Assembly (NCBI GenBank): GCA_025055455.1
Contig: JANWXD010000027.1
Coordinates: 1-53,983, forward strand
Length of the DNA: 53,983 nucleotides
Direction: 5' to 3'
Origin: Bryobacteraceae bacterium
GTDB lineage: Bacteria > Acidobacteriota > Terriglobia > Bryobacterales > Bryobacteraceae
Shown here: positions 1 to 53,983 of the stretch, piece after piece
How positions within the stretch are numbered: position 1 is the stretch's first letter
How the letters are laid out: every line of letters starts with the position of its first letter
Position numbers and translations under genes: made by a program
Notes under the pieces: generated by a model
The model's input: only the letters and a program-made list of their open reading frames with translations
Told to the model about the DNA's origin: nothing
The model's database searches: none

Positions 1-2348
1 TCGCCGCCGATCCGGATCGTCAAGCAATTGTTTCCGGTTGCTCCGTGTTGATGCCACACCGCCGGGATATCGGAGGGACACGTCGAATCGTAGCTAGGAT
101 CGCCAATGTTGGGCGACACGCTCGTGTTGGTAAAGTCCCATCCGGATGCACGCTTCACTGCGATTACCGGGCTGGTGAACGGTCCACCGAGCAACCGAGT
201 ATTGTTGTAGGTGGCCGGGGAACCACCGTTGGGAACATTCACACTAATATAGCCTGGATTGCCATCCATCGGAAAGATGGTTCCGGCGACGTTATGACAA
301 CCTGCCCAACGCAGCTCTTTGCTGCCCACATCGGCACCGTCCCACGGGGCGCCACTCCAAGTGTTGAACATCCTCTTCAGATTCCCGTCGAACCCGAACA
401 GGAAAATCCAACACGGCGTTCCCTGTCCGCCAGGGTTGAGAAGCATCAAGATGGCGCCAGAAACTCCGTCGAAAGCCACAGTCGGCCAGCCGAACTTGCT
501 TCCGTCCCATTCTGGATGGCCGTAGGCCGCTATCTGGGCATGAATGTCCCTGCCCTCGCTCGGCTTCGACAGGTTCTCCCACTCTAGCGGCGGTACGGGG
601 CGAGTCTCGTTCGTGGGGTAATTCGGTCGGAATTCCCGAAAATCGCCCGTATAGCGGATTTTGAACACCGACAACTTGCCAGGGGTGTTCGTTTCTGCGA
701 TCGCGTAGAACACTCGCCCATCGTTCAAATCCCACCGTGCTTCCTTTCCGTTGAACCCACCCCAACCCGGGCGCGCGCGATCCCCGTGCGCCGTACCCGG
801 CACATACGTCGCGATGTCGTGCCAGGGGATCGCCACCAAGCGCGATTCCCCCGTTTCTTCGCTGATCCAATAAATCGGTGGCGTCGAATCCAGCGCCCCA
901 TTCTGCGAAAAAACGCACAAGTAGCCGGACAACGGCTTGGGAATCGGATTCCCGTCCCGGTCTACAGTAGTCGTCACCGGAACCATGGAGCACTTTTGAT
1001 TCGACCCACCAGCCGACTGTAGGGTGATGTTGCTCCAAGCAATCGCCTTCCGGATGCTCAACGACACCGTTCCCGTGGAAGTTGTCTTCCAGATCCGATA
1101 GCCGAAATTCAGCGCCCTGTAGTTCACCCCCGTAAGGTTCAAGCTTTCCTGGATCGTCAACTGCGTCGCGCTTTGTACGCTCACCACTGTGCAAAGGTTT
1201 CGAGGGCACGTGGGCGAGGAACCGGAGATCCAAATTTTCGACCCCGGGGCCCAAGAAGACAGAAACATCGTGCTCGTACTCGGGTTGGTGAGCGTAACCG
1301 TGTTACCAGAAACGTTGACCGTGCCTCCACCCTTGGGCCAATCCATGCCGCGTCGCAGCGGTCTCATAGCCCACGAGGCGAACATCGGCGTGGGATAGGC
1401 TGGAGGAAACAACCCAAGGTCCGATGCGCTCCCCTGCGGCAAGGTGACAGTGATGGCTGGACTGTGACACGTCTGCCCACTGTCCATGCTTAGGCACACC
1501 TGAATCTGGCGGTTCGCAGAGTTTGCGTCTGTGCCGGAGCCGTAAATTCGGAGCCCCACGTCGTCGATAGTGGTGTCCAACCCGTAGCCGCCCCAACCGT
1601 CCCCTTGCCATGGAATTCCGACGCCCGGGTTGGGCTCTATACCGACGAAGATCGCCGCGTTAGCCGTCGAAGTCGAGGCCAGCGCGCTTGTCGTACCACT
1701 GCGAATGTTTTCCGGATTGGTCCACGCTCCCTGCCAATCCCACCAGTAGTCCGCCCCGATGACTGCCTCGCCGCGCCGACTGTTGCCCTGTCCAGCGTGC
1801 GCCGCCAGCTTCAGCTTCACCCCCGTCATCGGGTCCACGTACTCTTTGTCCCGCCCCCCAGGCGTGAAGTCGATCGTGGGCCACCCATAGTTTCCGAATC
1901 CCTCTGCGTGCCAGGGCGGCGGCTCCGAAGAGGTGTCGCCCCAGGCCAGGGGGCGCGTAACAAATCGTGTCTCCCCTTGCACTGAACCACACGTCACCCG
2001 CACATAATGCGGGGTCGCCGCAGCAAGCGCCCTCGAGTATAGCCGCCCGTCCGTCGCCTTGTCTGACCGCCGCTTGCCGATGACGACGATTCGCTTGCGC
2101 CCGCCCGACAAACTCCGACTGGCATCGGAATTGGCACCGGGAAACAGTGTCCCATTGACGTCGTGCACCAACAGAGCCAACGAGGGGAATTCGCTCACCT
2201 CGATGGTGCAAGGATTGTCGTCCGGTGCCTCGTAGCTCAAAATTGCCTGCGTATGAGTCACCCCGACCACCTGCAAGCTGAGCATCTGGCCGAACAATGC
2301 GCCGCAAATCGAAAACGGAATACACCAGAGAATTCCCGGTCGTCGCAT
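1..2348 (-). CDS. large secreted protein of unknown function, C-terminus beyond window edge
   Basis: Reading the minus strand from an ATG at 2348 gives an uninterrupted frame of 782 codons to the window edge, so the C-terminus is missing. The N-terminus (MRRPGILWCIPFSICGALFG) looks like a Sec signal peptide. A fibronectin-like stretch with VVGVTHTQAILSYEAPDD follows near residues 30-50. The rest is rich in Gly, Trp, Ser and Thr and has several Cys, as expected for an exported beta-rich protein. Repeated phrases such as WPTIDFTPGG and GWPTVAFDG suggest a propeller-like or repeat architecture. It starts 16 bases after the stop of the tail-fibre-like gene and is probably co-transcribed with it. 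Family membership is not recognised. Translation without stops over 2.3 kb and a sensible signal peptide make the gene itself likely. Confidence 0.75.
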   Translation of the reverse strand, partial: MRRPGILWCIPFSICGALFGQMLSLQVVGVTHTQAILSYEAPDDNPCTIEVSEFPSLALLVHDVNGTLFPGANSDASRSLSGGRKRIVVIGKRRSDKATDGRLYSRALAAATPHYVRVTCGSVQGETRFVTRPLAWGDTSSEPPPWHAEGFGNYGWPTIDFTPGGRDKEYVDPMTGVKLKLAAHAGQGNSRRGEAVIGADYWWDWQGAWTNPENIRSGTTSALASTSTANAAIFVGIEPNPGVGIPWQGDGWGGYGLDTTIDDVGLRIYGSGTDANSANRQIQVCLSMDSGQTCHSPAITVTLPQGSASDLGLFPPAYPTPMFASWAMRPLRRGMDWPKGGGTVNVSGNTVTLTNPSTSTMFLSSWAPGSKIWISGSSPTCPRNLCTVVSVQSATQLTIQESLNLTGVNYRALNFGYRIWKTTSTGTVSLSIRKAIAWSNITLQSAGGSNQKCSMVPVTTTVDRDGNPIPKPLSGYLCVFSQNGALDSTPPIYWISEETGESRLVAIPWHDIATYVPGTAHGDRARPGWGGFNGKEARWDLNDGRVFYAIAETNTPGKLSVFKIRYTGDFREFRPNYPTNETRPVPPLEWENLSKPSEGRDIHAQIAAYGHPEWDGSKFGWPTVAFDGVSGAILMLLNPGGQGTPCWIFLFGFDGNLKRMFNTWSGAPWDGADVGSKELRWAGCHNVAGTIFPMDGNPGYISVNVPNGGSPATYNNTRLLGGPFTSPVIAVKRASGWDFTNTSVSPNIGDPSYDSTCPSDIPAVWHQHGATGNNCLTIRIGG

Positions 2349-2364
2349 CCCGACCGCCCTCACT

Positions 2365-4149
2365 TCAGAAGTTGTTCTCCAAATAAAGACCCCCCACATC
2401 CACGAATTTGGAGGCGTTTTCGAGCGTGCGCAGACGCACCGCAACGCCATACGTCACTCCATTGCCGGGCAAATTCGTCGCATTGGTGCATACAAGATTG
2501 TTATCGATTCGAAACTGATACGCCGTGCCTGTCCAGGAAATCTCGAACAGATGCCGGTTGGTGTCCGCTGTCACCCCGGAGTCTGTAACAGTACAATTCC
2601 CTGACCCGCCACTACACGTGACGCACTTGAACGTAGTGTCTGCTGCCGAAGTCGAATAACGAAACATCGCGAGAGCGTGACCTGGAACATCAGTGCCCAT
2701 TTCCCCTCCCGCTAAGTGGCTCATGCCGAGCCACCAGCGAAGGTTAGAAGTTGACCCGATCCCAACATAGGCTCGAAACACCTCGCCTCGGCGAAAAACG
2801 GCCAGGGGAAATGGGGACGTAAGCCCGGCGTCGCTACCACTCGTGGCTCCCGACGTATAGCGGATCGCACTGTGAGGCATCGAAGCGGTCGCGCCGACAC
2901 CGCTCTGAGACCCATCGACGTTGAAGTTGAACCCAAGTTGGTGTATGGAGAAGTTGCCCGGCAAAGCCAAACGGATCATCTTCTGGAGGAACAGCACTGG
3001 CATGCCGCCACCCGTCGGCGTCCGCGGCTCCCATTGCCCGTTGGCGCCACTCCAAGTCAGCACCTGCCCGTCGGAGGGCGCCGTCGCCGCCAGCGGACGT
3101 CCGTGCAGCCGCGTCACCGTGGCATTTACGAGCGTACCCGACAAATCGCCTCCCGCATCGTTCGGAACGGAACAGGTGGTGCGGCCGCCCGTGGCGTCGT
3201 CCGCGCAGCTGACTCCCCCGCCGACGAAATTCAGCGTCGCCCGCTGGGCTAGTCCCGTTCCTTCGTCTTGCACTGTCGTATAACCAGACCCGCTCCCTCC
3301 CCCTGACCCGGTCGCGCTGATCGTCACCGTCGCGCCGGACTCCGCGAGGCTGATCCCTGCGCCCGCGACGAACCTCCGGCCCGCGCTCAACGTGGCTCGC
3401 CAGTCCGTCCCCGACGTGGACCATTGCGCACTCGCCGCGCTCCACGTGTACAACGGAATCGAATCCGCCGGAAAGGCCGTGACACCGACGACGACGTTGC
3501 AACCCGTGCACGACACGGACATCCCAGTCGCGGGAATTCCCACCATGAGGCTGCCGTCGTGGGCCACGTACAAGTAGGCCGTTCCGCCCCCCGACGTCAC
3601 CGTAGCCGTCGCTGGCGCCGTGTACGTGTACGCCACCGCGCCGAACCGCACCACGCACGGCGACGACGGCGAGCAATTGGATCCGATGGCAAGCTGCGCC
3701 GCTGAAACCCGTGTCACCTCGAGTGGCACCTGACCCGTTGCCGCGCCCGACACAGTCGCTGGCTCCCATTGCGCGGTCACGGCGTTCCACGTGAGCACCT
3801 GCCCGCTTGAGGGTGCGGCTGCGGAAACGCGATGCCCTCGAATCCGCTCCACTACCGTCGAGCCCACCGGTCCCGTCACATCCCCCGCCAGCGTCGGCGC
3901 ACCGCCTTGCGGCACCCACGTGCCTCCCACGCAGCCGTACAGGTTGGCCCCCGCCGGCGCATCCGTCTTGAAAAACATCTCGCCGGTATTGCACGTGGCC
4001 GGCAGCGTGGTTCCCATCTGGAACGGTCGCACCCCCGTGGCCTGCGAAAAATCCACCTCCTTGCCTTGGGTCTTCAGACTGACCCGGGTTTGCCCGATCA
4101 GCGTCTGGGCAGCAACTAGGCATACACTCAGCAACCGCCGTGAGCGCAT
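2365..4149 (-). CDS. secreted repeat protein with tail-fibre/adhesin-like segments
   Basis: A 594-residue protein with a Sec-type leader (MRSRRLLSVCLVAAQTLIGQ). Two copies of a segment are visible at about residues 95-140 and 345-390. Each has a GD(V/L)(T/S)G start, a VxRxxGRxxxAxAP core and a GQVLTW...QWEP end. The region between them is rich in Gly, Ser, Thr and Ala, and includes a run of Gly/Ser near residue 290. This style is common in phage tail fibres and in exported acidobacterial adhesin-like proteins. The C-terminal ~200 residues look like a beta-jelly-roll or lectin-like fold (YQFRIDNNLVC), but this is inference. A GGAAGG Shine-Dalgarno precedes the ATG. The gene leads a two-gene unit with the larger secreted protein downstream. 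A surface-binding role is plausible; the ligand is unknown. Confidence 0.75.
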   Translation of the reverse strand: MRSRRLLSVCLVAAQTLIGQTRVSLKTQGKEVDFSQATGVRPFQMGTTLPATCNTGEMFFKTDAPAGANLYGCVGGTWVPQGGAPTLAGDVTGPVGSTVVERIRGHRVSAAAPSSGQVLTWNAVTAQWEPATVSGAATGQVPLEVTRVSAAQLAIGSNCSPSSPCVVRFGAVAYTYTAPATATVTSGGGTAYLYVAHDGSLMVGIPATGMSVSCTGCNVVVGVTAFPADSIPLYTWSAASAQWSTSGTDWRATLSAGRRFVAGAGISLAESGATVTISATGSGGGSGSGYTTVQDEGTGLAQRATLNFVGGGVSCADDATGGRTTCSVPNDAGGDLSGTLVNATVTRLHGRPLAATAPSDGQVLTWSGANGQWEPRTPTGGGMPVLFLQKMIRLALPGNFSIHQLGFNFNVDGSQSGVGATASMPHSAIRYTSGATSGSDAGLTSPFPLAVFRRGEVFRAYVGIGSTSNLRWWLGMSHLAGGEMGTDVPGHALAMFRYSTSAADTTFKCVTCSGGSGNCTVTDSGVTADTNRHLFEISWTGTAYQFRIDNNLVCTNATNLPGNGVTYGVAVRLRTLENASKFVDVGGLYLENNF

Positions 4150-4263
4150 AAGGCCTTCCGTACCCTAAACTACCGTCGCGGAACGCCATGCAAGACCCAC
4201 ATGAGCCTAACTCGTTCAATTCAAAGCCAACAACGTGATCCCCATCCTCTGTGATCGTTCGAA

Positions 4264-4893
4264 TTAGACCCATCCCCGTACCCAGTACCATCCGAGCTTC
4301 AACAGCTCGGTACCGACGACCCATGCACATCCCCACCGCTCCAGCGGACTGTTGAAACGCTTCATCACATCGGGGAACGGCGCCGGTTCCACCTCCAGCC
4401 CCGCCTTCCGAAAGCACAGCCGCGCTCGGCGCATGTGAAAGTCGCTCGTCAACAGCACTTTCTTGCCCGGCCAGTGGCGGACCAGCGCCGTGGTGTACAG
4501 CGCGTTTAGCCGCGTGTTCCAACTCCCCTCTTCGAGCACGATCCGCTCGCGCGGCACGCCGAGCGCCGCCATGAACTCCCCCATCCGGGCTGCCAAGGAG
4601 GGGCCGGGCGCCGTCGTGCGGCCGCTGATCACTACCGTTTGAAAGTTACCATGGTGGAACGCCCGCACCGCATACACCGCCCGCCAATACGAACTGATGC
4701 CAAGCGTCCCATCCCCGAGCTGATCGGCCGCCAGCACGATCAGCACGTCCCCGTCCGTACCCCGCCAGTCGTCCGATAGCCACGCCGCAATCCACGGAAC
4801 CACCGGCGTCACGTGCAATGCAAGAAAAACAGCCGTGAAGACCACGGCGGCCGTTCGTGCCGCCCTCCACAAGGCTTGAAGTGCGCGTCTCAC
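4264..4893 (-). CDS. DUF218/YdcF-SanA-like membrane-anchored protein
   Basis: A 209-residue protein starting at GTG 4893, whose first four bases (GTGA) overlap the stop of the upstream fusion gene. This argues for translational coupling and against a longer frame running into that gene. One N-terminal membrane segment (about residues 10-32) precedes a DUF218 domain. The signatures visible are DVLIVLAADQLGDGTLG, TVVISGRTTA, an E-x-x-S-x-N-T stretch (LEEGSWNTRLNALYT) and LLTSDFHMRRARLCFRKAG. The family includes YdcF, SanA and ElyC, membrane proteins tied to envelope and surface-polymer metabolism whose exact chemistry is poorly defined. The context is a membrane glycosyltransferase and a sugar oxidoreductase-epimerase, which supports a cell-envelope role. 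Confidence 0.85.
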   Translation of the reverse strand: MRRALQALWRAARTAAVVFTAVFLALHVTPVVPWIAAWLSDDWRGTDGDVLIVLAADQLGDGTLGISSYWRAVYAVRAFHHGNFQTVVISGRTTAPGPSLAARMGEFMAALGVPRERIVLEEGSWNTRLNALYTTALVRHWPGKKVLLTSDFHMRRARLCFRKAGLEVEPAPFPDVMKRFNSPLERWGCAWVVGTELLKLGWYWVRGWV

Positions 4894-6947
4894 GCCGTGC
4901 CGAAAGTGCGTCGCAAGCCCTCTAAAACACCCACCCGCGGCGTCCAACCGAGCAGCCGCCGAGCTTTGGACACATCGCAGGGCCACAGCGGTCGCAAAGA
5001 GCGGATGCGATAAACCGACAACGGCAGGTCTCGGTGCACGGCCTTGCCTACGAGCTCCACCCCCAGCCCGGCCGCCAGCAACACGCTGACGGGCACGCGG
5101 CGCACTCGGATCTCTCCCCCTAGCTTCCGCAGACACCAGCGGAGGTATTCCTCCTGCCGCACCTCTGTCGGATCCACGATGTGGATCACCTCGCCACACA
5201 CGCCCTCAGCCGCCGCGGCCTTCAGCAAAGCGTCCACTACGTCTTCGACATAAACCAGCGGCAGCGGAAACTTTCCGCGCCCGGCCACGAGCCAATGCCG
5301 TCCGAGCGCAATCACGCCATTCGGCGCCGTACGCTCCGCGCCCGGGCCGAAAATCTGTCCGGGGCGCAGAATCACTGCCGGCAGACCACGCTCCGCGACC
5401 GCAGCGCGCACCATCCGCTCCGCCTCCAACTTGCTCCGGGTGTACCAGCCCCGCTTGTTCGGATGGGGTTCGACCGGGGAATTCTCCGTGACCACCTCTC
5501 CGGGCCGATGCCCCGCGTGATCCAGCACCCCGAGCGAGCTCACATACACGAGCCGTCGTACGCCATGCCGCAAGCACGCTTCGATAACGTTGCGCGTGCC
5601 CCAAATCGTTCCCGCCTGAAACTCCGCCGCCCCGCCCCGCATCCCAGCTCCCACGTGAAAAACCACCTCCACGCCGTGCACCGCGCGATCCACCGCCTCC
5701 GGGTCCCCTAAGTTGCCGTACACCACCGGGAGGCCTTCTGCCTCGGAACCCTCGCGCCGCACGAGCACCCGCGGTCTTTCTCCTTGCTCCCGGAGCCGCC
5801 GCACCAGCGCGCTGCCGAGAAACCCTCCCGCGCCCGTCACAAGAATTCGTGCCGCCGCGGGCGCAGCCGCCAGTCGCGTGCGCCGGCAGGCGAACTCCTC
5901 GTCGGCCCGCCGGGCTGCCTGCTCCACCCAGTACACTGCCCGGCGCCCTTCTTCCGGGCTCACCGGCGTCGGCCGGCCCTCCGCCAGCGCCCGGTGGAAC
6001 TCCTGCACCGAAGCGTAGATGCCGGGCGAGGGTTTCAACGAACCCGCCGCGAACCGTATCACGTTCCACGGCGCTTTCCACAGCCGCCGCGCCGCCCCGG
6101 TCACCCCATTCAGCACGAATTGCGCCTGTTTCGGCCCCGGCCACAGGCGCCGCCACTCGCACACTTGCAGGAAGCAGTCCACGTGCAACACGCCGCGCGT
6201 GCCGTGAATCCAGAGTTCGTTCTGCATCGGCCGCGCGTTCCAGGAAAAAAACATTTGGCCTGTTCCCCGTTCGCAGACGACCGTCGCGCGCCATTCATCC
6301 AGCATCTGCGGCAGCTCCCGGCCGCGGCTGTACCAGCGCACCTCGAGCTCCCGCACCGGGCCCAGGAAGCTTTCGAGCAGATACAGGCCGTGCACGCCGA
6401 GGTCGCGGAATGGATACGAACCTTGGCGGTGCCATGCGGGCAGCGGACCCCCGCCGTAGGGCGGATAATCCGAGCTCCGCACGAACAGCACGCTGAGCAC
6501 CTCTCCACACTCCCCGCGCCCCACCCGCTCGAGCGCTTCGACCACCACCGGATCGAACCGCGCCGAGTGGTTCACCGAAAGGACTAAGCCGCGCTCACGC
6601 GCGGCCATGATCATCCGGTCGCATTCCTCGACCGTTTCCGCCATGGGCTTCTCCACCAAGACGTGGCAGCCCATTTGGAGCGCCTCCATGGCCAGGGCGC
6701 AATGCGACTCCGGCGGCGTCAGAACGTGGATCACCTCCGGCTGTGCCTCGGACATCTCCGCCAGCGTGCGGCAGGTGCGCTCGACCCCGAAGCGCGCCGC
6801 CAGCGCCCGCGCCTTTTCCAAGTCCTGATCGCAGAGCGCCACGACGCGCGTCAAGCCCAGCTCTCGGAGGGCCCGCAGGTGGTGGCTGCAAACGTAACCC
6901 GCCCCGACGACCCCGACGCGAATCTCCCGCTGGGTCTGCCGGCTCAA
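4890..6947 (-). CDS. fused Gfo/Idh/MocA oxidoreductase and NAD-dependent epimerase/dehydratase
   Basis: A 685-residue two-domain protein. Residues 1-~345 form a Gfo/Idh/MocA oxidoreductase: Rossmann motif VGVVGAGYVCSHHLRAL, the EKP motif in HVLVEKPMAET, and the C-terminal sheet domain. Residues ~355-685 form an extended SDR: ILVTGAGGFLGSALVRRL, VYVSSLGVLDH, the YTRSK version of Tyr-xxx-Lys, and ILRPGQIFGPG. The proposed start is TTG 6947, whose TTGA overlaps the stop of the upstream membrane glycosyltransferase; a GGAA lies about 6 bases upstream. An open frame extends to 7613 but reads in the wrong frame of the upstream gene. Both halves act on NDP-sugars or free sugars in known families, so two successive steps of sugar modification are likely. 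The substrate cannot be told. The fusion is unusual. Confidence 0.88.
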   Translation of the reverse strand: MSRQTQREIRVGVVGAGYVCSHHLRALRELGLTRVVALCDQDLEKARALAARFGVERTCRTLAEMSEAQPEVIHVLTPPESHCALAMEALQMGCHVLVEKPMAETVEECDRMIMAARERGLVLSVNHSARFDPVVVEALERVGRGECGEVLSVLFVRSSDYPPYGGGPLPAWHRQGSYPFRDLGVHGLYLLESFLGPVRELEVRWYSRGRELPQMLDEWRATVVCERGTGQMFFSWNARPMQNELWIHGTRGVLHVDCFLQVCEWRRLWPGPKQAQFVLNGVTGAARRLWKAPWNVIRFAAGSLKPSPGIYASVQEFHRALAEGRPTPVSPEEGRRAVYWVEQAARRADEEFACRRTRLAAAPAAARILVTGAGGFLGSALVRRLREQGERPRVLVRREGSEAEGLPVVYGNLGDPEAVDRAVHGVEVVFHVGAGMRGGAAEFQAGTIWGTRNVIEACLRHGVRRLVYVSSLGVLDHAGHRPGEVVTENSPVEPHPNKRGWYTRSKLEAERMVRAAVAERGLPAVILRPGQIFGPGAERTAPNGVIALGRHWLVAGRGKFPLPLVYVEDVVDALLKAAAAEGVCGEVIHIVDPTEVRQEEYLRWCLRKLGGEIRVRRVPVSVLLAAGLGVELVGKAVHRDLPLSVYRIRSLRPLWPCDVSKARRLLGWTPRVGVLEGLRRTFGTA

Positions 6948-8548
6948 GGTCGTTCCAACACGAGCGAGTGGATCTCGCCATCGGCCCCCCGGGCGATTTC
7001 CGTCCGGCGGACCGCCCCGTACGCCCGCAGCGCCACCTCCAACGCTGCGCACCGGCTCGTCTCGCAGAGAAGCTCCGCTGGGGGACGAGCCTGTGCCACT
7101 TCCGCGGCTAGCGCCTCTGCACTCCGGTCCACGTCGTAACCCACGAGCTCCGCCTCCGGACGGTAAAAATGCAAGATTGGCACCAGAGTGAATGGCACGT
7201 ACCAAACCTTCGCGCCCGCCTGCGCCCCTCCCCGAAGATACTCGATCACCCCAGCGCTGACGAGCCGCCGTCCCTGATTCGCCTTGGCCTCGACGTAATG
7301 GGCTTGAACCATCCCCCCGAGGATCGCTAGGACCACGACCAAGCCCACAGCCCGAGCCGGCGCCCCCACTCGGCGCCAGAACTCGCCGAACCAGACTCCG
7401 GTAAGCACAGCGAAAGCGGCCATCAGCGAACCGTGATAGTGCGTATACGACAGCGTGATAAACAGCGTGGTCAGAAGGAAAATCCCGGCGTAGGCCGCAA
7501 ACGGCGCGACTTCCCAGCGGTGAGCCAGCCTGCGCCAGAACAGCGCCGTCGCGACCAGCACCGCCGCGGGCAGCACAAACTCGAGCGGCGCCGTGCGAAA
7601 TTTCGCTACCCAAAGTTCCTCAGGCCCACCCGCCACGAAGGTTTTCCGATGAAGTGTCATGTAGGCCAGGTACAGATAGCCTTTGAGCAGACCCAACTTC
7701 AGCAGGCCGGCGGGCCATGCCGCCAAGAAGACGCCCATGAACACAGCCAATCCCCGCACCAGAAGGCGCCCCCGTTCCCTGGGATCGAACGTCGTGACGA
7801 TACGTTTGCGCTGAAGCAGCAGCATCAGGGCCAAGGCGGCAAGCACGAGCACGGTCGTTTCCACGGTGGCGAAGGCCAGCGCCAGAGTCGCCATCGCCAG
7901 ATACCAGTTCCGTGGCGCTAGATCGCGGCAAAAAAGCGCCGCGAAATACAACGTGAGCACCGTCAGGAAGATAAACAGCGTATGCTGCGTGATCGCCAGC
8001 GAGGTAACGAGGATCGTCCGATTCGTCACGAAAGCTGCCCCGGCGACGAAGGCAGCCGCCGCCGGGAGGGCCGGAAACACTTTGCGAAATCCCCAAAAAA
8101 TCGCCGCTGTCGTCAGTGCATGAAGCACCAGCCCGGTGGCACGGTAGCCCGCCTCGGTTTTGACCCCCGCGGCGTGCCACAACGCGATCCATTGTGCATA
8201 GAGAGCGCCGTGGTAGTGGCGGTAGAAGGTGATGTCGCCCGTCGCGCGGATATACCGCGAGAAATCGGGACGCAACTCCGGCTTTCGGGTAAGTTCTAAG
8301 CCTTTGGAGACAAACTCCGCCAGGGAGATCGAAGGCTCATCCCACCAGTTAGCCCACCAACCCCGCGTGCCCGCCCACATGTAGTCGGCCTCGTCATAGG
8401 CGTAGGGCTGGCGAGGCAAGACCGTGGCGAAAGCCCATAAGACCACAGCCGCCACTGCGGCAAGGGCGGCCGCGCTCAGCGCAGTACCCTTCGTACGCGA
8501 CAAAGGCCCAGTATAACAAAGGCCCGCGACGGTCCTCCTTGAGTGCAT
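6944..8548 (-). CDS. polytopic PMT/ArnT-like glycosyltransferase
   Basis: A 534-residue membrane protein with about ten hydrophobic segments between residues 25 and 440 and a soluble C-terminal part. Early in the protein the acidic DEADYMW motif (near residue 52) matches the catalytic first-loop Asp-Glu of GT39/GT83-type lipid-linked sugar transferases. These enzymes use polyprenyl-phosphate sugars on the periplasmic face. The ATG at 8548 is the only ATG giving the full first membrane segment, but the leader before it is odd and a later TTG start is possible. It is the first gene of a coupled trio with the oxidoreductase-epimerase fusion (TTGA overlap) and the DUF218 protein. A role in decorating an envelope glycan, lipid or protein is inferred. 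Confidence 0.78.
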   Translation of the reverse strand: MHSRRTVAGLCYTGPLSRTKGTALSAAALAAVAAVVLWAFATVLPRQPYAYDEADYMWAGTRGWWANWWDEPSISLAEFVSKGLELTRKPELRPDFSRYIRATGDITFYRHYHGALYAQWIALWHAAGVKTEAGYRATGLVLHALTTAAIFWGFRKVFPALPAAAAFVAGAAFVTNRTILVTSLAITQHTLFIFLTVLTLYFAALFCRDLAPRNWYLAMATLALAFATVETTVLVLAALALMLLLQRKRIVTTFDPRERGRLLVRGLAVFMGVFLAAWPAGLLKLGLLKGYLYLAYMTLHRKTFVAGGPEELWVAKFRTAPLEFVLPAAVLVATALFWRRLAHRWEVAPFAAYAGIFLLTTLFITLSYTHYHGSLMAAFAVLTGVWFGEFWRRVGAPARAVGLVVVLAILGGMVQAHYVEAKANQGRRLVSAGVIEYLRGGAQAGAKVWYVPFTLVPILHFYRPEAELVGYDVDRSAEALAAEVAQARPPAELLCETSRCAALEVALRAYGAVRRTEIARGADGEIHSLVLERP

Positions 8549-8720
8549 GCCTCATCCGAGCTCCGTTTCGGCTTGTAAAACACGCGCTCCAGCGCCTCCG
8601 GGTTGGTCCCTCGGCATGGGCCAAAGCGCCAAGCTCCACTGCTTGAGACGATTAGGCGGAATTCGGGATGTCAATTCTCGTTTCGCTCTGCGACACGAGG
8701 CTGGGATCGTGATGTTTTAC

Positions 8721-8750
8721 TTGACGCGAATGCGTTCAGTAGCATAGGAT
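8721..8750 (+). promoter_or_regulatory. sigma70-type promoter for the first TonB-dependent receptor
   Basis: TTGACG at 8721-8726 and TAGGAT at 8745-8750 are separated by 18 bases. Transcription would begin about 8757, leaving a leader of roughly 36 bases before the ATG at 8793. The 244-base divergent gap 8549-8792 holds nothing else I can support. Confidence 0.5.
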
Positions 8751-8792
8751 GCAAGCACTAGTAGGAATCCATTGGTCGAGGAGGTTCCTCCA

Positions 8793-11700
8793 ATGCGGCA
8801 CGTCACGCTGCTCGCGGCTTCCCTATTGCTGTGCTGCCCCTCGCTGCGGGCGCAGACCGCCACGGGGCAAATCACCGGCACGGTCCGGGATTCGACCGGC
8901 GCGGTCGTACCCGGCGTCAAGGTCGTCGTCACCAGCCAGCTCACCGGCCTGGCGCGCGAAACCAACACCAACGAGGCCGGCGACTACGTCGTCCCGCTCC
9001 TGCCGGTAGGTGTCTACACCGTCACGGCCGAGCGGCAGGGATTTCGAATGGCCAAGCGTACGGACATACAGCTCAACGTCAACCAAGTCGTGCGTATTGA
9101 CTTGGAGTTGGCCGTCGGCGAGGTGACCGAGACGGTGGAGGTCCGGGCCGCCGCGGCGGCCATCGACACGGAAACGTCCACGGTGGGCCACATCGTCACC
9201 AATCGCCAAGTGACGCAGCTTCCGCTCAACGGGCGCAATTTCCTCCAGCTGCTGTTCCTGGGCGCGGGCGCGGTAGAGACGACCGGCGAACAGGGCACCA
9301 TGCGCCGCGGTGTGGGCAACGCCATCAGCATCAACGGCGCACGGCCTACCTCCAACAACTATCTGCTCGACGGTACGTCCAACACGGATACGGCGCTCGG
9401 CACTCCGGCCGCAATCCTCTCCGTCGACGCCATCCAGGAGTTTAAAGAGCAAACCGCCACCTATTCGGCCGAGTACGGCTTCAGCGCCAATCAGATCAAC
9501 ATCGTCAGCCGCAGCGGGACCAACGAGTTCAACGGCTCGCTGTTCTGGTTCGGCCGCAACGACAAGCTCGACGCCAACAACTTCTTCAACAATGCGGTGG
9601 GGCGCCCGAAATCCAAGCTGCGTCAAAATCAATTCGGCTTCGTCGCGGGCGGCCCGGTCTATTTGCCCAGCCTGTACGATGGCCGCAACCGGACATTCTG
9701 GCTCGCCAACTACGAAGGTTCCCGCACACGCAGCGGCTTTCAAGATTTTCTGTTGATCCCGACCCCGGAACAGCTCGCCGGACGCTTCGCGAGCGTCATC
9801 ACGGATCCGGTCACCGGGACACCGTTCCCCAACAATACGATTCCGCAGCAGCGTTTCACGCGCCTGGCCAATCTGGCCCGGACCAAGTTCTTCCCAGCAC
9901 CCAACGCCAATCTGCCGCAGGGCAACTACATTCGCAGCCGTTCCCTTCCGACGGACGTCGATCAGTATACCCTGCGCGGCGACCAGGACCTCAAGGGGGC
10001 GGGAACGGTTTTTGGCCGGCTCACCAAGACGAAGTACACCACCACTGCTGTCGGCAACACCACCGAACTCGGGGACCGCTTCTTCCTGCAAGAGACGCGG
10101 AACTGGCAAATCTCTCACTCCAAGACTTTTGGACCGACGCTGGTGAACCAGTTCCGGCTCGGTTATGTGAAGGCGGACGCCATCGAGTACGGCCGGGCCG
10201 CAGATCCAGCCGACATTGAAGCCTTGCGCCTCACGGGCGTCTTCACCAACCTCAGCCCCAGGCAGCGTATGTATCCCGCCGTCGGCTTCGGTGGCGTGGG
10301 TACGGGACTCTCCGGCGGCGGCAGCGCCGTCAACGACTACACGGAGAGTTATCAGCCCATGTGGGACATCAGCAACGCCACCACCTGGATCCGCGGCCGC
10401 CACACCATTAACATCGGCATGCACGTGCGCCACTGGTCGCTCCAGCGGGATCTGGCCAACGACTTCCTCGGCCAGTTCACCTTCTCGGGTTTCTTTACCG
10501 GCAACCAGACTCGCGATCACGCCGTCGCGGACATGTTGCTCGGCTATTTCTCCGGCGCCAGTGTCTTTCAGCCGGCTGGCTTCAGCCTGCCGGATCGGGC
10601 CGGCAACCCGCGGCAGTTCAATTTCCGCTACTACGCACCCTACATCCAGGATGACTGGAAGGTCAGTTCACGCCTGACCCTGAACCTGGGTCTGCGCTGG
10701 GACTTCCGCACCGTACCGCACGAGCAGAACAACCGCATGGGCTGGCGCGACTTGGCCAACCCGCGCGGCGGCCTCCTGGTGGCGGATCGCACCCTGGTCG
10801 AAAAAGGCATCGTCGGCGACGGCTCCTACTACCGCTACGCCGGGCGTCGCAATCCGTACGACGCGTCCAAAAGCGTCTTCGCGCCGCGATTCGGCTTTGC
10901 CTTCCGGCCTTTTGGCGACGACCGCACGGTGGTGCGTGGCGGCTACGGCGTGTTTTTCGATTCGGCCGAGGGTCGGGAAATTGACGGAGCCGCCGACATC
11001 TACCCCTATGTCAGCCGCGGCAATTACATCCAGACGCTCGGCCAGGCCGTGGCCACGCTGCGCACCACCGATCAGATGTTCCCCAGCTTCGCGCAATTAG
11101 GGCCGGCCACGCCGGCCGCCAACACCTTCCTGGCCGTCAGCATGTCGCCGGAACCCCGCCACCCCTACGTGCAGCAGTGGTCCTTCAGCATCCAGCGCGC
11201 CGTCAGCTCGAACACCACTGTGGAGCTGTATTACGTCGGCACTAAAGGAACTCACTTGCTGATGCGCCGCAACATCGCCCAAGCGTTCCCGCCCCGGAAC
11301 CCAGCACTGTGCGCGGCCACGCCCACCGTGGGCGACTGCCCGGTGGCGGCTCGTAAGCCCTTCCCGAACTTCGTTGTCTACATTGACAGCGACTGGTCGG
11401 GCAACTCGAGCTACAACGCCTTCAACGCCAAGGTGGAGCATCGTAGCAGCACCTTCCTGTTCACCTCGGCGTACACCTGGTCGAAGAGCATCGACAACAA
11501 GTCCGCCGCCGCGGGCATCGGCAATGACGTGGCGGGATGGCAGGGTTTCCTCAACAACCACGATGTCCGTCGTGACCGCGGCCGCTCCGAGTTCGACGTG
11601 GATCACCGCCTGGTGACTAGCTTCATCTATGAGCTGCCCTTCGGCCGGGGCCGGCGCTACGCCAGCAATGTGAGCAAGGCCGCGGATCTGCTGGTCGGCG

Positions 11701-12140
11701 GCTGGCAGGTCACCGGAATCGTCCTGTTCCAGAAGGGTTTCCCCATGAGCATCACAGCGACCGACATCGGCGGACTCAACGACACCTTCGGCACCAACCG
11801 CGCCGACGTCGTGGGCAACCCCAATCCGAAAGGATTTCGGCGCACCATTGACAAATGGTTCAACACGGATGCCTTCCGGCAGCCGCCCGCCGGCTTTCTG
11901 GGGAATTCGGGCCGGGGCATTCTCCGCGCCCCAGGCATCAACAACTGGGACACTGGCCTGTTCAAGAACTTCAGGCTCTCCGAGCGGATGAACCTCCAGT
12001 TCCGCTTCGAATCGTTCAACACTTGGAACCACACGCAATGGGGCGTCCCGATCCGCAACGTGGCCGATGCGCGCTTCGGTCGGATCATCTCCGCCCGCGC
12101 CGCACGGATCAACCAACTTGGCCTGAAGCTCACTTGGTAG
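8793..12140 (+). CDS. Oar-like TonB-dependent outer-membrane receptor with carboxypeptidase-regulatory domain
   Basis: A 1115-residue receptor. The ATG at 8793 is chosen because GAGGAGG lies 8 bases upstream and the signal peptide (MRHVTLLAASLLLCCPSLRA) begins there; an in-frame TTG at 8772 lies upstream of that site. Domains in order are: signal peptide 1-20; a carboxypeptidase-regulatory-like beta-sandwich about 25-105 (GQITGTVRDSTGAVVPGVKV); a plug about 110-230 with LPLNGRNFLQLLFL; and a long beta-barrel ending in Leu-Thr-Trp, the aromatic end expected for outer-membrane assembly. These receptors import large ligands such as oligosaccharides in Bacteroidota-like systems; for acidobacterial members this is inferred. 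It heads a run with a TPR lipoprotein and rhamnosidases, which points to a deoxysugar-containing ligand. Confidence 0.9.
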   Translation: MRHVTLLAASLLLCCPSLRAQTATGQITGTVRDSTGAVVPGVKVVVTSQLTGLARETNTNEAGDYVVPLLPVGVYTVTAERQGFRMAKRTDIQLNVNQVVRIDLELAVGEVTETVEVRAAAAAIDTETSTVGHIVTNRQVTQLPLNGRNFLQLLFLGAGAVETTGEQGTMRRGVGNAISINGARPTSNNYLLDGTSNTDTALGTPAAILSVDAIQEFKEQTATYSAEYGFSANQINIVSRSGTNEFNGSLFWFGRNDKLDANNFFNNAVGRPKSKLRQNQFGFVAGGPVYLPSLYDGRNRTFWLANYEGSRTRSGFQDFLLIPTPEQLAGRFASVITDPVTGTPFPNNTIPQQRFTRLANLARTKFFPAPNANLPQGNYIRSRSLPTDVDQYTLRGDQDLKGAGTVFGRLTKTKYTTTAVGNTTELGDRFFLQETRNWQISHSKTFGPTLVNQFRLGYVKADAIEYGRAADPADIEALRLTGVFTNLSPRQRMYPAVGFGGVGTGLSGGGSAVNDYTESYQPMWDISNATTWIRGRHTINIGMHVRHWSLQRDLANDFLGQFTFSGFFTGNQTRDHAVADMLLGYFSGASVFQPAGFSLPDRAGNPRQFNFRYYAPYIQDDWKVSSRLTLNLGLRWDFRTVPHEQNNRMGWRDLANPRGGLLVADRTLVEKGIVGDGSYYRYAGRRNPYDASKSVFAPRFGFAFRPFGDDRTVVRGGYGVFFDSAEGREIDGAADIYPYVSRGNYIQTLGQAVATLRTTDQMFPSFAQLGPATPAANTFLAVSMSPEPRHPYVQQWSFSIQRAVSSNTTVELYYVGTKGTHLLMRRNIAQAFPPRNPALCAATPTVGDCPVAARKPFPNFVVYIDSDWSGNSSYNAFNAKVEHRSSTFLFTSAYTWSKSIDNKSAAAGIGNDVAGWQGFLNNHDVRRDRGRSEFDVDHRLVTSFIYELPFGRGRRYASNVSKAADLLVGGWQVTGIVLFQKGFPMSITATDIGGLNDTFGTNRADVVGNPNPKGFRRTIDKWFNTDAFRQPPAGFLGNSGRGILRAPGINNWDTGLFKNFRLSERMNLQFRFESFNTWNHTQWGVPIRNVADARFGRIISARAARINQLGLKLTW

Positions 12141-13342
12141 CTGGCCGGAGCGGGCGGCGGCTGGCGGGTCTGCTCTGCCTCGCCGGCTGCCTCTCCGGCC
12201 AGCCACCGGACCCGGCCCTGCTGCGGCGCTACGCCGAAGAGGGCGAGCGGGCCCTGGCGCAAAAGCGCTATGCAGAGGCCGAAGCCGTTTATGAAAAACT
12301 GGCGCGGCTGGATCCGCAAAGCGCTGAATTGCGGGCGCGGCTGGGTGTGATCTATTTTCAGCAGGCCAAGTTCGGTCAAGCCGCCACGGCCTTCCGCGAA
12401 GCGCTGCGTCGGAAGCCGGATTTGGCGAATGCAGACGTCTTCCTAGCCATGTGTCTGGCTGAGATGGGCCGCCACAAAGAGGCTTTAGCTGGCCTGGAGA
12501 GAGGCTTTCGGCATTCCGCCGATTCCGCGCTGCGCCGTCTGAGCGGACTACACCTGCAACGCTCGCTGACGGCGCTGGGCCGGGACGATCGAGCGGTCGA
12601 AGTTGCCCTCCAACTTACCCGCCTGTATCCCGAGGATCCGGAGGTGCTCTATCACGCGGGCCGCACATTCGGCCACTACGCGTGGTTGACGATGCACAAA
12701 CTTTCCCAGGTGGCCCCAGACTCGGTTTGGCGTTTCCAAGCTGCCGGCGAGGCATACCATAGTCAAGGGCTTTTCGACCTGGCAGTGGCAGCGTTCCGCC
12801 GGGTGATCGAACTGGATCCCGCTCGACCGGGGGCGCACTTCCGTTTGGGACGCGCCCTGCTCGAGCGCTCTCGCCAACCCGGAGCGCTCCCCTCCGACCT
12901 TCCGGACGCCGTTCAAGCTTTCCAAAGGGAGCTGGAGCTCGATCCGACCAACGGCAACGCCGCCTATGAGCTGGCCGAGATCCATCGCAAGGCGGGCGAT
13001 CTGGGACGCGCCCGGGAGCTCTTCGAGCTCGCCTTGAAATCGGATGGCGAGTTCCGCGAAGCTCATCTCGGTCTCGGCCGCGTCCTGCTCGCCATGGGAG
13101 ATCCACGTACCGCGTTGTCGCATCTGCAAAAAGCCGCCGCCCTCGACCCGAACGATGCGGTGTGTCACTTCCATCTGGCGCAGGCGCATCGCGCCCTCGG
13201 CGACGGGACAGCCGCACAGAAGGCGCTGGCCGAGTTCCGCCGACTGCGTCAGGAACGAGCGGAACAAGAACAAGCAGTGATGAGTATGTTCTCCCGACGC
13301 GACATCAGTCCGCAGGCGCTCGACCCGGCCGCGCAACCTTGA
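12134..13342 (+). CDS. TPR-repeat lipoprotein
   Basis: A 402-residue protein whose probable start is TTG 12134, seven bases inside the end of the receptor gene. This start gives a compact lipoprotein signal with an LAGC lipobox at about residues 15-18. No ATG or GTG start gives a comparable leader. About nine TPR-like helical pairs follow, for example KRYAEAEAVYEKLARLDPQ, KFGQAATAFREALRRKPD, and GDPRTALSHLQKAAALDPN near the C-terminus. It probably acts as a scaffold or binding partner at the inner face of the outer membrane, next to the receptor that precedes it. No SusD-type protein is seen, so a TPR lipoprotein may occupy that place in the operon; this is inference. Confidence 0.82.
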   Translation: MVAGRSGRRLAGLLCLAGCLSGQPPDPALLRRYAEEGERALAQKRYAEAEAVYEKLARLDPQSAELRARLGVIYFQQAKFGQAATAFREALRRKPDLANADVFLAMCLAEMGRHKEALAGLERGFRHSADSALRRLSGLHLQRSLTALGRDDRAVEVALQLTRLYPEDPEVLYHAGRTFGHYAWLTMHKLSQVAPDSVWRFQAAGEAYHSQGLFDLAVAAFRRVIELDPARPGAHFRLGRALLERSRQPGALPSDLPDAVQAFQRELELDPTNGNAAYELAEIHRKAGDLGRARELFELALKSDGEFREAHLGLGRVLLAMGDPRTALSHLQKAAALDPNDAVCHFHLAQAHRALGDGTAAQKALAEFRRLRQERAEQEQAVMSMFSRRDISPQALDPAAQP

Positions 13343-13374
13343 GCTTCTCCAAGCGATCCGAGCGAGAAAGCAAC

Positions 13375-16300
13375 ATGAAACGGAGAACGTTCCTCAAAAC
13401 CTGTAGCGCCGCGGCAGCCTGGCTACGGAGCTCTGTTCGCGCAGGGCAATCCGGCGCCGCGGACCTGGAAAAAGCCTTCTTGTCACCTCCCGATTCGGCC
13501 GCGCCGAAGACGTGGTGGCACTGGATGAATGGCAACGTCAGCCGCGAGGGCATCACGCTGGACCTGGAGGCCATGCGACGCGTGGGCATCCGCGGCGTGC
13601 AACTGTTTCAGGTCAGCTCCGGCATTCCAAAAGGGCCGGTTCCGTACGGCACGCCCGAGAATCTTGACCTGGTCCGCCACGCCATCCGTGAGGCCGAGCG
13701 GCTCGGTCTCGAACTCGACCTGCATAACTGCCCGGGCTGGTCGTCGAGCGGCGGCCCTTGGATTCCGCCAGAGCTTTCGATGCAGCGGCTCGTGTGGACG
13801 GAGACCTTCCTGCGGGGCGGTGGCCCCGTAAAGGTTACCCTGCCCCAACCGCCGGCCCACGCCGGCTACTACCGCGACGCCATGGTAGTTGCTTTCCCTT
13901 CCCTGGCCGGAGAAAGTGAGCCCCTGGGCGACTTGCTCGGGCGCGTGACCGTAAACGGTGCGCCCATCGATCCAGGCCGCGTTACCTCGGGGCACGCTTC
14001 GGCGGGCGCGGATCTTGCGCCTTCCGGAGCGGATCAGCCGGCTTACCTTGAGCTGGAGCTCATGGCGCCGATGGAGGTGCGCTCCGTCTCCGTCCTCAGT
14101 CAGCCGCTCCCCGACTCGACGAGCACCAGGGCGTTCGCACCCGCACCAGCACTGGTCTTGGAGGCCTCCGAAGACGGGCGGCGGTTCCGCAAGGTTTGCG
14201 ACCTTCCGCTGGAAACCGGCTTTTTCAACGCTCTCTACGGGCCGAACCCGGCGCCAGCCACCGCGAGCTTCGCACCCCTGCGCGCCCGTCATTTTCGCAT
14301 CGTCGCGCGCCAGCCTCGTCGCATCCTCGACGTCCGTCTTTCCGGCGCCGTGCGCATACCGAACTGGCAGGTCAAGGCCAACTTCATCGTTCCCGGCCTC
14401 GGCACGTTCGGTCCCGAAGGCCCCCCGCCCGAACCCGAGATCCGCGTCGAGCCCGGCTCTGTCATCGCTCCCGAGAGCGTGGTGGATTTGACGGCCCGGA
14501 TGGCCCCCGACGGGCGCCTGGAATGGGACGCTCCACCCGGAAACTGGACGATCCTCCGCTTCGGCCACACGAGCACGGGAAAACAGAACAGCCCGGCGCC
14601 GGATGGCGGCGAAGGTCTAGAATGCGACAAGTTCCGCCGCGAAGCGTTCGACTTTCATTTCCGTCACTTCTTCGGCGACCTATTGGAAACGCTGCGTCCC
14701 TTGGCCGCCAAGGGCATGGCCGGTGCCCTGATTGACAGCTACGAGGCCGGCATGCAGAACTGGACCGCAGCCTTTCCCGAAGAATTCCGCAAACGGCGCG
14801 GCTACGAGTTGTGGCGCTACCTGCCCGCCATGACCGGGCGCATCGTGGGCAGCCTGGAGGCCTCCGAGCGGTTCCTGTGGGATGTGCGCAAGACGCAGGC
14901 CGAACTGGTCCACGACAACTACTACCGGCGGTTCGCTGAGCTGTGCCGCCAGCACTCGCTAAAGGCCTACATCGAACCCTACGATGCCGGCATGTTCGAC
15001 GAAATGGAATGCGGAGCCCAGGCCGACGTGCCCATGGGGGAATTCTGGCTCGGGCAGCTCAACCATCGCAGCGTGAAACTCGTAGCCTCGGTGGCGCATG
15101 TCTATGGCAAGCCGGTCGTCGCCGCCGAGTCGTTCACCAGCGTTACCCGGTGGCAGGAATACCCCTTCGCCATGAAGCCCGTCGGCGACTTCATGTTCAC
15201 CCAGGGGCTGAATCAATACATCTTCCACCGTTACACCCATCAGCCCCATTCCGGCGTCGCCCCCGGAATGACGATGGGACCCTGGGGTTGGTCCTTCGAG
15301 CGCACCAACACGTGGTTCCACCAGGCCAGTGCGTGGATCGACTACATCCGCCGCTGCCAGTTCCTCTTGCAGCAAGGCCGTTTCGTCGCCGACCTGCTGT
15401 ATTTTACGGGCGAGGACTCTCCTGTGATGGTTCCGCCTCGCGCGCTACTCGATCCGCCCCCTCCGCCGGGCTACGACTGGGACACCATCGACGCCCGGGC
15501 GATCCACGAGCGCGTGCGAATCCAGTCGGGACGCATCGTGTTGCCCGACGGGATGAGTTACCGGTTGCTCGTATTGCGCAACACTCGGACCATGACGATC
15601 GCCTTGTTGCGCAAGCTCCGGGAGCTGGTCGCCGCAGGCATGGTGCTGGTCGGACCCAAGCCGGAACGCTCTCCGACGCTCGCCGACGACCAAGCCGAGT
15701 TGCGCCGGCTGGCGGACGAGCTTTGGGGCAACCTCGACGGCCAGACGGTCACCCAACGGCTCTTCGGCAAAGGCCGCGTCTATTGGGGCACCCCCCTGGC
15801 GACGATCCTTTCCCGGCTTGCCATCGCGCCCGACGTCACTGTCACTTCACGCTCAGGCGACGCTCCGATCAACTGGATCCACCGCCGGACCCGCGACGCC
15901 GATGTTTACTTCGTCGCCAACCGCCGCCGGCAACCCGAGGAGCTGGTCTGCACCTTCCGGGTCCAAGGCCGGCAACCCGAGCTGTGGGACCCGGCCACTG
16001 GGCAAATCATCCGCGGAATCCCGTTCGAATCCGTCCCCGGCGGAGTCCGCGTTCCGCTGCGGCTGGATCCTGCCGGATCGATATTCGTCGTCTTCCGCAC
16101 CGCCGCTCCGCGGCGCAGCCTCGTCTCCGTGGAGAGAGATAACCTGCCTCTGGTCAGCACGCGCCCGTTCCCCTCTCCCGAGCGGGGCCGCTACCGCGGC
16201 GTGGCCGACAATTTTACCATCAGCCTCTGGGTCAAACCGGACTTCGACATCGCCTTGACTCCGGTCGGGGCGCCGGAAGGCGGGGCTTTCAGTTTCGCTG

Positions 16301-17412
16301 CCTCGAGCTTCGCATTCTATCCTCCCGCCGGCGAGCAGCTGTACGGCCAAGGGCATGCCGCCTGCGGCCTGGCAGCCGGCCGCAATGGCATCGTGCTTTA
16401 CGAGCGGACTCGCGGACGACCGGTCGCGGTCCTTTCGGTGGCCACACCGCTAGAGGGTTGGACCCACATTGCCGTCGCCTACCGCGACGGGGCACCGTCT
16501 TTATATGTCGGGGGACGCCGTGTGGCCCATGCCGCCCGATCCGCAAACCGAGTGCATCCGGGACTCGGCGAAGCCTTCCAGGAAGACGGCGCCAGTTATT
16601 TCGCAGGACACTCCGGAAAGCTGGAGCTGTTCCCCGAACCGCTTCCGGAGGCGCGCATCCGCGAACTGGCTCGCGGGCCGATCCCGGCTCCGGAAGCTCC
16701 GCCGGCGGTCGAACCGCACCCCGGCGGAATGTGTTTCTGGGAAAATGGCGCCTATACATTTCGCGACAGCACTGGCAAGACGCGGCTTGTAAGAGTCGAG
16801 GCCGTCGAACCGCCGCGCGAGATCCGGGGGCCCTGGCGCGTCAGTTTTCCGCCCAACGCCGGAGCGCCGCCGGAAATCGTCTTGCCGGAGCTGACCTCAC
16901 TTCACCGTCATTCGGATCCGGGCGTCAAGTATTTCTCGGGCACGGCCACCTACCGGGCGCACGTCGATCTGCCGGCCCGCCCCGGCGGCGAGCAGCGGGT
17001 CTATCTCGACCTGGGCTGGGTCGAGGTGATCGCCGAAGTCTCGTGGAACCAAACGCCGCTCGGTACCCTGTGGAAGCCGCCATACCGCGTGGACATCACC
17101 GACGTTGCCCGGGCAGGTCGGAACGACGTGGAAATTCGCGTCACCAACCTGTGGCCGAACCGTCTCATCGGAGATGAAGAGTTCCCCGAGGAATACGACT
17201 ACAGCGGCGGAGGCATGTTCGCCCTTATCAGCGGCAGCGGCGGCCTCCGTGAGATCCCGCAGTGGTACGCGCAGGGCCAGCCACGTCCGGCGGGCCGACG
17301 CATCGCCTTCACGACCTGGAAGCATTACGCCAAAGGAGCTCCGCTCCTCGAATCGGGCTTGATCGGACCCGTGACACTGCGCACCGCGGTGCGGCGCATG
17401 GTCGAAATTTAA
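13375..17412 (+). CDS. Tat-exported GH106-like alpha-L-rhamnosidase with LamG-like and galactose-binding-like domains
   Basis: A 1345-residue enzyme. Start ATG 13375 is followed by a twin-arginine leader (KRRTFLK, then a hydrophobic stretch), so export through Tat is likely. The N-terminal catalytic region shows GH106 hallmarks: WWHWMNGNVSREGI at 47-60, GIRGVQLFQV near 71-80 and LHNCPGWSSSGGPWI near 116-130. Enzymes of this family remove alpha-L-rhamnose from plant or microbial polysaccharides. A concanavalin/LamG-like insert occurs about residues 942-1090 (FTISLWVKPDFD, GWTHIAVAYRDG). A galactose-binding-like beta-sandwich closes the protein from about 1140. It lies 32 bases after the TPR lipoprotein. 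The family call is good; the exact bond cleaved is not determined. Confidence 0.88.
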   Translation: MKRRTFLKTCSAAAAWLRSSVRAGQSGAADLEKAFLSPPDSAAPKTWWHWMNGNVSREGITLDLEAMRRVGIRGVQLFQVSSGIPKGPVPYGTPENLDLVRHAIREAERLGLELDLHNCPGWSSSGGPWIPPELSMQRLVWTETFLRGGGPVKVTLPQPPAHAGYYRDAMVVAFPSLAGESEPLGDLLGRVTVNGAPIDPGRVTSGHASAGADLAPSGADQPAYLELELMAPMEVRSVSVLSQPLPDSTSTRAFAPAPALVLEASEDGRRFRKVCDLPLETGFFNALYGPNPAPATASFAPLRARHFRIVARQPRRILDVRLSGAVRIPNWQVKANFIVPGLGTFGPEGPPPEPEIRVEPGSVIAPESVVDLTARMAPDGRLEWDAPPGNWTILRFGHTSTGKQNSPAPDGGEGLECDKFRREAFDFHFRHFFGDLLETLRPLAAKGMAGALIDSYEAGMQNWTAAFPEEFRKRRGYELWRYLPAMTGRIVGSLEASERFLWDVRKTQAELVHDNYYRRFAELCRQHSLKAYIEPYDAGMFDEMECGAQADVPMGEFWLGQLNHRSVKLVASVAHVYGKPVVAAESFTSVTRWQEYPFAMKPVGDFMFTQGLNQYIFHRYTHQPHSGVAPGMTMGPWGWSFERTNTWFHQASAWIDYIRRCQFLLQQGRFVADLLYFTGEDSPVMVPPRALLDPPPPPGYDWDTIDARAIHERVRIQSGRIVLPDGMSYRLLVLRNTRTMTIALLRKLRELVAAGMVLVGPKPERSPTLADDQAELRRLADELWGNLDGQTVTQRLFGKGRVYWGTPLATILSRLAIAPDVTVTSRSGDAPINWIHRRTRDADVYFVANRRRQPEELVCTFRVQGRQPELWDPATGQIIRGIPFESVPGGVRVPLRLDPAGSIFVVFRTAAPRRSLVSVERDNLPLVSTRPFPSPERGRYRGVADNFTISLWVKPDFDIALTPVGAPEGGAFSFAASSFAFYPPAGEQLYGQGHAACGLAAGRNGIVLYERTRGRPVAVLSVATPLEGWTHIAVAYRDGAPSLYVGGRRVAHAARSANRVHPGLGEAFQEDGASYFAGHSGKLELFPEPLPEARIRELARGPIPAPEAPPAVEPHPGGMCFWENGAYTFRDSTGKTRLVRVEAVEPPREIRGPWRVSFPPNAGAPPEIVLPELTSLHRHSDPGVKYFSGTATYRAHVDLPARPGGEQRVYLDLGWVEVIAEVSWNQTPLGTLWKPPYRVDITDVARAGRNDVEIRVTNLWPNRLIGDEEFPEEYDYSGGGMFALISGSGGLREIPQWYAQGQPRPAGRRIAFTTWKHYAKGAPLLESGLIGPVTLRTAVRRMVEI

Positions 17413-17483
17413 CCACGGCGCCGGCGGCTTACCAGCGAGACCCCCATAGGCGTCTCTGCCCGCCGCATTATGCTGAAAAGCTG

Positions 17484-18899
17484 ATGCGAATCACGTTTTG
17501 GGGCGCGGTGCGCACCGTGACCGGCTCCTTGCACGAGATCCAGGTCCACGGCCGACGCTACCTGCTCGATTGCGGCCTCTATCAGGGCCGGCGGCAGCAA
17601 GCGCGGGAGCGCAACAGCCACTTTCCGTTTCGGCCGACCGAGGTGGACGCCGTGATCCTCTCCCATGCCCACATCGACCACAGCGGCAACCTGCCCACTC
17701 TCGTCAAACAAGGCTACGCCGGGCCCATCTACGCCACGCCCGCCACGGTGGACCTCTGCGACGCCATGCTCCGCGACTCGGGCTACCTACAAGAAAAAGA
17801 CGCCGAGTTCCTCAACAAGCGCCGCCGGCGGCGCAAGGCCCTGGATCCCTCGGCCGAGGACGGCCTCGTCGAGCCGCTGTACACGATGGACGACGCGGCC
17901 CAGGCCATGAAAACCTTCCGGCCCGTGCCCATCCACACGCCCACCGTGCTCGACGACGTGCTGAGCTTCGAGACCTACGACGCGGGCCACATGCTGGGCT
18001 CGACCGCCGTGCTGCTGCACTACCACCGCCACGGCAAACGCACCCGCCTGGTCTTTTCGGGCGACATCGGACGCCCCGGCCTCGGCATCGTCCGCGATCC
18101 AGAGCCGCTGCCCCGCGCCGACTACCTGATCCTGGAGAGCACATACGGCGACCGGCTGCACAAGAGCCTCGACGCCGTCGCCGACAAGCTGGCCGACACG
18201 ATCAACCGCACCGCCCGGCGCGGCGGCAAGATCATCGTGCCAGCGTTCGCCGTGGGACGGACGCAGCAGCTCGTGCTCTTGATTCACCAGCTCTTGAAGG
18301 AGAACAAAATCCCGCAGCTGCCTGTGTTCGTCGACAGTCCGCTCGCCGTGGACGTCACCGCCATCTTCCGCAAACATGCCGAATGCTTCGACGACACAAC
18401 GCGCGAGTTCTTGCTCGAGGGTGAAGACCCTTTCGGCTTTGCCTCGCTCCGCTACGTCCGCGAAGCGGAGCAGTCCAAAGCTCTCAACGACCTGCGCGGG
18501 CCGTTCATCGTCATCTCGGCTTCCGGCATGTGCGAAGCCGGCCGCATCTTGCATCATCTCCGCCACAACATCGAGGACCCCCGCAACACCATCCTGATCA
18601 CCGGCTTTCAGGCCGAGCACACCTTGGGCCGAAAAATTGTCGAAAAGCAGCCTGAAGTGCCCATTTTTGGCGAGCCGTTCCGGCTGCGGGCCGAGGTGGT
18701 CAAGCTCAACGAGCTCAGCGGCCATGCCGACCAGCACGAGCTGCTGCAGTGGCTCCAACCGCTGGCCCCGAGCCTCAAAAAGGTGTTTCTGGTCCACGGC
18801 GAGCTGTCGCAAGCCGCGGCGTTAGCCAAAGCGATCGAGGAACGCTACCGGCTCGCCACCATCGTTCCGGAGCGCGGCCAAAGTTTCGAATTGGAGTAA
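17484..18899 (+). CDS. MBL-fold/beta-CASP ribonuclease
   Basis: A 471-residue metallo-beta-lactamase-fold protein with the beta-CASP insertion typical of CPSF73-like RNases. The metal-binding and active-site signatures are all present: HAHIDHSGNLP, DAGHMLGS, FSGDIG, ILESTYGDR, SASGMCEAGRILHHL and a final NELSGHADQHEL. Two zinc ions and RNA phosphodiester cleavage are expected from the family. Start ATG 17484 gives the canonical MRITFWGAVRTVTGS beginning. The gene has a 71-base gap upstream and only 7 bases to the GH78 gene downstream. A housekeeping or RNA-decay role is more likely than a part in sugar use, but its placement between two rhamnosidase genes is curious. Confidence 0.93.
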   Translation: MRITFWGAVRTVTGSLHEIQVHGRRYLLDCGLYQGRRQQARERNSHFPFRPTEVDAVILSHAHIDHSGNLPTLVKQGYAGPIYATPATVDLCDAMLRDSGYLQEKDAEFLNKRRRRRKALDPSAEDGLVEPLYTMDDAAQAMKTFRPVPIHTPTVLDDVLSFETYDAGHMLGSTAVLLHYHRHGKRTRLVFSGDIGRPGLGIVRDPEPLPRADYLILESTYGDRLHKSLDAVADKLADTINRTARRGGKIIVPAFAVGRTQQLVLLIHQLLKENKIPQLPVFVDSPLAVDVTAIFRKHAECFDDTTREFLLEGEDPFGFASLRYVREAEQSKALNDLRGPFIVISASGMCEAGRILHHLRHNIEDPRNTILITGFQAEHTLGRKIVEKQPEVPIFGEPFRLRAEVVKLNELSGHADQHELLQWLQPLAPSLKKVFLVHGELSQAAALAKAIEERYRLATIVPERGQSFELE

Positions 18900-18906
18900 A
18901 CCGAAC

Positions 18907-21570
18907 ATGGTCGGAAGGGTTCGTTTGGCTTGCCTCGCAGCGGCGCTCGTGCCCGGCGGTTTGTCCCAGCACGAGACGCCGCCACCGCCGCGCGACCTGC
19001 GCGTCGAGTATCTGGCCGACCCTATGGGCGTGGACGTGGCGCGCCCCCGGTTTTCCTGGACGCTGGCGCATCCAGAGCGCGGCCAGCGCCAAACCGCCTA
19101 TCAAGTCCTGGTGTCGCTGAATCCCGTCCTCAGCTCCGGCGACCAGTGGGACAGCGGCCGCGTGGCGTCGCCGGACTCCGCACACGTGGTCTACGCCGGC
19201 AGGCCGCTGGAAAGCGGCCGGACCTATTACTGGAAAGTCCGCTGGTGGGACAAGGACGGCCGCGCGAGCGCCTACAGCCGCGTGGCGCGCTTCCATACGG
19301 GGCTGCTGGCCGCCTCCGACTGGCGCGGCCGCTGGATCGGTGGGGGCGGGCAATTGCGCCGAGAATTCCGCCTTCCCGGACGGCCCGTGCGCGCCCACGC
19401 CTATGTCTCCGGCCTGGGCTATTACGAATTGCGGATCAATGGCCGAAAAGTCGGCGACCATGTGCTCGATCCGGGCTGGACCACCTACGACAAGCGCGTG
19501 CTGTACAGCGTCTACGACATCGCGCCCTACTTGGCCGCGGGCGACAATGCCGTGGGCGTGCTGCTCGGCCACGGTTGGTACGGCCAGCGGTCGCTGCTGC
19601 TCCAGATGAACATCGAAGTCGAGGGCGGCCAGCGCATGGAAGTGGTGAGCGACACCACCTGGAAGGCCCATCCCGGCCCCATCGTCTCCGACAGCATCTA
19701 CGACGGCGAAGTCTACGACGCTCGTCTGGAGACCCCGGGTTGGGATCGCCCCGGCTTCGACGACGCGGCCTGGAAGCCCGCCGTCGCCGTCGAGCCGCCC
19801 AGAGGTGTGCTCTCGGCTCAAATGATGCCCCCCATTCGCGTGGTGGACACCATCCTGCCGCTTCGCATCACCAACCCGCTTCCGGGCATGTGGGTGTACG
19901 ACATGGGCCAGAACTTCAGCGGCTGGGTGCGGCTCAAAGTCCGGGGACCGCGTGGCGCGGCGGTGAAGCTCCGTCACGCCGAATTGTTGTACGAGGACGG
20001 AACGATCAACGTCGAGAACCTGCGCCGCGCCCGCGCCACCGACGTCTACATTCTCCGCGGGGATGGCGAGGTGGAAATCTTCGAGCCGCGGTTCACCTAT
20101 CACGGATTCCGCTACGTCGAACTCACCGGTTACCCCGGCACGCCCCCTCCGGATGCCCTGCACGGACGCGTCGTGCACACGGACGTGCGACCCGTCGGCA
20201 GTTTTTCTTGCTCCAATCCTGTCATCAACCGCATCCAGCGGCTCGTCTACTGGGGCATCAAGACCAACCTCCACAGCGTCCCCACGGACTGCCCCCAGCG
20301 CGACGAACGCATGGGTTGGATGGCGGACGCTCATCTTGCCGCCGAGTCGGCCATCTTCAACTTCGACATGCCCGCTTTTTACACGAACTTCCTCCGGAAC
20401 ATCCGCGACATTCAGGAGACCGACGGCTCGGTGACTGACACAGTGCCGCACAAGTTAGGCCGCCGTCCGGCCGACCCTGCTTGGGGCAGCGCCTACCCCC
20501 TCTTGGCCTGGTACATGTACCAATATTTTGGGGACCGCCGCATCTTAGAGGAACATTACGCAGGGCTCAAAGCCTGGGCCGACTTTCTTCACAGCAAGGC
20601 CGAAGACGGAATCGTCACTTACTCTTATTATGGCGACTGGGTCTCGCTGCGAAAGACGCCAGGCACTCTGGTTTCGACTTTTTATTATTATTGGAGCACG
20701 GATTTGGCGGCCCGGGCCGCTCGAGTCCTGGGAAAGGATTCGGACGCGGCCATGTACCGCGCGCGGGCTCGGGCGATCGCCGAGGCTTTCCACCGCAAGT
20801 TCTATAACCCCGACTTACGCACCTACGCCACCGGCACGCAGACCGCGAAATTGCTCCCTCTGTTCCTGGACATCGTCCCCGAGGACGTCCGTCGTCAGGT
20901 CTGGACGGACCTCGTTAACGATATCGTTTACGAAAACAACACGCACCTGACCACGGGCATCATCGGAACGAAGTATCTGATGCCCCTGCTGAGCCGGATG
21001 AACCGTAACGATTTGGCGTACGAGCTCGCCAGCCGAACCACGTATCCGAGCTGGGGCTACATGGCGGAAAACGGGGCGACGACCGTTTGGGAGCTGTGGC
21101 AAAACAAGACGGGCCCCTCGATGAATTCGCACAACCACCCCGCCCTCGCAAGCGTGGGCGCTTGGTTCTTCCAGGCGCTGGCCGGCATCAATCTCGTGGA
21201 CGACGCGCCGGGTTTCGTCAAGATTCGCATCCAACCCGAGGTCGTGCGGGACCTGCGCTGGGCCTCCGGCTCGCTCGAAACGCTACGGGGATTGGTGGCC
21301 TGCTCCTGGCGGCGCACGGAAACGGGGCTCCAGCTCAGCGTGACGGTCCCCGTGTCCTCGGAAGCGGAAATCCACTTGCCCAAGCTCGGCCTTCCGAGCG
21401 TGGTGGTCCGGGAGTCCGGACGAGTGATTTGGGACGGCCAGACCTACCGAACCGGCGCGCTCGGCGTCAGTGGGGCGCGACAGACGGAACGTGCGGTCAT
21501 CGTCACCGTGGGATCCGGCACGTACGATTTCGAGCTGCAGGAGGCGCCCCTTGCGGTCTCGGCGAAATAA
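18907..21570 (+). CDS. GH78 alpha-L-rhamnosidase
   Basis: An 887-residue exported enzyme. A short signal-like leader is followed by N-terminal beta-sandwich domains, including an Ig-like region at ~30-130 and a Bac_rhamnosid_N-type region at ~145-300 (YYELRINGRKVGDHVLDPGW). The (alpha/alpha)6 barrel follows from about residue 440. The GH78 signature DCPQRDERMGWMAD lies at 461-474, and the late GYMAENGATTVWELW plus NSHNHPALASVGAWF supply further catalytic acidic and His residues. A C-terminal beta-sandwich closes the protein. The family inverts and hydrolyses terminal alpha-L-rhamnose. It is 7 bases downstream of the RNase and in the same direction as the GH106 gene, fitting a polysaccharide-degradation unit. 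Confidence 0.93.
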   Translation: MVGRVRLACLAAALVPGGLSQHETPPPPRDLRVEYLADPMGVDVARPRFSWTLAHPERGQRQTAYQVLVSLNPVLSSGDQWDSGRVASPDSAHVVYAGRPLESGRTYYWKVRWWDKDGRASAYSRVARFHTGLLAASDWRGRWIGGGGQLRREFRLPGRPVRAHAYVSGLGYYELRINGRKVGDHVLDPGWTTYDKRVLYSVYDIAPYLAAGDNAVGVLLGHGWYGQRSLLLQMNIEVEGGQRMEVVSDTTWKAHPGPIVSDSIYDGEVYDARLETPGWDRPGFDDAAWKPAVAVEPPRGVLSAQMMPPIRVVDTILPLRITNPLPGMWVYDMGQNFSGWVRLKVRGPRGAAVKLRHAELLYEDGTINVENLRRARATDVYILRGDGEVEIFEPRFTYHGFRYVELTGYPGTPPPDALHGRVVHTDVRPVGSFSCSNPVINRIQRLVYWGIKTNLHSVPTDCPQRDERMGWMADAHLAAESAIFNFDMPAFYTNFLRNIRDIQETDGSVTDTVPHKLGRRPADPAWGSAYPLLAWYMYQYFGDRRILEEHYAGLKAWADFLHSKAEDGIVTYSYYGDWVSLRKTPGTLVSTFYYYWSTDLAARAARVLGKDSDAAMYRARARAIAEAFHRKFYNPDLRTYATGTQTAKLLPLFLDIVPEDVRRQVWTDLVNDIVYENNTHLTTGIIGTKYLMPLLSRMNRNDLAYELASRTTYPSWGYMAENGATTVWELWQNKTGPSMNSHNHPALASVGAWFFQALAGINLVDDAPGFVKIRIQPEVVRDLRWASGSLETLRGLVACSWRRTETGLQLSVTVPVSSEAEIHLPKLGLPSVVVRESGRVIWDGQTYRTGALGVSGARQTERAVIVTVGSGTYDFELQEAPLAVSAK

Positions 21571-21584
21571 AAAGCCCGCGGGGC
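21569..21584 (-). terminator. weak intrinsic terminator candidate for the GH29 gene
   Basis: On the minus strand the sequence GCCC-CGC-GGGC is followed by five T residues, about 35 bases after the fucosidase stop at 21618. The stem is only four GC pairs. An alternative larger hairpin (GCGGG with CCCGC about 24 bases apart) can also form here. It overlaps the last codon of the convergent GH78 gene. Confidence 0.35.
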
Positions 21585-21617
21585 GCTGCGGCCTCCAAGC
21601 GAACAGCCCGCACGCGT

Positions 21618-23021
21618 CTACGGCGCAAGTTGGATCTTGAAGGCGTAGGCATAACGGCACGGCCGCTGCCGCGGCGGCCGGATCGTTAAACCGGAGGCCT
21701 CCTGCTTCCACTCCAGCGCCTCGCTGGATCCCAGCAACTCCACCCGCGTCACCTTTTCGCCCGCCAGTGCAGCGAGCCGCAGTTCTTCCTCGGGCCATTC
21801 GAGCGCAATCGCGTACAGCGTCCGGCCCTTCTGGGTGTACCGGACGTCCCCGTCGCGGAACGTGCGCCAGGGCCGCGTCCCGTAGATCGCCTCGCCGTTG
21901 ATGCGCAACCATTCGCCTACGCCCCGGAGCGCCTCGACCATCACCTCCGGAATGGTGCCGTCGGCGCGCGGGCCGATGTTCATCAGCAAGTTGCCGTTCT
22001 TGCTCACCACGTCCACCAGATAGTCCACCACCTGGTTAGCGGTTAGATACATGCCGCGGGGCGTGAGCTCCCGGTAACCCCAGCTGAATGGATCGAGCGA
22101 ATCGCACAGCTCCCACTTCTCCAGCACGATCCGGTCGTAATTGCGCCGCTCCGGGGTGCGGAAATCGCCCAGCGGTTTGCCGTCTACGTCCAGGCCCCAG
22201 CGGTCGTTGGCGCACACCTGGGACGGGTCGGGCGAGCGGTTGTAGAAGTACGCCAGTACCTCCTTGCTGCCCCAATAGTCGGCGGTCAGCGTACGGCCGT
22301 GGCGATCGCGCACCGGTCCCTCCAGGACGTCCCCCCAAAGGATGTCCGGTTGGTAGAGATCCACCAGCTCTTTGATGGAGGCGTTCATGTAGGCAACCCA
22401 ATCCCGCCCCGGGTAGCGCGGGTCCCAAAACGTATACGTCGTGTTGTGATAGAAACCCATCTTGAGGCCGCGCGCCCGGACGGCCTTGAGCAACTCGCCC
22501 GCCAGATCCCGTCGCGGGCCCATCTCCATGGCGTTGCGGCGCGTGTGCTGGCTCGGCCACATGGCGAACTCGTCGCCGTGCTTGGCCGTGAACACGACGT
22601 AACGGGCGCCGGCTTCCTCGAAAAACCGCGCCCAGGCCTGCGGATCGAATCGTTCCGCCCGGAACAGAGGCAGGAAATTGTCGTAGGGGAAGTCGGCCCC
22701 CCAGCGCTTGCGATGGTATTCGACCGCGTCGGCAATCGTGGTCCTGGCGAAGAGTTCGTCTGGCAGCAGACCTTGTTCGGCGGTGTACGGCGGTCCCCCG
22801 AGCAAGAAGCCGTAATTGGCCCGCGGACTCATGTAATCGACGTACCACTCGTGGAATCCCGCCACAGCATAGGGCCCCCAGTGAATGAAGATGCCGAACT
22901 TGGCGTCCTCGAACCACGCCGGTGCTTTATGCCGGCGCAAGGATTCCGTGGTGGGCTGATAGAACTCTCGTGCAGCCCCGAGGGCACTCAGAAAAAGCAG
23001 CAGCCAGAGTTTGCGGCGCAT
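21618..23021 (-). CDS. GH29 alpha-L-fucosidase
   Basis: A 467-residue exported enzyme. ATG 23021 is chosen because GGAGGA sits 5-6 bases upstream and the signal peptide (MRRKLWLLLFLSALGAA) begins there. GH29 features visible: WFEDAKFGIFIHWGPYAV near 36-53, FTAKHGDEFAMW near 144-155, and the nucleophile strand QPDILWGDVLE with Asp231 as the expected nucleophile. A C-terminal beta-sandwich begins near 370. The family retains configuration and cleaves alpha-L-fucosides. It is convergent with the GH78 rhamnosidase. Together with GH106 and GH78 it points to a deoxysugar-rich substrate. The general acid/base residue is poorly conserved in the family and cannot be assigned by eye. Confidence 0.92.
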   Translation of the reverse strand: MRRKLWLLLFLSALGAAREFYQPTTESLRRHKAPAWFEDAKFGIFIHWGPYAVAGFHEWYVDYMSPRANYGFLLGGPPYTAEQGLLPDELFARTTIADAVEYHRKRWGADFPYDNFLPLFRAERFDPQAWARFFEEAGARYVVFTAKHGDEFAMWPSQHTRRNAMEMGPRRDLAGELLKAVRARGLKMGFYHNTTYTFWDPRYPGRDWVAYMNASIKELVDLYQPDILWGDVLEGPVRDRHGRTLTADYWGSKEVLAYFYNRSPDPSQVCANDRWGLDVDGKPLGDFRTPERRNYDRIVLEKWELCDSLDPFSWGYRELTPRGMYLTANQVVDYLVDVVSKNGNLLMNIGPRADGTIPEVMVEALRGVGEWLRINGEAIYGTRPWRTFRDGDVRYTQKGRTLYAIALEWPEEELRLAALAGEKVTRVELLGSSEALEWKQEASGLTIRPPRQRPCRYAYAFKIQLAP

Positions 23022-23195
23022 GGTGTCCTCCGTCCGATCAAGTGTCAACTTTCGGGGACAGGCGCCGCAACCCCCGATACCTCCCTGGACCGGGCTCGAG
23101 ACCCAGCGCGGTCTGGCCGGCCTTACCGCCCGACGGGGAACCCTCTTGGGAGCGTGGCTTCCGGCCCGGATTCGGTGGCGTGCCCTCGTGCGCTG

Positions 23196-23465
23196 CTAAC
23201 CCAGGTACCGGTCGCGGCACTCGGTCGAGCAAAAGTACACCACTTCCCCTCGTACGGTTTTCTTGAAGCTCGACGAGGCGGCGACAAAGGTGCCGCAGAC
23301 GGGGTCGCGCTTGAGTTCCCCTCCGGCTTTCGGATCCGCGCGCGGACGACGCGGTCCCAGACCCGCTAGTTGTCCGAAACTCCTGGCCAGCGCGCCGATC
23401 AAGTACCGCAGCAGCGTGATCAGCAGGATGGCAACCAGCAGGTAGAGAACGGTGCGGACGAACAT
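23196..23465 (-). CDS. small membrane-anchored YHS/TRASH-type metal-binding protein
   Basis: 89 residues: one N-terminal membrane helix (LYLLVAILLITLLRYLIGAL, about 7-26), a basic Pro-rich linker, then a compact Cys motif with DPVCGTF near 54-60 and YFCSTECRDRYLG at the end. The three Cys fit a YHS/TRASH-like metal site (PP0621-like family). Such proteins are thought to handle copper or other soft metals, but function is unproven. The gene lies 39 bases behind the TPR protein gene and probably shares its transcript. The 174 bases downstream to the GH29 start hold no gene I can support. Confidence 0.8.
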   Translation of the reverse strand: MFVRTVLYLLVAILLITLLRYLIGALARSFGQLAGLGPRRPRADPKAGGELKRDPVCGTFVAASSSFKKTVRGEVVYFCSTECRDRYLG

Positions 23466-23504
23466 GACGCGTCACTCCGCGGTGCCCGTGACGCGGCTCC
23501 GAGC

Positions 23505-24680
23505 TCACTTCTTCTTCGTCGTTTTCTTTTTCTGGGCCTCCGGGTTGACGTACTGCGTTTGCACGCTCTGCTCGATGGTCGCTAGCATGCCCCGCGCGGA
23601 CTCCGCGAAGGTCCCATTTGGCTCGAGTTGCAAGTACTTTTCGAGCGCCTCCCGTGTGCCGGCCGGGGGCACGACGCGGCCGTCCGGAGAAAGCGTGGCC
23701 TTGGCGAACAGATAAACGGCGTATTGGTAATACGCGTTGGCGTAGTTGGGATCCGCTTCGATGGCCTTCTTGAAGGCTTCGCCCGCCGGCTCCGTCTGTC
23801 CGATGTTCACCAGCACGGCGCCCAGGTTGTAGTAAAACTGACCGGCGCGCGACGGGTCGAGTTGAGCCGCTTTGACCAGCTCCGCTTGCGCCTCCTCGAA
23901 CTTACGCGCTTTGGCTAGCGCCAGCGCATAGTTGTTGCGGTAGCCGGCGTCCGTGGGGTTGAGCTCCATGGCCTTTTGATATGCCTCGAAGGCCTTTTGC
24001 ATGACCGCCTCCATTTCCGCGCCGGTCTTCGTGCCCGCCAGCCCGACATAGGCTTCGGCGAGCTGGCCCCAAATCACATGCTGTTTAGGGTCGATCTCCG
24101 CGGCTTTGGTGAAGGCTTCGATGGCGGGCTCCCACTGCTTGGCCTGGAGCGCGGTCATGCCGGCGTTGAAGGCGTCGTTGAGCGCTCTGCCGCGAGCCAA
24201 CTGCGCCTGACGTTCCTTCATGGCGCGCTCGAAGGCCGCCTTCTGCTCGGGGGTGAGCTCTCGCGCCTGCTCCTGGGTGAGCGTTCCCGTTTCGGCAGCC
24301 CGCGCCAGGGCTTGCTGGCGGTCTCTGAGCTCCTTGAGGTTGAAATTGATCGTTACCGGCTCACCTAGGCGCGTGCGCACGTTGTCCACGGCGTCCACGT
24401 CCCGCCCGTCGACCTCCAGCACGACCCGGTAGACGCCCAGGGGCAAGCCCGCGTGGATGTACTCGCCCTTCCGGTTGGTCTTGGTCTTGTAATTGCCCCG
24501 GATATCTTTCCGTTCGATCCGAATGATCGCGTTTTGCAAGGGTGCTCCGTCCTCGCCAATGACCTTGCCCTCGAGCTGCGACACTTGCGCGTGGGCGCTG
24601 CCGGAACACAGCGCGACCCAGACCACCACGGCGGACAGGACCGCCGATGGAAGATGCCTGAAAGCTTCTGTCCTGAGCAT
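23505..24680 (-). CDS. exported carboxypeptidase-regulatory-like/TPR protein
   Basis: 391 residues: signal peptide (about 1-31, ending AHA), then a carboxypeptidase-regulatory-like beta-sandwich about 33-120 (LEGKVIGEDGAPLQNAIIRI), a charged coiled region ~125-175, four or more TPRs between ~180 and 340 (for example KQWEPAIEAFTKAAEIDP), and a Lys-rich tail KKKTTKKK. The role is unknown; a periplasmic scaffold is likely. It lies 62 bases from argS upstream and 39 bases from the YHS protein downstream. Confidence 0.85.
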   Translation of the reverse strand: MLRTEAFRHLPSAVLSAVVVWVALCSGSAHAQVSQLEGKVIGEDGAPLQNAIIRIERKDIRGNYKTKTNRKGEYIHAGLPLGVYRVVLEVDGRDVDAVDNVRTRLGEPVTINFNLKELRDRQQALARAAETGTLTQEQARELTPEQKAAFERAMKERQAQLARGRALNDAFNAGMTALQAKQWEPAIEAFTKAAEIDPKQHVIWGQLAEAYVGLAGTKTGAEMEAVMQKAFEAYQKAMELNPTDAGYRNNYALALAKARKFEEAQAELVKAAQLDPSRAGQFYYNLGAVLVNIGQTEPAGEAFKKAIEADPNYANAYYQYAVYLFAKATLSPDGRVVPPAGTREALEKYLQLEPNGTFAESARGMLATIEQSVQTQYVNPEAQKKKTTKKK

Positions 24681-24742
24681 ATTCGAGATCTCCGGCTCCG
24701 TTTTCGGGGTTTCTCACCTCAGCATACTACAAACCGGCGTGG

Positions 24743-26698
24743 CTACATGTATTCCGGCACGGGGATCCCTAGAATTCCCAGCACGCGGGCGAGCTCGGAA
24801 CGGAAGTACGCCGTCAGCCACAACAGGAACGTCCGGCGCTCGGCGTCGGGCTCCTGCAAGACCGGGTAGGCGTGGTAGAAGTTGTTGAAGGCTTGCGCCA
24901 GCTGGAAGGCGAACTTGGCGACGTGAGCCGGCTCGCCGGATGCCACCGCTCGTTCGATCGCGCTGCCGGCTTTTGAGCTGGTCAGCACGAGCTGCCAGAA
25001 GTCCTCTTGCGCCAGTTGGCGGGCCATGGCGGCTTGGTCCAGCTGCGCAGCGAAATCGGGCAATGCTTGGCCTTGGCTCTGGAGTTTGCGCAAGATGTTC
25101 CGGGCGCGCACCGCGGCGTACTGCACGTAAGGGCCGGTTTCGCCCTCGAAACTGAGAGCTTCTTGCAGGTCGAAGGCGATCACAGCGTTGCGCGTGTACT
25201 TCAGCATGAAGTAGCGGAGCGCTCCGACGGCGATCTGGCGGGCCACTTCCGCCCGCTCGCTCTCCGGCGCATCGGGGTGGCGGGCCTCCACCTCGCAATG
25301 GGCCCTCTCGATGAGCTTGTCGATCAAGTCGTCGGCCTTGACGCCGAGACCTTTGCGCCCGGAGACCTCCACGTAGGCCCGCTGGCGCTCTTCCGGGGAG
25401 AGCTCGATGCCCAGTTCCGCGCAGGTGCGGGGCGACAGCGCCACAATTTCGTAGGCGAAGTGCACAGAGCGGCGGGCCTGTTCCTCGAAGCCCAGCGCCC
25501 GCAGTCCGGCGGCGACTACGTCTTGCAGATACGACTGGCGCGAGTCGATGACGTTGTACACCCAATCGCCCGCCCCGAAGACCGGCGCCGGTTCGTCACC
25601 CGGTGTGTCGCTAGTCACCCACAGCGTTTGGCCGTCCGGGTACCTCCACAGCGGCCGGTAATGAAAATCTTTCCCCAGCAGACCGAATTTCCAGAGCTGA
25701 TAAGCGATGTCCTTCCCCACGTAGGTGACCGTCCCGTCGGAACGGACGATAATCTTGCCCTCGTCTTCGCCAGCAGTCTCCGAAAACGCCGCGGCCGGCA
25801 TCACCCAGCAGCCGGCGTTCTTCCCCTGGGTCTCGAAGACGATGGCGCCCCGCTGTTTGAGCAGCTCGAACGCCGTGGCCCAAAACTTCAGGTGCAGGAT
25901 TTCGCTTTCGCGCGGCAGCACGTCGTACTGCACTCCGATGCGCAGCATCGTGCGAAGGTGGGCCTGCATGACGGCATCGGCCACGATGCGTCCGAGTTCG
26001 GCCAGCGGCCCTTGGCCGGATTCGATGGCGTGAAGGGCCTGCTGGCGCCACCGCAGCGCTTCCGGATTCCCTTGGAAGTGAGCGGAGATGCGAGCGTACA
26101 GGTCCCAGCAGTAATAATCGAAACGGTCCTGCTCGGCTACGAGGGCGGCCACCTCTTCGGGAGACTTCTGTTCCAAAAAGTGAAATGCCGCGACCACGTC
26201 GGCGACCTGGACCCCGGTGTTATCGATGTAGTTCTGGACCTCGACCCGACGCCCGAGGGCCCGCAACATGCGCACGAACGTGTCGCCCAGCACGGCGTTC
26301 CGCAGATGCCCGATGTGCGCCGCCTTGTTGGGGTTGATGTTGGTGTGCTCGACGATGATCTTGCCCGCATCCACTGGGGCTTCTTCCTCCTCCGGAAACC
26401 CCGTGATGAGCGCCCGGCCGTACCAGCCGCGATCCAAGCGCACGTTGATGTAGCCGCTGCCGGCGGCCTCGTAGCTGGCGACGCCCGGGATCCGAGGCAG
26501 CTCGCGCGCCAGCTCTTCCGCAATGGCCCGCGGCGACTTGCGCCATGGCTTGGCCAGTTGGAACGCCACCGGCAGCGCCACTTCCCCGAAGCGGGACTGG
26601 CGGGGCTGTTCGAGCACGACCGGGACGTCCAGGCCGTAGCGTTCTTTCAGGTGCGAGGAGACACTGCGTGCCAAGCGCCTTTCGATGCGGTGAAACAC
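24743..26698 (-). CDS. argS: arginyl-tRNA synthetase
   Basis: A 651-residue class I synthetase that charges tRNA-Arg with arginine. The N-terminal Arg-tRNA synthetase domain (QPRQSRFGEVALPVAFQLAK), the HIGH-box region NINPNKAAHIGHLRNAVLGD and the DALR anticodon-binding C-terminus ending in ARVLGILGIPVPEYM are all visible. The KMSKS position reads GRKGLGVKADDLID, a relaxed version seen in many ArgS. The start is GTG 26698; no better in-frame start is nearby and the sequence from there matches the family start. A perfect 10-base-pair hairpin lies 6 bases upstream of this GTG and may affect initiation. Confidence 0.97.
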   Translation of the reverse strand: MFHRIERRLARSVSSHLKERYGLDVPVVLEQPRQSRFGEVALPVAFQLAKPWRKSPRAIAEELARELPRIPGVASYEAAGSGYINVRLDRGWYGRALITGFPEEEEAPVDAGKIIVEHTNINPNKAAHIGHLRNAVLGDTFVRMLRALGRRVEVQNYIDNTGVQVADVVAAFHFLEQKSPEEVAALVAEQDRFDYYCWDLYARISAHFQGNPEALRWRQQALHAIESGQGPLAELGRIVADAVMQAHLRTMLRIGVQYDVLPRESEILHLKFWATAFELLKQRGAIVFETQGKNAGCWVMPAAAFSETAGEDEGKIIVRSDGTVTYVGKDIAYQLWKFGLLGKDFHYRPLWRYPDGQTLWVTSDTPGDEPAPVFGAGDWVYNVIDSRQSYLQDVVAAGLRALGFEEQARRSVHFAYEIVALSPRTCAELGIELSPEERQRAYVEVSGRKGLGVKADDLIDKLIERAHCEVEARHPDAPESERAEVARQIAVGALRYFMLKYTRNAVIAFDLQEALSFEGETGPYVQYAAVRARNILRKLQSQGQALPDFAAQLDQAAMARQLAQEDFWQLVLTSSKAGSAIERAVASGEPAHVAKFAFQLAQAFNNFYHAYPVLQEPDAERRTFLLWLTAYFRSELARVLGILGIPVPEYM

Positions 26699-26704
26699 GG
26701 GACC

Positions 26705-26732
26705 GAACGCGACCTGAGACTCGGTCGCGTTC
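26705..26732 (-). promoter_or_regulatory. perfect hairpin immediately upstream of the argS start codon
   Basis: GAACGCGACC at 26705-26714 and its exact complement GGTCGCGTTC at 26723-26732 flank an eight-base loop. There is no T-run on either side, so it is not a standard terminator. In the argS message the hairpin ends 6 bases before GTG and would cover the ribosome-binding site. Translational control of argS is an inference. Confidence 0.5.
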
Positions 26733-26803
26733 TCATCTTACCATGCGCCCGCAGCGGGATTGGCCTCGAAAGCGCCGCGCCAAGTGCCGGTCGCGGCGCG
26801 TCG

Positions 26804-27658
26804 TCACGGCTCGGTGAAGCCGCAGTCGCGTCGCAAGATCGCGCCGACATCACGCAAGGCAGCGGCGTAGGCGTCGCGTTCCGACAAGTTCGTCCGCCCC
26901 AGACGCGCCACGATGGCTTCGGCCGGAGCCTTGGCCGCGGGGAATTTCTCTTCCAGCGCCTGCAGAAACTGTGGCAAGCCCGCCCAGTCGGCCTCGGTAA
27001 GCCCCAGTCGCGTGTCGGCCCACAGCGCCCCCAACGCCGCGGTCCGACCGGGTTCGAGACGGCTTGCCGGCGGCTGCGACTTCAGCCGCTCGAGAGCTGC
27101 TTCGAGGTTGCGGATCCAGTAGCCGCGCCACGGGATGTGACGGCGGTCCATCTCTTTTCGGATCAGCACGTGCTGCACGACGTCTCCCGTGTGCACGGCC
27201 AGACACGAGCGTTCGCCCAGCTCATAGGGCGGGGCGGGAAAATTCAGCGCTGCCAGCCAGGCGTGCCCCAGCTCGTGGGCGATCACGGCTTCCTCGGCAC
27301 CCTCCCACTGGCTTTCGAGCGCCATGTTCAGCAAGATGAAGGAATATCGCCCCGCAAGCCCCGTGTACGTCACGGTCATGGCATGAGTGCGAACGAACTG
27401 CTCGCGAAAACTCTCCTGCTCGAAGAACTGCTCCAGGATCGGAAAGGCCTCGGTATCGGAAGGCAAGAAGAGCTCGTTGCGCTCGAAGTCGGTGTAGACC
27501 CGCGCCAGGACGATTCTCACCGCTCCCACCCGCTCCGTTTCGGCTTTCCACTCCGCCAGCCGGACGCTGAGAGCGACCGAGGCCGACTGCGCCAGAGCCG
27601 GGGGCACAGCAACGAGCATCGCGGCGAGCCAGCATCCGAAGGAGAACACGGCCGCCAC
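26804..27658 (-). CDS. exported HExxH protein, possible metallopeptidase
   Basis: A 284-residue protein starting at GTG 27658, with a signal peptide ending ALAQ near residue 24. The only clear motif is AVIAHELGHAWLA with His128-Glu129-x-x-His132, a zincin signature. A third metal ligand cannot be assigned by eye. The middle part contains aromatic residues and charged helices; the C-terminal third is helical. It may be a periplasmic peptidase or a dead relative. It is 27 bases from the divergent beta-propeller gene and 105 bases from argS, so it may share an upstream promoter with the latter. Confidence 0.7.
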   Translation of the reverse strand: MAAVFSFGCWLAAMLVAVPPALAQSASVALSVRLAEWKAETERVGAVRIVLARVYTDFERNELFLPSDTEAFPILEQFFEQESFREQFVRTHAMTVTYTGLAGRYSFILLNMALESQWEGAEEAVIAHELGHAWLAALNFPAPPYELGERSCLAVHTGDVVQHVLIRKEMDRRHIPWRGYWIRNLEAALERLKSQPPASRLEPGRTAALGALWADTRLGLTEADWAGLPQFLQALEEKFPAAKAPAEAIVARLGRTNLSERDAYAAALRDVGAILRRDCGFTEP

Positions 27659-27685
27659 TTTAGCACACGGCGGCTACAATAAGGC

Positions 27686-28801
27686 GTGATCCTGGACCGT
27701 CGCTCGGCGCTCGTGGCTCTGGCATTTCCTTGCCTGGGGTGCCTTCGCCGACACTCGCAGCCCCCGGCTGGGTTGGTTTTCGTGGCCAACCGCGACGGTA
27801 GGAACCTCGCCGTGGTGGACTTGGGTATCCTGGCGATGATCGCCCGTATCGAACTGGAGGCCGAGCCCAGCTCCGTACTGAGCGACCCCCGGCGCGGCAG
27901 GATTTACGCGTTGCTCGGCGACTCCGGATCGGTCCTGACCTTCGAGGCCGTCGACTGGAAGGCGATGCGCCGGACCCGCATCGCCCGTCGCTGCCTCTCC
28001 ATGCAGCTGTCGCCCGACGGAGCGCTCCTGTGGGTTGTGTGCGCCGAGCCGCCCGAACTGGTAGCCCTGGCGCCGGACACCCTGGCCATCGCCCGCCGCG
28101 TCCCCTTGCCCCACGCCCCCACGGATCTCGACGTGGCGCCCACAGGCAGGCTCTGCGCGGTGAGTTTCGGCGCCAAAGGCGCAGTCGGCATCCTGGACGC
28201 TACGGTCCCGCGGGCTCTTCGCATGGTCGGAATTTCCGAGGAAGTCGGCTTGGTGCGGTTCCGCTCCGACGCGCGCCATCTTCTGGTGGCGAACCGGAGC
28301 GCGCGCATGGTTTCCATCCTCGAGGCGCCCACCGGCCGCGTCGTGGTGCACTTGCCGTTGGCCGTGCGCCCCGACTATTTCTGTTTCAAGCCGGACGGAG
28401 GGCAGTTGTTCATCACCGGCGAGGGAATGGATGCCGTCGTGATCGTGTATCCCTATACGACCGAAGTGGCCGGCACGATTCTGGCCGGCAGTTCTCCCGG
28501 ACCCATGGCGGCCTCGCAATCCCCCGACTACCTTTTCGTAGCGAACCCCGCCTCCGGCGACGTCACCGTGGTCGACATCGAGATCCACCGGACGATTGCC
28601 GCTGTGGCCGTGGGCACGGAGCCGCACTTCATCACGGTGACACCCGACAGCCAGTTCGCCCTGGTGCTCAACCGCCGTTCGGGAAACATGGCCATTCTTC
28701 GCATCGCGGACATTGTGCCGACGCGCACCCGATCCGCGCCACTGTTCACCGTGATCCCCGTCGGCTCCGGTCCCGTTAGCGCGGCCGTGGCGCGCGCGTG
28801 A
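27686..28801 (+). CDS. YncE-like beta-propeller lipoprotein
   Basis: 371 residues from GTG 27686 with a lipoprotein signal (ALAFPCLGC lipobox near 11-19). Six or seven YVTN/YncE-type blades follow, seen in phrases such as GLVFVANRDGRNLAVVDL, CLSMQLSPDGALLWVV and YLFVANPASGDVTVVDIE. A TACAAT box at 27675-27680, five bases before the GTG, could make the message nearly leaderless. The following gene starts in its stop codon (GTGA overlap). The ligand is unknown. Propellers like this usually bind protein or sugar partners in the periplasm. Confidence 0.83.
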   Translation: MILDRRSALVALAFPCLGCLRRHSQPPAGLVFVANRDGRNLAVVDLGILAMIARIELEAEPSSVLSDPRRGRIYALLGDSGSVLTFEAVDWKAMRRTRIARRCLSMQLSPDGALLWVVCAEPPELVALAPDTLAIARRVPLPHAPTDLDVAPTGRLCAVSFGAKGAVGILDATVPRALRMVGISEEVGLVRFRSDARHLLVANRSARMVSILEAPTGRVVVHLPLAVRPDYFCFKPDGGQLFITGEGMDAVVIVYPYTTEVAGTILAGSSPGPMAASQSPDYLFVANPASGDVTVVDIEIHRTIAAVAVGTEPHFITVTPDSQFALVLNRRSGNMAILRIADIVPTRTRSAPLFTVIPVGSGPVSAAVARA

Positions 28802-29892
28802 GGCTGGCCGTGCGCTGCCACTTGCGAGTTTCCGGGCCGCTGCTGCTCGTCTTCTTTGCGGTCCAGCCTGCGGACGCAGAACACTGGGAGCTTCACGAGC
28901 GCAGCCGCAGCGCCGGCACGATCCGCGGCGCCGCGATGGCTGGGACCGCCGTCGTCTACACCTGGGGCGATGTGTTAGAGGAGTGGAGACTGCCGCAAGG
29001 AATGCCCCGCCGGTTGGCCCACGGGCCCTTCGGCGAGGGCGGTTGCACTTTCGACGTGAACCGGGACGGCCAGCCCGACGTTATCGTCCAGCGCGAAGAT
29101 CCCGCCCGCAGCTTGGTCTGGCTGGAGGCGCGCACGTGGCGCCAGCACACCATCGACACGGGAACCGAAGTGCACGACGCGATCGCCGCCACGCTGTTCG
29201 GCCGCCGCGGCGTACTGGCAGTGCACCGATACGGACAGGTACGCTTCTACCAAGCTCCGAACCGCAGCCTGGACCCATGGCCGTACCGGGAAATCTACTC
29301 CTTCTACACCGCGTCCCGGCAAGGAGGCCTGTTGCTTTCCGACGTCGATCACGACGGGCGGGCGGACATCCTCTGCGGCAACTACTGGATTCGTAGCCCC
29401 GAGCGATTCGCACTGCCCTGGCGGTTGTTTACAATCAACACATACAGTGAAGCGCCGGAGGCCGCCATTCTGCGGCTGGCGCTGGCCAAGCTCCCCTCCC
29501 CGGGCGAGGTGGCCTTGGTGGCCGCCGAGCGCGAGCGCTCGCCGGCGCGCCTGGCGTGGTTTCGGCCTCCGCCGAACCCCCGTGATTTGTGGATCGAACG
29601 TCGCCTGGACGGTCGGCTTGATCTTGTGCAGCCCCGTGGTCTCGCCGTGGCGGATTTCGACAGCGACGGGCACACCGACATCGCCGTCGCAGAACATCAC
29701 GGCGCCAAGTCACGGCTGTTGCTTTTTCTGAATCGCGGCCGGGACAACTTCTTCCTCCAAGAGGCGTTTCGGGGAAAAGCCGTGATCGCCCTCTGGGCGG
29801 CGGATTTGAATCGTGACGGCCGCCCGGACTTGCTCGCCGCTGGACCGAACGGCGTCTTCTGGTGGCAGAATCCCGCCTACCGGCGCAAATAG
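28798..29892 (+). CDS. exported FG-GAP/VCBS-repeat protein
   Basis: 364 residues, starting at GTG 28798 that overlaps the stop of the propeller gene (GTGA). A signal peptide covers about residues 1-27 (ending PADAEH). The protein carries FG-GAP/VCBS-type repeats with Asp-rich calcium-like loops: FDVNRDGQPDVIV, SDVDHDGRADILC, ADFDSDGHTDIAV and ADLNRDGRPDLLA. Such integrin-like propellers usually mediate binding outside the cytoplasm. Translational coupling to a second propeller suggests they work together. Its last 16 bases overlap the convergent cupin gene. Confidence 0.85.
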   Translation: MRLAVRCHLRVSGPLLLVFFAVQPADAEHWELHERSRSAGTIRGAAMAGTAVVYTWGDVLEEWRLPQGMPRRLAHGPFGEGGCTFDVNRDGQPDVIVQREDPARSLVWLEARTWRQHTIDTGTEVHDAIAATLFGRRGVLAVHRYGQVRFYQAPNRSLDPWPYREIYSFYTASRQGGLLLSDVDHDGRADILCGNYWIRSPERFALPWRLFTINTYSEAPEAAILRLALAKLPSPGEVALVAAERERSPARLAWFRPPPNPRDLWIERRLDGRLDLVQPRGLAVADFDSDGHTDIAVAEHHGAKSRLLLFLNRGRDNFFLQEAFRGKAVIALWAADLNRDGRPDLLAAGPNGVFWWQNPAYRRK

Positions 29893-30224
29893 GCGTCGTC
29901 TCCGCGGATCCAATCCTCTCGCACCGGCGAAAACAGATCCACGGCGACGCTATCCTCCAGCGCTTCGACCGCATGCGGCAGGTCGGGCGGGATCTGTACG
30001 GTCTCCCCCGCCTCGACCACCCGCTCCTCACCGGCGATCGCAAAACGTAGCCGGCCGCTCTGGAGCAGTGTGATTTGCTCGTTGGGGTGCTTGTGCTCGG
30101 GCACGATAGCCCCTTTTGCCAGGTGGATGCGAGCCACGGTCATTCTCTCGCCATGAATCACCTGGCGCGCGACCCGCGGATTCATCTGCTCCTTCTCGAT
30201 TTCCTCCCAGCGATAGACGTTCAT
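29877..30224 (-). CDS. small cupin-domain protein
   Basis: 115 residues forming a single cupin barrel. Motif 1 is VPEHKHPNEQITLLQSG, where the HxH plus Glu supplies metal ligands, and motif 2 is IPPDLPHAVEALEDS with a further His. Cupins of this size act as sugar or phosphate isomerases, epimerases, or ligand-binding sensors; the substrate cannot be told. Its ATG overlaps (ATGA) the stop of the upstream membrane glycosyltransferase, so it probably shares that message. Confidence 0.88.
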   Translation of the reverse strand: MNVYRWEEIEKEQMNPRVARQVIHGERMTVARIHLAKGAIVPEHKHPNEQITLLQSGRLRFAIAGEERVVEAGETVQIPPDLPHAVEALEDSVAVDLFSPVREDWIRGDDAYLRR

Positions 30225-31720
30225 GGCGCCGCCATTCTATCACGGGGAACGGCCACCGCCACGCCCGACAACGCGTCGGCGAAAAGGACGCGCAGCCGGC
30301 GGCGGGCGATGAGCCCATGGTCCTCGCGAAGGAGCACGTAATAATCCGCCTCTCGATCTGGGCTCTCGCGGCGCACCGGCGCCACCCCGTCCATGCGCCA
30401 AAGCTTTCGGTAAAAATTGAGGCTCGGTTCGAGGAATGGGCTGGCAGCAATCCGCGCGGGCGCCGACCCCGGTCGCACCCTGGCGCGGAGCAGAGCCGCT
30501 ACGTTCTTTGTGCTGGCGTCGTAGCGCCACTCGCTATAGTGCCGGGTCTGCAGAAACACGAGATACTGGCACACCAGCAGGACGGCGACAGCCCAAGCAG
30601 GCACGCGTAGCCACCGGGCCCGGGGCTGCCGGTCGCACGCACGCCACACCGTGAGAGCACAAAGCTTCGCGAGCACGATCAAATACAGGCCCGTTCGGCC
30701 GTGCGGGTACGGCAGGGCGAACAGCCGTCGGCCCACAAACAGCAGCAGGAGTGCGCCGAGCAAGGCGCTGGCGGCAAACAGGTGCAGGCGGCGCTCCGGA
30801 TCGAGCGACAACACGCCTCGTGCCCGTACAACCTCACGCAGCGTGACGATCCACATCCCCGCCGCTGCTAGGAGCACAAACGGCGTCACGACCCACTGCA
30901 CCATTTGCAGCTCCGCACGCACCCATGGGACCTCCGCTGAGGGGGCCCACGGCTTGGGGTGCGGGAACAACGAGAGCGCGGCCAGCACGCGAAGGCTTTC
31001 GTCGAACGTGTCATGGCCGACATAGAAGTGCTCCCGACGCGCATGCACGAGCGGCATCACCAAGATCAGGAACGGGACCACCAGGAGTGGAATCAGAAAA
31101 CATTCGACCGCCAGCCGCCAGCGACTCCCCGCCACGCGGCGATCCAACAGCAAGGTTCCGAGAAAGACCAAAGCGGCGGGCGCCGAAGGAAAAGCGAACG
31201 TCAGGTTGGCAGACACCGACAAACCTAAGCCGACGGCGGCGCGGTAGGCGAACCGCTCCGAAGGCGTTTCCGCCCAGAGGCACATCTGTGTTAGGGCCCA
31301 AACAAACAACGCCAGCGCCAGCCCGTAGCCCCGAGCTGCCGAGAGGAAGTCGAGAGCCAGCGGGTTGAGCGTGAGCAAGGCGACCGCCAGCGGCAACCGG
31401 GGGCTGTCGCCGAGCAACTTGCGGCAGAGGCCAAGCACGACGGTGAGGTACAAAGCGGCCCCGGCGAGGGCCGGAAGGCGCAAGGTGAGCTCCGAGACTC
31501 CGAGGAGCGTGACGGAAATTTTCTGCAAAATGGCATAGAGGACGTGGTGGCTCGCGTCGTATTGGTTGAACAACTTGGCGGGATGGGAGGAAACGAACCG
31601 GTCGAAGGCGAATGCCTCATCGCCGGTGATCGACTGCGTCCACGCCCGCCACAGGCTGAGCAGGAAGACGAAGCCCGCCACTGAGTTGGCCGCGAGACGG
31701 TTCGAAAGGATCGGCTGCAC
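30221..31720 (-). CDS. polytopic PMT-like membrane glycosyltransferase
   Basis: 499 residues with about ten hydrophobic segments. Near the N-terminus the TGDEAF motif (about 32-37) carries the Asp-Glu typical of GT39/GT83-type enzymes that use polyprenyl-phosphate sugars at the periplasmic face. The C-terminal ~90 residues are soluble. The GTG at 31720 is the best start. The downstream cupin overlaps by four bases. The gene diverges from rmlA across 179 bases, so it may belong to the same surface-glycan programme. Resemblance to the 6944-8548 enzyme is in topology and motif only. Confidence 0.77.
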   Translation of the reverse strand: MQPILSNRLAANSVAGFVFLLSLWRAWTQSITGDEAFAFDRFVSSHPAKLFNQYDASHHVLYAILQKISVTLLGVSELTLRLPALAGAALYLTVVLGLCRKLLGDSPRLPLAVALLTLNPLALDFLSAARGYGLALALFVWALTQMCLWAETPSERFAYRAAVGLGLSVSANLTFAFPSAPAALVFLGTLLLDRRVAGSRWRLAVECFLIPLLVVPFLILVMPLVHARREHFYVGHDTFDESLRVLAALSLFPHPKPWAPSAEVPWVRAELQMVQWVVTPFVLLAAAGMWIVTLREVVRARGVLSLDPERRLHLFAASALLGALLLLFVGRRLFALPYPHGRTGLYLIVLAKLCALTVWRACDRQPRARWLRVPAWAVAVLLVCQYLVFLQTRHYSEWRYDASTKNVAALLRARVRPGSAPARIAASPFLEPSLNFYRKLWRMDGVAPVRRESPDREADYYVLLREDHGLIARRRLRVLFADALSGVAVAVPRDRMAAP

Positions 31721-31899
31721 GCCCCTGGGGTGCCGAAAGTTCGAAGACCCGCGCGAGGCGGGCGGCTGGCGGAGCCGTGGAAACGGCGTAGGCGCCCAAG
31801 CAAAGACGGCCCGTGTGCCCGGCTCCCGAGCAGGCCTTCCGCCCCCCGCGCCGTAAGCGACTAGGATATCATGAGGGTTTTGCGCGTCCCGGAGGTCCC

Positions 31900-32658
31900 A
31901 TGAAAGGTGTCGTACTGGCGGGGGGCACCGGCAGCCGGCTCTATCCGCTCACCAAGATCACCAACAAGCACCTGCTGCCGGTCTACGACAAGCCCATGAT
32001 TTACTATCCGATCCAAACTCTGGTTGACGCCGGGATCCGAGAGATCCTCATCGTAACCGGGGGTAAGAACGCGGGCGATTTCCTGCGGCTGTTGGCCAAC
32101 GGCAAGGAGTTCGGCCTGCGGCACTTGCATTACACCTACCAAGAAGGGGAAGGCGGCATTGCAGAGGCGCTGGCGCTGGCCGAGCATTTTGCCGACGGCG
32201 ACAAGCTCTGCGTGATCCTGGGCGACAACATCATCGAGGGCAGCATCCGCGATGCCGTGGAGGACTTTCGCCGCCAGCCCCGCGGGGCCAAGATTCTCCT
32301 CAAGGAGGTGCCGGACGCCGAACGGTTCGGCGTGGCCGAAATTGTCGGGGACCGCATCGTCGGCATCGAGGAAAAGCCGAAGCGCCCGCGCTCGAACTAT
32401 GCCGTGACCGGCATTTACATGTACGACAACACCGTCTTTGATAAGATTCGCACGCTGGTGCCCTCGGAACGGGGCGAACTGGAGATTACCGACGTCAATA
32501 ACGCTTACATCCGCGAGGGGACCATGACCTTCAGCTTTCTGGAAGGCTGGTGGACCGACGCGGGGACCTTCGACTCGTTGCTCCGCGCCGCCAACTTGGT
32601 GGTGCAGTCGCGCCGTCGGGCCCTGGAACCGGCCGCGGTGGGAAGCGACAAGACGTAG
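31900..32658 (+). CDS. rmlA: glucose-1-phosphate thymidylyltransferase (short RmlA type)
   Basis: 252 residues, a short nucleotidyltransferase that joins dTTP and glucose-1-phosphate to make dTDP-glucose. The start motif GGTGSRLYPLTKITNKHLLP gives the nucleotide loop and catalytic Lys. GDNIIEG, IEEKPKRPRSNYAVTGIYMY and EGWWTDAGTFDSLL match the sugar-binding part. It lacks the extra C-terminal helices of the ~290-residue enteric enzyme. ATG 31900 has GGAGG at 31891-31895. The gene leads the nine-gene polysaccharide operon, with rmlC 13 bases downstream. Confidence 0.93.
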   Translation: MKGVVLAGGTGSRLYPLTKITNKHLLPVYDKPMIYYPIQTLVDAGIREILIVTGGKNAGDFLRLLANGKEFGLRHLHYTYQEGEGGIAEALALAEHFADGDKLCVILGDNIIEGSIRDAVEDFRRQPRGAKILLKEVPDAERFGVAEIVGDRIVGIEEKPKRPRSNYAVTGIYMYDNTVFDKIRTLVPSERGELEITDVNNAYIREGTMTFSFLEGWWTDAGTFDSLLRAANLVVQSRRRALEPAAVGSDKT

Positions 32659-32671
32659 CTCCCAGGCGACG

Positions 32672-33235
32672 ATGTCGGCCCCCCAGGCGTGTTCGCTGCT
32701 CTCTCCGGAACTGGACATACCCCTCTGTGAGAAGGGCATCGGAGCGGTGATCCACACGCCTCATGATGCCGCTCTGATCGACGGCGTCCGCATCGAGTGT
32801 TCCGTAATTCACCCCGATGACCGCGGTTACTTCCTGGAGGTGATGCGCTCCGGCCAAGGTCTCGTCGCTGCGTACCCAGCCTCCAGGACCCAAGTTTCCG
32901 CCTCCGTGAGCTATCCCGGAATCATTAAAGCATTTCATTACCATGTCCGCCAAACGGATTGCTGGATTCCCGTAGCGGGAATGCTGCAAGTTGCTCTCGT
33001 GGACCTTCGCCGCCGCGCGCCGACTTTCGGCACCCGCAATACTCTCTACGTGGGCACGCTTCGACCGTGGCGGCTGTTGATTCCACCCGGAGTGGCGCAC
33101 GGTTACAAAGTCATCAGCAAAGAACCTGCCGTCTTGGTATACTTGACAGATCAGTTTTACGACCCCGCCGACGAAGGGCGCATTCCGTACCATCACCCCG
33201 GGATCAACTACGACTGGGAACTGCAACACCGATGA
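32672..33235 (+). CDS. rmlC: dTDP-4-dehydrorhamnose 3,5-epimerase-like cupin
   Basis: A 187-residue RmlC-type cupin that epimerises dTDP-4-keto-6-deoxyglucose. It shows HPDDRGYFLEVM, the IIKAFHYHVRQTDCW active-site region with a catalytic-type His, and LLIPPGVAHGYKV. It is 13 bases after rmlA, and the next gene (rmlB) begins inside its stop codon (ATGA). Order A-C-B rather than B-D-A-C, and no rmlD in the window. The product might therefore be rhamnose (with RmlD elsewhere) or another 6-deoxyhexose. Confidence 0.93.
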   Translation: MSAPQACSLLSPELDIPLCEKGIGAVIHTPHDAALIDGVRIECSVIHPDDRGYFLEVMRSGQGLVAAYPASRTQVSASVSYPGIIKAFHYHVRQTDCWIPVAGMLQVALVDLRRRAPTFGTRNTLYVGTLRPWRLLIPPGVAHGYKVISKEPAVLVYLTDQFYDPADEGRIPYHHPGINYDWELQHR

Positions 33236-34269
33236 AAGTACTGGTGACGGGCGGAGCGGGCTTCATCGGATCGTGCTTCATCCGTATGCTGCTGGCGGAA
33301 AATTCCTCCGCCAGAGTATTGAATCTCGACAAGCTCACGTATGCGGGCAACTTGGAAAATCTGGCGGACGTCGCCTCCGACGCCCGCTACACGTTTGTGC
33401 GGGGCGACATCTGCGATAGGGCGCTCGTGGACTCGCTGCTGGCGGACTGGAGTCCGGAGATCGTGGTCAACTTCGCCGCCGAGTCCCACGTCGACCGCAG
33501 CATTCTCACGCCGGATCCCGTGTTCCAAACCAATCTGGCGGGCACGTTCACCCTGCTCGAGGCAAGCCGGCGACGGGGCGTCAAACGCTTCGTGCAAGTG
33601 TCGACGGACGAGGTTTACGGCAGCCTGAGCGAACCACTGCAGGCCACGGAAGAATTCCCACTGCGGCCCAGCAGCCCGTATTCGGCCTCCAAGGCCGGAG
33701 CGGACCTGCTCGCGTTATCTTACTTCGCCACGTATCGCACGCCGGTTATCGTCACCCGCGCGTCGAATAACTACGGGCCATACCAGTTTCCCGAGAAACT
33801 TATTCCGCTGATGATTACCAATGCGTTGGAAGACCGTCCGCTGCCGATCTACGGAGACGGCCTGCAGGTGCGGGACTGGCTGTTTGTGGAAGATCACTGC
33901 CGGGCTCTGTTCCGGGTGGTGGAATGCGGCCGGGAGGGAGAGGTTTACAACGTCGGCGGCGGTTGTCCTCTGACCAACCGCGAGGTTGTGCAGCGCATTC
34001 TGGCGGCGCTGGGCAAGCCACAGCATCTGATGGTGAACGTAAGCGACCGGCCGGGCCACGACCGGCGGTACGCGCTTTGCTGCGAGAAGTTGCATCGGCA
34101 GACCGGGTGGAGGCCGAAGATCGGCTTCGAGGAAGGGTTGCGGCGCACGATCGCCTGGTACCAGCAGCATCCGGAGTGGGTGCGCCGCGTGCGTTCCGGA
34201 GAATACCTGGAGTACTACGCGCGGAATTACGAACGCCGGGATCAGGAGCTGGCGCGGCTGCGGCAATGA
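33232..34269 (+). CDS. rmlB: dTDP-glucose 4,6-dehydratase
   Basis: A 345-residue extended SDR converting dTDP-glucose to the 4-keto-6-deoxy sugar. The NAD loop GGAGFIGSCFIR, the STDEVYGSL strand with catalytic Asp-Glu, YSASKAG (Tyr-xxx-Lys) and the RASNNYGPYQFPEKLIPLM region are diagnostic. ATG 33232 overlaps the rmlC stop (ATGA), and the next gene starts in the same way at 34266. Confidence 0.96.
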   Translation: MKVLVTGGAGFIGSCFIRMLLAENSSARVLNLDKLTYAGNLENLADVASDARYTFVRGDICDRALVDSLLADWSPEIVVNFAAESHVDRSILTPDPVFQTNLAGTFTLLEASRRRGVKRFVQVSTDEVYGSLSEPLQATEEFPLRPSSPYSASKAGADLLALSYFATYRTPVIVTRASNNYGPYQFPEKLIPLMITNALEDRPLPIYGDGLQVRDWLFVEDHCRALFRVVECGREGEVYNVGGGCPLTNREVVQRILAALGKPQHLMVNVSDRPGHDRRYALCCEKLHRQTGWRPKIGFEEGLRRTIAWYQQHPEWVRRVRSGEYLEYYARNYERRDQELARLRQ

Positions 34270-35333
34270 AGGTGGCGATCGACGCCACGCCCCTCACCCT
34301 CGCAGTCGGCGGCCTAGCCCGCTACACGGAACAGCTCAGTCTGGCGCTAGCTGCGACCTTCCCGGGCGATCGTTACGTCCTGCTGTCGGACCAACCGTTC
34401 CCCTTGCCGACAGGCGCCCCGCCGAACCTTCAGCGAGGAAAAGGCCCGGGGCACCCCTGGGAGCGACGGTGGTGGTTGTGGGGTTTGGAGCGGGCCATGG
34501 CGCGACACGGAATCGAACTGTTCCACGGCACACATTTCGAGGCGCCGCTGTTGCCCCGCAGGCCGGCCGTGGTCACGATCCACGATCTGTCGCCGTGGCT
34601 GGATGCGGCCTGGCAACCAGATGCCGCACGAGTCCGCCGGCGCGCGCCGCTGGTGCTGGGTTTACGCTTGTCCACCATGGTCATTACGCCCACCGAAACC
34701 GTCCGGCGGCAGGTGCTCGAGCGGTTCCGGCTGCCGGCCGCTCGCGTGGTCGCCGTGCCGCTGGCCGCGGCCGACTGCTTCCGGCCCCAGCCCGGCGCCC
34801 CCTCGCCCGTCCCTTATTTTCTCTGCGTGGGCGCCCTGGAACCCCGCAAGAACCTCGCGACGGCACTCGCCGCGTGGAGAGAACTCCGGAGCGACTTCGC
34901 GGTGGAGTTGGCACTCGTGGGCAAGCCGCGACCCGACTTCCCGGTGCCCGGCCCCGAGCCGGGCCTGCGGCTCCTCGGTCCGCTGCCCGACACGGAGCTG
35001 GCACGCCTGTACCGGGATGCTGTGGCCCTTCTCTACCCGTCCTTATACGAGGGTTTCGGATTGCCGGTGTTAGAGGCGATGCAGTGCGGCACGCCGGTCC
35101 TCGCCTCCCGCGATCCCGCCGTTGCGGAAGTGGCCGGCGGCGCGGCGCTCCTTTTGGACCCGCAGGACGTGCGGAGCTGGAAGGAAGCGATGCACGCCTT
35201 GCTGCTACGGCCGGAGCTGGCTTCCGAATGGAAGCAAAAGGGCTTGGCGCGCGCGGCGGAGTTTTCCTGGCGCCGCACGGCCGAGCTCACCCGTGCGGTC
35301 TATGTGGAAGCCTGCCGCCGATTCCCAGAGTAA
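34266..35333 (+). CDS. GT4 family glycosyltransferase
   Basis: 355 residues, GT-B fold. N-terminal half: ATPLTLAVGGLARYTEQLS and HGTHFEAPLLPRRPAVVTIH. C-terminal half: FLCVGALEPRKNLATALAAW and the nucleotide-binding LYPSLYEGFGLPVLEAMQCG with EGFG (ExxxxxxxE-type motif). It transfers a sugar from an NDP-sugar in the cytoplasm, probably while building the repeat unit. ATG 34266 overlaps rmlB by four bases. The following glycosyltransferase begins 32 bases inside its end. Confidence 0.92.
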   Translation: MKVAIDATPLTLAVGGLARYTEQLSLALAATFPGDRYVLLSDQPFPLPTGAPPNLQRGKGPGHPWERRWWLWGLERAMARHGIELFHGTHFEAPLLPRRPAVVTIHDLSPWLDAAWQPDAARVRRRAPLVLGLRLSTMVITPTETVRRQVLERFRLPAARVVAVPLAAADCFRPQPGAPSPVPYFLCVGALEPRKNLATALAAWRELRSDFAVELALVGKPRPDFPVPGPEPGLRLLGPLPDTELARLYRDAVALLYPSLYEGFGLPVLEAMQCGTPVLASRDPAVAEVAGGAALLLDPQDVRSWKEAMHALLLRPELASEWKQKGLARAAEFSWRRTAELTRAVYVEACRRFPE

Positions 35334-36507
35334 GCGCGCCCTCCTGCTGGCCCCGGAGGCGCCCTACCCTCTCGTGGGCGGCGGTCCCGCTCGGACCGCG
35401 TCCCTGTTGGAATACTTGGCACGCCGCTACCAGACAGACTTGATCCTGTTCCGGGAAGACGGAGCAGGGGATCCGGCTGCCGCCGTGCCGGACGGCTTGG
35501 TCCGGAGCAAGTATGTGATTACCCTTCCCCGCCACTCCCGAGGGAAAATTGCCCGCCTGACGCGCAACCTCTGGAGGCTTCTCCGCCGACGGGCCCCGCT
35601 CAACGACCGCTTCGGAAGCTTCCGTGAGCCCATCCGGCGAGCGCTCGACGGGCAGCGGTATGACTTGGCCGTCGTCGAGCACTTCTGGTGCGCCGCCTAC
35701 TTGCCCGAGCTGGCCGCCGCCGCCAAGACCGTGATCCTGGATTTGCACAACATCGAGTCCGCGCTCTTGGAGTCCTACGCCCAAGTGGAGCCTGGGCTCC
35801 GAGCCCTCCTGTGGCGCCGATTCGCGCGCATCTCGCTCGCCGAAGAGCGCCGCCTGCTGCCGAGCTTTTCCCTGGTCCTTGCGGCGTGCGAAAAGGATGC
35901 GCAGACGGTTCGTTCGCTGGCCCCGGAGGCCCGAGTGGCCGTTTACCCCAACACGATCCCTCACCGTCCCGCGCCGCCCGTGCCCGAGCAGGACGTCATT
36001 GTATTTTCCGGCAATCTGGAATATCCGCCGAATCGCCACGCCGTCCGCTATTTCGCCTCCCGCATCTGGCCGGCCCTTCGCCGCGAGCGGCCGGAACTGA
36101 TCTGGCGCATTGTCGGACGCAACCCGGAGGCGGTGCGACCGTTCCTACGGGGCGACCCGCGCGTCGAACTGACCGGGCCAGTCGAGGATGCCTTGCCGTG
36201 GATTGCCGCAGCCAAGGTGGTCGTCGTTCCCGTTCAATGTGGCAGCGGCACGCGGGTGAAAATCCTGGAGGCCTGGGCCGCCGGGCGCGCCGTGATCTCC
36301 ACCTCCTTCGGCGCCGAAGGCCTGCCCGCGCGATCGGGAGAACACTTATGGGTGGCTGACGGGGAGGAAGCCTTTCTGCAAGCGGTATTGACACTGTTGA
36401 ACTCGGAGCCCCTGCGGAGGCGGCTGGGAGAGTCGGGTCGGCGCTTGTACGAACGCGAATTCACCTGGGACGCGGCGTGGAGACGGCTGGCCGACCTGGC
36501 AATTTAA
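35302..36507 (+). CDS. GT4-like glycosyltransferase
   Basis: 401 residues, GT-B fold. N-terminal LLAPEAPYPLVGGGPARTAS, with VVEHFWCAAYLPELA and LDLHNIESALLESY in the acceptor half. C-terminal VIVFSGNLEYPPNRHAVRYF and VVPVQCGSGTRVKILEAWAA supply the donor half; the usual second Glu region is weaker than in its neighbours. The start ATG 35302 lies 32 bases inside the previous gene. This gives a standard N-terminus, whereas frames beginning further upstream would overlap more. The N-terminal Gly-rich loop fits the PEAPxPxxGG family. Confidence 0.88.
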   Translation: MWKPAADSQSKRALLLAPEAPYPLVGGGPARTASLLEYLARRYQTDLILFREDGAGDPAAAVPDGLVRSKYVITLPRHSRGKIARLTRNLWRLLRRRAPLNDRFGSFREPIRRALDGQRYDLAVVEHFWCAAYLPELAAAAKTVILDLHNIESALLESYAQVEPGLRALLWRRFARISLAEERRLLPSFSLVLAACEKDAQTVRSLAPEARVAVYPNTIPHRPAPPVPEQDVIVFSGNLEYPPNRHAVRYFASRIWPALRRERPELIWRIVGRNPEAVRPFLRGDPRVELTGPVEDALPWIAAAKVVVVPVQCGSGTRVKILEAWAAGRAVISTSFGAEGLPARSGEHLWVADGEEAFLQAVLTLLNSEPLRRRLGESGRRLYEREFTWDAAWRRLADLAI

Positions 36508-36551
36508 GGGGCCCCTCCGCCGTGAAGGCACTATACTAAAAAGACGATTCC

Positions 36552-37709
36552 ATGCTCTTTTCGGTGGATGCTCATGCGATCGGCCGCCACTTGACGGGGA
36601 ACGAAGTCTACATCCGTAACTTGGTCAGCCAATTCCCGCTTCTGGACCCCGAAGCGACATTCGTGGCTTATGTTTCCGTAAACGATACGGGTGGCTGGGT
36701 GCCGGAGCAGTTTCTTCGTCGTCGGGTCTCGGCCAATCCCTTCGTCCGTCTAGGTTGGGAGCTGACGGCGCGACTGTGGCGGGACCGGCCGGTGCTGCTG
36801 CACGTGCAGTACACCGCTCCCTTGGGTTGTCCGGTGCCCGTGGTGGTCACGGTGCATGACGTGAGCTTTCTCGAGCATCCGGAATTTTTCAGCCCGGCCC
36901 GTGCCGCGCAATTGCGCTGGAGTGTGAAGCGAACCGTCCAGCGGGCCAAGAAGATCCTCACGGTGAGCGAGTTCTCGCGCCGCGCCATCGAGAAAGCTTA
37001 CGCTTTGCCGCCGGGCAGAGTGATCGTGGCACCGAATGCCGCGTCGTCTCTGTTCCGTCCGATCGACCGCGCCGCGGCGGCCGCCCGGGTGCGGGCGCGG
37101 TTCGGGATCCCGTCTCCGTATGTGCTCACCGTGGGCGACGTCGTGCCGCGTAAGAATCAGCTCGGGTTGGTCCGCGCCTTCGCCTCGATGTTGCGCCATG
37201 ACCCGCGCCTGCCCCACCACCTTGTGATCGCGGGCAAAGAGACGCGCTATGGCCGGCAGGTGCGCCGCGCCGCGCGCGAGTCTGGCGCTGCCGAGCGCAT
37301 TCACTTCACGGGTTTCGTGAGCGACGACGATCTGCTGCAGCTCTACAACGCGTGCGAATTGTTCGTCTTCCCTTCCTTCTATGAAGGCTTCGGCTTGCCC
37401 GTCCTGGAGGCGATGGCCTGTGGGCGGGCGGTGGTATGCTCCAACACCTCGGCAATCCCCGAGGTGGCGGACGCGGCGGCCATCCTGGTCGATCCGCGTG
37501 ACACGTCTGAGATCGCGCGCGCCATGCGGGACGTCCTGGTTGACGCCGAACTGCGTCTCCGGCTGGAGAGGCTGGCGCTCCACCGGGCCGCACAATTCAG
37601 TTGGCGCAAGACCGCTGAGCGAACCCTCGCGGTCTACTACGAAGTGGCGGGTGTTGCGAGTCGCGTACCCGCCGACACTGTCCAGAGCGTTTCCGTGGCC
37701 CGTCCATGA
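36552..37709 (+). CDS. GT4 family glycosyltransferase
   Basis: 385 residues, GT-B fold. The N-terminal half has a mannosyltransferase-like DAHAIGRHLTGNEVYIRNL and VVVTVHDVSFLEHPEFF, and the C-terminal half has YVLTVGDVVPRKNQLGLVRA and FVFPSFYEGFGLPVLEAMAC. Fits a sugar transferase of the polysaccharide operon. The 44-base gap to the previous gene holds a good TATACT box (36532-36537) but no matching upstream box. The next gene starts in its stop codon (ATGA). Confidence 0.93.
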   Translation: MLFSVDAHAIGRHLTGNEVYIRNLVSQFPLLDPEATFVAYVSVNDTGGWVPEQFLRRRVSANPFVRLGWELTARLWRDRPVLLHVQYTAPLGCPVPVVVTVHDVSFLEHPEFFSPARAAQLRWSVKRTVQRAKKILTVSEFSRRAIEKAYALPPGRVIVAPNAASSLFRPIDRAAAAARVRARFGIPSPYVLTVGDVVPRKNQLGLVRAFASMLRHDPRLPHHLVIAGKETRYGRQVRRAARESGAAERIHFTGFVSDDDLLQLYNACELFVFPSFYEGFGLPVLEAMACGRAVVCSNTSAIPEVADAAAILVDPRDTSEIARAMRDVLVDAELRLRLERLALHRAAQFSWRKTAERTLAVYYEVAGVASRVPADTVQSVSVARP

Positions 37710-38416
37710 GACGTTCCTTGCTTGTGGCGGCGCTGCTCTGCGCCTGGCGAGCACCGGCGGAAAGCGGGTTGCCCGCCGACGGTGAGACCCTCCGCTACAG
37801 CGTGAACTGGCCCAGCGGTTTGCCGCTCGGCGAGGGGGAATTCCGCGCCGTGAAGCTGCACCCTCCGGACGCAGCCGGCCCGCGCTGGCACTTCACCATG
37901 ACGCTGGAGGCGGGACTGCCCAGCTTCGAAATCTCGGACCACTATCGCTCGGTGGCGTCCCCGGAGTTGTGCTCGCTCGAATTCGAAAAGCACTTCCGGC
38001 ACGGCAAGCGGAAAGCTGACGAGCGCACGATCTTCGACGGAGAGCGGGGCACGGCGACCCGGCAGACGCTCGGCGGAGGGGGCAAGTCGGAATTCCCGGT
38101 GCCGGGATGTCCAAGAGACGGGCTGGCCTTTCTCTATTTCCTCCGGCGCGAGCTTAGCCGCGGGCGGCTCCCGGGACCGCAGACCGTTTTCTTCGGGGCA
38201 CCGTACCAGATTCGCCTGGACTACGGAGGCCGGCAGATGGTCCGGATTCAGGAGCAGCAGTGGCCGGCAGACCGGTTGATCGCCTCGGTCACGGGCAAGG
38301 CCTCGCAGGTCACCTTCGAGCTGTTCTTTTCGACGGATCACGCCCGGACGCCGCTGCTCGTGCGTGTGCCGTTCGCTCTGGGAACCTTCACCATGGAACT
38401 AGTGCGGGAGCCGTGA
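37706..38416 (+). CDS. exported DUF3108-type protein
   Basis: 236 residues with a signal peptide (about 1-19, APAES). The mature part is an antiparallel beta structure: LRYSVNWPSGLPLGEGEFRA opens the DUF3108 fold and VFFGAPYQIRLDYGG lies late in it. These periplasmic proteins may bind or shield lipid or sugar; function is unknown. It starts in the stop codon of the preceding glycosyltransferase and sits 50 bases before the fusion gene, so a link to the polysaccharide pathway is inferred from position only. Confidence 0.78.
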   Translation: MRRSLLVAALLCAWRAPAESGLPADGETLRYSVNWPSGLPLGEGEFRAVKLHPPDAAGPRWHFTMTLEAGLPSFEISDHYRSVASPELCSLEFEKHFRHGKRKADERTIFDGERGTATRQTLGGGGKSEFPVPGCPRDGLAFLYFLRRELSRGRLPGPQTVFFGAPYQIRLDYGGRQMVRIQEQQWPADRLIASVTGKASQVTFELFFSTDHARTPLLVRVPFALGTFTMELVREP

Positions 38417-38466
38417 CCGAACAACGTCTTTCGACGCACGGAGCCCTGCCGAGCGCCCACTGAGCC

Positions 38467-40521
38467 ATGCGGATCGCGATGGTCTCCCCCATGCCGCCCT
38501 CTCAGAGCGGCATTGCGGATTATTCCGAAACCTTAGCCGCGCACCTGGGGCGCTTGGTGGAGCTGACTGTCATCTCCGGACCCACCGAGGCGGTGGAGCT
38601 CCGTCGTTTCGACTTGACGCTGTATCAGATCGGCAATAACGGCGACCACGGTTTCGTCTACGAGCTGGCGCTCCAGCATCCCGGCGTCGTGGTGATGCAT
38701 GAGGCCAACTTGCATCACCTCACGGCGGAAATCACCATCCGGAAAGGGGATTGGGATCGATACTTCGAGGAAGTGGCCTACGAAGGCGGCGCCGCGGCTC
38801 TGGCGCACGCTCGGCGAGTCCGCGCTCTGGAAACCGGCCCGGACTATGAGGGGCTGCCCATGACGCGGCGGCTGCTGGAACGCAGCCGGGCCCTGGTCGT
38901 TCACAGTCGCTACGTCGAGAAGCGCATGCGCGAAGCTGGTTTCGCAGGTCCCATCGCGCGGATCCCGCACGGGGCCTGGACCGACCCCGTAAACGGCCTC
39001 CCCTACCGGCTGCGGCTCGGACTGGAGGAAACCACGCCGCTCGTCGGCGTCTTCGGTCACTTGAAGCCGTACAAACGCCTGCCGGAGATCTTGCGCGCCT
39101 TCCGCCGTTTGGTTCGCGGCCAGCCGCAGGCTCGCCTGATCCTGGTCGGAGAGCCGCACCCGGACCTGCCCTTGGACCCGCTCATCGAGCGATTCGACCT
39201 GGCGCCTTTTGTCCGGGTTCTGGGCCGCGTGCCGATCGACGACTTTAACGGCTTTCTAGCGGCCTGCGACGTCGTGCTGAACCTGCGGTACCCCAGCGTG
39301 GGCGAGACCTCCGGCACGCTGCAGCGTGCCCTTGGCCTCGGCAAATGCGTGTTGGTCTCCGAGACAGCGGCCTTTTGCGAGCTGCCGGACGAGATCTGCA
39401 TCAAAGTGCCAGTGGACCAGACCGAAGAGGAGGTGATTTTCGAACTCCTGCAGTTAGTCGTGACTCGACCGGAAGTGCGGCGCGCCGTTGGCCAAGCGGC
39501 CCGGCGTTGGGCCCTGGAGCACTGCGCCTGGGAGCGGGTGGCGCAACGTTACGCCGCTTTCCTACAAGCCGTCCACTCGGGCGCCGCTGGACCGAACCAG
39601 CCCGAAGTTCCGCCTACCCCTCGTGCACCGGCCGGGGCGACCGATTCACAACCTCACGGCGAGCGCCCCCAGCCCACAACGCCAGCGGTCTACAAGCCCG
39701 CGCAAGCATCCGAAGCGTCACCCTCCGCGGCCGAGATCCTCTCCTGGGCGGCTCGTGATCCCGAGACGCGAGCCTATGCGGAAACGCATCTGACGCGCTT
39801 CGAGAAAACCTTGGCGATGATCCCGTCGGGCGGCCCGCAAGACCGAATCCTAGAGATGGGTTCCTACCTTCAGATCACCCCCCTGCTACGGACGCGACTG
39901 GGCTACGGCGAAGTGCGAGCCTGCTATTACGGGCCGGCCGGGCGCGTAGACCACCACAGCGTCATCTCCACAACCGGCGAGCGCTTCGACTGCCACTTGG
40001 AGTTGTTCGACGCCGAAAAAGATCCCTTCCCGTATCCGGACGAATATTTCGCGACGGTGCTGTGCTGCGAGGTGCTCGAGCACTTGACCGAAGACCCTAT
40101 GCACATGATGGCGGAAATCAATCGGGTGCTGAAGCTGGGGGGCCATTTGGTGTTGACCACGCCGAATATCGCCTCCTTGCGCGCCATCGCGGCGGTTCTC
40201 GAAGGGCACCACCCGGGGCTGTTTCCCGCATATATCCGTCCCTCGCCGAGTGGGGAAAAGGCCGAGGCGCGGCACAACCGCGAGTACACGCCCAAGGAGA
40301 TCCACATGTTGCTCCTCGATGCCGGTTTCGAAGTGGTGCGGCTCGAGACCGGACCCTTCCGCCAACAGCCGCGTCCCGAGCTGCACTGGGTGCAATGGCT
40401 CCTCGAGCGCTTCCAGCTTTCGACGGAGCTCCGCGGGGACGGCATCTATGCCCTGGGGCGGAAATCTGGACCGGTGCGGCAACGGTTCCCGGACTGGCTG
40501 TACAGCGGGGCAGGCTCATGA
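38467..40521 (+). CDS. glycosyltransferase-methyltransferase fusion
   Basis: 684 residues with two enzymes. Residues 1-~370 are a GT4-type glycosyltransferase (VSPMPPSQSGIADYSETLA, FGHLKPYKRLPEILRAF, LRYPSVGETSGTLQRALGLG). A Pro/Ala-rich linker runs through about 371-430. Residues ~435-684 are a SAM-dependent methyltransferase with motif I at DRILEMGSYLQITPLL (about 458), CCEVLEHLTEDPMHMM and LGGHLVLTTPNIASLRA. In several known O-antigen pathways a methylated end cap sets chain length; here adding a sugar and then methylating it in one protein is a reasonable guess. The next gene, an ABC permease, begins in its stop codon (ATGA). Confidence 0.9.
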   Translation: MRIAMVSPMPPSQSGIADYSETLAAHLGRLVELTVISGPTEAVELRRFDLTLYQIGNNGDHGFVYELALQHPGVVVMHEANLHHLTAEITIRKGDWDRYFEEVAYEGGAAALAHARRVRALETGPDYEGLPMTRRLLERSRALVVHSRYVEKRMREAGFAGPIARIPHGAWTDPVNGLPYRLRLGLEETTPLVGVFGHLKPYKRLPEILRAFRRLVRGQPQARLILVGEPHPDLPLDPLIERFDLAPFVRVLGRVPIDDFNGFLAACDVVLNLRYPSVGETSGTLQRALGLGKCVLVSETAAFCELPDEICIKVPVDQTEEEVIFELLQLVVTRPEVRRAVGQAARRWALEHCAWERVAQRYAAFLQAVHSGAAGPNQPEVPPTPRAPAGATDSQPHGERPQPTTPAVYKPAQASEASPSAAEILSWAARDPETRAYAETHLTRFEKTLAMIPSGGPQDRILEMGSYLQITPLLRTRLGYGEVRACYYGPAGRVDHHSVISTTGERFDCHLELFDAEKDPFPYPDEYFATVLCCEVLEHLTEDPMHMMAEINRVLKLGGHLVLTTPNIASLRAIAAVLEGHHPGLFPAYIRPSPSGEKAEARHNREYTPKEIHMLLLDAGFEVVRLETGPFRQQPRPELHWVQWLLERFQLSTELRGDGIYALGRKSGPVRQRFPDWLYSGAGS

Positions 40522-41744
40522 GCGTCGGCTATTCGGACCCCGTCGTCTTGCCGCATGAGCATGCTCCCCGCCTGCGGGTGACGTTTCGGCTGGAAAACCG
40601 CTCCCGTGAAATCTGGCGGGCCGCGGATGGCTTTCGCGTGGGGTGCCAGATCTTCGACCCAGCCACGGATCTGGTCGTGGCCGAGGGTCCGCGGCAGGCG
40701 TTGCCTCAAGATTTGGCGCCCGGGCAAAGCGCCCCCGTCGATCTGGAGGTCCCGCTGCCGCGGATTCCAGGCGGATACCGCCTCTTCGTTTCGCCCATGC
40801 AGGAGGAGGTGTGTTGGCACTATGAGCGCTGGCCCTTCCTTCTTGTGGACGTTACTGTCGAGGGCGGGCGCATCGCGGCAGGGCCGCCGGTGGTCACGAC
40901 TCTGAGAGCCCTGCGCCGTCGGCACTTTGCCAAGTCCCTGGCGCGCGCCCTCATCTACCCGGTGCGCACGCTGTGGAGACATCGCAGCTTGATCCGGTCG
41001 ATGGCGCGCCGCGACGTGGCCGGGCGCTACCGGGGCTCGTTTGCCGGACTCTTCTGGACCGTCCTGAATCCCCTGCTGCTCGTGCTGACCTATTTTTTCG
41101 TTTTCGGCATCGTGCTTCGCACGCGCTTCGGGACAGATCCAAGCCGGGCAGGCTTCGCCTTGTACTTTCTGGCCGGCATGCTGCCCTGGCTGCCCTTCAG
41201 CGAAGCGCTCGGCCGCGCGCCCTCGGTCCTGCTCGAGCACCGGACGTTCGTCAAAAAGCTCGTGTTCCCGCTGGAAATTTTGCCGACGGCGCAGGTCGCC
41301 GCCGGGCTCGTCACCCAAGGGTTCGCCCTGGCCGTGTTTCTGACTCTGCTGGTCATTTTGCGCGGCGAGGTGCCCTCATCCGCGGTTTGGCTGCCCGCGC
41401 TGCTGGTTCCGCAAGTGCTGTTGACCTTGGGCCTGTGTTGGTTTTTGGCGGCCCTGGGAGTTTACGTTCGGGATCTGGCGCAAGTGAACGGTTTTCTGCT
41501 CACCCTTTGGTTTTTCCTCACACCGATCTGCTATCCCGAAGCTTCTTTGCCACAAGAGGCGTTGTGGCTGCTTGCCATGAACCCGATGTTCGTACTCGTG
41601 CGAGGTTTTCGCGCGGCGCTGCTCGAAGGCCAAGCGCCCGCCTTCGACCCTTTATGGAAACTCTGGCTGGCGGCGGCAGCGGTGTTCGTTCTCGGTCATG
41701 CCTTTTTTTACCGACTGCGGCGCAACTTCGCGGATGTGATCTAA
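40518..41744 (+). CDS. ABC-2-type polysaccharide export permease with N-terminal beta-sandwich
   Basis: 408 residues. Residues 1-~115 form a soluble beta-rich domain (LRVTFRLENRSREIWRAADG, LPQDLAPGQSAPVDLEVPL, GGYRLFVSPMQEEVCWHY) similar in pattern to Ig-like or Wzt C-terminal sugar-binding domains. Residues ~145-405 are the permease: SLIRSMARRDVAGRYRGSFA, then six membrane segments and the FLTPICYPEASLP loop of Wzm-type exporters. These export lipid-linked glycans with an ATPase partner, which is not in this window. Having the beta-sandwich on the permease rather than on the ATPase is unusual. ATG 40518 overlaps the fusion gene by four bases and this is the last gene of the operon. Confidence 0.88.
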   Translation: MSVGYSDPVVLPHEHAPRLRVTFRLENRSREIWRAADGFRVGCQIFDPATDLVVAEGPRQALPQDLAPGQSAPVDLEVPLPRIPGGYRLFVSPMQEEVCWHYERWPFLLVDVTVEGGRIAAGPPVVTTLRALRRRHFAKSLARALIYPVRTLWRHRSLIRSMARRDVAGRYRGSFAGLFWTVLNPLLLVLTYFFVFGIVLRTRFGTDPSRAGFALYFLAGMLPWLPFSEALGRAPSVLLEHRTFVKKLVFPLEILPTAQVAAGLVTQGFALAVFLTLLVILRGEVPSSAVWLPALLVPQVLLTLGLCWFLAALGVYVRDLAQVNGFLLTLWFFLTPICYPEASLPQEALWLLAMNPMFVLVRGFRAALLEGQAPAFDPLWKLWLAAAAVFVLGHAFFYRLRRNFADVI

Positions 41745-41863
41745 GCGCGGTGGCGCTCGCTGTGCGCCGGAGGCGCCCACGAGTACGCCCGTCCTGGCGT
41801 TCTTCATCAACGAGGGGGCGCCGACTGCAAGGTTGAGGCTGCGCTTGAGCGCTAAATCAGGGC

Positions 41864-42910
41864 TCAGGTGCGGGCATAAAGCGGCGCCGCAGAGATCATG
41901 GCCAACCCCGCCACGAACAGCACGAACATGAAGGCGAGCAGCGTCTTGATCTTGAAGTCCGCCCCGGCGAATTCTTTCCAAACCAGGACTCCCCAGAGCG
42001 CGGCGATCAGGGTGCCGCCTTGGCCCAGCGCGTAACTGATGGCCGGCCCGACCTGCACCTCGGGCGGCGCGCTGGCGGCCACGAAATTGGCGATGGTTCC
42101 AGTGGCCCATATCAATCCGCCAGCGATGCCGAGCAGATGCTGACGGCGGGTGCCGCGAAGGTAGTCCAGCGGGTCGACGGGCTGTCCCTGGATGGGCAGA
42201 TTCATGAAGTAAAGGTTGAAAACGAAGGTCGAGACAAAGACACCCACGGCAAAAACGAAAGCAATGGCGTACGGGCCCAGACCCATTTCGCCCTGCTTTC
42301 CCATCTCCACGAGCGGATAGAAGGAGCCCATGAGCACGCCGCTCGCGAGACTCAGGATCACGCCCTTCATGGAGGCCTTGGGTTGCAGCGACTTGGTCAG
42401 GCCGGCTTTGATCCTCTCGTGCTCTTTGCGGAGGCTCAAGGCGCGGTAGGCGAGCGCGTCCAAGATGATGGCGGCCAGCACGAGGGCCGCACCCCCAAAC
42501 AGCAGCTGCGGGTCACCTTGGGGATTGAGGGCGTAATTCCAAATGACGCCGATGATCAAGGCCAGACCGATGGCCACCGGAAAGGCGACCGCCATCCCCG
42601 CTACGGCGATGGCTCCGACGAGGAGCATGTTGGCGAGGTTGAACACGACGCCGCCCAGAAAACCATAGGCGATGTTGCGGCGGCCCGCGCGCATGAGATC
42701 GTCGAGAAACAGGAAGCCGTCCCACCCCAGGCTACCGAAGGTGAAGGCGGCGACGACAGCGGCCAGCAGCACCCCGAGCGCGTAGTCAAAATAAAAAAGT
42801 TCGAAGCGCCAGTTGCCGGCCAATTTCAAGGTATTGGCCCACGACCCCCAGCAGAGCATCGTCAGAAGGGCGAGCAGGAGCGCGCTTGTGTAAGTGTCCG
42901 GCAGCATCAT
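41864..42910 (-). CDS. GRP/DMT-type sugar transporter
   Basis: 348 residues with about ten membrane helices. Signatures of the glucose/ribose porter branch of the drug/metabolite superfamily are visible: ALLTMLCWGSWANTLKLAG near 16-34, FELFYFDYALGVLLAA and GVVFNLANMLLVGAIAVAGM. A proton-linked uptake of a sugar or related small solute across the inner membrane is likely; the substrate is unknown. The gene is convergent with the polysaccharide operon, with a 119-base gap containing a small GC hairpin without a T-run. Confidence 0.85.
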   Translation of the reverse strand: MMLPDTYTSALLLALLTMLCWGSWANTLKLAGNWRFELFYFDYALGVLLAAVVAAFTFGSLGWDGFLFLDDLMRAGRRNIAYGFLGGVVFNLANMLLVGAIAVAGMAVAFPVAIGLALIIGVIWNYALNPQGDPQLLFGGAALVLAAIILDALAYRALSLRKEHERIKAGLTKSLQPKASMKGVILSLASGVLMGSFYPLVEMGKQGEMGLGPYAIAFVFAVGVFVSTFVFNLYFMNLPIQGQPVDPLDYLRGTRRQHLLGIAGGLIWATGTIANFVAASAPPEVQVGPAISYALGQGGTLIAALWGVLVWKEFAGADFKIKTLLAFMFVLFVAGLAMISAAPLYART

Positions 42911-43069
42911 GGGAGTGGTTCCTTTTCGGCGCAGCCGAGATTATAGCGCATGGCGCCTCGAGTCGATCCACCTTGGCAGGCGACAGCCGAAAGCGAGGCC
43001 ATGGCGAGATCGATGCGTTACCCCGCTTGGCTTCATGAGAAGTCCTTCGCGCGTTAGACTAGGGCGAGG

Positions 43070-43477
43070 ATGGCCGGCCGAGCCGAGGACTGGTTCCGGC
43101 AAGCCCGCCGGGATCTGGACCACGCGCGGCGGTCGCTCGAGCAAGGGGACTGGGAGTGGTCCTGCTTTGCCGCCCATCAGGCGGCCGAGAAAGCCTTGAA
43201 AGCGGTCTACGCCTCGATGGGAGAAGAGGGATGGGGCCACTCCCTGATGGGGTTGCTGGAGGCGCTGCCAGCTGCGACCAGAGCCGCGGAAGAGTTGCGC
43301 CGCGCGGCGCGCGACCTCGATCGGCACTACGTGCCGAGCCGCTATCCCAATGCCTACCCGCGAGGCGCGCCATATGAGTTCTACACGCGAGACGATGCCG
43401 AAAAAGCCGTCGCTGCGGCGGATCAGATTCTCCGGTTCTGTGCGGATTATCTCGCTGGACCGCCATGCGGCTATTGA
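43070..43477 (+). CDS. HEPN-domain protein (toxin-like)
   Basis: 135 residues of all-helical HEPN fold: WFRQARRDLDHARRSLEQGD, CFAAHQAAEKALKAVYASMG, then Arg81-x4-His86 in RDLDRHYVPSRYPNAYP, which fits the HEPN ribonuclease RX4-6H motif. The gene is immediately followed by an MNT nucleotidyltransferase that overlaps by 38 bases. HEPN/MNT pairs are known toxin-antitoxin modules in which the MNT partner adenylylates the HEPN toxin. AGGG at 43061-43064 serves as ribosome-binding site for ATG 43070. Confidence 0.9.
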   Translation: MAGRAEDWFRQARRDLDHARRSLEQGDWEWSCFAAHQAAEKALKAVYASMGEEGWGHSLMGLLEALPAATRAAEELRRAARDLDRHYVPSRYPNAYPRGAPYEFYTRDDAEKAVAAADQILRFCADYLAGPPCGY

Positions 43478-43787
43478 CGAGGTCAGAAGCGTGGCGGAGC
43501 GCCTGGCGCAGCAACATCCCGAGATCGAGGAAATCATTCTCTTCGGCTCGCTTGCCACGGGGACGGCTGGGCCGGCCAGCGATGCCGATCTGCTGATCGT
43601 ATTGCGAGATTCCGAGCTGGAGTTCCCGGAACGGGTCGCCCGCTATCTTCCGGAAGGCTGCAGTATCTCCGTGGACGTCTTTCCGTACACTCGGGGCGAG
43701 CTGGAGCACATGGCGGCGGAAGGCCGCCGGCTCGTCACAGAAGCGCGGGAACGCGGATTGCGACTGTTCCCCTACCAGGCGACGTGA
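43440..43787 (+). CDS. MNT-type minimal nucleotidyltransferase (antitoxin-like)
   Basis: About 115 residues from GTG 43440 (an ATG at 43395 or GTG at 43491 are alternatives; the 43440 start fits the RIISLDR opening common in this family). The Pol-beta-type signature IILFGSLATGTAGPASDADL contains GS-x10-DxD, where the two Asp bind Mg2+. VDVFPYTRGELEHM supplies the third acidic position. Overlap with the HEPN gene suggests co-translation. A toxin-antitoxin function is established for similar pairs; it is inferred here. Confidence 0.86.
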   Translation: MRIISLDRHAAIDEVRSVAERLAQQHPEIEEIILFGSLATGTAGPASDADLLIVLRDSELEFPERVARYLPEGCSISVDVFPYTRGELEHMAAEGRRLVTEARERGLRLFPYQAT

Positions 43788-43803
43788 CAGGCCGCCGTCC
43801 GGC

Positions 43804-44043
43804 TCACGCGGCGCTCCGGAGCCAGTGGCGCGCCTCGCTCGTCAGTTCGCGACCGCGCTCGTAGAGATCGCGGCCGAGGTACGACAGTTGGTGGCCGGCT
43901 TTCTTAAGTTCCAAGCCGGCCCGGGCGGCTCCGTGTCGCAGCGCCAGCCGGGTTCGGCGACCGGAGTGGGGCGCCAAAAGCAGTGCGCCCACCGCGCCGG
44001 CTAGAAACCCCAAACTAAACCCCCAAACCGCTTCCCTCCTCAT
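43804..44043 (-). CDS. small YtxH-like membrane protein
   Basis: 79 residues. One N-terminal membrane helix (WGFSLGFLAGAVGALLLAPH, about 6-25) is followed by SGRRTRLAL and an amphipathic helical tail, the YtxH layout. GGAGGG lies about 7 bases before ATG 44043. A longer frame overlapping the TPR gene from 44898 is judged to be out-of-frame noise. YtxH proteins are stress-linked in Bacillus, but the function in this group is unknown. Confidence 0.72.
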   Translation of the reverse strand: MRREAVWGFSLGFLAGAVGALLLAPHSGRRTRLALRHGAARAGLELKKAGHQLSYLGRDLYERGRELTSEARHWLRSAA

Positions 44044-44111
44044 GGAAGGTCCCTCCGTTCCATTAGACTGGGTCCGCCCCGCGCCGGTTTCAGTCGGCTT
44101 CCGGCCCGGTG

Positions 44112-44120
44112 TGATACTAT
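44112..44120 (+). promoter_or_regulatory. extended -10 promoter candidate for the TPR gene
   Basis: TG-A-TACTAT at 44112-44120 is an extended -10 box. Transcription would start near 44127, shortly before AGGAGG (44132-44137) and ATG 44143. No good upstream -35 box is visible. Confidence 0.35.
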
Positions 44121-44142
44121 CCGTTCCGAACAGGAGGTGAGC

Positions 44143-45267
44143 ATGCGAATCTGGGCCCTCGTCGTGGCGCTGGCAGTCGCCCTCCCGGTGGCGGCTCAGC
44201 GTCACAAACTGACCATCAATGCGGAGACCCCTGAAGGCCAGTTGTTGCAACAGATCGGCCTGGAGGAGAACACTGCCAAGAAGCTTGCGCTGTTGGAGCA
44301 ATTCGTGGCGCAGTATCCCCAGCACGAGGCGGCAGCCTGGGTGTATGCGCAGATGGTGCCCCTGTACAACAAAACTGGCGAGCACGACAAGGCCATGGGG
44401 GCGGCCGAAAGGCTTTTGGCCCTCGACCCGGAGGACGTCCGCACCGCGCACGGCGCCCTGAAAGCGGCCGAGGCCAAGAAAGATCCGGAGGCCGTCAAGA
44501 ATTGGGCCGTGCGCGTTTCCGAAACAGCGCGCAAGGTCGCGCAGAAGCCGAAGCCGCAGGACGAAGAAGAAGCCGAGGTTTGGAAAGACGAGGTCGAATT
44601 CGCCAAACAGGTGGACACTTACAGTGAATATGCGCTGTACGCGGCCGCACTTCAGACGCCCGACCCACGCAAGAAGATTGACTTGATCGAGACGCTCGAG
44701 CAGCGCAATCCCCAGAGCCAGTACGTGCCGCAGGTCCGCGCGGTTTATGTGGTGGCGCTGCAACAGGTCGGCGAAACGGCCAAAGCCGCGGCGGTGGCGG
44801 AGAAGATTCTCGAAACAGATCAGTCGAACGAAGACATGCTGCTGCTGGTGGCGGATTACTATCTCAAGCAAAATAAGTCGCCGGAGAAAGTTATCCAATA
44901 CGCGGAGCGGATGATCGAGCTCATGAAAACCAAACCGAAGCCGGAAGGTGTGGCGGAGGCGGATTGGGAGAAAAAGAAAGCTCTCGTGACGGGTTTAGGG
45001 TATTGGATGTCCGGAGTGACGCACGCTACGCAGAACCGGTTTGCGCAGGCCGACAAGCAGCTTCGCGAAGCGCTGCCCTACATCAAGCACAACGACCAGC
45101 TTCTGGCGGTGGCGTATTTCCACCTGGGGGTGGCCAATTACAAGCTGGAAAAGATCCTGGACGCCATCAAGTTCAACCAGGAATGCATCAAGATCAAGAG
45201 TCCGCTTCAGGCGCAGGCCAAACGCAATTTGGCCGCGATTCAAGCGCAGTACCGCGTCGTGCGATGA
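44143..45267 (+). CDS. exported TPR protein
   Basis: 374 residues with a signal peptide ending VAAQ at about residue 19. ATG 44143 is preferred to GTG 44137 because AGGAGG at 44132-44137 is then at a normal distance. TPR-type helix pairs run through the protein (GEHDKAMGAAERLLALDP, SPEKVIQYAERMIELMK, AYFHLGVANYKLEKIL). The middle has a charged Lys/Glu-rich hinge near 120-145. Its stop overlaps the acetate kinase start (ATGA). A scaffold role is likely; a direct link to the kinase is unexplained. Confidence 0.85.
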   Translation: MRIWALVVALAVALPVAAQRHKLTINAETPEGQLLQQIGLEENTAKKLALLEQFVAQYPQHEAAAWVYAQMVPLYNKTGEHDKAMGAAERLLALDPEDVRTAHGALKAAEAKKDPEAVKNWAVRVSETARKVAQKPKPQDEEEAEVWKDEVEFAKQVDTYSEYALYAAALQTPDPRKKIDLIETLEQRNPQSQYVPQVRAVYVVALQQVGETAKAAAVAEKILETDQSNEDMLLLVADYYLKQNKSPEKVIQYAERMIELMKTKPKPEGVAEADWEKKKALVTGLGYWMSGVTHATQNRFAQADKQLREALPYIKHNDQLLAVAYFHLGVANYKLEKILDAIKFNQECIKIKSPLQAQAKRNLAAIQAQYRVVR

Positions 45268-46394
45268 ACATTCTGGTGCCCAATCTGGGCTCCACGTCGC
45301 TCAAGTACCAAGTCCTGGCGATGCCCTCCGAACGCGTCCTGGCGCGGGATCGGATAGAGCGCGTGCGCGACTACCGGGCGGCGGTGGCGCAGATCCGCCT
45401 GGGCGACACGCCGGTCGACGCCGTCGCCTTCAAGACCGTGCACGGGGGGCCGAATTACCGGGGCACGTACCTGGTGGACGAGGGCGTGCTGGCCGCCCTT
45501 GAAGAATTCCTGCCAGCGGCCCCGGTGCACAACGCCATCTATCTGGCCGCGATCCGCGCCTTTCAGCAAGAAATGCCCGGCGTGCCGCTGGTGGCGGCTT
45601 TCGAAACCGAGTTCCACGCCACCATGCCCGAGTATGCGGCGCGCTACGGGGTGCCGACGCGCTGGCGCGAGCGATATGGCATTCGGCGCTACGGGTTTCA
45701 TGGCGCCTCGCACGAGTACGTGAGCTGGCGCATTCCGGAGCTGCTCGGCAGGCCGCGGGAATCGCTGCGTCTGGTGAGCTGCCACCTGGGCGGAAGTTCC
45801 TCTGTCTGCGCCATTGCCGGGGGGCGATCGGTGGACGTCACCATGGGGTTTTCGCCGCAGTCCGGTCTGGAAAACGCCACGCGGCACGGGGACTTGGACG
45901 TGTTCGCCGTGCTGACGATGATGGAACGCTGCGGCTGGTCGGTGGCGGAGGTGCGCCAACAACTGGCCCGGGAGGGCGGGCTGGCGGGCCTTTCCGGCGT
46001 GCCGGGGGGCGATGTTCGGGATCTGGAGCGAGAGGAAGCCGAAGGGAATCGCGACGCGGGCCTGGCGCTGGAGGTGTTTGCCTACCAGGTGAAAAAGACC
46101 ATCGGCGCGTATGCTGCCGCCATGGGCGGCCTGGACGCCGTGGCGTTCACCGGTGGGATTGGCGAGAACTCGGCGCGCTTGCGTGCCCTCTGCTGCGCCG
46201 GGCTGGAGTTTCTCGGCATCCAGCTGGATGCGGAGCGCAATCGCTCGGGCGAGGGCGACCGGCTCATTTCGCCGGACGGCGCGCCGGTTGCTGTCGTGGC
46301 GCTGGCCACCAACGAGGAGTTGATCGTCGCACGGAGGGCATATCGGGTTCTCGCCGGGCAGCGGGAGGGATGCTTCAGTCCGCCGCCTGCGTGA
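45264..46394 (+). CDS. ackA: divergent acetate/propionate-family kinase
   Basis: 376 residues, near the usual ~400 of acetate kinases, which interconvert acetate plus ATP and acetyl phosphate plus ADP. The main motifs are present but altered: VPNLGSTSLKYQVL (usual NxGSSSxK), GFHGASHEYV, SCHLGGSSSVCAI and AFTGGIGENSARLRALC. ATG 45264 overlaps the TPR gene by four bases. No phosphotransacetylase is adjacent. The last 20 bases overlap the convergent NuoI-like gene. The call to the family is safe; the acyl substrate is less so. Confidence 0.87.
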   Translation: MNILVPNLGSTSLKYQVLAMPSERVLARDRIERVRDYRAAVAQIRLGDTPVDAVAFKTVHGGPNYRGTYLVDEGVLAALEEFLPAAPVHNAIYLAAIRAFQQEMPGVPLVAAFETEFHATMPEYAARYGVPTRWRERYGIRRYGFHGASHEYVSWRIPELLGRPRESLRLVSCHLGGSSSVCAIAGGRSVDVTMGFSPQSGLENATRHGDLDVFAVLTMMERCGWSVAEVRQQLAREGGLAGLSGVPGGDVRDLEREEAEGNRDAGLALEVFAYQVKKTIGAYAAAMGGLDAVAFTGGIGENSARLRALCCAGLEFLGIQLDAERNRSGEGDRLISPDGAPVAVVALATNEELIVARRAYRVLAGQREGCFSPPPA

Positions 46395-46848
46395 GGGCCT
46401 TCGGGGGCTCGAGCAGCTGCTCTTTACGGTAGACCAAGGCCGCGGTGTTGTAGCTGGCGAGTTCGAAGCCGTGGCCGTGCGTGATGGCGTCGGTGGGGCA
46501 GGCTTCGACGCAATAGCCGCAAAAGATGCAGCGGTTGTAATCGATGTTGTACACCTTGGCGTAACGCTCACCGCCGCTGATGCGATTTTCGGCCGTATTC
46601 TCGGCGGCTTCGATGTAGATGCAGTGGGAAGGGCAAGCCGCCGCGCACAGGAAGCAGGCAACGCACTTTTCCATGCCCTGCTCGTCGCGGCGCAGGACGT
46701 GAAGGCCGCGGTATCGCTCCTGAAACTTAGGTGGCGCGTCGGGGTAGTCCTCCGTGACCGTGGGGGAAAGCAGCTCACGGAGCGTAACGCTCAAACCCTT
46801 CGCAATCGCCGCCACGGAGTCCAGGACATCGCCGGTCTTCACCGCCAT
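46375..46848 (-). CDS. nuoI: NuoI-like 2[4Fe-4S] ferredoxin subunit
   Basis: 157 residues with two tetracysteine clusters, CVACFLCAAACPSHC and CIFCGYCVEACPTDA, and the KFQERYRGLHVL and YNIDYNRC phrases typical of complex I subunit I. In complex I these clusters carry electrons toward the quinone site. No other nuo genes are in the window, so it may be a lone copy or paralogue. ATG 46848 has GGAAGGAAG just upstream. The CoA-disulfide-reductase-like gene lies 32 bases upstream on the same strand. Confidence 0.9.
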   Translation of the reverse strand: MAVKTGDVLDSVAAIAKGLSVTLRELLSPTVTEDYPDAPPKFQERYRGLHVLRRDEQGMEKCVACFLCAAACPSHCIYIEAAENTAENRISGGERYAKVYNIDYNRCIFCGYCVEACPTDAITHGHGFELASYNTAALVYRKEQLLEPPKALTQAAD

Positions 46849-46880
46849 ATGCTTCCTTCCAGCATAGCGCAACGCTGCCG

Positions 46881-48182
46881 TCAGAGCTGTTTCAAGAGCT
46901 GCTGGGCGGCAATCAGCAGCGGGTCCCAGACGGGGGCGAAGGGCGGGGCATAAGCGAGATCCAGGTGCTGAAATTCGTCGACCCGCATCCGGGCGGTGAG
47001 GGCGGCGGCGACGACGTTGATCCGGCCGGCGACTCCCTGTTCCCCCACGACGGAGCCGCCGAGCAAGCGTGCCGTCCGCCGATCGGCCACCAGCTCCACC
47101 GTGATCCGCTTGCCGCGAAAATACCGGGCGCGCGTGCGAGCTTCGATGCGCACGGCCGCGGGATCGAAACCCTCCCGTTTGGCTTCGTGCACCGCGAGGC
47201 CCGTGATGGCCACGCCCAGCCCCGCGGCCCGCACGATGGCCGTGCCGACGACTCCGGGGAAACGCTCCCGCCGGCCGGCGGCATTCGCGCCTGCCACACG
47301 GCCCATCTTGTTGGCGGTGGTGCCGAGCGGGATCCACACGGGCCGGCCCGTGACAAGGTGAACGGTTTCCGCGCAGTCGCCAGCGGCGTAGACGCTCGAG
47401 AGATTGGTCTCCAAGTATTCGCTCACGCGCAGGGCCCCGGTCGGGCCGAGTTCCGCCCCGGCTTCGGCGGCCAGTTCCACGTTGGGCAGAAAACCGGCGG
47501 CGAGGACGACCAGGTCGCATGCGGTGTCGTCGACCCGGTCCGCTTCCAAGCTCCGGACGCTTTGGTTGAGCCGCACTTCGATGCCACAGCGTTCCAAATG
47601 GCGAGCGACGGTTTGCGTCAGCTCCGAGTCCGGGCGGCCGAGAAGGAACGCAGAGGCCTCGAACAACGTCACACGCATGCCGTGTGTTCGGAGAGCTTCG
47701 GCCGCCTCCAGGCCGATGTAGCCGCCGCCCACCACCGCGGCGCGGCGCGGTCGGCGGTTGACGAGGAATTCGCGCAGGCGCAAGGCGTCCTCGAGCGTGT
47801 GCAGCGTAAACACGTTGGGAAGAGTTCGACCGCCGAGCAAACGCCGGTCGGGGCGGGCGCCGGTGGCGATGACCAGTTTGTCGTAGTGAAGGCGCTCGCC
47901 CCCAGCCAGCACGACCTGCCGGCGGGAATGGTGCAACGAGACGGCCTCGGCCCCGGTGCGCACCGCGATGTTCCGCTCCCGCGCGAAGTATTCCGGGGTG
48001 TAGACCACCAGCTCGGCGGCCTCCCGCACGCGCCCTTCCACCAGATAGGGGAGCCCGCAGGCGGCGTAGGAAATGGAGGAGCCTTTTTCCAGGACGACAA
48101 TTTCGAGATTCTTGTCGAAGCGGCGGGCCCGGGAGGCGGCGCTCAATCCTGCGGCCACGCCGCCGATCACGAGCAGCCGCAT
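46881..48182 (-). CDS. CoA-disulfide reductase/NADH oxidase-like flavoprotein
   Basis: 433 residues. FAD loop VIGGVAAGLSAASRARR, single active-site Cys42 in SYAACGLPYLVEG (the position used by CoA-disulfide reductase and Nox enzymes), NAD(P)H loop AAVVGGGYIGLEAAEAL near 150, and VYAAGDCAE in the second FAD-binding stretch. A C-terminal dimerisation domain follows. Reduction of a disulfide, persulfide or oxygen with NAD(P)H is expected; the substrate is not determined. It lies between the STAS gene (33 bases upstream) and the NuoI-like gene (32 bases downstream). Confidence 0.88.
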   Translation of the reverse strand: MRLLVIGGVAAGLSAASRARRFDKNLEIVVLEKGSSISYAACGLPYLVEGRVREAAELVVYTPEYFARERNIAVRTGAEAVSLHHSRRQVVLAGGERLHYDKLVIATGARPDRRLLGGRTLPNVFTLHTLEDALRLREFLVNRRPRRAAVVGGGYIGLEAAEALRTHGMRVTLFEASAFLLGRPDSELTQTVARHLERCGIEVRLNQSVRSLEADRVDDTACDLVVLAAGFLPNVELAAEAGAELGPTGALRVSEYLETNLSSVYAAGDCAETVHLVTGRPVWIPLGTTANKMGRVAGANAAGRRERFPGVVGTAIVRAAGLGVAITGLAVHEAKREGFDPAAVRIEARTRARYFRGKRITVELVADRRTARLLGGSVVGEQGVAGRINVVAAALTARMRVDEFQHLDLAYAPPFAPVWDPLLIAAQQLLKQL

Positions 48183-48215
48183 GACGAAAAACCGAGGAGA
48201 GCCCCCAGCTGCCGG

Positions 48216-48629
48216 TCAGGCATCGCCCGGCTCCGGCTGCTGCTGGAGGAAGGCGAGGATGTCGAAGCGCTGGATCGCGCGGTCGGGGAAGAAGCTGTTG
48301 ACCGCGTCCTGCTCGTCGGCGAAGATTTCGAATACCGTGGACAGTTTGGTGAGCACCAGGAGCTCGATGTTGCGCCGGTTCAAGTTCAGCAGCTTCAGGT
48401 CGCCCCCAGCTTTACGCAGCGTGGTGTAGCAGACCACCATGGCGCCGAGTCCGGTGCTGTCGATGTAGTCGACGTCGCGGAGGTTGAGGATCACGTTCTT
48501 GCGGTCCGCGGCGAGCAGGTCATGCAGCACTTGCCGCACGCGGGCGGCGGGCTCGCCTACGGTCAACGGGCCGCTCAGATCCAAGATGACGATGCCCTCC
48601 TTTTCGCGCTGGCGGATCTCCAGGGCCAT
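48216..48629 (-). CDS. STAS-domain anti-sigma-factor antagonist-like protein
   Basis: About 137 residues. MALEIRQREKEGIVILDLSG begins the STAS fold and VDYIDSTGLGAMVV carries the Ser-Thr site phosphorylated in SpoIIAA-like proteins. The tail is Gln/Pro/Glu/Asp-rich. ATG 48629 is preferred because it matches the family start; ATG 48641 is possible. No anti-sigma kinase is adjacent, so its partner must be elsewhere. A partner-switching regulatory role is inferred from the family. Confidence 0.88.
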   Translation of the reverse strand: MALEIRQREKEGIVILDLSGPLTVGEPAARVRQVLHDLLAADRKNVILNLRDVDYIDSTGLGAMVVCYTTLRKAGGDLKLLNLNRRNIELLVLTKLSTVFEIFADEQDAVNSFFPDRAIQRFDILAFLQQQPEPGDA

Positions 48630-48662
48630 GGAAGGCACCATTGTAGCAGCGGCCGGGCAAAG

Positions 48663-50159
48663 TCAGCTTTCGTCTTCGACCTCGATGGCGTTGACGCAGG
48701 CGTAGTTGACGACCGGAACAAAGTTCAGAACGATCTTGCCTTGAGCGTTGGGGGCGACGCCACGAAAGGTTCGCTGGATGGCGCGGTCGGCGCCTCCCGC
48801 CTGTTTGAAGACGTCGAAGTTGCGCAACAGGGCGACGCCGTTGGCGTAAACATCGAAGACGCGGCTGCCAGCGCCCCCGCCTCCTGGCTTGCCAGGGCCG
48901 AACCAGGTTTCCGCAAAGTGCAGCGTCAGGCGGTACCGGCCGGGGGGCACGGGGATCACGTAAGAGAAGTTACCGAAGCGTTCCCCTTGGTAGAGTTCCG
49001 GATCTGCTGTGGCCGCGACGCGCACCGGGCGCACAACGGTCTGACCGCCGGTGAAACAGCAATCCGGCTCCCAGGTGCGGCCGGCCCGGTCGGTGTAGCT
49101 TTGGTCGTGCACCCGAATTCGGAACGGGCGCATGCGGCCGTCCGGCGCAGGCAGGATCTCGATCCCGCTCAAGATCGCTTGGTCTTTGACTCCAACAAAC
49201 TGCAGGTGCAGGCGGCCGTCGGCATCCGGGGCGATATTCTTAAAAACTACAGCGTCGGCGGTATTCGGACCGCCTGCATTGTTGATCACGTCAAAATACT
49301 GTAGAGCTCGGCGGCCGTTGATATCGACGTGAAAGAGCCGGCTGGTTTCGCCGCCGCCCGCGATATTTCCCGGCCCAAAGACCGTTTCGGCAAACAACAG
49401 ACGCAGCTGATACACCCCCGGCGGGAGGGGGATGTCATATCGAAATTCCGCACCCTCGCGACGGCCACGGAACAGATCCGGTTCGGTCGTGCGGTGAATC
49501 GGTTGGCCAGCAGCCGTGAAAGCTTGTCCCCCCGTATAATACCGGTCGCGGAGCCAAAGCTTACCCCTATTGTCGACATAATCCGCGGCCGTGCGCCCCG
49601 CCAAGATTCGGATCTCGGCCCCGGCGTCTGGAGCGACACCGGCGGCGACAACCGGCGGCGCCGGCCGCGGTCCGGGCCGAAGCGCCCTCCACGCGATGAG
49701 CATAATGAGGCCCACCGCCGCGAGCATAGCTGGAGGAATCCACCACCGACGGCGTGGCGCCGGAGACACAGCCTCAGGGGACACGCTGGGAAGGGCAGCT
49801 TCCGACCGCTTCCGGACGAAGACCGGCGCGTACTGACCCGGCGGAATGGTGATTTGAACGGTGTGGGAAGCGCCTTCGGTCTCATAGTATCGCTGAAGCC
49901 GTTTGCGAAGCCGGCTGGCCTCGACCCGCACGATGGCATTGGTTTTCTGATCGAATTCGGCTGGCCGGCCGAGCGCCTCGACGGCGATGTTGTATTCCTT
50001 GAGCTGATCGGCTTCACCGCGAAAGTACTTCTCGCACACGTACGATAGGAACTGGGCCAAGCTTGGCGCCCGAGCGAAGACCGGCGACGAGAGCACCGTG
50101 CGAAGTTCTGCGCGCTCCTCGTCATGTTGATGGCCAGCACATTCCGAAAGCGGTCGCAT
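48663..50159 (-). CDS. transmembrane winged-helix protein with two malectin domains
   Basis: 498 residues. ATG 50159 has GGGGGAA about 4-5 bases upstream. Residues ~14-112 look like an OmpR/ToxR-type winged-helix domain: a helical part, then IVRVEASRLRKRLQRYY and ITIPPGQYAPVF, which resembles the recognition helix and wing. One membrane helix lies at about 139-158 (IPPAMLAAVGLIMLIAW). The outside part has two malectin-like carbohydrate-binding domains, ~182-336 and ~347-495, with the repeated LxFAETxFGPG motif. This is the layout of a one-component sensor reading a sugar outside and binding DNA inside; no sensing is proven. It diverges from the second TonB-dependent receptor. Confidence 0.85.
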   Translation of the reverse strand: MRPLSECAGHQHDEERAELRTVLSSPVFARAPSLAQFLSYVCEKYFRGEADQLKEYNIAVEALGRPAEFDQKTNAIVRVEASRLRKRLQRYYETEGASHTVQITIPPGQYAPVFVRKRSEAALPSVSPEAVSPAPRRRWWIPPAMLAAVGLIMLIAWRALRPGPRPAPPVVAAGVAPDAGAEIRILAGRTAADYVDNRGKLWLRDRYYTGGQAFTAAGQPIHRTTEPDLFRGRREGAEFRYDIPLPPGVYQLRLLFAETVFGPGNIAGGGETSRLFHVDINGRRALQYFDVINNAGGPNTADAVVFKNIAPDADGRLHLQFVGVKDQAILSGIEILPAPDGRMRPFRIRVHDQSYTDRAGRTWEPDCCFTGGQTVVRPVRVAATADPELYQGERFGNFSYVIPVPPGRYRLTLHFAETWFGPGKPGGGGAGSRVFDVYANGVALLRNFDVFKQAGGADRAIQRTFRGVAPNAQGKIVLNFVPVVNYACVNAIEVEDES

Positions 50160-50309
50160 GGTTCCCCCGTGTGGTCTAAGCATAGCACGGTAGCCTCGCC
50201 CCATGCCGTCGTGTGTAACGTCGGCTTGTAACACGCGACCAAGTCTTTGAAAACACGAGATCAAATGCCGGGTAACGCTCCCGGTCACCCGTGGTTAACC
50301 CCTGTAGCC

Positions 50310-50358
50310 TTGCCGGGGTAGGGCATTCCAATTAAAGTGAGAGCACCAGCCATGCTGG
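50310..50358 (+). promoter_or_regulatory. promoter with palindromic operator candidate for the second TonB-dependent receptor
   Basis: TTGCCG at 50310-50315 and TAAAGT at 50333-50338 are 17 bases apart. The predicted start near 50345 abuts an inverted repeat CCAGC-CAT-GCTGG at 50346-50358. Its place suits an operator for the divergent winged-helix protein. The rest of the 234-base gap 50160-50393 holds nothing else I can support. Confidence 0.35.
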
Positions 50359-50393
50359 CTCCAAAGCCGGTGGCTTGAAAGGCAGGTCGAACC

Positions 50394-53300
50394 ATGCAAG
50401 GGCGTCTTGTTGGGCTAGTGATACTGGGGGTTTGGTTGTTGGATCCGGCGTATGCGCAATCGATCTTCGGCAGCCTCAGCGGGATTGTCAGCGACGCTTC
50501 CGGTGCGGTGGTGCCGAACGCAAGAGTGACGCTGATCAACGAAGCTTCCGGAGACACGCGCAGGACGACCACGAACACGGAGGGCTATTTTTCCATCGTC
50601 TCCATCCCGACTGGCAGCTACACCATTCTGATCGAAGCCCCGGGCTTCCAAAACTGGGAACGCAAGGCTATCGCGTTCACTGGGGCGGAGCGCCGGACGC
50701 TGAACGACATCGTGCTGCAAGTGGCGACGGCGGCGGAGCAAGTTCAAGTGACGGCGACCGTAGAAGGCATTGCCCCGGTGGAATCCGGCGAGAAGGCCGC
50801 AGTGCTCACGACGCGCCAGCTCCAGGAGTTCAGCGTGGTGGGGCGCAGCGCGGCGGAGTTCATCAAGATCCTCCCGGGATTCGCCATTGCCAATACGGGT
50901 GTGGAGAACCGGCAAAATTTCACCGGCGAGGTCATTGGCATCAATGGCAACGGCGACGCGGGCAGCCAAAGCGCCCTGAACAACGCCTACCAAGTCAACG
51001 GGTTGCCCCCGAGCTCGCTCGACATTACGGCCGACGGGGCTCACGTTTCCGACCCTGGGTGCAACTGCGCGACGCCGGTGAACCCCAATACGGACATGAT
51101 CCAGGAATTCAAGGTGCTGACCTCTAATTACAGCGCGGAAAACCCCAAGGGGCCGGCGGTCATCAACACGATCGCAAAAGCGGGCGGGCGCGAATATCGC
51201 GGCCAAACCTACCTTTATGCGCGCCATTATGCGCTGAACGCCAACGACTGGTTGAACAACCGGTTCGGCACGAAGAGGCCGGAAAACAAATTCATGTTTC
51301 CGGGCGCCAACATCGGCGGTCCGGTGCGGTTTCCGGGGAGCAACTTCAACAAAAACCGGGACAAGATGTTTTTCTTCACCGGTTTCGAATACTTCTACCA
51401 AGTCCTGGACACCGGGGTCTTGACGGCGACGGTGCCGACCGAGGGCATGCGCAACGGCAACTTCAGTGCGGCGGAGCTGGCTAAGCTTGGGCAGCGCACG
51501 GCCTCCGGCGCGCCGCCCTCGCCACTGAGCCCCGAGTCGTTGGCCCAATTCCCGGGCGGCATCATTCCGGCCTCGATGCAGGACCCGAGCGGGCGGAATC
51601 TGATCCGGCTGTTTCCGCTCCCGAACGCGGACTCCGACGCCACCGGGGGGTACAACTACGTCAAGCAGGCCATTTTCAATCAGAACGGCTGGCAATGGCT
51701 GAGTCGCGTGGACTACAGCGTGAGCGACTACACCAAGCTGTTCGTTCGCTACAACGCCCAAAGGGAGACGCAGCGTTTCCCAGTCGGTCTGTGGTGGAGG
51801 AATGCCAACCAAGTGCCGTACCCTACGGAAATTCTCGGCAAGAATCGCTCGGACTCGATTTCGGCCAGCCTGACGCACGTCTTCAACCCCACCTTGACCA
51901 ACGAGCTGGTTTTCGGCTACACCTACATCACCTTCCCGAATGTCTTCGACGACCCAAAAAAGGTGGACCGGGCCGCGCTGAACATACCGTTCCGGGGCTT
52001 GTACAAGAACGGCGTGGCCCAGATCCCGTCTTTAGTGAGCTGGGGCGGAGAGTTTGCGCAAATCGTCAATCCTGGGGGCTTTGAAGTCGGCGGCAGCAAA
52101 GGCCTGTTTGCCGACAAGCACCTGCCTTCGATCAGCAATAACCTGTCGAAGGTTTGGAGCACTCACACGATGAAGTTCGGGTTCTTTTACGAATACGTCA
52201 TCAACAACCAGCCCGCCAACGGAGACACGAACGGGCGCCTGGTGCAGGCCAACTGGGGCGGCAACAGTTCCGGCAATCCTTACGCCGACCTGTTGCTCGG
52301 GCGCGTGGCCGAATATGGCGAGCAGAACCTGAATCCGCTGCACAACGAAGCGTACCACACGGTGGAGTTCTTCGCCCAGGACAGTTGGAAAGTGACGCGA
52401 CGCTTGACGGTCGAGCTGGGCCTGCGGGCGTCGCACCTCGGCAACTGGTTCGACCGCGAGGGGATCGGTTTCGCGGTTTGGGATCCGGCCAGTTACGACA
52501 ACAGCCCAGGCGTGCCGCCGGAAAAATACACGGGCTTGCTGTGGCATAAACGTGATCCCCGCATCCCGCTGTCCGGGTTTCCGAACAAGACGCTGAACTG
52601 GGCGCCGCGTTTCGGCATGGCCCTGGATGTGTTCGGCACTGGACGTACGGTAGTGCGCGGCGGTTGGGGAGCCTTTTATTACCATAATGCACAGTTCACC
52701 ACCGGCTTGGACGCGCCGGCCGGCGTGCAGTTCAAGACCATCAGCGCCACGACATTGTCCAGCATCGAAAGAACCGATCCCGGGGTCGGCGCCATCGGCA
52801 CGGGCGCCTTGGATCCGAAAGATGACAAGGTTCCCCTCACCTACAGTTGGAGCTTCACGATCTCCCAGCGCGTGCCGTTTTCGAGCATGGTCGAGCTATC
52901 CTACGTCGGCAATGAGAGCAAGAACGTGTTGAACAACTGCGGGGTGGGGACCAACGTGAACGCGGTGCCATACGGCGCTCTGTTCGGTATCGGCACGGAT
53001 CCAAACGCCCTGCCGAATCTGGACGCGTTTCGGCCGCTCCGCAACTACCAGAATCTATGTGTCGTGCGGCACAACCTCTACCAGAACTATCACGCCTTTC
53101 AAGCGAGCTGGCTCCGGCAGATCGGCAAGTATCTCATCCTGGCCAATTACACGTTCGGCAAGAACTTGGGGATCAACAGCGGCGACGAGTTCCAGCTGCG
53201 GAACAATTACGGGCCCCTGCCGAATGACCGGAGGCACATTTTCAACATCGCCTATTCGATCGAACTGCCGAGCCCGGTGCGATCTCACCGAGCCGGCAAA

Positions 53301-53843
53301 GCGCTGCTGAACGGGTGGCAGATCTCCGGCATTACGCAGGTGCAAAGTGGCGTCAATCTCACCGGCAACACCGGAAACAGTTTCAATATCAACCCGAACA
53401 ACTTCCGGATGGCGAACGGCTACGCGGTAACCAACCGCACGATCAACGGCACCGACGCGGTGGCGCTGCGTCCCATCGTGACGTGCGATCCGAGGAAGGG
53501 TTTAGGAAAGAACCAGTACGTCAACGGGAACTGTTTCAGCTTGCCGACCGTACCTGGCGCGAACGGCCCGATCATTCCGCCCGAGGTCTTCGGTCCGACG
53601 TTCTTCAACAGCGACTTGTCTTTGTTCAAGAACTTCCAGTTCAGCGAGACGCGCAAGTTGCAGTTCCGGTTCTCTGCGTACAACTTCCTCAATCACCCCC
53701 TGTGGACCTTCCGCAACGCGGGAAGCAATCTGAATCTGGTGTTCAATCCGACCACGGGAAAGCTGGACAACCCGAATTTCGGGATCGCGACCGAGAAGCT
53801 GGGGCGCCGCATCATTCAGCTCGCAGTCAAGTATTACTTCTGA
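50394..53843 (+). CDS. Oar-like TonB-dependent outer-membrane receptor with carboxypeptidase-regulatory domain
   Basis: 1149 residues with a signal peptide about 1-22 (LLDPAYAQ). A carboxypeptidase-regulatory-like domain follows about 25-110 (GSLSGIVSDASGAVVPNARV), then a plug about 115-280 (VVGRSAAEFIKILPGFAI, DMIQEFKVLTSNYSAENP) and a long beta-barrel ending in Tyr-Tyr-Phe, the aromatic end used for outer-membrane assembly. It shares domain plan with the receptor at 8793-12140 but is clearly a distinct sequence. The partner genes suggest an imported carbohydrate. An AAAGGCAGG site precedes ATG 50394. Confidence 0.9.
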   Translation: MQGRLVGLVILGVWLLDPAYAQSIFGSLSGIVSDASGAVVPNARVTLINEASGDTRRTTTNTEGYFSIVSIPTGSYTILIEAPGFQNWERKAIAFTGAERRTLNDIVLQVATAAEQVQVTATVEGIAPVESGEKAAVLTTRQLQEFSVVGRSAAEFIKILPGFAIANTGVENRQNFTGEVIGINGNGDAGSQSALNNAYQVNGLPPSSLDITADGAHVSDPGCNCATPVNPNTDMIQEFKVLTSNYSAENPKGPAVINTIAKAGGREYRGQTYLYARHYALNANDWLNNRFGTKRPENKFMFPGANIGGPVRFPGSNFNKNRDKMFFFTGFEYFYQVLDTGVLTATVPTEGMRNGNFSAAELAKLGQRTASGAPPSPLSPESLAQFPGGIIPASMQDPSGRNLIRLFPLPNADSDATGGYNYVKQAIFNQNGWQWLSRVDYSVSDYTKLFVRYNAQRETQRFPVGLWWRNANQVPYPTEILGKNRSDSISASLTHVFNPTLTNELVFGYTYITFPNVFDDPKKVDRAALNIPFRGLYKNGVAQIPSLVSWGGEFAQIVNPGGFEVGGSKGLFADKHLPSISNNLSKVWSTHTMKFGFFYEYVINNQPANGDTNGRLVQANWGGNSSGNPYADLLLGRVAEYGEQNLNPLHNEAYHTVEFFAQDSWKVTRRLTVELGLRASHLGNWFDREGIGFAVWDPASYDNSPGVPPEKYTGLLWHKRDPRIPLSGFPNKTLNWAPRFGMALDVFGTGRTVVRGGWGAFYYHNAQFTTGLDAPAGVQFKTISATTLSSIERTDPGVGAIGTGALDPKDDKVPLTYSWSFTISQRVPFSSMVELSYVGNESKNVLNNCGVGTNVNAVPYGALFGIGTDPNALPNLDAFRPLRNYQNLCVVRHNLYQNYHAFQASWLRQIGKYLILANYTFGKNLGINSGDEFQLRNNYGPLPNDRRHIFNIAYSIELPSPVRSHRAGKALLNGWQISGITQVQSGVNLTGNTGNSFNINPNNFRMANGYAVTNRTINGTDAVALRPIVTCDPRKGLGKNQYVNGNCFSLPTVPGANGPIIPPEVFGPTFFNSDLSLFKNFQFSETRKLQFRFSAYNFLNHPLWTFRNAGSNLNLVFNPTTGKLDNPNFGIATEKLGRRIIQLAVKYYF

Positions 53844-53894
53844 GACTCGAAGCGCGACGCGCCCGACCGCTGCCGTATAGTAGGAGAGAACACC

Positions 53895-53983
53895 ATGCGG
53901 CGGCTGGCGTGGCTACTGAGCGCCTGCGCCGCTGCGACGGCTCAGGGGCCCACCAAGCCCGGACCGCGCGCGGAAACCTTTCA
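53895..53983 (+). CDS. start of a secreted protein, cut off by the window edge
   Basis: ATG 53895 with AGGAGA upstream opens a frame of 29 codons to the edge. The translation MRRLAWLLSACAAATAQG is a clear signal peptide. Product unknown. It follows the receptor by 51 bases and so may be the next gene of that operon. Confidence 0.6.
   Translation, partial: MRRLAWLLSACAAATAQGPTKPGPRAETF

Follow-up and report, generated by a model that had tools for sequence, protein, structure and literature searches.

A transmembrane malectin protein as a candidate one-component regulator of the adjoining TonB-dependent receptor gene in Acidobacteriota

Transmembrane transcription regulators (TTRs) of the ToxR/CadC layout are single proteins that carry a winged helix at the N-terminus and a periplasmic part at the C-terminus, joined by one membrane helix. 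A 2023 survey, which relied on Pfam models of known DNA-binding domains, reported TTRs to be above average in number in the Acidobacteriae, and the word malectin does not occur in its main text (PMC10269533). In the Bacteroidota, SusR is described as a membrane protein whose sensor lies in the periplasm and whose C-terminal DNA-binding domain lies in the cytoplasm (PMC3878776); SusR-like regulators, which serve starch and dextran utilisation, are encoded beside genes for TonB-dependent importers and glycosidases, and the family has been called unique to the Bacteroidetes (PMC3878776, PMC10936149). Hybrid two-component and ECF sigma-anti-sigma systems are also described as performing receptor-linked trans-envelope sugar signalling in polysaccharide loci (PMC3878776). 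A first-pass annotation of the DNA studied here had named these last two as the sensors of SUS-type loci, which leaves out SusR (PMC3878776).

The window, a whole contig of 53,983 nucleotides from a Bryobacteraceae bacterium, ends 140 bp past the gene of a TonB-dependent receptor (TBDT). That annotation had placed at 48663-50393 a protein that combines an OmpR/ToxR-like winged-helix region and two malectin domains with a single membrane helix, and that points away from an outer-membrane receptor. The span was borne out, with the regulator gene reaching to 50159, the intergenic region to 50393 and the receptor, identified by its Pfam matches, lying beyond, divergent and on the opposite strand (Table 1), and the Pfam malectin match and the AlphaFold models agree with the proposed domain composition. 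The regulator most likely starts at the ATG at 50159, the open frame running on to a GTG at 50288. Pfam recognises Malectin (PF11721; E 8.3e-38, 130.4 bits against a gathering cut-off of 23) over two stretches, no kinase, receiver or sigma domain anywhere, and no model at E <= 10 within residues 1-180, while NCBIfam gives one malectin-containing enzyme model and one weak anti-sigma match. The AlphaFold model of the full-length protein, built on a 71-row alignment (mean pLDDT 90.5, pTM 0.70), runs in order from a helical/winged domain (residues 6-116) through a low-confidence linker to a helix (143-159) and two beta-sandwiches (183-337 and 346-496). A gene for a STAS protein (48216-48641) lies behind the regulator gene; elsewhere in the window, overlapping HEPN and nucleotidyltransferase (MNT) genes at 43070-43787 have the layout of a HEPN/MNT toxin-antitoxin pair.

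Table 1. Positions of the regulator, the candidate operator and promoter elements, and the receptor in the window
Feature	Coordinates	Strand	Remarks
Malectin domain 2 (C-terminal), residues 346-496	48672..49124	-	Aromatics F395, W419, F420 present
Malectin domain 1, residues 183-337	49149..49613	-	Aromatics absent at 2/3 positions compared
Membrane helix, residues 143-159	49683..49733	-	AlphaFold; hydrophobic 19-mer
Winged-helix (NT) domain, predicted, residues 13-116	49812..50123	-	Putative recognition helix 76-93; AlphaFold, VIA-align, hhalign
Transmembrane regulator gene	48663..50159	-	498 aa: winged helix at the N-terminus, single membrane helix, malectin pair (Pfam, AlphaFold)
Divergent intergenic region	50160..50393		Candidate operator and candidate TBDT promoter
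Two further GTTAC	50232-50228, 50219-50215	-	Sequence
Candidate half-sites	50272..50308	-	GCTAC 50308-50304, GTTAA 50299-50295, GTGAC 50288-50284, GTTAC 50276-50272
Candidate operator GCAAGGCTACAGGGGTTAACCA	50292..50313	-	Core 50296-50311; motif statistics
-35-like TTGCCG	50310..50315	+	4/6 to TTGACA, 17-bp spacer; overlaps operator edge
-10-like TAAAGT, candidate TBDT promoter	50333..50338	+	19 bp past operator
TBDT, CarboxypepD_reg and OMP_b-brl_4	50394..53843	+	PF25183 E 6.6e-137 (Pfam); likely target

The same combination of N-terminal and malectin parts was found at 76 of 80 loci from named assemblies (the best 80 of 236 confirmed relatives), so that the architecture is more than a chance assembly; at the four remaining loci the protein is short (174-195 aa) and has the N-terminal domain without any malectin match. 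The 71-row alignment comprises the window and 70 of these loci. Left out were the four short proteins, five frames cut by contig ends (L081, L083, L102, L113, L139) and L147, which was omitted from both alignments as a presumed near-duplicate of L146, although the two are in fact identical at 415 of 482 positions. A hydrophobic 19-mer follows the DNA-binding part and precedes the malectin part in 70 of the 71 members, and the charge bias flanking the membrane helix is weak (more before than after in 36, equal in 22 and fewer in 13; n = 71). Close N-terminal relatives of 163-195 aa that have no malectin occur at L084, L092, L093, L111 and L033, and at the first four of these they precede a conserved gene with MRTLFLNPPSFEGFDGG, radical-SAM-like as judged by eye only.

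Modelled by itself from an 80-row alignment (the window and 79 related loci), the N-terminal (NT) domain has a pLDDT of 85.8, with helices at residues 13-23, 26-29, 32-46, 55-62 and 76-93 and strands at 101-104 and 113-116. A Foldseek search of this model against the PDB gave no match at E <= 0.001 (all at E >= 2.4), and the sole match of a sequence search against PDB chains, an alpha/beta hydrolase (E 0.53), was set aside as chance. The first seven rows of VIA-align are the effector domains of SaeR, ArlR and PhoB, at Z 6.2-6.8 (rows of these three proteins as a whole spanning 6.0-6.8, with the top score covering 87-88 residues at 3.3-3.5 A), and the first 15 comprise 13 response-regulator effector domains and two ScpB (Z 6.1 and 5.7), all below the Z of 8 under which caution is due and a match may reflect a common arrangement. 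The Deinococcus row among the 13 presumably belongs to this response-regulator effector-domain family; ToxR and E. coli CadC do not appear among the 50 rows listed, an absence that excludes nothing. Profile comparison by hhalign aligned the NT domain to Trans_reg_C, represented by 18 domains of the window genome and a second genome (G008), with a probability of 67.6 (E 5e-5) over 23 columns covering the recognition-helix motif only, against a probability of 1.6 for Penicillinase_R, a control winged-helix family. With the 80-row alignment the probability for Trans_reg_C was 46.7, and in Pfam the domain does not reach the gathering cut-off of Trans_reg_C (PF00486). The resemblance to OmpR/PhoB effector domains is the best obtained, yet not decisive, and the NT domain is likely a divergent winged helix of this type: it shares the recognition-helix motif and closing hairpin, but falls below profile detection and is predicted to be helical where the OmpR/PhoB winged helix carries its N-terminal beta sheet. 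The earlier assignment of this region to a DNA-binding fold, made by eye with structure prediction suggested as a check, gains from a model that is OmpR/PhoB effector-like (Z up to 6.8), from the recognition-helix profile match and from a conserved site, described below, that tracks the malectin subfamily; the domain would be expected to bind DNA.

Set beside the described systems, the protein has the predicted layout of the ToxR/CadC TTRs, but its DNA-binding domain matches no Pfam DNA-binding model (E <= 10), and because the TTR survey used such models the NT family was probably missed by it (PMC10269533). Like SusR as described, it is predicted to pair a sensor in the periplasm with a DNA-binding domain in the cytoplasm, within a single membrane protein encoded beside a TonB-dependent importer gene. 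Unlike SusR, whose DNA-binding domain is C-terminal, it has a predicted N-terminal, winged-helix-like one, its sensor is a malectin pair, its phylum is the Acidobacteriota and not the Bacteroidota, and its candidate half-sites lie 9-24 bp apart rather than the 67 or 77 bp reported between SusR sites (PMC3878776, PMC10936149). The receptor-linked trans-envelope sugar signalling that we propose would be shared with the hybrid two-component and ECF systems (PMC3878776), whereas their kinase, receiver and sigma domains are all absent here. By analogy, the malectin regulator may do SusR's job with other domains in another order. The kind of regulator is known and the variant new as far as our literature search shows: judged by titles and the opening of abstracts, no description of the NT-malectin family was found, and no regulator of Acidobacteriota TBDTs turned up.

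The link to a receptor posited from the window is conserved in a tally of relatives, where 46 of the 76 NT-malectin genes are divergent from a TBDT gene at gaps of 18-1090 bp, one lies in tandem behind a TBDT and 29 have no TBDT within 1.5 kb, five of these having less than 1.5 kb of contig upstream. A second set taken from relatives' genomes (n = 26), which shares contigs with the first and is not independent of it, gave 11 divergent, 3 tandem and 12 without a TBDT (4 with less than 1.5 kb of room). When the 71 full-length members, the window's among them, are clustered at 70% identity, 36 of the 58 clusters have a divergent TBDT. By our own estimate, with gene number taken as roughly one per kb, a divergent TBDT would be expected by chance for about 1-2% of genes; four genomes of 3.9-6.7 Mb contain at least 57, at least 54, at least 48 and 38 OMP_b-brl_4 matches. 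Among the closest TBDT homologues, five (G012, G028, G005, G022, G015; 56-63% identical) have no such regulator upstream, so a TBDT can also be controlled otherwise. At eight of the 29 loci (L073, L075, L078, L080, L082, L083, L096, L097) a TBDT gene lies a few kb upstream on the same strand, with two genes intervening at L073, L080 and L097 (at L073, those for a TPR protein and for a 704-aa protein without a Pfam match), and at L116 a TBDT lies 2.8 kb downstream. One contig titled Arcobacter sp. (L087, DYJN01000007.1) carries a pair of malectin regulator and TBDT otherwise seen in Acidobacteriota, and its assembly is probably misnamed.

Between the regulator and TBDT genes of the window lies a candidate operator, AAGGCTAAAGCGGTTAAC. 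The gapped word AAGG-N8-GTTA is present in 25 of 46 divergent intergenic regions (45 loci and the window, one divergent pair 1090 bp apart being left out), while in 10 dinucleotide-shuffled sets no word was present in more than 7. A 22-bp operator model has the consensus gcAAGGCTAAAGCGGTTAACgg, and in leave-one-out scoring the motif exceeds the 99% level of mononucleotide-shuffled regions in 29 of the 46, with a single orientation in 29 of 29. The operator is present in 22 of 36 clusters at 70% protein identity (regions with a full-length regulator), and the nearest site-bearing relative of the window is 54% identical. In the 3.95-Mb genome of the window the core pattern AAGGCTAMNNNNGTTA matches once, at 50296-50311. 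Seventeen regions have no operator above threshold; five of these have apparent gaps of 17-88 bp, and in one of the five (L088) the operator is found inside an over-long TBDT frame. The best local alignments of the intergenic DNA with that of six relatives cover the site alone in three, extend along the repeats in two and fall elsewhere in one, and as none scored above the largest shuffled score, the operator footprint rests on the motif statistics.

The operator also has a fixed place relative to the receptor promoter. A -10-like TANNNT lies exactly 19 bp beyond it on the TBDT strand in 22 of 28 regions, the next best offset accounting for 3. In these 22 promoters, the best -35 hexamer at a spacer of 16-18 bp matches TTGACA at 2-5 of six positions (mean 3.3 versus 2.4 for random bases). 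It mostly opens on the final TT of the operator, and this conserved TT accounts for some of the excess. Half-sites of the form GYTAM recur on the same strand at -9 (21), +22 to +24 (16) and +55 to +57 (14) relative to GTTA in 30 regions; the palindromic GTTAAC places half-sites on the other strand too, so the direct repeats are candidates only.

From the computed architecture, linkage, conserved site, promoter geometry and co-occurrence of site and regulator we infer a one-component transmembrane regulator that binds tandem half-sites, senses a glycan through its malectin domains and controls the receptor gene, a reading to which we assign a probability of roughly 0.72. The cytoplasmic winged helix would bind tandem GYTAM half-sites centred on AAGGCTA-N5-GTTAAC, the bound site overlapping the edge of the -35-like hexamer of a TBDT promoter whose TANNNT is fixed at 19 bp. 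A single membrane helix would join it to two periplasmic malectins, of which the C-terminal one keeps its aromatic face, and a glycan imported into or released in the periplasm would bind malectin, change the dimer state or tilt of the regulator and so alter receptor transcription, perhaps along with transcription of the regulator's own gene. The place of the regulator gene beside the receptor gene and beside a conserved site that goes with it across many genomes suggests that the regulator switches the receptor gene directly. OmpR/PhoB activators typically use tandem sites just upstream of and overlapping the -35, and the candidate operator resembles that of PhoB in being a repeated site at the -35 region; with this analogy and the modest -35, activation of the receptor gene is somewhat favoured. 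The opposite sign of control, in which the tethered winged helix covers the TBDT -35 as a repressor and leaves when the malectins bind ligand, gains weight from the very presence of a modest -35-like hexamer overlapped by the site (TTGCCG with its 17-bp spacer in the window, and above random in the mean), a recognisable promoter beneath the site being suited to steric repression. The matches to TTGACA are modest and owe part of their excess to the operator, however, and tandem sites so placed typify activators, which makes repression a possible but rather unlikely alternative to activation.

With regard to the signal, the malectin domains of the preferred one-component regulator should face the periplasm in the predicted topology, so that a periplasmic ligand would be sensed, most likely a glycan. 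The first-pass idea of a sensor of sugar outside the cell is retained in its membrane sensor layout and amended in its location, the malectins being predicted to be periplasmic. The aromatic face of malectin serves in sugar binding, and comparison with solved animal malectins was used to set three aromatic positions, which we take to be Y89, Y116 and F117 of Xenopus malectin. In malectin 2 aromatics occupy these positions in 69, 65 and 63 of the 71 members, while in malectin 1 the first two are mostly lost. This partial loss, and the occurrence among the PDB matches of malectin-type domains of plant receptor kinases, which are not always sugar-binding, would suit a regulator that responds to a peptide or to the cell wall, or to the receptor through a signal passed by the TBDT in place of a free ligand. 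The retention of the malectin 2 aromatics makes such a non-sugar signal unlikely, as does a GH9 gene behind the TBDT at L130 and the resemblance to glycoside hydrolases of three of ten upstream neighbours scanned at loci without a close TBDT (GH31 at L077, GH1 at L138 and, weakly, GH42-like at L114). The seven that show no such resemblance are TPR proteins (L121, L133), an ankyrin protein (L109), a response regulator (L125), propeller-type proteins (L117, L119) and a large malectin/F5-F8 protein in Edaphobacter aggregans (L151).

The operator follows the malectin regulator rather than the receptor. The 80 loci (1.21 Mb) contain 22 strict operator matches. Each has an NT-malectin gene no more than 463 bp away, and one falls inside a TBDT frame that is over-long. 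Over 61 genomes the core pattern has 11 matches, four upstream of a TBDT (G000, G035 and, twice, G018); for the other seven no TBDT or NT-family member was found within about 1.5 kb on either side, and a reversed control pattern gave 0-6 matches per genome and strand. NT-malectin genes occur in at least 11 of the 61 genomes, and only three of these 11 (G000, G018, G035) have the strict pattern beside the regulator. Among 17 TBDT homologues whose upstream side was read, one at a contig end (G018:C105) scores 21.5 and one with an NT-malectin gene downstream on the same strand (G029:C117) scores 8.8, against a threshold of 8.0. The operator is absent from the upstream side of all 15 homologues (39-63% identical) that have no NT-malectin gene in the stretch read, two of which adjoin an NT-family member without malectin; their scores of at most 2.9 rule out that the operator is a mere part of TBDT promoters. 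Where a TBDT stands beside an NT-family member without malectin, the operator occurs in 1 of 28 regions (loci of related genomes included), and no shared operator of this branch was found in them, the best word being present in 7 of the 28 versus 4 after shuffling. NT-malectin genes without a close divergent TBDT have the operator upstream in 10 of 31 cases and not in 21, the best of the ten (30.6 bits) being that between the regulator and the divergent GH1 gene at L138, and at loci with a TBDT upstream on the same strand it precedes the TBDT above threshold in 1 of 8. A reading in which the membrane protein senses without binding DNA there, and the site is that of some other factor (either a global regulator or an alternative-sigma promoter of TBDT genes), would fit a site within the promoter and its lack in 17 of 46 regions. 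It is improbable given the homologues read that lack the regulator, the near-absence beside non-malectin members, the move to a GH1 gene where the regulator adjoins one and the single core match in a genome whose OMP_b-brl_4 matches number 57 or more.

Beyond the malectin branch, the NT domain was found in 70 of 101 relatives (E <= 0.001) and, with up to 11 candidates scored in each, in at least 65 of 396 genomes from the phylum (E <= 1e-6). From the matches listed, 59 further loci (L207-L265) were hand-picked by genome with their neighbours unseen; they encode 60 NT proteins, for which a TBDT as nearest gene is divergent in 29, tandem downstream in 8, convergent in 2 and tandem upstream in 1, with none within 1 kb in 20. 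The commonest sensor in this phylum survey is an ectodomain of ~270 aa common to 41 of 43 proteins of 380-520 aa, which in five members scanned has no Pfam match over the cut-off. Forms with this ectodomain are TBDT-adjacent in 34 of 41 cases (28 divergent, 6 tandem), as are 5 of 15 forms of at least 520 aa, one of three other short forms and none of the single malectin form in the set of 60. The window genome encodes just one other copy, L070 (409 aa), which carries the ~270-aa ectodomain and likewise diverges from a TBDT. PD40 propeller repeats occur in L208, a long form that adjoins a TBDT. Examples of the ~270-aa ectodomain are L070:8438-9667, L260:3942-5327 and L216:4926-6287. By homology and gene neighbourhood, the malectin regulator is one branch of a large Acidobacteriota family of TBDT-linked membrane regulators. 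Confinement of the NT domain to this phylum was ruled out, as it also occurs in plasmids of alphaproteobacteria: 276 of 72,556 plasmid records encode it at < 60% identity, mostly in Sinorhizobium, Rhizobium, Agrobacterium and Ensifer and in some cases annotated as adenylate cyclase. In the one annotated region read, it forms part of a protein of 1,100 aa labelled adenylate cyclase, with a TonB-dependent receptor gene two genes away. The annotation cyaI3 adenylate cyclase, doubtful for the NT domain, stands on nine of the first ten plasmid matches listed. A Sphingobium plasmid (L294) also carries the domain.

Acidobacteriota are abundant in soils. We think it fairly probable that they possess a class of receptor-dedicated regulators of their own, with a divergent winged helix that no Pfam family covers, a single membrane helix and, in the periplasm, a sensor that can be exchanged (the undescribed ~270-aa domain, the malectin pair or beta-propellers), most single-helix forms standing beside one TBDT and the malectin branch having its own operator in register with the receptor -10. 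If so, this class would be the phylum's counterpart of the SusR, hybrid two-component and ECF systems. The gene pair and its predicted operator would then provide a candidate regulator for many such receptors, and the ectodomain of each regulator a candidate class of signal for its receptor. Receptor regulation in these hard-to-culture bacteria would come within reach of in vitro tests that need just one small domain and a short piece of DNA.
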